Assembly (NCBI GenBank): GCA_903859815.1
Contig: CAIOOA010000026.1
Location: 1-41,253, forward strand
Source of the DNA: an uncultured Methylococcaceae bacterium
GTDB taxonomy: Bacteria > Pseudomonadota > Gammaproteobacteria > Methylococcales > Methylococcaceae
Direction: 5' to 3'
DNA: 41,253 bases
Shown: one piece after another, positions 1 to 41,253 of the stretch
Layout of the letters: each line of letters opens with the position of its first letter
Numbering within the stretch: the first letter of the stretch is position 1
Notes under the pieces: model-generated
The model's database searches: none
Told to the model about the DNA's origin: nothing
The model's input: the letters and a program-made list of their open reading frames with translations, nothing else
Position numbers and translations under genes: made by a program

Positions 1-16
1 ACAAGTGGTCGAAGCC

Positions 17-157
17 CGTCATTCCGGCATGGACTGCCGGAATCCAGTCACAGGGAGGTGAATCTGCGGGTTGCTGTGTACCTTGAATCAAACACTTACA
101 TAACGACGAGTTACCATCCATGGCACTGGATTCCTGCATCCCTGCTGGAATGACGGC
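17..157. repeat. MITE-like element with palindromic terminal inverted repeats
   Basis: Two inverted arms of about 31 bases bound this segment, at about 17-48 and 121-155. Each arm is itself a hairpin: the left one has the perfect 9-base stem ATTCCGGCA/TGCCGGAAT at 21-43, and the right one (130-151) is degenerate. The layout recalls neisserial dRS3 elements (ATTCCC-N8-GGGAAT). A related copy in opposite orientation lies at 11581-11650 and shares the right arm plus about 35 flanking bases. No transposase gene is inside, so movement would need help in trans. Whether it is mobile is inference. Confidence 0.65.
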
Positions 158-245
158 TTACAGCTTGGCGAGACTTGTGTATAACGATGAGAGCTGGAGC
201 TTGGGAACGAGTAAAATTATTGTGAATGACAGCAGAAGAATACTT

Positions 246-479
246 ATGCCAACACACCTAGACCGAATAACTTTTGATCCTGCCATCATGGGAGGAAAAC
301 CTTGCCTACGCGGTATGCGCGTGACGGCGGGTATGCTAGTGGGTTTGATTGCCAGCGGACATACCCATGAGGAAATCTTAGCCCTTTATCCTTGCTTGGA
401 AGCAGAAGATATTATTCAAGCTTTACGCTATGCGGCATGGCGGGCGGAAGAGATTGAACTACCTTTGGCTGTTGCATGA
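246..479 (+). CDS. DUF433 domain protein, probable antitoxin
   Basis: This 77-residue protein carries the DUF433 signature: an ITFDP stretch, then GGKPCLRGMRVT, then a helix-turn-helix-like SGHTHEEILALYP and a C-terminal helix. DUF433 proteins are usually antitoxins paired with a PIN-like (DUF5615) toxin, and here the toxin start overlaps the stop codon (ATGA at 476-479). The frame is open back to 120, but those first 42 codons lie partly in the palindromic repeat and do not resemble the family, so I chose the ATG at 246. Its ribosome binding site is weak. The antitoxin is intact while its partner is truncated. It probably binds its own promoter, which is inference. Confidence 0.78.
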   Translation: MPTHLDRITFDPAIMGGKPCLRGMRVTAGMLVGLIASGHTHEEILALYPCLEAEDIIQALRYAAWRAEEIELPLAVA

Positions 480-631
480 AACTACTGGTAGATATGAACC
501 TTTCCCCGGCTTGGGTTGAAGTATTAAAGCAAGCAGGTTTTGAAGCTATCCATTGGAGCGTAATTGGCTCTCCGAATGCATCTGATACAATCCTAAGTAA
601 TATCATCCAAAATAGCTTACAGAATACTTAA
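476..631 (+). pseudogene. Truncated DUF5615 PIN-like toxin
   Basis: The ATG overlaps the DUF433 stop by four bases, the usual arrangement for this toxin-antitoxin pair. The first 40 or so residues fit the family well: an N-terminal MKLLVDMNLSP with the first acidic residue of the PIN-like fold, then AGFEAIHWS and a G-x-x-NASD stretch. After that the reading departs and stops at residue 51, whereas the family is about 110-120 residues long. The segment that should hold the remaining catalytic acids (the THDLDF-like motif) is absent. It is read as an inactive toxin remnant. The sequence after the break turns into unrelated, repeat-rich DNA. Confidence 0.7.
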
Positions 632-658
632 ATGGAAATAAAATAGGAGTTTATAAAT

Positions 659-829
659 ATGACACTAGGTCTTGTTGCTGCGACGAAGGAAGCAAGACAA
701 TGGTGTCCCGCTATTGCTGGTTCCCAAGCTCCTGCTTGGGAACCCATGTTTTCAAGCTCCAGCTTGCCATGGCGACTGAATCAGAGCTTCAAAGATCGCA
801 TTCCCAAACTTGAGCTTGGGAACGAATAA
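659..829 (+). CDS. Short ORF running through palindromic repeats, doubtful
   Basis: A 56-codon frame begins with ATG preceded by a good AGGAG at 645-649, nine bases upstream, and ends at TAA 827-829. The first 20 residues look like ordinary protein, but the rest is a translation of the hairpin repeats, with Ser-, Pro- and Trp-rich sequence. No family is recognised. It may be the 5' end of a gene whose remainder was replaced by repeat DNA, or just an open frame. The Shedu-like gene follows after 82 bases. Confidence 0.22.
   Translation: MTLGLVAATKEARQWCPAIAGSQAPAWEPMFSSSSLPWRLNQSFKDRIPKLELGNE
719..823. repeat. Cluster of TTCCCAAGC-type palindromes
   Basis: Three related palindromes lie close together. 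One is a perfect 11-base stem GGTTCCCAAGC/GCTTGGGAACC at 719-744 with a 4-base loop. The second is a shorter CAAGCT/AGCTTG at about 754-767. The third is an imperfect TTCCCAA/TTGGGAA pair at 801-822. Such REP-like units recur through many gammaproteobacterial genomes. The last unit contains a TTG that would extend the downstream gene in frame, which is a reason not to trust that longer start. Confidence 0.7.
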
Positions 830-911
830 ATCGAGGCAGTTTAATACTTTAACGGGATATAATAGATATTCAGCCATCATAATTACTACCGTCCCGACTA
901 ATTTATACAAA

Positions 912-2192
912 ATGACTAATTCAAATACTGTTTTGTTCCTTGGTGTAGCTGAAAGAGCCGCCCATGTCCCCGATGGAAATACCAATCTTTCTAAGTGGAA
1001 CGTACTTGGACTTCGTAGCATAATCATCTCCAGCATCTTTCCTATACCACTACCAAACCTCTACATAGGAATAGCCTTGTCTTTTGCTGCATTAGGAACT
1101 CAAATTCGCCTTGCACTAATTGACGAATCAGACAAAGAGCTTGGATTCATTGATATATCAACCCCCATTGGGGTTCCTTCTGAGGAAGTACCAATTCCGA
1201 CCTATTCTACTAGACCAATAATGATTACAGAACAAAGTTGGACACCGATATTTTTGCCTATCGGAACTAATTCAATTGTGATTGAACGACCAGGAACCAT
1301 CGATATTCGAATTGGCTCTTCTGAAGGGGAAACTATCGGGCAGTTGCTCTTTATATTAGTTGATCCTCCTCCACTGGAACCAAATCGAATTGCTGCTATT
1401 CGAAGTGATCCCGCAGCAATGAAGGCATTACGAATAGCATTTGGATGTCGATCCTGCGATGCCAAAGTTCGCGGATACGCTGCGCTAGAAAGAAACAACA
1501 AACTTGAGAGTGAGGGATGGACTTGGTACGCTAATTTGCCAGATGCATTTACCTGTACATGCGGGAAAACAACGCTTTCACTCGAAACAGCGAGACGGAA
1601 TATGCATGGTCTACTTGGCATCCCTTTTACACGATCCGAAAATATAGAACTTGTCCCACTTTACGAGCAAGAATCATTAGCCAAGCTCCGCAAAATGTAC
1701 ATTGATCTGTTGTATTCAAAACCCCGTGAAGAAGAACTTCAAAACTTCTTAGAGCGCAATCCAGTACTTCTGCATATATTTCCTGCCGTTCGTTTATTTA
1801 CTAAACCTCCAATCCTCACCCATTTTTTCGCAGACTTCGCAATAGTTACACCGCAAAAGGAACTATTATTAATTGAAATTGAAAAGACAACGACACGGCT
1901 TATTAAGAAAGATGGGGGTATAGCAGCCGATCTAAGTCATGCATTTGATCAGGTTCATAGTTGGCTACATGTCGTTGATGAGCACCGGCTTGCTGCGATC
2001 GATGCAATAAATATTGATAGAATTGAGGTCAGCGCAGTTCGCGGAATTGTGATAGCAGGGCGTGATCTCGGATACGACTCATTACACCTCCGTCGCATGA
2101 AAGGGCAAGATAGGGGACGAATTACACTCTTTACTTATGATGATCTTCTTTTTGCATTAGATAGTCTAATCTCGAGAATGAGCAGACTCTAA
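912..2192 (+). CDS. Shedu-like (DUF4263) nuclease candidate with zinc-ribbon-like motif
   Basis: Residue numbers are for the 426-residue form from ATG 912; a TTG at 810 would add 34 residues but lies in repeat DNA. The C-terminal 160 residues look like the DUF4263/Shedu nuclease core: FLERNP at 279-284, an Asp at 308 (ADFAI), a strand with EIEK at 322-325, then a helix HAFDQVHSW. Shedu proteins are single-gene anti-phage nucleases of the PD-(D/E)xK type. At the ExK site the order here is E-I-E-K. The centre has two cysteine pairs (C179/C182 and C215/C217) resembling a zinc ribbon, and the first 160 residues look beta-rich, possibly a sensor domain. It stands alone beside toxin-antitoxin debris. 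The nuclease family call is fairly firm; the defence role is inferred from the family. Confidence 0.68.
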   Translation: MTNSNTVLFLGVAERAAHVPDGNTNLSKWNVLGLRSIIISSIFPIPLPNLYIGIALSFAALGTQIRLALIDESDKELGFIDISTPIGVPSEEVPIPTYSTRPIMITEQSWTPIFLPIGTNSIVIERPGTIDIRIGSSEGETIGQLLFILVDPPPLEPNRIAAIRSDPAAMKALRIAFGCRSCDAKVRGYAALERNNKLESEGWTWYANLPDAFTCTCGKTTLSLETARRNMHGLLGIPFTRSENIELVPLYEQESLAKLRKMYIDLLYSKPREEELQNFLERNPVLLHIFPAVRLFTKPPILTHFFADFAIVTPQKELLLIEIEKTTTRLIKKDGGIAADLSHAFDQVHSWLHVVDEHRLAAIDAINIDRIEVSAVRGIVIAGRDLGYDSLHLRRMKGQDRGRITLFTYDDLLFALDSLISRMSRL

Positions 2193-2200
2193 GGCTGAAG

Positions 2201-2225
2201 GATGCGCTGAGGTACGAAGCGCATC
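2201..2225. repeat. Hairpin after the Shedu-like gene
   Basis: A perfect 8-base stem GATGCGCT/AGCGCATC with a 9-base loop begins 8 bases after the stop codon. There is no T run, so it is more likely a REP-type palindrome than a classical terminator, although it could protect the 3' end of the transcript. The rest of the gap to 2445 shows nothing recognisable. Confidence 0.5.
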
Positions 2226-2445
2226 ATTTGCGTGGTCCTGATTTATGGGCATACTTCGTCAGCAAATCCCACGGAACTGGTTGATGACATCACCAATCTT
2301 CAGTTGGTGTTCTAATGTCACTGCCTTGCGGCGCTTGAATATAGGATAATCGGTCTCCAAGTAACAAGAATAAACGTTGCGGTCGTTGCGTCTTTGCGTG
2401 AACCTTCTTTACATGCTGCCATCTCGTCTAAGCTTTATAATTGAC

Positions 2446-3174
2446 TTAATTCAAAGTATACCCACCATCACAAACAATGGTTTGCCCTGTGATATAGGAA
2501 GAAGCATCGGATGCCAAGAATGCAGCCAGTTCAGCAATATCTAGGGGCGTACCCAACCGATTTAGCGGCACTGCCTGAATAAATGCCTCCCGCGCTGAAC
2601 CTTGCAAGGTTTCTTTGGTTCCATGCGTGTCAATTCCGCCGGGGGCTATGGCATTGACATTGATTCCAAACGGGGCAAGCTCAAGGGCCAGCCCTCGGGT
2701 AAACCCAATGATTCCTGACTTGGTTGCGGAATAATGGGTCAATCCCATAAAGCCAACAAACCCAGCTATCGAAGATAGGTTTATGATCTTTCCATATCGT
2801 TGCTGCATCATGGAATTAGAAACAGCTTTGGCGCAATTGAACGTTCCTTTTAGATTGACCGACATTAATTTATCCCAGTCTTCTTCCTGCATTTCTGAAA
2901 AGGAAGTGGGCGGATAAATCCCTGCATTATTGACAAGAATATCTATTCTTTGGAACTTAGTTAACACTTCCTTCACCATCGCTTTGACGTTGCTCATGTC
3001 AGAAACATCGCAACGAATAAAGGTATGTTCAGTGGTTTCTTCATGAATGTCTGCGACAATGACTTCTGCCCCTAGTGAGGCAAGCTTGTCTGCTATGCCT
3101 AAACCAATTCCTCTCGCACCACCGGTGACAATGGCCACTTTAGATTCGAGCGGTAATACATTCAATGCTGCCAT
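2446..3174 (-). CDS. SDR family NAD(P)-dependent oxidoreductase
   Basis: This 242-residue protein is a classical short-chain dehydrogenase/reductase. The cofactor-binding TGGARGIG is at 17-24, the structural NNAG at 82-85, and the catalytic set is N107, S135, Y148 and K152 (YSATK). The C-terminal GQTIVCDGG is typical of the FabG-like subgroup. D42 after the second strand favours NAD over NADP, by family rules. The substrate cannot be read from the sequence; it is not beside fatty-acid genes, so I do not call it fabG. It is a single leftward gene, with 117 bases between it and the stop of the ATP-grasp gene upstream. Confidence 0.9.
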   Translation of the reverse strand: MAALNVLPLESKVAIVTGGARGIGLGIADKLASLGAEVIVADIHEETTEHTFIRCDVSDMSNVKAMVKEVLTKFQRIDILVNNAGIYPPTSFSEMQEEDWDKLMSVNLKGTFNCAKAVSNSMMQQRYGKIINLSSIAGFVGFMGLTHYSATKSGIIGFTRGLALELAPFGINVNAIAPGGIDTHGTKETLQGSAREAFIQAVPLNRLGTPLDIAELAAFLASDASSYITGQTIVCDGGYTLN

Positions 3175-3291
3175 AAATGTAACGAATATTCACTTGCTGA
3201 TTAATGAGCCCCAAAGATTGGGGAGCCGCTTCAAGTTGCCCGACATACCAAACTGACATGCAGGAAAAGGCATATCCGACCCCTAACAAAA

Positions 3292-4584
3292 TTATACCGC
3301 ATCCGACACCACTGCCACCGGGGCAAAACCTCCCCCCGGCGTTCTAAAATTGGTGGTCTGCCCTTGGTATACTCGTGCTGCGGTCAACTGAATCGCGGCA
3401 CGATAAACATAATGCCGAATATCAAATTTAAGCGAAACCAGTTCACCCTCTACTTTCAAGCGTCGTTCGCCGGGAGGGACAAACGCTTGCGCCACATAAT
3501 CGCCTTGCAGTATTTCCTCAAACACTCGAAGGGTCAGCTTTTCGCCCCGATAAGCTCCTTTGCCGCCATAGCCCGCCACTGGCTTGAAAAACAATTTCTT
3601 GCGCCTACCCCATAAATCATCCGCATCCTCCTTACGCACTAGAAAAGTTTTCGCAATGCCGCTGGACAACAAAGCGATAGTATTCTCGTCCACGCCTATT
3701 CCCCTCAACAGTACTTCGTCAGTAAGTAAGGCTAGATTGCGTTTGTCGGCATAAAGGGCGTGTGCCCGTGGATGGGGGGTCACCACCACGCCTCTGTTCA
3801 AATAAGCCTCGTTTAGGCTGGCATTGGCGAGGGTTTCCAAGCCAAAGTCGATCAGCCGATTGTAAACCATATCAATAGGATGCTGGCCATACCACAATAC
3901 ATCGTCAAACCAAGTCAATTCACTGGGGTCGCAGATGAAAGCATCAATTCCATGCCTGATGAATAGTTGTTGAAACATCAGGAATTCAGGATATAAGAAC
4001 TGGTTGTCGGGTAAATCATCGACAATGGCGACAGTGCGCAAGGGCGCTTCGCCCCTTTCCGCTCGCCATTCATCCAAGAACATACTGAGAAAAACTCCCT
4101 CCTGTGCCAAAGTATCCGGCCAAAAGGGTAGGGTTGGAAAATCTGCCCCTTGTGTCCAATCCCGGCAATCCCTTTGTGAACGCGCCAGCAAATCATTGAG
4201 TAAGCCACCGCCCGCATTGGTGTTGATTTCAATCAACTTTGGCCCATCCGGGCTAGGATGAAAGTCATAGCCGAGGAAAACCCCTGAAGCCTTGGGAACA
4301 AATTGGGCCGAGGCAGGGGCATAAGCGAGGGCCAATGTTTGAAAATCGCGCATCGCCACCACCTTTTCAATGGCTGCGACAATATCAATCTGGCGATGTA
4401 AACTCTGTTCATCGACAAATACGGGGGAATCTGCAAAAAGCTGCGGACGCCCGTTAAGAAGCTGTAACAAGGACTCAGAACCGGTGCCCTGTCGCCGCGA
4501 CAATTCATCCACCATGCGCGTAAGGTCGAAAGAGACGCATCGACACTCGCGGTTGAAAAAGTCAGCCCGACTTTCTTTAGTCAT
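3292..4584 (-). CDS. ATP-grasp-like protein of unknown substrate
   Basis: This 430-residue protein has features of an ATP-grasp ligase. The segment KLIEINTNAGGG at 116-127 looks like a metal- or substrate-binding strand. FFKPVAGYGGKGAYRG at 332-347 looks like the lysine plus flexible glycine loop that covers ATP. A C-terminal KFDIRHYVY followed by RTPGGGFAPV resembles the catalytic end of the fold. The order could suit a circularly permuted member, but I cannot settle that. No signal peptide or membrane segment is seen. It is divergent from aat, with a 165-base shared upstream region. Ligation of an amino acid or peptide is the class expectation; the substrate is unknown. Confidence 0.65.
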   Translation of the reverse strand: MTKESRADFFNRECRCVSFDLTRMVDELSRRQGTGSESLLQLLNGRPQLFADSPVFVDEQSLHRQIDIVAAIEKVVAMRDFQTLALAYAPASAQFVPKASGVFLGYDFHPSPDGPKLIEINTNAGGGLLNDLLARSQRDCRDWTQGADFPTLPFWPDTLAQEGVFLSMFLDEWRAERGEAPLRTVAIVDDLPDNQFLYPEFLMFQQLFIRHGIDAFICDPSELTWFDDVLWYGQHPIDMVYNRLIDFGLETLANASLNEAYLNRGVVVTPHPRAHALYADKRNLALLTDEVLLRGIGVDENTIALLSSGIAKTFLVRKEDADDLWGRRKKLFFKPVAGYGGKGAYRGEKLTLRVFEEILQGDYVAQAFVPPGERRLKVEGELVSLKFDIRHYVYRAAIQLTAARVYQGQTTNFRTPGGGFAPVAVVSDAV

Positions 4585-4749
4585 AGAATCGTTTAGGAAG
4601 TGTGTTTGATGGCGTGACTATGCTAAAGCATTTGCCTTAAATAGACAAACCACGCTTTTCCCCTAATAATTGCTCTTTAGCAAAATCGTAAGAGTAGACT
4701 GCTTTGCGCTCGATTCACGCCATTAATGAAATATCATTTGATCCCAACT

Positions 4750-5454
4750 ATGCTAATCGCCCTCAACCCTCAAGAACCCAACCAGCCATTTCCTGATGCG
4801 TCGTTGGCTTTAGACGAGCCAAATGGCCTGTTGGCGGTTGGTGGCTGCCTTTCACCAAGCCGACTCATCAATGCCTACCGGAACGGCATATTCCCATGGT
4901 ATGCGGAAGACGAACCCATCTTGTGGTGGACACCGAATCCTAGGCTTATATTATTCCCTGAAGATTTGCATGTCTCACGAAGCTTTCGGAAAACCTTGAG
5001 AAGCACTGATTTTAGTTATAGTTTTGACACTCACTTCGAACAAGTCATTAACGCTTGTGCAAAACCTCGCACCTATGCCGACCAAACTTGGATTTCACCC
5101 GAGATAAAGCGGGCCTATTGTCGCTTGCACACACTGGGAACAGCTCATTCATTCGAAACTTGGCTGAATGGCAAACTAGTGGGTGGGCTGTATGGCGTGA
5201 GCATAGGGAGGGTATTTTTTGGCGAATCCATGTTCCATCATGCGAGCAACGCTTCCAAAGCAGCCTTTCACTTCGCCGTCCAACGCCTAACAGAATGGGG
5301 CTTTCGACTGATCGACTGCCAAGTCTACACCGACCATCTAACCAGCTTGGGGGCACAGCAAATTCCAAGATCAGTCTTTTTAGATTTGCTAAGTATCTAT
5401 TGCGAACAACCCCCTTCGGCTTCCGCTTGGCAAACTGGAGGCACGAGCCAATGA
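4750..5454 (+). CDS. aat: Leucyl/phenylalanyl-tRNA--protein transferase
   Basis: Aat transfers Leu or Phe from its tRNA to proteins with N-terminal Lys or Arg, creating a primary N-degron. The 234-residue product carries the family blocks [33 protein letters not shown] and [18 protein letters not shown]. Start choice: the frame also opens at ATG 4726, but ATG 4750 gives an N-terminus of the length seen in E. coli and Pseudomonas; neither has a clear ribosome binding site. The stop overlaps the bpt start by four bases, so the two are probably translated together. The destruction machinery (ClpA and ClpS) is encoded just downstream on the opposite strand. Confidence 0.95.
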
Positions 5455-6170
5455 AACCTATTCAACTGTTTTGGGGGGTTGAACATCCCTGCTCTTATCT
5501 ACCGGGGCGAATCTCACGTTCGGCCTATGTGGACCCCCGTCTAAGGCTGGATGTCGCAACCTATACCACATTGGCTGCACAAGGTTTTCGTCGCAGCGGC
5601 GACTTGGCATACCGGCCTCATTGCCAATCCTGCCAAGCTTGTGTGCCGCTAAGAATCCCCGTGTCACGTTTTTTCCCCAACCGCTCCCAATTGAGAACCC
5701 TGCGAGATAATGCAGATTTGACCATCACACCCAAGCCGGCAGAATACGTTGAAGAACACTATCAACTGTTCCTAAGCTACTTGGCTTCCCGTCACCGCGA
5801 CGGCGGCATGGCAGATTCATCCCCTAATGACTATATCGGATTTTTGGGCAGCGATTGGTCCGACACTTGGTTCGTGGAATTCAGATTGCAAGACAAACTT
5901 GTCAGCATAGCCGTGGTGGATCGGCTTGAGAACGGGCTGTCGGCGGTTTACACTTTTTTTGATCCCAACTATGAAACCCGTGGCTTAGGCACCTTGGCTG
6001 TGCTCTGGCAAATCAAGGAGGCGAAAAACCTAGGGCTTAATTGGCTTTATTTGGGCTTCTGGATCGAGGATTGCCATAAAATGAGCTATAAACACAACTA
6101 CCGCCCTATTGAGGCATTGATCGATGGGCATTGGAGATCATTTGAAAAAGGCGAGAAGATTGGCATGTGA
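5451..6170 (+). CDS. bpt: Aspartate/glutamate leucyltransferase
   Basis: Bpt adds Leu from Leu-tRNA to N-terminal Asp or Glu, feeding acidic secondary N-degrons to ClpS. The 239-residue product has the ATE-type N-terminal cysteine region (C14, and C58, C61, C64 in the CQSCQAC block) followed by the GNAT-like C-terminal half with [13 protein letters not shown] and [21 protein letters not shown] at 5437-5441 precedes the ATG, which overlaps the aat stop (ATGA). The frame stays open upstream through aat, but that part is a shadow of aat. infA follows after 72 bases on the same strand. Confidence 0.95.
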
Positions 6171-6242
6171 TATGTTAATATTAGTGATTGTATTGCCCCA
6201 AGTTAACAAATTGGCAGCCGGTTTATCACATTTCGGAGTTTT

Positions 6243-6461
6243 ATGTCTAAAGAAGATCAGATAGAAATGGAAGGCAAGGTGATCGAAACCTTGCCCAATA
6301 CCACTTTTCGGGTAGAGTTGGACAATGGTCATGTCATCATTGCCCATATTTCCGGTAAGATGCGCAAGCATTACATACGCATCCTGACCGGAGACCGGGT
6401 TAAAGTTGAAATGACCCCTTACGACCTGACCAAGGGAAGAATCACGTTCCGCCAGCGCTGA
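6243..6461 (+). CDS. infA: Translation initiation factor IF-1
   Basis: This 72-residue S1/OB-fold protein has all the usual IF-1 blocks: [51 protein letters not shown] and KGRITFR. IF-1 occupies the ribosomal A site during initiation. A CGGAG about 6 bases before the ATG serves as ribosome binding site. In many betaproteobacteria infA sits between secY and rpmJ; here that slot is empty and infA lies beside the N-degron genes, as in Pseudomonas. It faces clpA tail to tail with only ten bases between the stop codons and no visible terminator. Confidence 0.98.
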
Positions 6462-6471
6462 AGATAGCCCG

Positions 6472-8745
6472 TCAAGCGGTTTCGGGAGTCTTTTCCCGCA
6501 AACTTACGATGGAGAAGGCAAGCTTGTCGTCTTCGACGCTGATTCTCACCATGCCGCCATCGGCCAGCTTCCCAAAGAGTATCTCGTCGGCAAGTGGCTT
6601 CTTGATGTTTTCCTGAATCACTCGCGACATTGGCCTTGCCCCCATCTTGGGGTCGCAGCCATGCACAGCAAGCCATTCCCTTGCGTCGGGTTCTAGCGCA
6701 AGCGACACGCGCTTTTCCGATAGCTGGGATTCCAATTCGAAAATAAACTTGTCCACCACCTGACGGATAATATCCATATTCAACGATTTGAACTGGATGA
6801 TGCCGTCCAAGCGATTGCGGAACTCGGGCGCAAACAAGCGTTCGATGGCCTTCATAGCGTCAGTGGAATTGTCCTGCTGGGTGAATCCTATCGATGGCCG
6901 GTCGGCATCCATTGCACCGGCATTGGTCGTCATGATCAAAACGATATTACGGAAATCCGCCTTGCGGCCGTTATTGTCAGTCAGCGTACCGTGGTCCATG
7001 ACCTGTAGCAGCAAGTTGAACACATCCGGGTGTGCTTTTTCGACCTCATCCAACAACAAAACTGCATGGGGATTCTTAGTCACCGCTTCGGTCAACAATC
7101 CACCTTGGTCAAAACCCACATAGCCCGGCGGTGCGCCAATCAAACGGGAAACAGTATGGCGTTCCATGTATTCCGACATATCGAAGCGAATCAGTTCAAT
7201 CCCCAACACCTTGGCCAACTGCCGACTGACTTCAGTCTTGCCGACCCCCGTTGGACCCGCAAAAAGGAAGGAACCCACTGGCTTTTGGATTTCACGCAAT
7301 CCCGCCCTCGACAATTTGATGGCGGCAGACAATGCAGAAATCGCCTCGTCTTGACCAAAAACCAACATTTTAAGATGCTTTTCCAAATCCTTAAGCTTGT
7401 CCTTATCGTTGGTCGAAATCGTCTTCGGGGGAATGCGAGCAATTTTGGCAACGATATCTTCAATTTCCAAGGTGCCAATTAACTTCTTGCGACGTGAAAC
7501 CGGCATCAACCGCTGACATGCCCCAGCCTCATCAATGACATCTATCGCCTTATCGGGCAAATGCCGATCATTAATGTAACGGTTTGACAATTCAGCAGCC
7601 GTGCGCAAGGCCGACAAGGAATATTTGACATCATGGTGCTGTTCGAAACGTGACTTCAAACCCCTCAGAATCAGATAGGTTTCATCCACACTGGGTTCGG
7701 TGATGTCAATTTTTTGAAATCGCCTTGCCAATGCACGGTCTTTTTCAAACACACCACGAAATTCTTGATAGGTGGTGGAGCCTATGCACCGCATTTCACC
7801 CGAAGCCAGCATCGGTTTAATCAGGTTGGATGCATCCATGACGCCACCGGATGCCGACCCGGCCCCGATAATGGTGTGAATCTCGTCAATGAACAGGATG
7901 GACTGCGGTTCTTTCTTCAACTGTGCCAACAAGGACTTGAGGCGCTTCTCAAAATCGCCGCGATATTTAGTCCCTGCCACCAGCGCCCCCAAGTCAAGCG
8001 CATAAATGACACTGTCCTTGAGAATTTCAGGCACTTCGTTTTCAACGATTTTCTTTGCCAATCCCTCGGCAATGGCGGTCTTGCCCACCCCAGCTTCGCC
8101 AACCAGCAGCGGGTTATTCTTGCGGCGGCGGCAAAGCACTTGGATTGTCCGCTCAACTTCATCCTTTCTGCCAATCAACGGGTCGATCTTGCCCTTTTTT
8201 GCCAACTCGTTCAGATTGGCGGCATATTTTTCCAGCGGATTGCCGGAAGCTCCCGCCTCGCCTTCTTCTCCTTCTGACGAAGCATCCCGCTGGCTACCAT
8301 CGGAATCATCATGCAGCTTGGAAATGCCATGTGAAATGTAATTCACAATATCCAAACGCGAAATGTCCTGCTTACCCAACAAATAAACGGCCTGGGAATC
8401 CTGTTCGCTAAAAATGGCAACCAAAATATTGGCCCCCGTCACTTCCTTCTTGCCTGCGGATTGCACATGGAATGCAGCCCGTTGCAAGACTCGCTGGAAG
8501 CCCAAAGTGGGTTGGGTGTCCCGCTTCACCCCAATCGGGATCAGAGGCGTGGTTTCATAAAGAAACTCCTGCAACTCTTTACGTAACTGGTCGATATTGG
8601 CACCACAGGCATTTAAAACTTCCAACGCAGACTGGTTGTCCAGCATCGAAAGCAATAAATGCTCAACAGTAATGAATTCGTGACGTTTGTCATAAGCCGC
8701 ACGAAATGCAGCGTTCAAGGAAAATTCAAGTTCTTTACTTAACAT
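6472..8745 (-). CDS. clpA: ATP-dependent Clp protease ATP-binding subunit ClpA
   Basis: ClpA is the AAA+ unfoldase that feeds substrates, including N-degron proteins delivered by ClpS, to the ClpP peptidase. The 757 residues match the E. coli length (758). In order: an N domain (1-140), an acidic linker (148-168), the first AAA domain with Walker A GEAGVGKT at 216-223 and Walker B ILFIDE at 283-288, and the second with GPTGVGKT at 497-504 and LLLDE at 563-567. The ClpP-binding loop is IGF at 619-621 where E. coli has IGL. clpP is not in this window. It lies 15 bases after clpS and is probably cotranscribed with it. Confidence 0.98.
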
Positions 8746-8760
8746 GTTAGTCTGCTCCGC

Positions 8761-9081
8761 CTAGGCTTCTTCCATCGTGCATAAAAGAGGGTGTTGATGT
8801 TTGCGTGAAAAGTCGCTCACTTGCTTGACTTTAGTTTCCGCGACATCCCTGGAGAACACCCCGCACACTCCGATGCCACGGGTGTGGACATGAAGCATGA
8901 TTTGGGTGGCCTTTTCCTCGTTCATGCCAAAAAAACTTTTCAGCACTAGAACAACGAAATCCATCGGTGTGAAATCATCATTCAACAAAAGTACCTTGAA
9001 CATAGGTGGCCGCTTTAACTGTGGCCGTGCCTCCTGGACATCAAGCTCGTCATTGAGATTGTGGTCAGGGCTTTGTGACAT
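8761..9081 (-). CDS. clpS: ClpS adaptor for ClpA, N-degron recognin
   Basis: ClpS binds N-terminal Leu, Phe, Tyr or Trp and hands the protein to the ClpA N domain. The 106 residues have a flexible N-terminal tail (1-25) and the folded domain with the specificity pocket residues N34, D35, D36, M40 and H66 at the same numbers as in E. coli. The conserved [17 protein letters not shown] and the [11 protein letters not shown] region are intact. It is first gene of a leftward clpS-clpA pair. With aat and bpt across infA, this makes the whole recognition arm of the bacterial N-degron pathway in 4.4 kb. Confidence 0.98.
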
Positions 9082-9219
9082 CTTAGTTTCTGCCTCTTAA
9101 TCAATTTCAGTTCTAATGTGTCCAATATATCATCGGATGAATGCCTTGTGTAAATACCTTCTGCGGATTCATAACCACATTTTCGTAATAGGACATTCAA
9201 GACCGGAAATGGTTGCCGA

Positions 9220-10248
9220 CTAAAGCCAGCCGGCCCGTTTTAACCGAGCATAAAGCGCCAAACAGGCAACGCATAGGAAGCCGAGGACGATGGGGTAGCT
9301 GTAGGGCCAGTCGAGTTCTGGCATCATTTTAAAATTCATGCCATAAAGGCTAAACACCATCGTCGGCAGTGCCAAAATCGCACCCCAACCCGCCAGACGC
9401 TTCACAATTTCATTTTGCCCCACGGTCACCAAGGCGAGATAAACTTGCATGGCGGCCGTCAACATTTCCCTCATGCCATCAATGGACTGGTTAATTCGCT
9501 TCACGTGGTCTGTGATGTCACGATAATAGAACTGGATGTCCTCACCGATGATGTCGCCATGGAACCGCACCAACTCGTTGCAGATGTCCAACAAAGGAAA
9601 GGTGGCACCCCGCAACAGCAAAAGATCGTGCTTAAGGTCATATAAGTGTTCCAGCGTCTGCTGATTGAAGCGTTCCCTGAACACATCTTCTTCCAAGCGC
9701 TCGAAACGCTCTTGAAGCGCATCGATCACAGGCTTATAGTGGTCAACAATGAAATCAATGATGGCGTAAAGAGCAAAACCCGGCCCTTTAGCCAAGTTAT
9801 CAGGCATGCCTTCGCAGCGTTCCCTGACCTTGCTGAAGCTGAGGGGCGTACCGTGACGAACGGTTACAAGAAATTTAGCGCCTACAAACACGTGGGTCTC
9901 GCCAAATTGCAGCGTGTTGCGGTAAAGTTGGGCAGATTGCAAAACGAGGAACATAGAATCACCGTACTCCTCAAGCTTTGGCCGCTGGTGGGCGCTACGG
10001 GTGTCTTCTATGGCTAGTTCGTGCAACCCAAACTCTTCTTGGATTTTTTCCAGCAACGCCTCGTTAGGCTCTCGCAAACCCATCCAAACAAACGTATCGT
10101 CATGAACAATTGCATCACTGATATTTTCAATGGCAATGTCACCCACGCGCCGACCTCCTGTATAGGCGACACATTTCATGACCATGGCTTGATAGGCTCT
10201 GGAACCCGTTTGCGGGATGCTTGAATTGGATGAGGAAGATTCGTTCAT
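9220..10248 (-). CDS. corA: CorA family magnesium/divalent cation transporter
   Basis: The 342-residue form has a large cytoplasmic N-terminal domain, a long charged helix rich in Glu and Arg, and two C-terminal membrane helices. The signature Y-G-M-N-F ends the first membrane helix, followed by an acidic loop and a second hydrophobic stretch. These features define the pentameric CorA channel for Mg2+. The frame also opens at ATG 10296, with a fair GGAAAG upstream, which would add 16 mostly hydrophobic residues. Since the CorA N-terminus is cytoplasmic I prefer ATG 10248, but this is not certain. It is divergent from dhaK. The substrate could also be Co2+ or Zn2+. Confidence 0.92.
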   Translation of the reverse strand: MNESSSSNSSIPQTGSRAYQAMVMKCVAYTGGRRVGDIAIENISDAIVHDDTFVWMGLREPNEALLEKIQEEFGLHELAIEDTRSAHQRPKLEEYGDSMFLVLQSAQLYRNTLQFGETHVFVGAKFLVTVRHGTPLSFSKVRERCEGMPDNLAKGPGFALYAIIDFIVDHYKPVIDALQERFERLEEDVFRERFNQQTLEHLYDLKHDLLLLRGATFPLLDICNELVRFHGDIIGEDIQFYYRDITDHVKRINQSIDGMREMLTAAMQVYLALVTVGQNEIVKRLAGWGAILALPTMVFSLYGMNFKMMPELDWPYSYPIVLGFLCVACLALYARLKRAGWL

Positions 10249-10393
10249 GGCATTAATCAAACAGAACTGAAGACAAATAGCAATAAGGGCAAGCATAATA
10301 TCAGCTTTCCAACATCAACCATACACATTTAATGGACGCTTAAGCCCTTGCACCACTTGCCAAACCCCATCATAAATTATTGAGGACACTGAC

Positions 10394-11383
10394 ATGAAGA
10401 AATTCATCAATTCCGTAGACAGCCTATTGGACGAAAGCTTGCATGGCTTCGCCCTTGCCCATGGCGACATCGTGCGCTACAACCCCGAACCCCGTTACAT
10501 CGCCCGCTTAAACCCCAAGGCGCAGGGAAAAGTCGCCTTGATCTCAGGGGGTGGCTCCGGGCACGAACCCTTGCACCTCGGGTTCATCGGAACAGGTATG
10601 CTGGATGCCGCCTGTCCCGGACAAGTCTTCACCTCGCCTACCCCGGATCAAATGCTGGCGGCAGCCATGGATGTCGAAACCGGCGGCGGCGTATTGTTCA
10701 TCGTCAAAAACTACGCCGGCGATGTGATGAATTTTGAGATTGCCGGTGAAATGCTGGATTGCCCCAACGCATCGGTGCTAGTGCATGACGATGTGTCCAT
10801 CCCGGAACATCAAGGCATGGGTAGACGTGGGGTCGCCGGAACCACAATTGTCGAAAAGATCGTTGGCGCAGCCGCCGAAGCTGGGTTGAATCTTGACGAG
10901 TGCAAAGCGCTAGGCGAACGAGTGGTTCGAGCCACCGCATCCATGGGTGTGGCATTGACTAGTTGCACCGTCCCCGCCTTGGGCAAACCCACCTTCAACA
11001 TCGCCGACGATGAAATGGAACTCGGCGTGGGCATCCACGGCGAAAAAGGCCGCGAACGGATCGGCTTGCTTAAGGCATCGGAAATCATCGAGCAGCTTGC
11101 CCACACCATCCATGAAGAACTGAAACCCGCCAAGGGGCAAGAAGTCTTGCTGCATGTCAACGGCTTCGGCGCAACGCCGATGATCGAGTTATATCTACTC
11201 TATGATTTGGCTCGCCAATACTGGGATCATCGCGGTGTGGTTGTCACCCGCTCCTTGGTTGGCAATTACACAACCTCATTGGACATGGCCGGCGCGTCCA
11301 TCACTTTAACCTTATTGGATGAGGAACTGACCCGCTATTGGGACGCACCCGTGCATACGGCAGCGTTAAGGTGGGGGTGTTAG
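10394..11383 (+). CDS. dhaK: Dihydroxyacetone kinase, DhaK subunit
   Basis: DhaK binds dihydroxyacetone covalently through a histidine and is phosphorylated with help from DhaL. The 329-residue product has GGGSGHEP at 52-59 (H57), D110 in NYAGDVMNF, and the substrate-binding histidine H215 in GIHGEKG, so the active site looks complete. TGAGGA before the ATG is a good ribosome binding site. No dhaL or dhaM is nearby, and the C-terminal DhaL half of an ATP-dependent single-chain kinase is missing. Either the partners are elsewhere or the protein has another role. It is among the most GC-rich genes of the window and is followed by a possible terminator. Confidence 0.92.
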   Translation: MKKFINSVDSLLDESLHGFALAHGDIVRYNPEPRYIARLNPKAQGKVALISGGGSGHEPLHLGFIGTGMLDAACPGQVFTSPTPDQMLAAAMDVETGGGVLFIVKNYAGDVMNFEIAGEMLDCPNASVLVHDDVSIPEHQGMGRRGVAGTTIVEKIVGAAAEAGLNLDECKALGERVVRATASMGVALTSCTVPALGKPTFNIADDEMELGVGIHGEKGRERIGLLKASEIIEQLAHTIHEELKPAKGQEVLLHVNGFGATPMIELYLLYDLARQYWDHRGVVVTRSLVGNYTTSLDMAGASITLTLLDEELTRYWDAPVHTAALRWGC

Positions 11384-11412
11384 TAACACAAATGATGAGG
11401 CTACTGCTAACC

Positions 11413-11444
11413 GGGCCGTGCCAAACAAGCCGCAAGCTCGGCCC
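11413..11444 (+). terminator. Possible terminator after dhaK
   Basis: GGGCCG (11413-11418) pairs with CGGCCC (11439-11444) across a 20-base loop and is followed by TATGTTTTTG. The stem is short and the loop long, so this is a weak call. Confidence 0.35.
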
Positions 11445-11578
11445 TATGTTTTTGCCGTTATCCATGCACCCGCGTAAAATAAGACAGCAAACTCATAAAG
11501 CGGTCAAGCACTAGCAACCAAATACCAAAAACACATTAGAAAGGAAGCTAAAACCAGCAATTCTCATTATGGCTAAAA

Positions 11579-11650
11579 CGCCGTCATTCCGGCATGGACT
11601 GCCGGAATCCAGTGCCATGGATGGTAACTTGCCGTTGCATAAGTGTCTGA
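11579..11650 (-). repeat. Second copy of the MITE-like repeat arm
   Basis: This is related to 86-157 in opposite orientation: the palindrome at about 11586-11608, then CCAGTGCCATGGATGGTAAC and a shared tail of about 20 more bases. Its palindrome core is identical to the left arm at 21-43. It lies 20 bases before the addiction-module antitoxin, so it may carry or disturb that gene's promoter. The inverse arm is not seen here, so this is a partial element. Confidence 0.65.
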
Positions 11651-11670
11651 AAACCTGACAAGGCTCGAAA

Positions 11671-11895
11671 ATGAACATCTCTGAAATAGAATCAGAAATT
11701 TTTTCACTACCGATTGAACAGAGAGCTAGTTTGGCGCATAAGCTTCTGTTAAGTCTGGAAGAACCGTCCGATGCTGAATTTGAACGGCTATGGGGTGAAG
11801 AAAGCGCCCGTCGTGCCGCTGAATTCGATTCGGGAATGGTTCAGGCGATTCCGGGGGAGGAAGTTGCCGCAAAGGCAAGGGCGTTATTGAGGTGA
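11671..11895 (+). CDS. Addiction module antitoxin (TIGR02574-like)
   Basis: This 74-residue protein fits the putative addiction-module family: the N-terminal helix IEQRASLAHKLLLSLEE, a central R-L-W-G-E-E-S-ARR-AEFDSG, and a C-terminal GEEVAAKARALL. Such proteins pair with a RelE/ParE-type toxin encoded directly after them. Here only the first few toxin codons are visible before a stop (see 11892-11909), so the antitoxin is an orphan. The ribosome binding site is weak (an AAGG about a dozen bases upstream). The MITE-like repeat sits just upstream. Confidence 0.78.
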   Translation: MNISEIESEIFSLPIEQRASLAHKLLLSLEEPSDAEFERLWGEESARRAAEFDSGMVQAIPGEEVAAKARALLR

Positions 11896-11909
11896 ACTAT
11901 AAGTTTTAG
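11892..11909 (+). pseudogene. Start of a lost RelE/ParE-type toxin
   Basis: A GTG overlaps the antitoxin stop (GTGA, 11892-11895), the expected place for the toxin start. It reads V-N-Y-K-F and then TAG. RelE-like partners of this antitoxin family often begin with a similar M-N-Y-K/R-F. After 11909 no frame resembles a toxin, so a deletion or replacement just after codon 5 is likely. The call rests on position and five residues only. Confidence 0.35.
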
Positions 11910-12069
11910 CAAAGCCCATGCAATAGTGGATTCGCAGTATATTGGATCAGAAGCGCAACCTTCTCAGTAAAGTCGCAACATTGCGCGAAACGAACCTACT
12001 GCAAAGCCAAGTAAGGCTTTGAGGGCAGATTGGCAGGGAGCGAAACAACCACCTATCTGCCTGATGTTT

Positions 12070-12285
12070 TTAATGCAGTGGGCTTTCAGATTGGTGTAAA
12101 TCCACTTTGGTTTTCTCCATATCCAACTGAACGCTAATATTATCATAGCCTTGTTCCATTTCACTATCTAATGGATATTTTTCTTTGAGGTAATTAACCA
12201 AACTATCCAAATCGTAAGCGTGTTCTTTGGCTAAGTTATCTTTGATAGACCACAGTTCTTGCAAAGTTTCATCAATCATCTTCAT
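12070..12285 (-). CDS. Small conserved-type protein, antitoxin-like, function unknown
   Basis: The frame encodes 71 residues; a start at the third codon (ATG 12279) is also possible. The pattern W-S-I-K-D-N-L-A-K-E-H-A-Y-D followed by LVNYLKEKYP is familiar from small uncharacterised proteins found near toxin genes and in cyanobacteria and proteobacteria. No DNA-binding motif or membrane segment is seen. The start is preceded by GGGAG on its strand, a good ribosome binding site. A short remnant frame lies upstream (12295-12369). I do not assign a function; antitoxin is a guess from context. Confidence 0.5.
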   Translation of the reverse strand: MKMIDETLQELWSIKDNLAKEHAYDLDSLVNYLKEKYPLDSEMEQGYDNISVQLDMEKTKVDLHQSESPLH

Positions 12286-12294
12286 TAACTCCCA

Positions 12295-12369
12295 TCAGTT
12301 CTTTGGGTGTACAAATAAACGGCAATCTGCGCCAGTATCTCCATGTTCGTAATGTGCCGTTAATTCCAT
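12295..12369 (-). pseudogene. Short HicB-like N-terminal remnant
   Basis: This 24-residue frame begins MELTAHYE, much like the start of HicB antitoxins (M-x-L-T-A-x-Y-E), then departs from the family and stops. A one-base shift before the stop would continue the frame to overlap the start of the next small gene. There is no ribosome binding site. It could equally be a tiny leader frame. Nothing else is recognised between 12370 and 12488. Confidence 0.22.
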
Positions 12370-12488
12370 TTTTAAAAATTAATAATTGATGACCAATGTT
12401 TTAAGGTAAACTTCGCGACTCAATTTAATAGGGAATGTTGAATATTAGACTCAACTTGCGAATAGCTTCAAATAGGGCGTTGAGTTCC

Positions 12489-15400
12489 TCACTCAAACCG
12501 TTCATCCCTTTGCCTTTCTCTTTCCCGTTCTTCCACTCGTCGTTCATCGGCTTCTTGGGCCAATGCATCATCTTGCTTCCGCGCCCAAGTGGCGACTTCG
12601 GGATGGGGGTGATTGAGCAATGATATGGGTAAAGCCCTATAATTTTCCAAAATATCTGCTAATGAGCCACTCCAACAACTCGGCCAAAATTGCTGTTGAT
12701 ATTCAGCCAAAACCAGCGATTTATCCGGTGCCAATTCTAATAGTTTTAATGCAATAGCTGTCCATTCCATATTGCTGGATGCGTCTTGTTTTTGCCAAAT
12801 AGGTATGACTGCTGCAAGCTTAGGAATACGAATATTAGGTTCAACTTGAACCCAAGAAAGCAGTGATTCAATTGGGACTGATTTCAGAGGATTACCGAAA
12901 TTAGGTTCCATATCATGCAGAAACCAAGACCACAAATTATGTGTTTCGCCAGTTAAGAATTCATCCAAAGCGACCTGAGGCTGCATTCGAAATAAGCCTT
13001 CTAAAACTTCACCATATTCATAGGCTATAGAATTAGGTGATTCGATTATCGCCTTTGTAAAATTTTGACAAATTATCTTAGCCTCTAAGGCTGCGGTGTC
13101 GCCTTGCAAACAATCATTAATAAGTTCAGCCAACCCGCATGACTCTGAGGAACCATTATTGTCAAAATTATATTGACAAAGCAATACTCGCCCACATTGT
13201 AAAAGCTCAGGATGAATTGGATTGCAAGCTGATTTTACAGAGTGCAAATGCTTTTGAAGTATATCTATAGCTGTATTCATCCCATCAGGCAAGGATGCAA
13301 TGCCAGAAATGATCTGACTAATTGCACTTGCATCAATTGGAGATTTATTATACTGAAGAGCCCAATAACTCGAAGCAGACGCAATGCCTAGCATTATGCA
13401 TGATTTCAATCGTTCCACACCTATTTCATCTATTTCTATAGATAACTGTAGATATGGAAAATAAGCCCCTAGACTCGGATGATTAAGAATATAATCCAAG
13501 AAATCATCTGCTATTAAAGCATCACGTTCTTTTGCCCCACTGATAAAACCTCCTAATACACTTTCGTTTTTCTCTGTATCGGGAGTTGCAACAAATGCTT
13601 GAATCAAGCGTTCCCATATATCAGCTAACGAGTCTGCCCCTAAAGCCAAGCCACGCCCGAATTCAACACAACGGTAAGATTTACAATGAACAAGCATAGG
13701 CAGTAATTCATCAAGCAAATCTGGTTGGGTGGCTAATTCTTTGCCCAGATTAATGGTGATATTGTGCGTCTTATTAATCGACTTCTCTTCAAATTTAAAT
13801 TCAACATCAACCCCTTGCTCCATCACTTCATCATTAATTGCTATATCGTTCCACATTTCTGAAGAAAGATAGGCATGAGCATTTTGGAGCAAATTGACCG
13901 GATGTAATGCCTTTTCCAAATCACGAAGACGCGATAAAGATTGGGATGGATTTGTTCTGTCATGGTAATAAATGGTGTTTCTGACCGCAAGCCAACCTTC
14001 CGCCCAAAATTGTTGTTCATTGAGTACCATAGCCATAGCCTCTAACTCATCGTACATTCCAGTCTTGATCCACAACCATCTGAATTGTACAGCAAGTATA
14101 GATCGAACTCTTGTTGAATGAAGTGCATCTGACAAAGCCAAATTCTGGCAAAACATAATAACTTCCCAATACCAATGAATAAATTCAGTTGGGTTAGATG
14201 GTTGCCAGCCATAGTTTCGAGAGCGAGCACCAAATGAATAGTCACTTGAACCAGAGAAATGTGCTGCTATTCGTGCTACTATTAATAATGTGTTAAGCGT
14301 TTCCATTGCCAATTCTTGACTTGTTGAATTATCATTTATAAGTAGTTTTTCAACAACTCGCAAACGCTGTTCGACATTGGCATGTGTGCCAGAAAAGCGG
14401 AGTTGGAAAAGACTTTTAAATGAATTTCTCGCTGAATTATAGTTACTCCCATTAGGTTCAGCAATGACGAGTTTAGCCAGCATAATTGCGGCACGATCGA
14501 AATGTTTAGGCTCATAAGCCAGCGATTTCAATATATAAATCCAAGTTCCTCGCCCAACGCTATACATGTTTGACAAATCTACTGCATTATCATAAATAAT
14601 TAAATGCTCAAGTCTTTCCAATATAAACTCAGGTAGCACAGGGGCTATGTTTCGCAACATATCAACGCCCAATTGAGTTAGCTGCCCAATATTTTCTAAA
14701 CATCCTTGTGGCGATAACCATCCTCGTACTATTTTCTGTGCTTCCTCGCTATCATGTAGATACCCTAAGCGGCGCGAGAATGAGCGTAGCAATCGACCGG
14801 AAGAGACTTGCCATATGGTCTCTTCAATTCGCAGTAGCGGGAAGTCTTCCAACGCACGACGAGCGAGCCAGATTGCTAATGCTTGGGGCAATACTGCTCG
14901 CCATTGACCACGGCATTGAACAAGCTGGCGGCGTTTAAGCTCTGCTACATAGCCGAACAGTTGATCCGTCGTCATCCCGGCAAGATTAGCCAATAAGGGT
15001 AACTCGCCTTCTTCACCTTGCAAGGTCTCGCCGTCGAATGAGTACACTAGGGAGCAAACTTCGGCAGCTTTTAGCAGATTTTCGTCTTTGTCTTTTCCTT
15101 GATGAAATAACCGTTTGAATAATTCGTTATCGGTGAGTTTGGCAACGCTTTCACCCTGTTTTACAGTATTGGCAAGCGCCAAAGCCAATTTGGCATTACC
15201 ACCTGAAAGCTCGGCCATGCGCCGACGATCCACTTGCGAGGTTTGAGGCATCCGCTGTTCAAGTAAACGCTCGATTAGTTCATGCGTTGATGGTTCAAGT
15301 CGATAAACCTCGGTTTTTTCGGGTTCGTCTTCGCCTACATCATATTCCACGCTGATTAGGCTTAATGTGCTATGAGTTTCAGCGCAAATTGTAGTCAATG

Positions 15401-16328
15401 ATCGGTGGGTTTCTGGCAGACAATTGTCCACGATAAGGATGGCTCGTTGCCTGTTGTTAATAAGATGGCACATCAAGTTCTTAGGCGAGGGATCAGGTTC
15501 ATCCGCTATATCCGTGTACAAAGCCAGTTCGGTAGGCAAGGCGTTTGAGCCAATGCGAGCATCAAACAGCGCTTGGACTAAGCGGGTTTTCCCCGTCCCG
15601 GATAATCCGACAAGCCGAACCACGCCTTTGGGTTTGTCCAGTATTTCGCGGATGCGCTGAATCCCATGTTCAACTGACAAACCGCCTTCTTGTGAATGAC
15701 CGTCATGCAGTCTGCATTGCTCATCCAATAAATATTCTGCCTCAATAGGCTCATCTGATTTGGGCCAATCGTCACCATAAACTTGCCAACCTGAGAAGGG
15801 TTCTCCAATTTGTTCCCGCACCCAAGCGACTACGCCGGGATGCGCCCTAACCCAAGTGGCTAAGCGTGATTGGTCATAAAAATCTAGGGTAAGGATTTCA
15901 GCGTTGGGAATATCTATCACAGCATCGCGCATGGCTTTGCGGCGATCATTTTCTAGTGGTTCATCAGAAGTGTTGTCTTTACTGCTAGCGATAATATATG
16001 CGCCACCCACTTTTGCTAATTCATACAATACGTTTCGTGCCTCGCCTTTTGGACGCATTTCCTTCAAGATTTTCCCGCGTGGCATTTCAGAAGCTTTGCT
16101 TTGAAAAACCGTATTGGGGCAGAGAATGAAATCTGTTTTTGGGTTTGTAGAGGTAAGTTGGACACGTACATCGACACCACCATCCTTCGCATCTTGATTA
16201 CCTCCTGCCGTCACAGCAGATAACGGAAGCCCTGCTTGCCGCAATTCGGCTTCACATAGACGGACGATGAGTGTGCGTAGATCGGTATCGTTCAGTTTGG
16301 CAATGTGTGAACCTTCAATTTCAAACAT
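12489..16328 (-). CDS. Nuclease-STAND NTPase fusion, candidate anti-phage protein
   Basis: The 1279-residue protein has three parts. Residues 1-120 look like a PD-(D/E)xK nuclease: an N-terminal helix with E26/E28, then GGNQDAKDGGVDVRV (D49 or D53) and a strand with Q76-S-K78. Residues about 215-400 are a STAND-type P-loop ATPase: Walker A GLSGTGKTR at 241-249, Walker B AILIVDN at 296-302, and a GGNAKLALAL block at 376-385 like the GGxPLAL motif of STAND proteins. Residues 420-1279 are long, helical and Leu/Trp-rich, a likely TPR- or HEAT-like sensor, ending in a charged Glu/Arg tail. The architecture matches the Avs-like class of phage sensors, but I cannot name a subtype. It has no visible partner gene and is flanked by toxin-antitoxin debris and repeats. 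The defence role is inference. Confidence 0.72.
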   Translation of the reverse strand: MFEIEGSHIAKLNDTDLRTLIVRLCEAELRQAGLPLSAVTAGGNQDAKDGGVDVRVQLTSTNPKTDFILCPNTVFQSKASEMPRGKILKEMRPKGEARNVLYELAKVGGAYIIASSKDNTSDEPLENDRRKAMRDAVIDIPNAEILTLDFYDQSRLATWVRAHPGVVAWVREQIGEPFSGWQVYGDDWPKSDEPIEAEYLLDEQCRLHDGHSQEGGLSVEHGIQRIREILDKPKGVVRLVGLSGTGKTRLVQALFDARIGSNALPTELALYTDIADEPDPSPKNLMCHLINNRQRAILIVDNCLPETHRSLTTICAETHSTLSLISVEYDVGEDEPEKTEVYRLEPSTHELIERLLEQRMPQTSQVDRRRMAELSGGNAKLALALANTVKQGESVAKLTDNELFKRLFHQGKDKDENLLKAAEVCSLVYSFDGETLQGEEGELPLLANLAGMTTDQLFGYVAELKRRQLVQCRGQWRAVLPQALAIWLARRALEDFPLLRIEETIWQVSSGRLLRSFSRRLGYLHDSEEAQKIVRGWLSPQGCLENIGQLTQLGVDMLRNIAPVLPEFILERLEHLIIYDNAVDLSNMYSVGRGTWIYILKSLAYEPKHFDRAAIMLAKLVIAEPNGSNYNSARNSFKSLFQLRFSGTHANVEQRLRVVEKLLINDNSTSQELAMETLNTLLIVARIAAHFSGSSDYSFGARSRNYGWQPSNPTEFIHWYWEVIMFCQNLALSDALHSTRVRSILAVQFRWLWIKTGMYDELEAMAMVLNEQQFWAEGWLAVRNTIYYHDRTNPSQSLSRLRDLEKALHPVNLLQNAHAYLSSEMWNDIAINDEVMEQGVDVEFKFEEKSINKTHNITINLGKELATQPDLLDELLPMLVHCKSYRCVEFGRGLALGADSLADIWERLIQAFVATPDTEKNESVLGGFISGAKERDALIADDFLDYILNHPSLGAYFPYLQLSIEIDEIGVERLKSCIMLGIASASSYWALQYNKSPIDASAISQIISGIASLPDGMNTAIDILQKHLHSVKSACNPIHPELLQCGRVLLCQYNFDNNGSSESCGLAELINDCLQGDTAALEAKIICQNFTKAIIESPNSIAYEYGEVLEGLFRMQPQVALDEFLTGETHNLWSWFLHDMEPNFGNPLKSVPIESLLSWVQVEPNIRIPKLAAVIPIWQKQDASSNMEWTAIALKLLELAPDKSLVLAEYQQQFWPSCWSGSLADILENYRALPISLLNHPHPEVATWARKQDDALAQEADERRVEERERERQRDERFE

Positions 16329-16379
16329 GGTTCCAACGCTTATAGGGAAAATGCTATTTTAGCTTATTATTGGAAATTT

Positions 16380-16702
16380 GATCGTTCCCACGCTCTAGCG
16401 TCTCTGCTATTAAGTTAGTCCGTTCATGGTGAGCCTGTCGAATCATGATTGGCTGGATGTCCAATAAGTTGGATTTTTTCTATCCACCCCTCGACATGCA
16501 AACAAGAAAACCTTAACCTAATGTCAGTGACAACGAAGTTTGATCGTTCCCACCCTCCATCACTGCCATTAAGTTAGCGTTCGTAGCCCCGCCTTTAGGC
16601 GGCGAACTGACTGGAAAGAATCGGCTGAAGCCGGGACCACAAACGGTTTTGACATGCGCAAATTCCTTAACTTAATGGTAGTGACGCTCCAACGTGGGAA
16701 TG
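16380..16702. repeat. Cluster of dispersed inverted repeats
   Basis: Two direct copies of a unit that starts GATCGTTCCCAC and ends in a TTAAGTTAG motif lie at 16380-16418 and 16542-16578. An inverted copy lies at about 16667-16702 and a partial inverted one at 16512-16535. The outer pair 16542-16578 and 16667-16702 bounds a 160-base MITE-like block holding a CCGCC/GGCGG hairpin at about 16589-16602 and a CGGCTGAAGCCG palindrome at about 16622-16634. A CCGTTCATG palindrome at 16420-16447 belongs to the family seen again near 18.8 kb. The 411-base gap 16330-16740 holds nothing else. The cluster separates the STAND gene from the VapBC-type pair. Confidence 0.65.
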
Positions 16703-16740
16703 CCAACAAGTACGCTCCAGCGTCCAAGAGGAATTCAATA

Positions 16741-16971
16741 ATGTTACAAGACCAACTCATTGAAGAAATCAAACAAATCCCGCCAGACAAGCTGGCTGAA
16801 CTATATTCCCTTGTGCATTATTACCGCTTAGGCTTGGCAAATGAGAGGCAAAAGCTTAAGCTTACGGCAAAACGCCCAATCGGTTTGGCAAAAGGGACAT
16901 TCCAAGTGCCACCCAGCTTCTTTGAACCTTTGCCTGAGGAAATATTGGATGCGTTTGAAGGTAGCAAATGA
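16741..16971 (+). CDS. DUF2281 family antitoxin (VapB-like)
   Basis: This 76-residue protein has the DUF2281 pattern: an N-terminal helix ending in IPPDKLAELYSLVHYY, a linker, and a C-terminal segment with LPEEILDAFEG that in this family plugs the toxin active site. The ATG at 16741 follows AGAGGA with good spacing; the frame is open back to 16654, but that part lies in repeat DNA. Its stop overlaps the toxin start by four bases (ATGA 16968-16971), typical for VapBC-like operons. It likely represses its own promoter, which must lie within or just after the repeat cluster. Confidence 0.85.
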   Translation: MLQDQLIEEIKQIPPDKLAELYSLVHYYRLGLANERQKLKLTAKRPIGLAKGTFQVPPSFFEPLPEEILDAFEGSK

Positions 16972-17354
16972 AGCTTCTATTGGATACTTGCACCTTCTTG
17001 TGGTTTACAACCGACGACCCGGAATTAAGCCATACTGCCAAGCTGATGTTCCAAGACGAACACAATGTAGTTTATCTAAGCAGTGTCTCCGCATGGGAGA
17101 TTATGGTAAAGAATGGATTAGGCAAATTACCTTTACCTGATAAGGCAGATAGCTTTATCCAGCAACAATGCAAAAACCATTTCATTGAAACCTTGCCATT
17201 AGAAACCAAGGCAGTTTTTCATTTACGGCTTCTACCAAACCATCATCGTGACCCATTCGACAGGATGCTGATTTGCCAAGCGATTGAACATGATTTGACT
17301 ATTTTGACCAATGACGAGATGATCGTCAAATATCCGGTTAGCACTATTTGGTAG
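16968..17354 (+). CDS. VapC-like PIN domain toxin
   Basis: This 128-residue protein is an apparently intact PIN-domain ribonuclease. The acidic site is D6 (MKLLLDTCTFLW), E44 (SAWEI), D95/D98 (HRDPFDRML) and D116 (LTNDE). It belongs to the subgroup starting MKLLLDT-x-TFLW that pairs with DUF2281 or Phd-like antitoxins. VapC toxins cleave tRNA or rRNA until bound by their antitoxin. The Cys at position 8 replaces the usual His of this subgroup. It overlaps its antitoxin gene. A small gene of unknown function follows after 53 bases. Of the toxin-antitoxin loci in the window, this is the only one that looks complete. Confidence 0.92.
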   Translation: MKLLLDTCTFLWFTTDDPELSHTAKLMFQDEHNVVYLSSVSAWEIMVKNGLGKLPLPDKADSFIQQQCKNHFIETLPLETKAVFHLRLLPNHHRDPFDRMLICQAIEHDLTILTNDEMIVKYPVSTIW

Positions 17355-17407
17355 AGCCTAATGACAATGGCAAACCGAACTCCTTGAATTGTTCACGGAG
17401 ACAAACC

Positions 17408-17614
17408 ATGATAACTAATCCATTATTAGAAGCGAAATACTACGTTCAAAAAATGCTTGATGAAGAAGCACGGCACGACATCAAGGAATATGCGAAAAAC
17501 TCCCATCGAATCGTGGCCGAGGTTGAGTCATTGTATGGGATTAAGTTTAACTATGGCCCAATAGAAGATGGCCCTATGAATATAAGCAGGAATACAATAG
17601 ACGAATTTAAGTAA
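17408..17614 (+). CDS. Small conserved-type protein, function unknown
   Basis: From ATG 17408, preceded by GGAG with eight bases spacing, the frame gives 68 residues. The N-terminal two thirds form one charged helix (LLEAKYYVQKMLDEEARHDIKEYAKNSH is helical over its whole length), followed by VAEVESLYGIKFNY. I recall similar small proteins without assigned function in cyanobacteria and proteobacteria. The frame is open back to 17348, overlapping vapC, but the start at 17408 is better supported. It may be cotranscribed with the VapBC-like pair. Confidence 0.6.
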   Translation: MITNPLLEAKYYVQKMLDEEARHDIKEYAKNSHRIVAEVESLYGIKFNYGPIEDGPMNISRNTIDEFK

Positions 17615-17653
17615 TTCAGGTATTTGGTTTTACACGCTGGCACGTCCAAAGGT

Positions 17654-18049
17654 TTAACCATTAAAGGCTTGAATATCATCAACCCATTTGTGACATGATT
17701 GGTCACCCCATTCATGGGCAGTGTCATACGACCTATAAGTATGATTACATGCCCCGTTCGCCTGATGATACACTGCGATCTAATCATAAACTAGCCTTCA
17801 TTAATCATCACACCCCCCGTCGCAATGCTCATCTCACGCGATGGATTCATCATCCGAAGCGTTACCTTCATGACATGGCGCGGCCCATGGGTCATGCAGC
17901 GCGAACAATTCCAAATTTGCCCATTGTATTTGTCATCCACCACGCCATTTACTAATTCGGCTACGTTGGTTGTTGACAAGCTTGCGCCGTATTCATCAAA
18001 AATTGCGCCGGAACTCCAAACAATCGCAATGTTATTGCTATACTTTTGA
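17654..18049 (-). pseudogene. Possible degraded coding sequence
   Basis: The 480-base gap 17615-18094 has no convincing intact gene. On the minus strand, three pieces in different frames look protein-like. One lies near 18000-18049 (NNIAIVWSSGAI), which joins by a one-base shift to a piece ending at 17791 that contains GQIWNCSRCMTHGPRHVMKV. The other is a 39-residue frame at 17654-17773 rich in Cys, His and Trp. Together they could be a broken gene of about 130 codons. No family is recognised, and plus-strand frames over the same DNA are also open, so this is weak. Confidence 0.25.
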
Positions 18050-18094
18050 TTGGATCATCACTTCTTTTCTAACATTGACAGGAGAACCCTAGCT

Positions 18095-18742
18095 ATGAGA
18101 CCAAAAATCAGCTTAGACTTCAATCATATCAAAGACCCAGAGTTGTTGCTCAAGGCCAATACCATAATTGCCGCGATGACTGACAACCCGAACTTCCCCG
18201 AACCCTGGCCGGTTCAGATTCCCTCCTTGCCAGTCTTGCGGGATGCGGTGGCAGCCTTCCAAACCGCCGTGCAAGACGCACTGACCCGCGACACTACCAA
18301 GATAATTTTGCGCGACCAAGCAAAAAATAGCTTAATCGAGTTATTGTTGGATTTAGTGCCTTATGTGGAAATGATTGCCAAGGGCGATGTAAACATCCTA
18401 TTGTCCTCTGGTTTTGAACTGTGCAAAGAACGGACGCATACCGGGGTCAGTAAAATCATTCTGGGTGCGCCAACCGATTTCTGGGTCAAGCGCAGCGAAT
18501 TGGAGGGCGAGTTGATCGCACATGTCGCCAAGTTGCAGGGCGCGAGCAGCTATGAGTTGCAGATTGCCGAAGGCGACCCGACCGTGGAGGAAAACTGGCA
18601 TCAACACGCCATCTATGCCAATGGCTCGAAAATGGTCGTCAGTGGCTTGACACCGGGACATCGGGTCTCCGTCCGCGTCCGGGGCATCAACGCCGCCGGA
18701 CCGGGAGCTTGGTCGGATACGGTGACGCTAATTGTGGGCTAA
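18095..18742 (+). CDS. Fibronectin type III domain protein
   Basis: The 215-residue product starts at ATG 18095, with AGGAGAA 8-14 bases upstream. Residues 1-110 are helical without a recognised domain. Residues about 122-215 form one fibronectin type III fold: APTDFWV, a SYELQIAEGD strand, SGLTPGHRVSVRVRGIN and the closing GPGAWSDTVTLIV. There is no signal peptide or membrane segment, so its location is unclear. A clearly related but decayed copy lies at 21763-22146, so the family has been duplicated here. Function is unknown; such domains usually bind proteins or polysaccharides. Confidence 0.8.
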   Translation: MRPKISLDFNHIKDPELLLKANTIIAAMTDNPNFPEPWPVQIPSLPVLRDAVAAFQTAVQDALTRDTTKIILRDQAKNSLIELLLDLVPYVEMIAKGDVNILLSSGFELCKERTHTGVSKIILGAPTDFWVKRSELEGELIAHVAKLQGASSYELQIAEGDPTVEENWHQHAIYANGSKMVVSGLTPGHRVSVRVRGINAAGPGAWSDTVTLIVG

Positions 18743-18817
18743 TCTTATTATCTGTCATGCATTACCCCCCCCATTTTGAATAGAAATGCGGGGTTAGGCT
18801 AGTTGCTGTTGATTTTA

Positions 18818-18909
18818 GCCGTTCATGCTTACTGTCGAAGCATGAACGGCCTAAGCCTACGCTAAGTTGCGATTTTCCGTTTACCCTTCGTCAAGCTCAG
18901 GGCGAACGG
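18818..18909. repeat. Two CCGTT-type palindromes
   Basis: The first is a perfect 13-base stem GCCGTTCATGCTT/AAGCATGAACGGC at 18818-18850 with a 7-base loop. The second, at 18877-18909, pairs CCGTT..CCCT with AGGG..AACGG around TCGTCAAGCTC. A third relative lies at 16420-16447. Both lie between convergent genes (the fibronectin protein and the SGNH gene) and could act as bidirectional terminators or transcript ends, though neither has a T run. They look like REP-type dispersed units. Confidence 0.7.
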
Positions 18910-18964
18910 AATTGATCAATTTTTTTGAAGAACACAACATCGAACAACTCTTATGTTATTTCTC

Positions 18965-20047
18965 TCACTTTTCTAATTTGACATTTTCTACACCGATGTC
19001 TTTGAGAAAATCAAGGATCGACTTTGCGGCCAGTTCATAACCCCTAGTTCCAAAGTGAGTGTCGTTGGGGAGATAAACATCTTTTTCGCCACCATTTATC
19101 GAGTTATTCACCAGAATGTCAAGCCTAGGATAATTGACTTTGCTTTCGATCAGCTGTTGAGCTAAACTCTTAAATCCATGGCTGTCATAATTGGCTATGT
19201 ACTGCCTATAAGCGTTACTTTTATCAGGTATTGACAATAAGATGAACAGAGTGCTTCCATTGGATTGTATAGAATTCTGTAAACTCGTTACTGCACACAA
19301 GCTTTTTTCTAAGTAATTTTTATTCCATAGTTTACTATCGAACCACGTCCGTAACAATAATATTTGCTCACTTTTATTATTGGAGAAAAGATCATTCCTA
19401 GTTAATGAAAATCTTATTACTTCTGAAAAGTCGTCATTAAATAAATATCGGAACAAAGAATTCTTTAGAAAAAGAAAAGCAAATTTGAAATTTATATCTG
19501 AGAGTGACATATCTATATTTCGATTTTTTTCAACAAACTCAATAGGCTTTTCAATAAATCCAAAGTTCCAAGAAAATCTTGATTCTGTAACCTGTTTACT
19601 TTCGCACGCAATATTCAAAGTCAGGAATCTATTTTGGAAAGCCCCCTCACCCGTCTCAAAAATAAACAATTTTGGAGGGTTACTAATAAAAGTCGGATTA
19701 CTTAAAACATCCTCAATAGGTGTCTCATCCCAATACAATGTGAGAAAAGAAAAGCCTGTCTTTTCAGATAGAAAAGATTGCCATAATTCCTGTTTGGAGA
19801 AAGAATCACCATATACAACTATATCATAATATTTATCATACGTTTTATGGTTCGCAGACTTATTAACCAGACTCTTCTGAGGTATTGTCCAACCGAAGTC
19901 ACGTTCAGAGTACCCGCCCATCCTAGTCAAGTTGCCATCAATAGGTTGGATATATAGAGCAGTCAACGCCAATAAGGTCATACCTGATAAAACCAAGATT
20001 ATCAATATAAGTAAATATTTCTTTGGCGAGGGGGTTTCAGTATTCAT
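18965..20047 (-). CDS. SGNH/AlgX-like protein for polysaccharide O-acetylation
   Basis: The 360-residue protein has one N-terminal membrane anchor (about 10-33) and a periplasmic domain of the SGNH type. YGDSF at 79-83 gives the nucleophile block with S82, and DTHF at 329-332 gives the D-x-H pair (D329, H331) with LPNDTHFGTRGYE around it. AlgJ/AlgX-like proteins receive acetyl groups from a membrane acyltransferase and place them on an exported polysaccharide. That partner is encoded 23 bases upstream in the same direction. No alginate or other glycosyltransferase genes are near, so the polymer is unknown. AT-rich like its neighbour. Confidence 0.8.
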   Translation of the reverse strand: MNTETPSPKKYLLILIILVLSGMTLLALTALYIQPIDGNLTRMGGYSERDFGWTIPQKSLVNKSANHKTYDKYYDIVVYGDSFSKQELWQSFLSEKTGFSFLTLYWDETPIEDVLSNPTFISNPPKLFIFETGEGAFQNRFLTLNIACESKQVTESRFSWNFGFIEKPIEFVEKNRNIDMSLSDINFKFAFLFLKNSLFRYLFNDDFSEVIRFSLTRNDLFSNNKSEQILLLRTWFDSKLWNKNYLEKSLCAVTSLQNSIQSNGSTLFILLSIPDKSNAYRQYIANYDSHGFKSLAQQLIESKVNYPRLDILVNNSINGGEKDVYLPNDTHFGTRGYELAAKSILDFLKDIGVENVKLEK

Positions 20048-20070
20048 AGATTACGGTGTTACTTAATAGT

Positions 20071-21651
20071 TCAGAATTGATAGTACAGAAACTCACTAGC
20101 CTTTGTGATGTATACCAAGCCAATAAGCGCCATCGCAGCAACACTAACAGACCAAACTAGGGTAGGTTCCCAAATAATTTTTGTTGTTGTATGCTTGTCT
20201 CCACGGTATGAATTTAATGCCGGAAAGTATTTCCCCATAATTTGTTGCGTGTTGGGCATGAACCATATTAGAAATGCATGATATAGAGCCAATTTAATTG
20301 CATTCATATTAAAGCCAGTGTCTGAAACCCTAGAGTTTAGACTTTTAAATGAAATTCCTAAAGCAGAAAATAATGGTTGAAGTGGGCCAAGCAAATTCTG
20401 CCATTCCACTGGTAACGCAACCCCGTTCAACCCTAACATTCCCCTGGTCATAAGGATTGCCCCATTAAGGTCTTGCGTCCTAAAAAAGGCTATTGATAAT
20501 ATAAATGCCGCCACAGTCAAAGCGCACCCAAGAAAACGTCCTATCCAAGTTGAGTGTCTGATGTCATGTCCTAAACTACGGCGTATATTTCGCCAAATAT
20601 GGTTGATTGTCAGATAGATTCCATGAAGCCCTCCCCAAATCAGATAATTCCATCCTGCACCATGCCACAGTCCCCCTATTAACATTGTTATGGAGAGATT
20701 CAACATGAGCCGCCATGATTTTTGCCTGCCTTGGCTTAACGGAGTATAAACATAATCGCGCAGAAAGCGCGATAAAGTCATATGCCAACGCCGCCAGAAT
20801 TCAAATATATTGACAGCTTTATATGGCGAATGAAAATTTAAAGGGAGCTTAATTCCAAAAAGTAAAGAACCACCTATAGCCATGTCCGAATAACCGGAAA
20901 AGTCAAAATATAATTGAAATATATAGCAGATACCTCCTAGCCATGCTTCAAAAAATGTCAACTCATGACCCTTTGCAACAAAGTCAAAGAGAGTTACTGC
21001 ATAGGGAGCTATGCCATCGGCTAAAACAGTTTTTTTGAAGAGTCCTATGAAGAAAACAGTTATACCAACTGCGATATGACTTAGATTAGGTTTATAAATT
21101 GAAGGATCAGAGAATTGTGGAATTATTTCCTTATGATGTAAAATGGGGCCGGCAATTAAATGTGGGAAATAAGTGATGAACAGGGCATAATGTGTCAAGT
21201 TATAGTCTTGTATTTCGCCTCGATACGCATCAACCAAAAAAGCGATTTGTGTAAAAGTAAAAAATGAAATCCCTAGAGGTAGAATAATGTTACTCATATT
21301 CCAATTTGTTCCAACGAGTACATTTACGTTTTCCAAGAAGAAATTGGCATATTTAAAATACCCAAGCAGGGACAAGTCAATTATCAAACCAGTTATTAAT
21401 AATGTCCTGCAAAAACTATTTTTTGCCTTATTTTTTTTCGCTCTGACTATTCCAAGACCTATCAAATAATTGAACAATATTGAACTTATTAGCAATGGTA
21501 TGTAAACTGGATTCCACCAACCATAGAAAAATATTGAGGCTACCACAAGCCATGAAGAAGCAAAACGCTGACTGAATCTCCCAATGGCAAAAAAGAAAAA
21601 TAAGGTGACAGGGAGGAAGACAAAAATAAAGGGGTAGGAATTAAATAGCAT
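20071..21651 (-). CDS. MBOAT family O-acyltransferase (AlgI-like)
   Basis: This 526-residue polytopic membrane protein matches AlgI/DltB-type acyltransferases, which move acyl groups across the membrane for modification of surface polymers. It has about ten hydrophobic helices, the entry block YFPHLIAGPILHH, the YFDFSGYSDMAIG motif, FWRRWHMTLS with H290, and the core GGLWHGAGWNYLIWGGLHG with the catalytic histidine H330. The start MLFNSYPFIFVFLPV is typical for the family. It heads a two-gene leftward operon with the SGNH protein. Its own upstream region holds a decayed fibronectin-type gene rather than polysaccharide genes. Confidence 0.9.
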   Translation of the reverse strand: MLFNSYPFIFVFLPVTLFFFFAIGRFSQRFASSWLVVASIFFYGWWNPVYIPLLISSILFNYLIGLGIVRAKKNKAKNSFCRTLLITGLIIDLSLLGYFKYANFFLENVNVLVGTNWNMSNIILPLGISFFTFTQIAFLVDAYRGEIQDYNLTHYALFITYFPHLIAGPILHHKEIIPQFSDPSIYKPNLSHIAVGITVFFIGLFKKTVLADGIAPYAVTLFDFVAKGHELTFFEAWLGGICYIFQLYFDFSGYSDMAIGGSLLFGIKLPLNFHSPYKAVNIFEFWRRWHMTLSRFLRDYVYTPLSQGRQKSWRLMLNLSITMLIGGLWHGAGWNYLIWGGLHGIYLTINHIWRNIRRSLGHDIRHSTWIGRFLGCALTVAAFILSIAFFRTQDLNGAILMTRGMLGLNGVALPVEWQNLLGPLQPLFSALGISFKSLNSRVSDTGFNMNAIKLALYHAFLIWFMPNTQQIMGKYFPALNSYRGDKHTTTKIIWEPTLVWSVSVAAMALIGLVYITKASEFLYYQF

Positions 21652-21762
21652 ATTAGCTTTGTTTATCTTGCTATGATAAAGTGATATAAACTAGCCCTAA
21701 TGTAGTCATGCGTTATTAGGGTCATAGGTTTTTATAATTAGATTATCCATTAGGAATTAATA

Positions 21763-22146
21763 AAAAATCAGCTTGGATACACCTACCAATTTCTGGGCCA
21801 AGCGCATCGACGAAGAAGGTCACTGATCGCCCATGTACTCCCCCTAAAAATGGATAGTCATGTAATCTTACAACTTACCAATATAAAATAAAATATTTGT
21901 TCAAGTCAACGACATTTAGTGGAGTGATAAGGGAGTAACTAAACTGTTAGGTACGGTCAGTTTGAATAGCAAATTACCGAAGATGACCAGAGAGTAGAGG
22001 ACAACTGGGAACACAAGACTTCAACCATTAGCTCGTTGTGATAGTCTCAGTCCAACCACTGGTGGGAAAAAAGTTTGTTCACGTCCGTGGCATCCACATC
22101 CGACGAGGGTCGGGGATTTTATCGGATAAGGTGACGTTGATGGTGA
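21763..22146 (+). pseudogene. Decayed copy of the fibronectin type III gene
   Basis: This stretch matches the 3' half of the gene at 18095-18742. At 21766-21838 one frame gives ISLDTPTNFWAKR against IILGAPTDFWVKR, then a shift before LIAHV. At 21950-22019 it gives an F-E-stop-Q-I-T-E-D-D reading against Y-E-L-Q-I-A-E-G-D, and EDNW against EENW. At 22041-22143 it gives VHVRGI and SDKVTLMV against VRVRGI and SDTVTLIV. Internal stops and frameshifts show it is dead, and the region between the first two blocks has no clear match. It fills most of the 633-base gap before argG. Confidence 0.8.
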
Positions 22147-22209
22147 ATTCATCTTATCAAAGATATATTTTAACCACCCTGTTTGCAAAAAACAATGAGG
22201 GTAATTTGT

Positions 22210-22291
22210 TGAGTAATGTATTGGCTGCGAAAGACGGAATACTATTTGTATGATAGCTTTCGTCTTTCGCATAACTTCATTATATTACTCA
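22210..22291 (-). repeat. Long inverted repeat spanning the argG stop codon
   Basis: GCGAAAGACG (22227-22236) pairs with CGTCTTTCGC (22261-22270), and further out TGAGTAAT (22210-22217) pairs with ATTACTCA (22284-22291). The outer right arm covers the argG stop codon. The inner loop is 24 bases. With no T run it is not a classical terminator, but it could form the 3' end of argG mRNA. Confidence 0.5.
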
Positions 22292-23514
22292 GTAAATTTA
22301 ACGCCCTTCTTCCCCGCAATCCTTAATCTGAGGGCATTCAATTTGATAAATCCTTCTGCATCCTTTTGATTGTAAGCTCCTTTATCATCCTCGAACGTGG
22401 CGATGTTCATATCAAACAAACTATTATTCAGTGATTTTCGACCGGCAACACTGACCGAACCTTTGTACAATTTAACCTTGACTTCACCATTAACTGTGAC
22501 TTGCGAGGCATCAATCATTTGTTGCAGCATCAAACGTTCCGGGCTCCACCAATAACCATTATATATAAGGCTGGCATAGCGCGGCATCAAGTCATCCTTC
22601 AAATGCGCCACTTCACGATCCAGAGTCAAAGATTCAATAGCCCTATGTGCTTTCAGCATGATCGTGCCACCGGGCGTTTCATAACAACCACGTGATTTCA
22701 TGCCAACATAGCGGTTTTCGACTATATCCAAACGCCCTACTCCATTGGCTCCACCCAATTGATTAAGTTTTGCCAATATCTTTGCCGGACTTAATCGTTC
22801 ACCATCAATGGCAACTATGTCTCCTTTTTCATAACTTAATTCAATATAAGTGGCCTTATCGGGAGCAGCTTCGGGGGAAACCGTCCAACGCCACATGTCT
22901 TCTTCTGGTTCAGACCACGGATCTTCTAGGATTGCACCTTCATAAGAAATATGTAGCAAATTGGCATCCATCGAATAGGGTGAAGATTTACCTCGTTTCA
23001 TCTCAATGGGAATATTATGCTTTTCAGCATAGGCCAATAAGGTTTCTCTTGAAGTCAAATCCCATTCACGCCAAGGTGCAATAACTTTGATTTCAGGTTT
23101 TAAAGCATAAGCTCCTAACTCAAAACGTACTTGGTCATTACCTTTGCCTGTGGCTCCGTGGCAAATCGCATCACAACCTGTTTCGTTTACAACTTCAATC
23201 AACCGCTTGGCAATCAATGGACGAGCGATTGACGTACCAAGTAAATATTCCCCTTCGTAAATTGTGTTGGCGCGAAACATGGGATAAACAAAATCTTTGA
23301 CGAATTCTTCCTGCAAATCATCAATATAGATTTCTTTTATACCCATAGCCAATGCTTTTGCACGGGCTGGTTCGACTTCCTCGCCTTGTCCAATATCAGC
23401 GGTAAAAGTAACTACTTCACATCCATAAGTTTCTTCGAGCCATTTTAAAATGACAGAGGTATCGAGCCCACCAGAATAGGCTAAGGCGACTTTTTTGATA
23501 GTTTGACTGGACAT
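22285..23514 (-). CDS. argG: Argininosuccinate synthase
   Basis: ArgG joins citrulline and aspartate with ATP to make argininosuccinate in arginine synthesis. The 409-residue protein is of the usual short type. It has the PP-loop SGGLDTS at 14-20, a GQGEE block, the citrulline/aspartate binding region with [14 protein letters not shown], and the [11 protein letters not shown] and [10 protein letters not shown] blocks. An AGGT just before the start serves as ribosome binding site. A perfect hairpin separates it from ilvE upstream, so it likely has its own promoter in 23515-23628. No argH or other arg gene is present. Confidence 0.98.
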
Positions 23515-23628
23515 TGATTACCTACTAAGAAATACAAGATAAATTACATCGTCATAACGAATAGATAGTACTCTATTGTTGTTTTATTAAAGTTAAGTTG
23601 CTCTGATAAATCGAGACTGCCTAATTTA

Positions 23629-23663
23629 AAATGCCGTTTCATCTCTTTGTTGAAACGGCATTT
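23629..23663 (-). terminator. Terminator of the glnE-ilvE unit
   Basis: A perfect 13-base stem AAATGCCGTTTCA/TGAAACGGCATTT with a 9-base loop lies 26 bases past the ilvE stop. On the minus strand it is followed by TTTAAATT, so it suits a rho-independent terminator. Confidence 0.75.
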
Positions 23664-23689
23664 CGTTGCAAGCGAAATTAAACTAATAT

Positions 23690-24607
23690 TTAGTAACTAA
23701 GCCATTCAGGATGATTTGACTGTCTCCCATGTACATAATCAAAATAAAGATTTTGCAGCTTTTCAGTGATAGGTCCCCTCGTGCCAATGCCTATCTCACG
23801 ACCATCAAGTATTCTGATAGGGGTCACTTCTGCCGCCGTACCAGTAAAGAAAGCTTCATCAGCCACATAAACTTCATCACGTGTAATCCTCTTTTCGATG
23901 ACTTCAAGACCTTGCTCCTTAGCAATGGTCATCACTGTCTCTCGGGTAATCCCCTCAAGGGCAGACGTTAAATCCGGTGTATAAAGTTTGCCACGTCGTA
24001 TGATAAAGATATTTTCACCACTTCCTTCAGCAACATAACCTTCATGATCCAATAAAAGAGCTTCATTGCAACCACAAGCAGCAGCTTCTTGAACGGCTAA
24101 AATTGAGTTGAGATAATTTCCATTCGCCTTTGCCTTGCACATCACGCTGTTGACATGATTTCGTGTATAGGAGGATGTTTTGACAGTAATACCTTTCTCT
24201 ATGCCCTCATTGCCTAAGTATCTTCCCCATTCCCACGCCGCTATCATAACATGTACACTAAGATTGCTTGCATGTACACCCATTCCTTCTGAGCCTAGGT
24301 AACACATTGGTCGTATGTAAGCACTAGAAAGATTATTTTTTTTCACAGCATCAATTTGAGCTTGATTTAAAACATCTTTAGCAAATGGGATTTTAATATT
24401 TAAAATATGGGCTGAACGAAATAATCGATCAGTATGATCTTGTAATCTAAAAATTGCAGTGCCGACATCTGTTTGGTAAGCACGTAAGCCTTCAAATACG
24501 CCTAAACCATAGTGTAAAGTGTATGTTAATACATGTGTCTTTGCCTCTCGCCAAGGCAGCCATTCACCGTCTAACCAGATGATGCCATCTCTATCATCCA
24601 TTGTCAT
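23690..24607 (-). CDS. ilvE: Branched-chain amino acid aminotransferase
   Basis: IlvE is the PLP enzyme for the last step of Leu, Ile and Val synthesis. The 305-residue product is fold-type IV: HYGLGVFEGLRAY at 32-44, YIRPMCYLG at 97-105, the PLP lysine K160 in KANGNYLNS, the cofactor-binding EGSGENIF, and ALEGITRETV. The length matches E. coli IlvE (309). ATG codons at 24607 and 24601 are both possible. It starts 28 bases after the glnE stop, so the two are probably one transcript, as in Pseudomonas. Confidence 0.97.
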   Translation of the reverse strand: MTMDDRDGIIWLDGEWLPWREAKTHVLTYTLHYGLGVFEGLRAYQTDVGTAIFRLQDHTDRLFRSAHILNIKIPFAKDVLNQAQIDAVKKNNLSSAYIRPMCYLGSEGMGVHASNLSVHVMIAAWEWGRYLGNEGIEKGITVKTSSYTRNHVNSVMCKAKANGNYLNSILAVQEAAACGCNEALLLDHEGYVAEGSGENIFIIRRGKLYTPDLTSALEGITRETVMTIAKEQGLEVIEKRITRDEVYVADEAFFTGTAAEVTPIRILDGREIGIGTRGPITEKLQNLYFDYVHGRQSNHPEWLSY

Positions 24608-24635
24608 TGTAAAGTCTCCTATGAGTTTTTATTGT

Positions 24636-27479
24636 TTAATTGCGTAAATGTTTGTTGATTTCAAATTTGGTGCGCCAAATATCCTGAACCTTATTTCTGA
24701 TGACAAAAAAATCATTCACTGGAGCGACCGCAGATTGCTCTAGTAAAGATGAACGATGCGATTGTTCCCGATAAAGGCAATAAGCCTCTCTTAATATTTG
24801 ACACTCATCAACTGTGAGGAATTCTGTTTCATGAAGACAATCGAGCAGTCGAACGACATCAGTAAATTGAGTTAAAGATGGATATCTGTGCGCATTTAAC
24901 AGCACACCAAATTGTACTATAAATTCGATATCAGCAATACCGCCAGATGCTTGCTTTATGTCAAAACAGTTTTTAGATTTTATCTCCAGATTATCTCTCA
25001 TCTTAAGCCGCATTTGTTTTACTTCATTACGCAACAAATCCTCATTGCGCTCCCTACAAAGTGATTTTTTTCGGAGCTTTTCAAACTGAAAAGCAATTGA
25101 AGAATCACCAGCAACAAAACGTGCACGAACAAGCGCCTGTTGTTCCCAAATCCAAGCTTGCTCCATTTGGTATCTATCGAAGGCTTCAAGACTGCAAACT
25201 AATAATCCAGAATTTCCGCTTGGCCGTAAACGTAAATCAATTTCATAGAGCGTTCCAGAGAATACTTGTGTCGTAAAAATAGAAATGATGCGTTTTACTA
25301 CACGAGCATAGAATTGTGGCAATGGTATTTGATTAGCACCATTTGTCTGGACATTATCATACTGCCCATTATAAAGAAAAACCAAATCCAAATCAGATGC
25401 ATAACCAAGTTCAATTCCACCCATCTTACCATAAGCAACAACACCAATCCCACAGAGCTGATCTATTTGTGCATTAGGGGGAAGACCAAACTTTTCTACA
25501 GTCAATCTCCAAGCATGTGTTAATGCACAATCTACTAATGTTTCAGCCAACCATGTCAGATAATCACTGACTATCATGACACGAATGAAACCAAAAATAT
25601 CAGCAGTAGCTATTCGTAATAATTGAGTTTGCTTAAATTGACGGAAACAGGTGAGTAACTGCTCAAAATCATCTATATCGATATTGTTTAATTGTCTCTG
25701 CAAATTTTCCTTCAAAGCTCGAAGGCTCAAAGGCTCATATAGTGTTCTGGGATCTAGCAACTCATCTAGCAATAGGGGATGCTGTGCAATAAAATTAACA
25801 ATCCACGAACTAGCTGAAGAAAGTTTAACTAATTGAGACAATGCTATTGGATTTTCATTTAATAGTGTGTAATAAACGTTACGACCCGCAACGGACTCCA
25901 ATAACTTTAAAATTCTACTGAATGTTTCATTTGGATTGGCACATTGCAAAGATGCCCTCATTATTGAGGGTAATAATTTATTAAGTTCGCTCGCACCTCT
26001 TCCTGAAATATGCCTTACAGAATAAGAATCACGAAATTGTATAAAAAGAGGGACTATCTCATTAGAATCATGAAAACCAATATCCTCGAACGACGAAGAT
26101 AGATTATTAATATTCATATCCAACCAATAAGCAGATAGAGTGTCATCATCTATTTGTGGCGATTCAATTACTTGACTAAATATCTGATGAACCTCACTCC
26201 TAATACCATCTAAATATTTTTTGAATAATGACCATTCAGAATACCCAAATGAAAAGGCCAAAGACCTTTGTTGACATTCACCTATAGGAAGATCATGCGT
26301 CTGTTTATCAGCATATTGTTGAATTCTATTTTCTACTTTACGTAAGAAAAAGTAGGATGATATAAGCTTGTTGACTAAATCTATTGGAAAATAACCATTT
26401 TTTCCAATAATTTTGAGTATTTTTATAATTCTACGATCACGTAGTTCCTTTTCATGTCCACCTCTAATTAGTTGAAACACTTGACCTATAAATTCAATTT
26501 CCCGGATGCCCCCCGGGCCAAGTTTAATATTGTCTAGGCGATCTTTTCTTTGCAATTCCTGTGTTATTTTCAGCTTTAATTGCCGTAATTCACCCAAGGC
26601 TCTATAATCTAAATAGCGGCGATAAACAAAAGCGGAAATAAAACATTGAAGCCGATTGCCAGAATCTATATCCCCATAGATAACCCTAGCTTTAACCATA
26701 GCATAGCGTTCCCACTCTCTTGCTTGACTTTGGTAATAGTTTTCCATGCCATCAAAGTTCATGATTAATGGCCCACTTTCGCCAAATGGACGTAATCTTG
26801 TATCAACTCTATAAACAAAACCATCTTCAGTAATATCGTCGAGTGTCTTTATAAAGTATTGCACAACCTTTGTATAAAACTGTTGAAAACTCGTTTCCTT
26901 TTTATTATTAATCACTCCATCTTGTTCATAAAAGAAAATCAAGTCAATATCGGATGAAAAGTTTAATTCCCACGCACCTAGCTTTCCCATGCCTAAGATA
27001 CAAACGCGTTGCACATCCCCTGATTGGTTAAGCGGATAACCAATGGAATGACCTACATTTGTAAATATATGTTCAAAAATGGTTTTAATAAACGCTTCAG
27101 CTAACAACGTTAATTCACAAAGCGTTTCCTCAATAGTAGCCCATCCTGCAATATCTCGCCAAGCTATCCTTACCATTTCTTGATTTCTGTAATTTCGAAG
27201 AAGCTTATTCAAGGAAAGCTGAGAATTTGAATGTACTAGCAGTTCATTAATATTTTTTTCATATGTGTCAATCGATTTTATTCTAAATAAATCACCAGAC
27301 AAAACAAGATTTGTTAAAAGGTCAGAATCTTTATTAATTAGTTGGTATATATATGGACTTATGTATGAAACATCATTTATTGTATTTATTAACAAATCAT
27401 AGTTTGTATTACTAATTATTTGCAAAGGCATTAAATTAATTAGTTTATGATTATTCAGTATTATTTCATTATATTCCAT
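24636..27479 (-). CDS. glnE: Bifunctional glutamine synthetase adenylyltransferase/deadenylase
   Basis: GlnE attaches AMP to glutamine synthetase or removes it, in response to PII and glutamine. The 947 residues equal the E. coli length. The N-terminal deadenylase domain has GKLGAWELNFSSDIDLIFF with D177 and D179, and the C-terminal adenylyltransferase has GKMGGIELGYASDLDLVFL with D696 and D698. Both nucleotidyltransferase acid pairs and the RLRPFGESGPL and RLRPSGNSGLL blocks are intact. The first 60 residues are Asn/Ile-rich and poorly conserved. It is one of the most AT-rich genes here (a sampled 60-base stretch is 27% G+C). Confidence 0.97.
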   Translation of the reverse strand: MEYNEIILNNHKLINLMPLQIISNTNYDLLINTINDVSYISPYIYQLINKDSDLLTNLVLSGDLFRIKSIDTYEKNINELLVHSNSQLSLNKLLRNYRNQEMVRIAWRDIAGWATIEETLCELTLLAEAFIKTIFEHIFTNVGHSIGYPLNQSGDVQRVCILGMGKLGAWELNFSSDIDLIFFYEQDGVINNKKETSFQQFYTKVVQYFIKTLDDITEDGFVYRVDTRLRPFGESGPLIMNFDGMENYYQSQAREWERYAMVKARVIYGDIDSGNRLQCFISAFVYRRYLDYRALGELRQLKLKITQELQRKDRLDNIKLGPGGIREIEFIGQVFQLIRGGHEKELRDRRIIKILKIIGKNGYFPIDLVNKLISSYFFLRKVENRIQQYADKQTHDLPIGECQQRSLAFSFGYSEWSLFKKYLDGIRSEVHQIFSQVIESPQIDDDTLSAYWLDMNINNLSSSFEDIGFHDSNEIVPLFIQFRDSYSVRHISGRGASELNKLLPSIMRASLQCANPNETFSRILKLLESVAGRNVYYTLLNENPIALSQLVKLSSASSWIVNFIAQHPLLLDELLDPRTLYEPLSLRALKENLQRQLNNIDIDDFEQLLTCFRQFKQTQLLRIATADIFGFIRVMIVSDYLTWLAETLVDCALTHAWRLTVEKFGLPPNAQIDQLCGIGVVAYGKMGGIELGYASDLDLVFLYNGQYDNVQTNGANQIPLPQFYARVVKRIISIFTTQVFSGTLYEIDLRLRPSGNSGLLVCSLEAFDRYQMEQAWIWEQQALVRARFVAGDSSIAFQFEKLRKKSLCRERNEDLLRNEVKQMRLKMRDNLEIKSKNCFDIKQASGGIADIEFIVQFGVLLNAHRYPSLTQFTDVVRLLDCLHETEFLTVDECQILREAYCLYREQSHRSSLLEQSAVAPVNDFFVIRNKVQDIWRTKFEINKHLRN

Positions 27480-27510
27480 AACTTCAAATTATTTAACAAT
27501 AGGATTATTT

Positions 27511-27545
27511 TTCGACAAAAAAAAGTCCGGTATAAAACCGGACTT
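27511..27545 (-). terminator. Rho-independent terminator of the ribosomal supercluster
   Basis: AAGTCCGG/CCGGACTT with a 7-base loop (27523-27545) lies 18 bases past the rplQ stop. On the minus strand it is followed by a run of eight or nine T residues, a textbook terminator. It falls between rplQ and the glnE start at 27479, so the glnE promoter must be very short or lie within this region. Confidence 0.9.
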
Positions 27546-27563
27546 GAAAAAAATAAAGATAAT

Positions 27564-27935
27564 TTAAGTTTTATCTACTTGACGGTCAACAAGTTCTACA
27601 TAGGCCATTGGCGCAGAGTCACCTGCACGAAAGCCACATTTCAGGATACGAAGGTAACCACCCGGCCTGTTCGCAAAGCGGGGACCTATGTCATTAAATA
27701 ATTTGTGCACTATCTGCCTATCTCTTAGTCTACTAAAGACTAATCTTTTAGAGGAGACAGAATCCACTTTAGATAAAGTAATAATAGGTTCAGCATAGCG
27801 TCTTATTTCTTTTGCTTTTGGGAGTGTGGTTTTGATTATTTCATTATCAAATAAAGCAACCATCAAACTTCTAAATGTAGCCTTTCGCTGGCTACTATCC
27901 ATATTAAATTTTCGGCCCGATTTAAGGTGACGCAT
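27564..27935 (-). CDS. rplQ: 50S ribosomal protein L17
   Basis: The 123-residue L17 is close to the E. coli length (127). It has the start [19 protein letters not shown], the [17 protein letters not shown] block and a C-terminal [24 protein letters not shown]-type end. L17 sits near the peptide exit tunnel of the large subunit. It is the last gene of the alpha-type operon, 39 bases after rpoA, and is followed by a strong terminator. Confidence 0.98.
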
Positions 27936-27974
27936 ATTGTTATTCCAAATGTATAATTTAACGAGTAGAGTGAA

Positions 27975-28964
27975 TTAATCTTTCTTAAGATTATCCGGTG
28001 GCCAGTTATCTAGCCTCATTCCCAACGATAAGCCTTTGGTAGCTAACACATCTTTAATTTCAGTAAGAGACTTTTTACCTAAGTTTGGAGTTTTTAATAA
28101 ATCAACTTCATTTCGTTGAATTAAATCACCGATATAAAATATATTCTCAGCCTTTAGACAATTAGCCGATCTAACGGTTAATTCCAAGTCATCTACTGGT
28201 CTAAGTAAAAGAGGATCATACGTTTGCTTTACAGGTGCAACAGGGAATGTTCCATGTTCACTAGCAAAATCGAAGAAAACTGATAAATGGTCTTTAAGGA
28301 TTGAAGCAGACAAACTAATAGCTTCTTGTGGATCAATTGTCCCATTAGTTTCCAACTCAATTATCAATTTATCTAAATCAGTTCTCTGTTCAACACGTGC
28401 AGATTCTACGACATAGGATACTTTTTTTATTGGACTAAATGAAGCATCTATGTGTAATGTGCCCACAGGTAAATCTCCGTTTAGATTCATCATCCTCTGT
28501 GCAACAGGTTGATACCCTCTTCCTTTTTCAACATTTAAAACAATGTTTAACTTACCACTCGATGTTAGATTTGCTATTACAAGATTTGGATTTGTAATTT
28601 CAACGTCATGAGTTAATTGTATATCAGCCGCTGTAACTACACCGGGTCCATTTTTTGTCAAATTTAATAGAGCGAAATTTCCATTTAGGATTTTGATTGA
28701 CAAATTTTTTAAATTGAGCAATATGTCTATAACATCTTCTTGGACACCTTCTATAGTAGAATACTCATGCAAAACTCCCTCGATAATAACATTTGTAACA
28801 GCACAACCCGGTATAGTTGAAAGAAGGACTCTTCTCAATGCATTACCAAGGGTATGTCCGAATCCTCTTTCAAGAGGCTCAATTACAATACGGGCAGTAT
28901 TATTATCTAGAGGCGTAACATCAACAATGTGGGGTTTGATTAATTCTGCGAGAAAAGTTTGCAT
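27975..28964 (-). CDS. rpoA: RNA polymerase alpha subunit
   Basis: Alpha dimerises to nucleate RNA polymerase assembly and contacts promoter DNA and activators. The 329 residues equal the E. coli length. The N-terminal assembly domain has [28 protein letters not shown] and KGRGYQPV; the C-terminal domain has TVRSANCLK with the DNA-contacting R265 at the same number as in E. coli, then [16 protein letters not shown]. The PGCAVT stretch is of gammaproteobacterial type and supports the assignment of the organism. It lies between rpsD and rplQ, as usual. Confidence 0.99.
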
Positions 28965-28983
28965 TAAAAAACCTTAAATTTGC

Positions 28984-29604
28984 TTACTTTGAATATAACT
29001 CAACAACTAATTGTTCATTTATATCCGTTCCTAACTCACTGCGATCTGGTGGGGACTTAAATAACCCACGCATTTGATGCACATCAACTTCTACCCATGA
29101 TGGAAAGCCATACTGTTCGGATACTTGCAACGCATCTTTAACTCTTTGTTGACTTTTGGCTTTATCACGTAAACTAATCGTATCACCACCTCTTACTTGA
29201 TACGACGGAATATTTAGTATCTTTCCATTTACGAGTATAGATTTATGACTTACCAGTTGCCTAGCTTCAGCCCTTGTTGATGAAAAACCCATTCTGTAAA
29301 CAACATTATCTAATCTAGATTCGAGCAGATTAAATAAATTCTCACCAGTAGATCCCTTTTTTTGTGCTGCTACAGCATAGTAATTTCTAAACTGCTTTTC
29401 TAAGACTCCATAAATTCTTCTCATTTTTTGCTTTTCTCTTAACTGAGTAGCATAATCTGAAAGACGCCCTCTTTTTGATCCATGTTGACCAGGTTGTTGA
29501 TCTAATTTACATTTTGATTCTAGAGATTTGCCACGAGCCTTTAGAAAAAGGTCAGTGCCCTCTCTTCTACTTAGTTTACATTTAGGTCCAATATATCTTG
29601 CCAT
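28984..29604 (-). CDS. rpsD: 30S ribosomal protein S4
   Basis: The 206-residue S4 is a primary 16S rRNA binder and, in E. coli, the translational repressor of this operon. It shows [26 protein letters not shown], the S4 RNA-binding domain around [11 protein letters not shown] and [12 protein letters not shown], and a C-terminal end in LVVELYSK. rpoA follows after 19 bases. No alpha-operon pseudoknot was identified by eye upstream of rpsM. Confidence 0.99.
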
Positions 29605-29621
29605 GATCTAGTTCTCCAGGA

Positions 29622-30008
29622 TCAAACTCGTCTTCTTTTCGGTGGGCGGCAACCGTTATGAGGAATAGGTGTACCATCTATAATATTTGTAATCTTAAAA
29701 CCGAGATTATTTAAAGATCTCACGGCAGATTCTCTGCCAGGACCAGGTCCAGTAATCCTTACATCAAGATTTTTTATTCCATATTCTTTTGCAGTCAAAC
29801 CTGCCTTTTCAGCTGCAACCTGAGCGGCAAATGGAGTACTTTTCCTAGAACCTCTAAACCCTGACGCTCCTGCAGTAGCCCAAGATAAAGCATTTCCTTT
29901 TCGATCAGTTATAGTAATTATCGTATTATTAAATGATGCACTGATATAAGCAATACCATCAGAAATATCACGTTTAATTTTTTTTGTATTTCTATTCGTT
30001 ACAGCCAT
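29622..30008 (-). CDS. rpsK: 30S ribosomal protein S11
   Basis: S11 lies on the small-subunit platform near the mRNA exit. I use ATG 30008, giving 128 residues starting [10 protein letters not shown], which matches the family length of about 129. The frame is open up to 30065, but that extension overlaps rpsM and adds unrelated residues. Conserved blocks are [32 protein letters not shown], and the end [11 protein letters not shown]. It is spaced 13 bases from rpsM. Confidence 0.98.
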
Positions 30009-30021
30009 TAGAAAACCTCTA

Positions 30022-30378
30022 TTATTTACGTATAGGCCTGCGTGGACCCTTGCGAGTTCGTGCATTTGTTCTTGTTCTTTGACCCCTCACTGGTAAACCT
30101 CGCCTATGTCTAAGCCCTCTGTAACAACCCAAATCCATTAATCTCTTAATGTTCATTGCAACTTCCCTTCGTAGATCCCCTTCTACGATAAATTTAGCAA
30201 CTTCTTCTCGTATAGTGTCTATTTGGGATTCTGTGAGTGAATTTACTTTGGTCGATTCTGATATTCCGGCACTTTTACATATTGCTTTAGACCTTGTTGG
30301 ACCTATACCATATATTGAAGTCAAAGAAATTACCAAATGTTTATTTTCGGGTATATTTATACCTACTATGCGAGCCAT
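30022..30378 (-). CDS. rpsM: 30S ribosomal protein S13
   Basis: The 118-residue S13 contacts the P-site tRNA and bridges to the large subunit. It shows [14 protein letters not shown], the helix-two-turn-helix [12 protein letters not shown], the block [17 protein letters not shown], and a basic C-terminal tail [12 protein letters not shown] that reaches the tRNA. It begins the alpha-type gene group, 46 bases after rpmJ. Confidence 0.99.
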
Positions 30379-30424
30379 ATCAAACCTCGGGATAAAAAAA
30401 GATGTTTGTATATTTCAAATTTGA

Positions 30425-30538
30425 TTATCCTTGTCTTTGTTTATGCCGTAAATCTTTACAGATTACTCTAACTATTCCATTTCTCTTAAGAATTTTACAA
30501 TTTCTACAAATTTTTTTTACTGACGCACGTACTTTCAT
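30425..30538 (-). CDS. rpmJ: 50S ribosomal protein L36
   Basis: This small gene encodes 37 residues starting [17 protein letters not shown] and ending HKQRQG. It is the zinc-binding form: C11, C14, C27 and H32 make the ribbon. It lies 32 bases after secY. In this slot many betaproteobacteria carry infA before rpmJ; none is present here. Confidence 0.97.
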
Positions 30539-30570
30539 TTTTGATTTCTCCAATAACTTTCAATAGCTAA

Positions 30571-31902
30571 TTAACTTTTCTTCATTCCTAAGTTAGCTTT
30601 TTTCATTAGACCTTCATATTGATGAGAAATAACATATGTTTGAATTTGTGACATAAAATCCATAACAACAACTACAATAATCAATAATGAAGTTCCCCCA
30701 AAATAAAAAGGAACATTCCAATATAAAATTAGGAACTCAGGAAGCAAACAAACAATAGTTATGTAGATTGCTCCTGCTAAAGTCAATTTAGTCATCACTG
30801 CATCAACATAATTAGCAGTATTTACTCCTGGTCTAACTCCAGGTATAAACGCACCTGATTTCTTCAGATTTTCAGCAGTTTCAGTAGAATTGAAAACCAT
30901 TGCTGCATAGAAGAAACAGAAGAATATAATCGCGGTTGCATATAACAACACATATAAAGGTTGCCCCGGTGATATTGCGGTTGCAATATCTTGTAACCAA
31001 CTTAAACTATCATTATTTGAAAACCAACTAGCAATAGTTGCAGGAAACAAAATTATACTCGATGCAAAAATTGGTGGTATCACACCAGACATGTTAAGTT
31101 TCAGGGGCAGAAAACTTTTGTGTGCTGCATACATTTTTCTACCTTCTTGCCGTTTCGCATAATTAATCGTTATTCTTCTCTGTCCTCTTTCAATAAACAC
31201 AACAAAGGCAGTAACAGCTATAGCAATGGCAAAAAGAGCTATTATACTAAGCGTATTCATCTCTCCTGTTCTTGCCAACTCGAGGGTTCCTCCAATAGCA
31301 GATGGAAGACCCACAACTATACCAGAGAAAATTATGATCGAAATTCCATTTCCGATACCTCTCTCAGTTACTTGTTCACCCAACCACATGAGGAATATAG
31401 TACCTGAAACTAATGATATCGCAGTTATAAATATAAAATGAAATCCAGGATTGGTAACTACTGGTACTCCTGATGCAGTTTGGTTCTGTAATGCAAAAGC
31501 AACACCCGTTGCTTGAAAACTCGCTAATAAAACAGTTGCATATCGAGTATATTGATTGATTTTTTTTCTTCCTGATTCTCCTTCCTTTTTTATCTGTTCA
31601 AGTTTTGGAATAACAACAGCCATCAATTGCAAAATGATTGATGCTGAGATATAGGGCATAATTCCAAGAGCAAATATACTTAACCTTTTAAGTGCGCCAC
31701 CGCTAAACATATTAACCATATCCAAAATATTATGGCTATCTTGCTGAAACATACTTTGGATGGCTCTTGGATCAACACCAGGAATCGGAATATGGGCACC
31801 AATTCTATAAACTATCAAAGCTCCTAACACAAATAGTAGTCTTTGCCGTAATTCAGACAGTTTTCCGTATTTATTTGATAATGCGGAGTTTGTTATACTC
31901 AT
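30571..31902 (-). CDS. secY: Preprotein translocase subunit SecY
   Basis: SecY forms the protein-conducting channel of the inner membrane. The 443 residues match the E. coli length and show ten hydrophobic helices. Recognisable parts are [11 protein letters not shown] before helix 2, the plug region [20 protein letters not shown], the cytoplasmic loop with [11 protein letters not shown], and the loop [14 protein letters not shown]. It abuts rplO directly (rplO stop at 31903, secY start at 31902) so its translation is probably coupled. Confidence 0.98.
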
Positions 31903-32337
31903 TTATTCCTCTACTCTTCCACCTGCATCAATAATAATTTTTTTTGCACTTTCAGTAACTTTTAAACCTTTAATAATAATAGGCTTATTTATATTACCAG
32001 AGTTTATTACTTTAGCGCTTATACTATTTCTATTTATAATTTTTGTCGAGATAAGCAACTGAAGATCAATTAAATCAACATCAAGCGAATTAAGCTCACT
32101 AAGTGAAACTTGATTAGCAGTCTTTGATCTTGCTGACTTAAAACCCACTTTTGGTAGCCTTCTTTGCAAAGGCATTTGACCACCTTCGAATCCTGTCTTA
32201 TGATATCCTCCAGAACGTGCATGTTGCCCTTTGTGACCACGACCACAAGTCTTTCCTAAAGTACAACCTATACCTCTTCCCACACGTTTTCTTTTCACCC
32301 TACTATTTTCTGCAGGAGAAATCGAGTTAAGATACAT
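31903..32337 (-). CDS. rplO: 50S ribosomal protein L15
   Basis: The 144-residue L15 has the usual extended basic N-terminus ([18 protein letters not shown], then [14 protein letters not shown]) followed by a globular C-terminal half. It is a late assembly protein of the large subunit. Its start lies 11 bases inside the rpmD gene, and its stop touches the secY start. Confidence 0.97.
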
Positions 32338-32524
32338 GATTTAGTTCCTCTACTTTCAACATATAATTTATTTTATTAATCATTCCACGATTATCAATTG
32401 TGTCATCTATGATAACTGATTGATTAATACGTCTTAACCCTAAGCCTAATAAACACTTTTTATGTCTATCTAGCCTTCCATTTTTGCTTTTTATCTGGGT
32501 TATTTTTAATTGATGCTTATTCAT
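32327..32524 (-). CDS. rpmD: 50S ribosomal protein L30
   Basis: This 65-residue protein, slightly longer than E. coli L30 (59), has the family pattern [20 protein letters not shown] followed by [10 protein letters not shown] and a C-terminal [15 protein letters not shown]. It overlaps rpsE by four bases at its start and rplO by eleven at its end, indicating translational coupling. Confidence 0.95.
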
Positions 32525-33039
32525 GTTGATGATCCTGAAATATCAGACAATGATTTACCTCTTTTTGAAGCAATATACTTAGGATCCTTTATTTCAATTA
32601 ACCCTTTTATCGTTGCTCTTACAACATTTATTGGGTTGTTGGTACCGATACATTTAGCTAGTACGTTATGAACACCCACAACTTCAAATACAGCACGCAT
32701 TGCACCGCCTGCAATGATACCAGTTCCTTCTGAAGCTGGTTGCATATATACTTTAGCTGCACCTGTACTAGCAGTTATTGCATAATGTAATGTATCACCA
32801 TTTAAATAGACCTGCTTTAGGTTTTTTCTAGCTTGTTCCATAGATTTCTGTATTGCTACTGGGACTTCTCTAGCTTTACATAATCCATAACCAACTTTTC
32901 CGTTTCCATCACCTACTACAGTTAAAGCGGTGAAACCAAATTGTCTTCCCCCTTTTACAACTTTTGCAACTCTTCGAACCGCAACTAGTTTTTCTTGCAA
33001 TCCATCAGTGTTATTACTTTGTGCTGAAATATTTGCCAT
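32521..33039 (-). CDS. rpsE: 30S ribosomal protein S5
   Basis: The 172-residue S5 helps translational accuracy. The N-terminal S5 domain has [35 protein letters not shown] and [11 protein letters not shown]; the C-terminal half has [18 protein letters not shown] and [19 protein letters not shown]. Length is close to E. coli (167). It lies nine bases after rplR. Confidence 0.99.
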
Positions 33040-33048
33040 GATAATACT

Positions 33049-33402
33049 CTAAAAACTTAATCCAGCTTCACGTGCGGCATCTGCTAATGCTTTAACTCTA
33101 CCATGAAATTTAAATCCAGATCTATCAAATGCTACTTTTGTTATCCCTGATTGAATTGCTTTCTTCGCAATTGCTTTTCCAACAGCTTTTGCAGCATCAA
33201 TATTGCTGGTACTTGTTAGTTCATTACTTATACTCTTTTGGAGAGTATTAGCACATGCTAATACTTTTGTGCTATTTGCGTTAAGTATTTGAGCATAGAT
33301 ATGCTTAGGTGTCCTATGGACAGTTAACCGAATTGCTTCGACAGAACGTATTGCATATCTTGTTCGCGCTGCCCGTTTTAACCTTGCATTTTTTTTATCC
33401 AT
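33049..33402 (-). CDS. rplR: 50S ribosomal protein L18
   Basis: This 117-residue protein binds 5S rRNA in the central protuberance. The pattern is a basic N-terminal tail, [16 protein letters not shown], a central [13 protein letters not shown], and the closing [20 protein letters not shown]. It matches E. coli L18 (117 residues). It lies 13 bases after rplF. Confidence 0.99.
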
Positions 33403-33415
33403 TTAAGACACCTTT

Positions 33416-33949
33416 TTATTTTTTCTTTGCTTCTTTTTTGATTATTTCTTCATTTGAGTACCTAATACCTTTTCCTTTATATGGTTCAGGTGGTCTAAAT
33501 GCTCTAATATCCGCAGCTACTTGCCCAACAATTTGTTTGTCACATCCCTTAATTATAATTTCTGTTTGAGTAGGTGTATCTATTGTTATACCATCTGGTA
33601 CAGCAAAATCGATAGGATGTGAATATCCTAAAGACAAACTTAAAAGATTGCCTTTACCTTGAGCTCGATATCCAACGCCGATAAGATTCAATTTCTTTTC
33701 GTATCCAGAACTTACACCTATTACCATATTATTTATAATAGCCCTTGTAGTTCCCGCTAAGGAATTAATAGTTTTATTCGTTTTATCAGTTTCGACCTGT
33801 AATATATTATCTTTTACATCTACTGTTACAAGAGGATGTAGATAAGTAATAAGAGTACCTTTATCACCTTTAATTGTTAATTGAGTTCCATTTTTAAAAA
33901 TTTCCACTTTTTTTGGAATTACTATCGGATTTTTTGCTATTCTCGACAT
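33416..33949 (-). CDS. rplF: 50S ribosomal protein L6
   Basis: The 177-residue L6 has two related domains: the first begins MSRIAKNPIVIPKKVE and ends near GTTRAIINNMVIGV, the second contains KLNLIGVGYRAQ and the closing PEPYKGKGIRYSNE. It lies near the factor-binding site of the large subunit. It has the same length as E. coli L6 and is 28 bases from rpsH. Confidence 0.99.
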   Translation of the reverse strand: MSRIAKNPIVIPKKVEIFKNGTQLTIKGDKGTLITYLHPLVTVDVKDNILQVETDKTNKTINSLAGTTRAIINNMVIGVSSGYEKKLNLIGVGYRAQGKGNLLSLSLGYSHPIDFAVPDGITIDTPTQTEIIIKGCDKQIVGQVAADIRAFRPPEPYKGKGIRYSNEEIIKKEAKKK

Positions 33950-33977
33950 GGTTCGCAGCCTTTTAAATTTTGCTTAG

Positions 33978-34373
33978 TTAAGATACATTACTTAAAACTT
34001 CACCACCAAGATCTTTTTTTCGAGCTGCAATATCAGTTAGTAACCCTTCAGATGTCGAAATAATTGATATTCCTAAACCCCCTAAAACCACAGGAATATT
34101 ATTTTTATTTTTATAAACTCTACGACCAGGCTTACTGACTCTTTCTAGTTTACTAATAACTGGGGTACCGTTGAAATACTTTAATTTAACAACTATTGTT
34201 GACTTTCCTTCAACATTATCAACGTTAAAATCACTTATGTAACCTTCGTTCTTCAATACTTTATTTACAGCAAGTTTTAGATTTGAAAAAGGGATTTTAA
34301 CCTCAGATTTGCCAGCTGCTTGACCATTCATTATTCGTGTGAACATATCAGCTAATGGGTCAGTCATAGTCAT
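33978..34373 (-). CDS. rpsH: 30S ribosomal protein S8
   Basis: S8 is a primary 16S rRNA binder and, in E. coli, the repressor of the spc operon. The 131-residue product begins MTMTDPLADMFTRI, has RVSKPGRRVYKNK and the conserved GLGISIISTSEGLLTD. ATG 34367 is an alternative start two codons in. It lies 35 bases after rpsN. I did not identify the S8 target structure near rplE by eye. Confidence 0.98.
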   Translation of the reverse strand: MTMTDPLADMFTRIMNGQAAGKSEVKIPFSNLKLAVNKVLKNEGYISDFNVDNVEGKSTIVVKLKYFNGTPVISKLERVSKPGRRVYKNKNNIPVVLGGLGISIISTSEGLLTDIAARKKDLGGEVLSNVS

Positions 34374-34408
34374 GTTTTTCTCTCTTAATTAAAATAAATA
34401 TAAATAAA

Positions 34409-34714
34409 CTACCAACTGGCCTTTGTTACACCTGGCACATCACCACGCATTACTGCTTCACGAAGTTTATTTCTACTCAAACCAAACTTTCTATAATAAC
34501 CATGAGGTCTACCTGTTAGGTTACAGCGGTTCCTCACTCTAATCTCAGATGAGTCTCTTGGCAACTTTTGCAGTTTTTCAATTGCAGTTAGTCTTTCCAT
34601 TTCTGATTTAGACTCATCCTTGACGACTGCTTTTAAATTCATCCTTATCATATAAAATTTCTTTGCCAAGAAAATTCTTTTTTTTTCTTTGGCTATCATA
34701 GATTTTTTTGCCAT
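34409..34714 (-). CDS. rpsN: 30S ribosomal protein S14
   Basis: This is the long, zinc-free form: 101 residues, without the C-x2-C pairs of the short form. Blocks are [38 protein letters not shown] (only single cysteine) and the end [13 protein letters not shown]14 binds in the small-subunit head. It follows rplE by five bases. Confidence 0.98.
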
Positions 34715-34719
34715 AGTTA

Positions 34720-35259
34720 TTATGCTCTAAAAGGGAATTTAAATTGTTCAAGAAGGGCTTTTGCTTCCTCGTCAGTTCTTGCAGTTGTTGTTATTGTTAT
34801 GTCCATTCCTCTTAGTGCGTCAATTTTATCATAATCTATTTCAGGAAATATTATCTGCTCCTTAACACCCATAGAATAGCTACCCCGTCCATCGAATGAT
34901 TTTGGATTTAGTCCTCTAAAATCTCTTATTCTAGGTATCGAGATACTGATCAGCCTGTCCAAAAATTCGAACATTTTTTCTCTACGTAGTGTAACTTTGC
35001 ACCCTACTGGCATACCTTCACGTATCTTGAATCCTGCTATAGATTTTCTAGCATAGGTAATTATCGGTTTTTGACCTGCTATTTTTTGCATATCTTCGAC
35101 AGCATTTTGCAATATCTTTTTATCAGCGATAGCTTCACCGACACCCATATTCAGAGTAATTTTCAAAATACGCGGAACTTGCATCACTGATTTATATTCG
35201 AATTTTCGAGTTAGTTCAGGTATTATTTTTTCTTTGTAAAATAAATGTAATCTAGCCAT
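34720..35259 (-). CDS. rplE: 50S ribosomal protein L5
   Basis: The 179-residue L5 binds 5S rRNA and contacts S13 across the subunit interface. It shows [40 protein letters not shown], and the closing [19 protein letters not shown] with [14 protein letters not shown]. It equals the E. coli length. It lies 12 bases after rplX. Confidence 0.99.
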
Positions 35260-35271
35260 TATGAAAATTTC

Positions 35272-35589
35272 CTAATTATCTATAACTTCATTAGATAGTT
35301 TAAAATACCTGACTTTTCTTCCATCAGCTAATAGTTTAAACCCTATTCGCTCAGCTTTACCAGTTGAAGAGTTAAAGAGTGCTATATTAGATGAATGTAT
35401 CGGCATCGATTTTTCGATTATACCACCCTCTATACCTCGATTTGGATTTGGCTTTTGATGTTTACGAACCAAATTTACGCCTTCAACAATAAGTTTATTA
35501 TCTCCTTCGTAGGACACAACTACTCCTCTTTTCCCTTTATCTTTTCCAGAGATAACTATTATATTATCGCCTTTTTTTATTTTTTTCAT
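35272..35589 (-). CDS. rplX: 50S ribosomal protein L24
   Basis: This 105-residue protein starts with the KOW motif (KKGDNIIVISGKDKGKRG), followed by VEGVNLVRKHQKPN and a globular end with GRKVRYFK. L24 initiates assembly of the large subunit by binding the 5' end of 23S rRNA. It is eight bases after rplN. Confidence 0.98.
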   Translation of the reverse strand: MKKIKKGDNIIVISGKDKGKRGVVVSYEGDNKLIVEGVNLVRKHQKPNPNRGIEGGIIEKSMPIHSSNIALFNSSTGKAERIGFKLLADGRKVRYFKLSNEVIDN

Positions 35590-35597
35590 TTCTCTTC

Positions 35598-35966
35598 CTA
35601 AATAACTTCAGGTGCTAATGATATAATTTTCATGAATTTTTCAGATCTTAATTCCCTCGTGACAGGTCCGAATATTCTAGTTCCAATAGGTTGATGTTGA
35701 TTATTTAACATTACTGCAGCATTCCCATCAAATCTTATTAATGAACCATCAGATCGTCTTACTCCTTTTCGAGTTCTCACTACGACTGCATTATAAACTT
35801 CTCCTTTTTTTACTCTTCCACGAGGTATTGCATCTTTCACACTTACTTTAATTATGTCTCCGATATTTGCATATCTCCGATGTGAACCTCCTAAAACTTT
35901 GATGCACATCACTTTCTTTGCACCACTGTTATCAGCTACATCAAGATTGGTTTGCATTTGTATCAT
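35598..35966 (-). CDS. rplN: 50S ribosomal protein L14
   Basis: The 122-residue L14 matches E. coli (123). It begins [18 protein letters not shown], has [15 protein letters not shown] and [19 protein letters not shown], and ends with [15 protein letters not shown]-type sequence. It binds 23S rRNA and faces the small subunit. It starts the classical spc gene order, 35 bases after rpsQ. Confidence 0.99.
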
Positions 35967-36001
35967 GTTATATCACATCCCATCTATTTTGTTTTTTAAA
36001 T

Positions 36002-36262
36002 CTAGTTTGATTTTTCTAATATTCTATGTAGTGTCCAAACTTTATTTTTTGAAATAGGTCTACTTGGACGTATTTCAACAATGTCGCCTTCTTTACATAT
36101 ATTATTCTCGTCATGAGCCATTAGCTTCGTTGTTCTCTTCAAGTATTTACCATATAATGGATGTGGTACTAATCTAGTAACTTCTATCGAGATACTTTTA
36201 TCCATTTTATTACTTACAACTTTTCCTGTTATTAATCTTGGTTTATTTTCTAATACAATCAT
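36002..36262 (-). CDS. rpsQ: 30S ribosomal protein S17
   Basis: The 86-residue OB-fold protein shows [36 protein letters not shown] and the closing [19 protein letters not shown]. It is a primary 16S rRNA binder. It overlaps the rpmC stop by four bases and is the last gene of the S10-type group. Confidence 0.98.
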
Positions 36263-36453
36263 TCCTGCTTACCTTTTTCAGTTAAAACAGTATATATACG
36301 CGCTATGTCTTTTCGAACCTTTCTAATTTGATCCGACTTTGATAATTGACCAGTCGCTTTTTGCATTCTTAGATTAAATGATTCCCGTAGCAGTTCACTT
36401 TCCATTTTTTTCAGATCATCTAATCCCTTTAACCTCAATTCATTCGCTTTCAT
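36259..36453 (-). CDS. rpmC: 50S ribosomal protein L29
   Basis: This 64-residue two-helix protein has [32 protein letters not shown] and [16 protein letters not shown]29 lies at the tunnel exit beside L23. Its start shares one base with the rplP stop and its end overlaps rpsQ by four bases. Confidence 0.97.
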
Positions 36454-36866
36454 TACATTACCGTTCGATAAGAAAAAGTTGTTTTCAATGGTAATTTAGC
36501 AGCTGCTAAACGAAATGCCTCCCTAGCTAATTCTTCTGATACACCTTCTAACTCATATAACATTGTTCCAGGCTTAATCTGAGCAATCCAATATTCAACA
36601 CTTCCTTTACCACTTCCCATACGAACTTCTAAAGGCTTTTTTGAAATTGGTTTATCGGGAAAAATACGAATCCAAATTTTGCCACCTCTTTTAACATGCC
36701 TCGATATAGTTCTTCTGGCTGCTTCTATTTGTCTAGCGGTTAATCTTCCTCTTTCTACAGATTTTAAACCAAATTCACCGAAACTAACTTTACTCCCTTT
36801 ATGAGCTAGTCCACGATTATCTAGTTTCATCTGTTTTCTATATTTTGTTTTCTTTGGCTGTAACAT
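36453..36866 (-). CDS. rplP: 50S ribosomal protein L16
   Basis: The 137-residue L16 shapes the tRNA-binding A site of the large subunit. It shows [47 protein letters not shown] and [16 protein letters not shown]82 lies in the position of the arginine hydroxylated in E. coli (R81). It is 18 bases after rpsC. Confidence 0.99.
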
Positions 36867-36884
36867 TTTTTTTACTGCTCAAAA

Positions 36885-37559
36885 TTATGTTTCTATTGTT
36901 TGTATTTGGGATTTACCATCAATATGATGGGTCGGATAAACTTCGCCCTTAAATATCCAGACTTTTACACCTATAACACCATAAGTCGTTTTAGCCTCTG
37001 CCGTACCATAATCTATATCTGCTCTAAATGTATGTAAGGGAACTCTTCCTTCTCTATACCATTCGCTTCTTGCAATTTCAGCTCCATTTAGCCTTCCACC
37101 AACATTTATTTTGATTCCCTCAGCCCCTAGTCTCATGGTATTTTGAACTGCTCTTTTCATTGCACGCCTAAACATTATGCGTTTTTCTAATTGTTGAGCT
37201 ACACCTTCAGCCACCAACTGAGCGTCTAATTCAGGCTTTCTTATTTCTTCTACATTTAACTGTACTGGTACGCCCATCATGTCAGAAATTTCCCGCCTGA
37301 GAGCATCTATATCCTCACCTTTTTTTCCTATCACTAAACCAGGCCTAGCTGTATGTATTGTTATCTGGGCATTGTTAGCAGGTCTGTTTATTTGAATTCT
37401 ACTTATCGAAGCATGACCTAATTTCTTTTTTAAAAACTCTCTTACTTTTAAATCTTTATAAAGATATATAGAATAGTTTTGACTATTTGCATACCAACGT
37501 GATGTCCAATCTTTTATATAACCTAACCTAATTCCAGTAGGATGTACTTTTTGTCCCAT
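36885..37559 (-). CDS. rpsC: 30S ribosomal protein S3
   Basis: The 224-residue S3 lines the mRNA entry channel. Order: [18 protein letters not shown], the KH domain with [15 protein letters not shown], and the C-terminal domain with [39 protein letters not shown] and [10 protein letters not shown]. It is 11 bases after rplV. Confidence 0.99.
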
Positions 37560-37570
37560 TTTAAAGACCC

Positions 37571-37906
37571 TTATTTTTGTTCAGAAACTTTAATTGTGAT
37601 GTGACTAGACCTTTTCAGGACTCTGTTCGCACGCCCTTTAGCCCTCGCTTTGATTCTTTTCAAAAATGGGCCTTCATTCACTTGAACTGACGAAATGCGT
37701 AATTCATCTACATCAGCCCCATCATTATGCTCTGCGTTCGCTATTGCTGATTCAAGAACTTTTTTGATAATTTGGGCAGATTTTTTCTGGCTAAATGTTA
37801 ATAAGTCTATTGCTGCTGCAACTTTCAAACCTCTTATCTGATCTGCAACTAATCTGCATTTTTGTGGTGACACATGAGCGTTACTTAATTTAGCAAGTGT
37901 TTCCAT
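37571..37906 (-). CDS. rplV: 50S ribosomal protein L22
   Basis: L22 extends a long hairpin into the peptide exit tunnel. I choose ATG 37906, giving 111 residues starting [16 protein letters not shown], in line with E. coli (110); ATG 37918 would add four residues. Conserved blocks are [30 protein letters not shown] and the hairpin [15 protein letters not shown]. It lies 20 bases after rpsS. Confidence 0.98.
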
Positions 37907-37926
37907 TATAATTTCCAAAATATTTT

Positions 37927-38199
37927 TTATTTCGATTTTTTATCAGCCTGATGGCCTCTATAAGTCCGTGTGGCAGCAAATTCACCAAGTTTGTGACCAA
38001 CCATATTATCAGATACTAGAACCGGTACATGTTGTTTTCCATTATGAATGGCTATGGTTAAACCAATCATATCAGGAATAATCATTGATCTCCTAGACCA
38101 AGTTTTAATTGGTTTTTTTATCCCCGAGGAAACTGCCTCTGTTATTTTTTTTTGAAGATGATGGTCAATAAATGGCCCTTTGTTTATTGATCGTGGCAT
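37927..38199 (-). CDS. rpsS: 30S ribosomal protein S19
   Basis: The 90-residue S19 forms a complex with S13 in the head of the small subunit. It shows [57 protein letters not shown] and TRTYRGH. It lies ten bases after rplB. Confidence 0.99.
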
Positions 38200-38209
38200 T
38201 GTCTACCCC

Positions 38210-39037
38210 TTATTTATGTTTACGTCTGCGAACGATTAAATCATCAGTTCGCTTATTATTACGTGTTTTGTAACCTTTTGTTGGCGTACCCCATGGGGAA
38301 ACCGGATGTCTTCCTCCTGATGTTCTTCCCTCACCACCACCATGAGGATGATCAACAGGATTCATTGCTACTCCCCTTACTGTTGGCCTTACACCCTTCC
38401 ACCTAGACGCACCTGCTTTCCCTAGCGATGATAAATTATGCTCAGCGTTTGAAACTTCACCAATAACTGCCTTACAATCAGCAAGTACTTTTCTCATTTC
38501 ACTCGATCTAAGCCGAATGGTGGCATATTTCCCTTCTTTCGCGACTAACTGAACTGATGTTCCAGCACTCCGAGCTAGCTGCGCACCTTTTCCTGGCTTT
38601 AATTCTACACAATGTATTTGTGTACCAACTGGAATATTCCTTATTGGTAAACAGTTGCCCGTTTTAATTGGCGCAAATTCAGATGATACAATTTCACTGC
38701 CTACTTGAATCCCTTTTGGAGAAATAACATATCTACGCTCACCATCTTGGTATAAAACCAGTGCTATATGAGCAGTGCGATTAGGATCATATTCGATTCG
38801 CTCAATTTTTCCATTTACGTCGATTTTATTTCGTTTGAAATCGATCAATCTATAATGCTGTTTATGTCCACCACCTTTGTGCCTAGTTGTTATTCTTCCT
38901 TGGTTATTGCGCCCCGCATGATTATTCTGCTTTTCAACTAATTGTGCATAGGGTTTTCCTTTATGCAAGCCTTCGGTTTTGACTTTTACTACAAATCTAG
39001 CGCCTGCTGACGTAGGTTTTGATTTTATTAAGGTCAT
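38210..39037 (-). CDS. rplB: 50S ribosomal protein L2
   Basis: The 275-residue L2 is needed for subunit association and peptidyl transfer. It shows [19 protein letters not shown], the RNA-binding core with [11 protein letters not shown] and [14 protein letters not shown], and [18 protein letters not shown] with the conserved histidine cluster. The end is the usual basic [12 protein letters not shown]. It is 47 bases after rplW, the longest gap between genes in this half of the cluster. Confidence 0.99.
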
Positions 39038-39084
39038 AGTTTTTTCCGTTTCTAAATGATGCTTTGCTAATTTGGCATTTGATT

Positions 39085-39378
39085 TTAAGCTACAGCTAAA
39101 TCTATATTATAGCCCGGTTCTAGTTTTATGTATGCCTTCTTCCAACTTGATCTAGAACCTATAAAACGACCAAATCTCTTTGTTTTCCCTTTTACATTTA
39201 AAACATGAACATATTCAACCTTCACATCAAACATTTGTTCGATTGCTTTCTTTATATTTTTTTTATTTGCATTTTTTTTTACTTTGAAAACAAATTTGTT
39301 TTCTTGTTCAGTTAGAAGTGTGCTTTTTTCAGATACTATGGGTGCTAATATTACATTAGACAAATCTTGCTGTTTCAT
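39085..39378 (-). CDS. rplW: 50S ribosomal protein L23
   Basis: The 97-residue L23 is the docking site for trigger factor and SRP at the tunnel exit. Blocks are [36 protein letters not shown] and [14 protein letters not shown]. It overlaps the rplD stop by four bases. Confidence 0.98.
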
Positions 39379-39995
39379 CCAAGTCTCTCCTCAATAAGCT
39401 TGACTGCCTCTGTAGTTACTATAACCTTGTCACTGTTCACTAATGCAACAGGACTTAATGTACTCGATAAGCAAATATTTACATTCGGTAAATTTCTAGA
39501 TGCTAAATATAAATCATCGTTCACGGCAGATGTAACCAATAGTATTCTAGAGTCCTCGAATCTTCTCAATTCATTTGATAAGACTTTGGTTTTGGGTTCT
39601 ATGCTATTAAGTGCATCATTTATTATCAATCTATTTTGTCGCAACAACTCAGACAATATAGACCGTAATCCAGCCCTATACATTTTTTTATTTAGCTTTT
39701 GCTTATAACTCCTATTTGTTGCAGCAAAAGTAACACCGCCCGATCTCCACAAAGGACTTCTGGTACTCCCTGCTCTAGCTCTACCGCCTCCTTTTTGCTT
39801 CCAAGGTTTAGCCCCTCCACCACTTACTTCAGCCCTAGTTTTTTGTTTCTTAGTTCCTGCCCTGCCACCCGCTAGATATGACACAACTAACTGATGTACC
39901 AGTGATTCATTGAATACTTGCCCAAAAACATTCTCAGAAACTGCAATTCCAGCACTTTCCTGTCCATCTATTATTGCAGGTATATGTAAATTCAT
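39375..39995 (-). CDS. rplD: 50S ribosomal protein L4
   Basis: The 206-residue L4 has a globular body and a long loop that reaches the exit tunnel (KQKTRAEVSGGGAKPWKQKG, then GSTRSPLWRSGGVTF). In E. coli L4 also represses the S10 operon through its leader; no room for such a leader exists before rpsJ here. It lies 14 bases after rplC. Confidence 0.98.
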   Translation of the reverse strand: MNLHIPAIIDGQESAGIAVSENVFGQVFNESLVHQLVVSYLAGGRAGTKKQKTRAEVSGGGAKPWKQKGGGRARAGSTRSPLWRSGGVTFAATNRSYKQKLNKKMYRAGLRSILSELLRQNRLIINDALNSIEPKTKVLSNELRRFEDSRILLVTSAVNDDLYLASRNLPNVNICLSSTLSPVALVNSDKVIVTTEAVKLIEERLG

Positions 39996-40009
39996 TTTTT
40001 TCTACCTTA

Positions 40010-40648
40010 TTATTTTTTTACTGCGGGTTGGATTATCACATCGCCCCCTTTCGAACCTGGGATTGCTCCTTTAATCAACAGCAAGGACTTTTCCGTGTCT
40101 ACACCACAAACCTTTAGGCTCTGAATTGTCACATTTCTTGCACCCATATGCCCACACATTTTTTTACCTTTAACAACTCTTCCTGGAGTTTGGTTTTGAC
40201 CAATTGAACCGGGTGCACGATGGGACAAAGAATTTCCATGAGTCGCATCTTGAGTTCTAAAGTTGTACCTTTTTACTACACCTTGAAATCCTTTACCAAT
40301 TGATACACCTTTTACATCAACCCATTGTCCTTCTTGAAACAGTTCTACATTAAACTCAGAGCCAACCGTATACTCTTTATCGTCAGTATCATCAACCCTA
40401 AATTCCCATAACCCTCGCCCAGCCTCAATGCTAGATTTTGCATAGTGGCCTGCAATTGGTTTTGATATTCTAGACCGCTTTTTTAATCCAGTAGTTATTT
40501 GAATTGCCCTATATCCATCATTCTCTAGTGTTTTAACCTGAACAATTCTATTTGTTTCCACATGTATAACAGAAACTGGAATTGCAGATCCATCGTCTAC
40601 AAATAAACGAGTCATCCCGCACTTTCGCCCTACCAAACCTATTGACAT
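40010..40648 (-). CDS. rplC: 50S ribosomal protein L3
   Basis: The 212-residue L3 is an early assembly protein close to the peptidyl transferase centre. It shows [30 protein letters not shown], and [20 protein letters not shown], with the GQNQ segment that PrmB methylates in E. coli. It lies 20 bases after rpsJ. Confidence 0.99.
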
Positions 40649-40668
40649 TACAAATCTCCGAAACTAAT

Positions 40669-40980
40669 TTAATTAAGCTTGATTTGAACATCAACACCAG
40701 CAGCAAGATCAAGCTTCATAAGAGCATCTACGGTTTTATCAGTTGGTTCAATTATATCCATCAGTCTTTTATGAGTTCTCAATTCATATTGATCCCTAGC
40801 ATCTTTATTCACATGGGGTGAAATCAATACTGTAAATCTTTCTTTTTTCGTAGGAAGTGGTATTGGTCCTAAAACTTGAGCGCCAGTTCGCTTCGCCGTC
40901 TCTACAATTTCACTTGCTGACTGATCAATTAGTCTATGATCAAAGGCTTTTAGTCGTATTCTTATTCTTTGCTTAGGCAT
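40669..40980 (-). CDS. rpsJ: 30S ribosomal protein S10 (NusE)
   Basis: The 103-residue S10 is both a small-subunit head protein and NusE of antitermination complexes. It shows [32 protein letters not shown] and [19 protein letters not shown]. It starts only five bases after the tuf stop, so the usual S10 promoter and leader are missing. A hand count gives about 38% G+C, against about 55% for adjacent tuf. Confidence 0.99.
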
Positions 40981-40985
40981 TTTAT

Positions 40986-41253
40986 TTACTCAATTACTTT
41001 TGAAACCACGCCGGCACCGACGGTGCGCCCGCCTTCGCGGATAGCAAACCGAAGACCTTCTTCCATTGCGATTGGAGCGATCAGCTTCACGTTGATCTTG
41101 ATGTTGTCGCCAGGCATCACCATCTCCACACCCTCAGGCAACTCGGCAGCACCCGTCACGTCCGTGGTCCGGAAGTAGAACTGTGGACGGTAGCCGTTGA
41201 AAAACGGGGTGTGACGGCCGCCTTCCTCTTTCGACAACACGTAAATTTCAGCT
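40986..41253 (-). CDS. tuf: Elongation factor Tu, C-terminal part (cut by window edge)
   Basis: Only the last 88 or so codons are present; the gene continues beyond 41253. The visible part is domain 3: [44 protein letters not shown] and the closing [19 protein letters not shown]-Tu brings aminoacyl-tRNA to the ribosome. Codon use is GC-rich and unlike the ribosomal genes that follow on the same transcript. Confidence 0.98.

Follow-up and report, generated by a model that had tools for sequence, protein, structure and literature searches.

A single intact gene encodes a full-length PD-Lambda-4_A protein

Can one gene encode a complete phage sensor, and to which family would such a sensor belong? 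This question is raised by a long gene in the 41,253-nucleotide window (the whole stretch of DNA analysed here), for which the original prediction proposed a one-chain fusion of a nuclease, a STAND NTPase and helical repeats, of a subtype that was not recognised. ORF inspection revealed one intact reading frame at exactly 12489-16328 on the minus strand, with an ATG start, 1279 codons and no internal stops, and many stops on the plus strand of the same interval, in agreement with the claim of a single protein (Table 1). The PADLOC model PDLC03991 aligned with the entire protein (residues 1-1279 to positions 3-1283 of 1283; 1057 bits) and two further PD-Lambda-4_A models matched it in part; the full-length match rules out an unknown subtype and identifies it as PD-Lambda-4_A. 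No other gene of the source genome matched PD-Lambda-4_A. The family was matched by 17 of 17 sequences of a first alignment, consisting of the window protein and 16 homologues, and comparison of the window gene with a close relative over 899 codons gave a dN/dS of 0.25, indicative of purifying selection. These two results indicate that the ORF does not exist by chance. Its sequence thus assigns the window gene, standing alone, to an anti-phage family that has a name but has been little studied.

Table 1. Features of the PD-Lambda-4_A gene and its surroundings, in positions of the window
Feature	Residues	Coordinates	Strand	Basis
PD-Lambda-4_A-type protein, 1279 aa, single gene	1-1279	12489..16328	minus	ORF and PADLOC profile
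Predicted Mrr-like PD-(D/E)xK nuclease domain (D49, D53, Q76-x-K78, E90)	1-175	15804..16328	minus	Conserved residues, model topology, hhalign
STAND/NLR-type P-loop NTPase	195-400	15129..15746	minus	Foldseek and VIA
Walker A, GLSGTGKTR	241-249	15582..15608	minus	Conservation
DNC, Walker B-like, at strand end	301-303	15420..15428	minus	Conservation and strand 296-301; label is our own reading
Helical, then winged-helix-like part of STAND module	400-500	14829..15131	minus	Model; winged-helix label is our own reading
Alpha-solenoid, HEAT-like, presumed sensor	500-1279	12492..14831	minus	Model, Foldseek, VIA
71-aa ORF directly downstream of the PD-Lambda-4_A gene		12070-12285
Antitoxin-like ORF, no recognised adjacent toxin		11671-11895
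DUF2281-like/PIN pair		16654-17354		DUF2281 match below Pfam cut-off
Shedu-like gene		810-2192

The N-terminal domain resembles Mrr-type nucleases

The putative catalytic residues that had been singled out, D49/D53 and Q76-x-K78, proved to be real and conserved. D49, G50, G51, D53, Q76, K78 and E90 were invariant in the 17-sequence alignment; in a second alignment of 18 rows, D49, G51 and D53 were present in all 17 rows that extend to them (the remaining row begins after these positions), Q76, K78 and E90 in all 18, and G50 varied in three. The model of residues 1-175 shows an alpha/beta domain whose strands follow the PD-(D/E)xK order, and in a model of residues 1-560, D53 immediately precedes one strand and Q76-x-K78 lies inside the next. 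Direct Pfam searches listed no Mrr model for the window protein at E ≤ 1 and no nuclease family among the best 25 of the 27 families listed for the 17 members, and we therefore used hhalign. Against Mrr_cat relatives from related genomes, with which the DGGxD and QxK motifs align, residues 1-175 scored 90.4% (E 1.4e-6, for one comparison), compared to 1.7% for the best of 30 column shuffles; three further segments of the protein stayed below 0.5%. The Mrr set comprised 16 distinct ORF pieces (bait from locus L087, E ≤ 0.01, 26 loci; others were dropped). Profile searches of PDB sequences returned no nuclease; the matches were weak, none better than E 0.0057, and mostly to P-loop/ABC proteins, and the plant NLR Roq1 also appeared (E 0.032 and 0.1).

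Model and profile thus place a candidate catalytic aspartate and an (E/Q)xK motif on adjoining core strands, the arrangement of PD-(D/E)xK/Mrr enzymes. The original prediction had staked its nuclease fold on structure prediction, and both the strand order and the Mrr_cat match bear it out. We therefore read residues 1-175 as a predicted PD-(D/E)xK nuclease of the Mrr type, which may be active; unlike in Mrr restriction endonucleases, this domain is fused to a STAND module and a solenoid.

A STAND-type module precedes a predicted, possibly HEAT-like solenoid

The whole STAND/NLR-type module spans residues ~190-500. Its Walker A residues G241, S243, G244, G246, K247, T248 and R249 were invariant among the 17 aligned sequences, as was D301-N302-C303; K247 and D301-N302-C303 were also retained in 18 of 18 rows of the second alignment, where Ser replaces T248 in two rows. 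G377 was invariant and N378 nearly so in the 17-sequence alignment. Near the end of the module, the model of residues 1-560 has helices at 442-450 and 454-466 and strands at 470-473 and 476-479, and a second model, from residue 470, has a helix at 473-495, in part of low confidence.

Foldseek gave Avs4 bound to portal protein (PDB 8dgf) as the best match of residues 1-560 (E 8.7e-9), followed by the STAND-TPR protein 6mfv and the NRC2 resistosome (an NLR), with whole-model TM-scores that were low among the matches listed (0.23-0.32 over the query). VIA aligned about residues 184-560 with NLRC4 (Z 13.5, rmsd 5.0, 321 aligned) and Apaf-1 (Z 13.4), and its matches barely cover residues 1-175. AAA+ clamp loaders, ORC and RuvB scored near the STAND proteins, at a VIA Z of about 12 for clamp loaders versus 13.5. 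No STAND Pfam model was listed for the window protein at E ≤ 1, and nSTAND1 matched 1 of the 17 members (E 0.018). With a conserved Walker A and STAND proteins as best fold matches, clamp loaders being close, the modelled module is of the STAND type.

The remainder of the protein is almost entirely helical in the model, as had been proposed: residues 470-1279 form 43 helices and two 2-residue strand segments (mean pLDDT 82.6). HEAT superhelices were the best Foldseek matches (E 5.5e-5 to 1e-3), and VIA Z reached 10.8, a value below the telling level of the tool for helical repeats. The solenoid therefore appears most like HEAT, a likeness resting on Z about 10.

Alignments, models, Foldseek, VIA and hhalign agree in supporting a chain of nuclease, STAND NTPase and helical solenoid, the claimed Avs-like layout. 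Avs1-Avs4/AVAST proteins share this domain order in one chain; their arms are TPR-like, and that of the window protein may be HEAT-like. PADLOC includes AVAST models, yet at E ≤ 1 only PD-Lambda-4_A models matched, and for this reason we consider the protein Avs-like in working and do not assign it to an Avs type. STAND/NLR proteins such as Apaf-1, NLRC4, the NRC resistosomes and 6mfv have a similar NTPase fold and domain order; the effector of the window protein is instead a predicted nuclease, and its sensor is neither the LRR nor the WD40 of eukaryotic STAND/NLR proteins.

A one-gene sensor-effector as the preferred reading

These features lead us to regard the window gene as probably a one-gene, Avs-like anti-phage sensor-effector of the PD-Lambda-4_A family. 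We infer nuclease activity, defence by the window copy, and the trigger, oligomerisation, substrate and outcome as follows. At rest, the HEAT-like solenoid and the STAND module would keep the protein inactive. A phage protein bound by the solenoid would promote nucleotide exchange and oligomerisation, the oligomer would bring the N-terminal Mrr-like domains together for DNA cutting, and cutting would stop the phage or kill the infected cell. According to PMC12931631, Avs1-4 recognise terminase, portal or a different phage protein, upon which their nuclease effectors cut the genomes of both phage and host. No description of a PD-λ-4 mechanism was found in the titles, abstract beginnings and table passages searched.

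Mrr enzymes restrict modified DNA, and the Mrr-like N-terminus would also fit an enzyme akin to type IV restriction enzymes: it would recognise DNA, e.g. phage DNA that carries modifications, in place of a phage protein, and use its STAND part as motor or regulator. We consider this quite improbable: a long helical solenoid would suit protein binding, the best Foldseek match of residues 1-560 is an Avs4 captured with a portal protein, and none of the Pfam families listed for the C-terminal part is a credible DNA-binding one (SWIRM at 761-823, E 0.059, is below cut-off). In favour of DNA recognition, PMC9519451 reports direct immunity, not abortive infection, in 7 of the 11 systems of an E. coli selection that have a putative DNA-binding or DNA-cleaving part.

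The A+B pairs found fall in a small subclade

The E. coli PD-λ-4 locus consists of two genes, A and B (B, 248 aa, with its own PADLOC model), and the published PD-λ-4 system rule is reported to require both. The window protein is homologous to E. coli A over its full length, shares its conserved nuclease and NTPase residues and is 32-33% identical to it. Unlike in E. coli, B was not found: its model matched none of the ten neighbouring ORFs, tblastn of the window gave at best 22 residues (E 3.9), and a model search of the source genome, with a positive E. coli control, did not detect it. The distance from E. coli A and the missing B weigh against the one-gene reading, in which A alone would be active. 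On a rival reading, the window gene is one member of a PD-λ-4 pair, its B lost or unrecognised elsewhere, and the copy would be inactive or dependent on an unlinked partner.

The search for B covered 60 loci and the window itself. It follows A in 3 of 37 A loci (L023, L024 and L048, all E. coli-type, with a gap of 46 bases). At least 1000 bases downstream are present in 32 of the 37, and 29 of these 32 lack B. Not among the 37 are L001, L010 and L025, which duplicate the window, and L012-L022, L026, L034, L035 and L037-L043, whose matches are broken, partial or distant. The A of L059 is 99.9% identical to that of E. coli, and its sequence ends 48 bases past the ORF. A further A+B locus, L113, was found from the B side; since its A part is 56% and its B 66% identical to the E. 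coli proteins, the two genes have stayed together through some divergence, and their persistence in this second lineage argues that B matters at least in that subclade. All A+B cases found, however, fall in one small subclade, which also includes the B-less L055 and lies far from the window, and relatives of B occur without A in the stretches examined of L061, L062 and L114. When ORFs of at least 50 aa within 4 kb of A were compared all against all across the 37 loci, no family occurred in more than 4 of them, which rules out a hidden partner gene on this scale; those in 3 or 4 loci, among the 25 largest families listed, came for the most part from copies of the E. coli-type region or resembled transposases or recombinases, by our own labels. 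At the limits applied, neither Pfam nor PADLOC gave a match for the 71-aa ORF directly downstream. The claim that no partner gene adjoins the window gene therefore holds for any recognisable or recurring neighbour. Together with the dN/dS of 0.25, these observations make the two-gene explanation unlikely.

The name PD-λ-4 and its experimental precedent in E. coli are already known and had been missed by the original prediction; a review table (PMC10952713) credits the system to Vassallo et al. 2022. That study (PMC9519451) describes 21 systems, each cloned and each reducing phage plating; the name PD-λ-4 is absent from its searchable text. As its E. coli survey counted as homologues those encoding all components, solitary A genes would have gone uncounted. 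New here are the assignment of a predicted nuclease effector, STAND switch and solenoid sensor to subunit A, and the occurrence of A mostly without B in the loci examined. If the one-gene reading is true, A alone would protect, and protection would need the nuclease and Walker residues.

Relatives are patchy and mobile

Relatives were detected in 13 of 369 genomes of the class and 2 of 7 of the genus, own genome included, and are also patchy in the order. They occur in 40 plasmid records and at 17 loci in viral contigs; phage records gave no match. A PHROGs scan of 7 viral-contig loci showed genes for portal, tape measure or terminase proteins or an integrase nearby in 4, one of which also has GajA and GajB. 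At the DNA level the window gene had no match in E. coli, and an Enterobacter homologue matched in 175 of 5426 genomes, none over more than 80% of the query. The original prediction would have suffered from conservation as a housekeeping gene in synteny; what we found is a patchy, mobile gene, and membership of an anti-phage family supports a likely defence role, which the window copy would share. Several housekeeping genes lie near it, as a STAND protein with a non-defence or housekeeping function might lead one to expect, but the patchiness in genus, order and class rules out a housekeeping gene and, with the plasmid and viral-contig relatives and the named anti-phage family, leaves any such function very unlikely indeed.

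More tentatively, and with the balance tilted against it, PD-Lambda-4_A might be central to a branch of bacterial NLR-like sensors that is widespread and mostly encoded by one gene, that combines an Mrr-like nuclease with an arm of the HEAT rather than the TPR type, and in which B is a feature of a single small subclade. The trigger of such a sensor would probably not simply be portal or terminase, because the viral contigs of L052 and L044 encode these within a few kilobases of the A gene.

The neighbourhood of the window gene is mixed

The surroundings had been described as a defence island with orphan antitoxins. The latter holds for the antitoxin-like ORF, beside which no toxin was recognised, and fails for the DUF2281-like ORF, which is paired with a PIN gene. 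A Shedu-like gene and dispersed repeats favour a defence island; this is weakly supported overall because housekeeping genes lie around, namely CorA and Dak1 by Pfam and, by our own reading, ArgG, IlvE and GlnE. The contigs of relatives break at repeats.

A PD-Lambda-4_A protein encoded without its B gene

The subtype of the window protein, which the original prediction had not recognised, was named by PADLOC: the PD-Lambda-4_A model (PDLC03991; 1057 bits) spans the entire protein, and two further, shorter models for this family (A) also match it. All 17 sequences of an alignment comprising the window protein and 16 homologues matched PD-Lambda-4_A. The E. coli A protein at locus L023 (1283 aa, equal to the model length) scored 2531 bits, with a match to PD-Lambda-4_B (B; 544 bits), the second gene of the E. 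coli PD-λ-4 locus, 46 bases downstream. Pfam and NCBIfam gave only weak matches to the window protein, mostly P-loop, and a PDB sequence search gave none. We found one match to the gene in its own genome (5.8 Mb, 315 contigs). The nearest named relative, from a metagenome-assembled "uncultured Methylococcaceae bacterium", is 91% identical across 905 residues in a copy truncated by the contig end; dN/dS between the two genes was 0.25 over 899 codons, indicating purifying selection.

A tblastn search of the window and 60 related loci detected B in L023, L024 and L048 only, all E. coli-type. Among 37 chosen A loci, 32 had at least 1000 bases downstream, with B present in 3 of these and absent from 29; a further E. 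coli-type locus (L059, 99.9% identical) stops just past A. Across 398 genomes of the phylum, the B model matched four; it did not match the window's genome, and the E. coli control was positive. One of the four (L113) carries A beside B, with the A part 56% and B 66% identical to those of E. coli; another (L114) carries B with no A in the 3.9 kb examined, and the remaining two gave partial or weak matches. A tree of 31 A proteins paired L023 and L048, which carry B, as neighbouring tips within a 9-row set (100/100). B was not seen in the remaining rows of this set, of which L051 has only 301 bases of downstream sequence, and the window protein fell elsewhere, in a 7-row set (100/99). When a quick tree was built from the C-terminal part, L113 grouped with L023, L048 and L055 (support 0.94), the last having GajA and GajB after A in place of B. 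The trees and the locus survey therefore limit B to a single small subclade; there it has been retained over some divergence and is probably a true accessory, but A in general does not have B as its partner. A B gene too diverged for recognition may exist, but no recurring neighbour suggests one: across lineages, B is the only gene found to recur beside A. This agrees with the earlier claim that no partner gene is adjacent. The window protein thus belongs to the PD-Lambda-4_A family but lacks B, and under the two-gene definition its locus is an incomplete PD-λ-4 system.

Relatives of B also occur on plasmids, with no A found in 12.7 kb around the Pseudomonas aeruginosa copy or in 6.0 kb around the Rhodococcus copy. 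The former adjoins genes annotated SAVED, nucleotidyltransferase, ThiF and Mov34/MPN, which we read as CBASS, and B may serve several defence systems. This P. aeruginosa relative (L061, 6001-6912) also has a 3'-5' exonuclease gene beside it.

Predicted architecture and working model

The layout first read from the sequence, a PD-(D/E)xK-like nuclease followed by a STAND ATPase and helical repeats, was right in substance, the nuclease by motifs, structure model and hhalign, and the other two parts by fold matches. Within the predicted nuclease domain (residues 1-175), D49, G50, G51, D53, Q76, K78 and E90 were invariant in the 17-sequence alignment. In a second alignment (first 560 residues of the window protein and 17 related loci), Q76, K78 and E90 were kept in 18/18 rows and D49, G51 and D53 in 17/17 rows extending to them, with G50 variable in three. 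A model of residues 1-560 (mean pLDDT 84.5) places a helix, three strands, helices and then two more strands in residues 1-175, which in our reading is the order expected for a PD-(D/E)xK core; D53 lies directly ahead of strand 54-57 and Q76-x-K78 within strand 72-78. Comparison by hhalign of 32 sequences of this region with 16 Mrr_cat relatives from related genomes gave a probability of 90.4% (E = 1.4e-6 for a single comparison) and aligned the DGGxD and QxK motifs; three other regions scored below 0.5%, and none of 30 column shuffles exceeded 1.7%.

Most of Walker A and D301-N302-C303 were invariant in the 17-sequence alignment; in the 18-row alignment K247 and D301-N302-C303 were present throughout and T248 was Ser in two rows. 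Residues 184-560 resemble STAND/NLR proteins. The leading Foldseek match was Avs4 bound to phage portal (E = 8.7e-9), followed by a STAND-TPR protein, the NRC2 resistosome, then ORC, clamp loaders and RuvB; VIA returned NLRC4 (Z 13.5, rmsd 5.0, 321 aligned), Apaf-1 (Z 13.4) and clamp-loader ATPases (Z about 12). Residues 470-1279 were modelled as 43 successive helices (pLDDT 82.6). The fold matches of this model, among them CAND1, importin beta and transportin, are HEAT superhelices (Foldseek E 5.5e-5 to 1e-3; VIA Z up to 10.8). We call this arm HEAT-like only tentatively, since such VIA scores may mean a shared common arrangement only. The two models conflict at about 470-495, predicted as strands in the first and as partly low-confidence helix in the second.

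The window protein most likely functions, as originally proposed, as a single-gene Avs-like sensor-nuclease. The nuclease effectors of Avs1-4 are reported to cut DNA once a phage protein, such as terminase or portal, has been sensed (PMC12931631). By analogy, the solenoid would most likely bind a phage product, the STAND module would then switch and oligomerise, and the nuclease would thereby be activated; we infer every step beyond the domain assignment. The solenoid type may differ from that of Avs1-4, and in viral contigs L052 and L044 A lies within about 3-4.5 kb of the contig's own portal or terminase, both of which caution against copying the Avs trigger. It follows that these portal and terminase versions, if co-expressed with A, cannot be strong triggers.

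In open-access text, "PD-λ-4" was found only in a review table and among the predictions of a Citrobacter paper. The table places it under P-loop NTPase, not in the PD-(D/E)xK row (PMC10952713), and credits PMC9519451, which validated 21 systems and whose accessible text does not name it. On this basis, the nuclease assignment and solitary state of A appear undescribed in the open-access text searched.

Distribution and genomic surroundings

Counting the window's own genome where it belongs, A relatives were present in 13/369 genomes of the class (several distant or partial), 18/301 of the order (five with short or weak matches only) and 2/7 of the genus, compared to 7/7 for the flanking CorA-Dak1 sequence. 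Assembly gaps may partly explain absences in draft genomes. Of 72,556 plasmid records, 40 contained an A relative, which in 21 of them covered 80% of the query. A relatives were also found at 17 viral-contig loci and in none of 50,697 phage records; 175 of 5426 E. coli genomes showed partial DNA similarity to an Enterobacter homologue. Homologues at L007, L034/L043, L035 and L012/L022 are fragmented, with their parts in different reading frames or contigs; some are probably broken copies, others perhaps assembly breaks.

The window gene is flanked by CorA/Dak1 on one side and, on the other, by a DUF2281-like/PIN pair that is probably a toxin-antitoxin module. The dispersed repeats to either side of the gene have many copies in the genome and genus, and relatives' contigs terminate in them. 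The Shedu-like gene, about 10 kb away, is a candidate second defence gene, and the 51-aa ORF looks to us like a truncated toxin partner.

Features of the window around the PD-Lambda-4_A-type gene
Feature	Position	Strand	Details
DUF433 ORF	120-479	plus	
51-aa ORF after DUF433 ORF	476-631	plus	
Shedu-like gene	810-2192	plus	460-aa ORF, TTG start as listed; SduA_C: Pfam 2.7e-17; PADLOC SduA 1.5e-12
Short dispersed repeats	about 11550-11659, 16539-16703, 18804-18911		both sides of window gene
PD-Lambda-4_A-type gene	12489-16328	minus	ATG start, 1279 residues
DUF2281-like and PIN-domain pair	16654-17354	plus	divergent from window gene

A PHROGs scan covering ten ORFs that neighbour A at 7 viral-contig loci identified tape measure and portal genes in L052, an integrase in both L055 and L058, and a terminase in L044, with nothing telling among the neighbours at L050, L054 and L057. 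At L055 the order is A, GajA, GajB, integrase, and this stretch (6001-15722) forms a compact mobile defence island. At L044 the ORF directly upstream of A (625-2067) matches the PADLOC candidate family PDC-S31 (5.9e-20).
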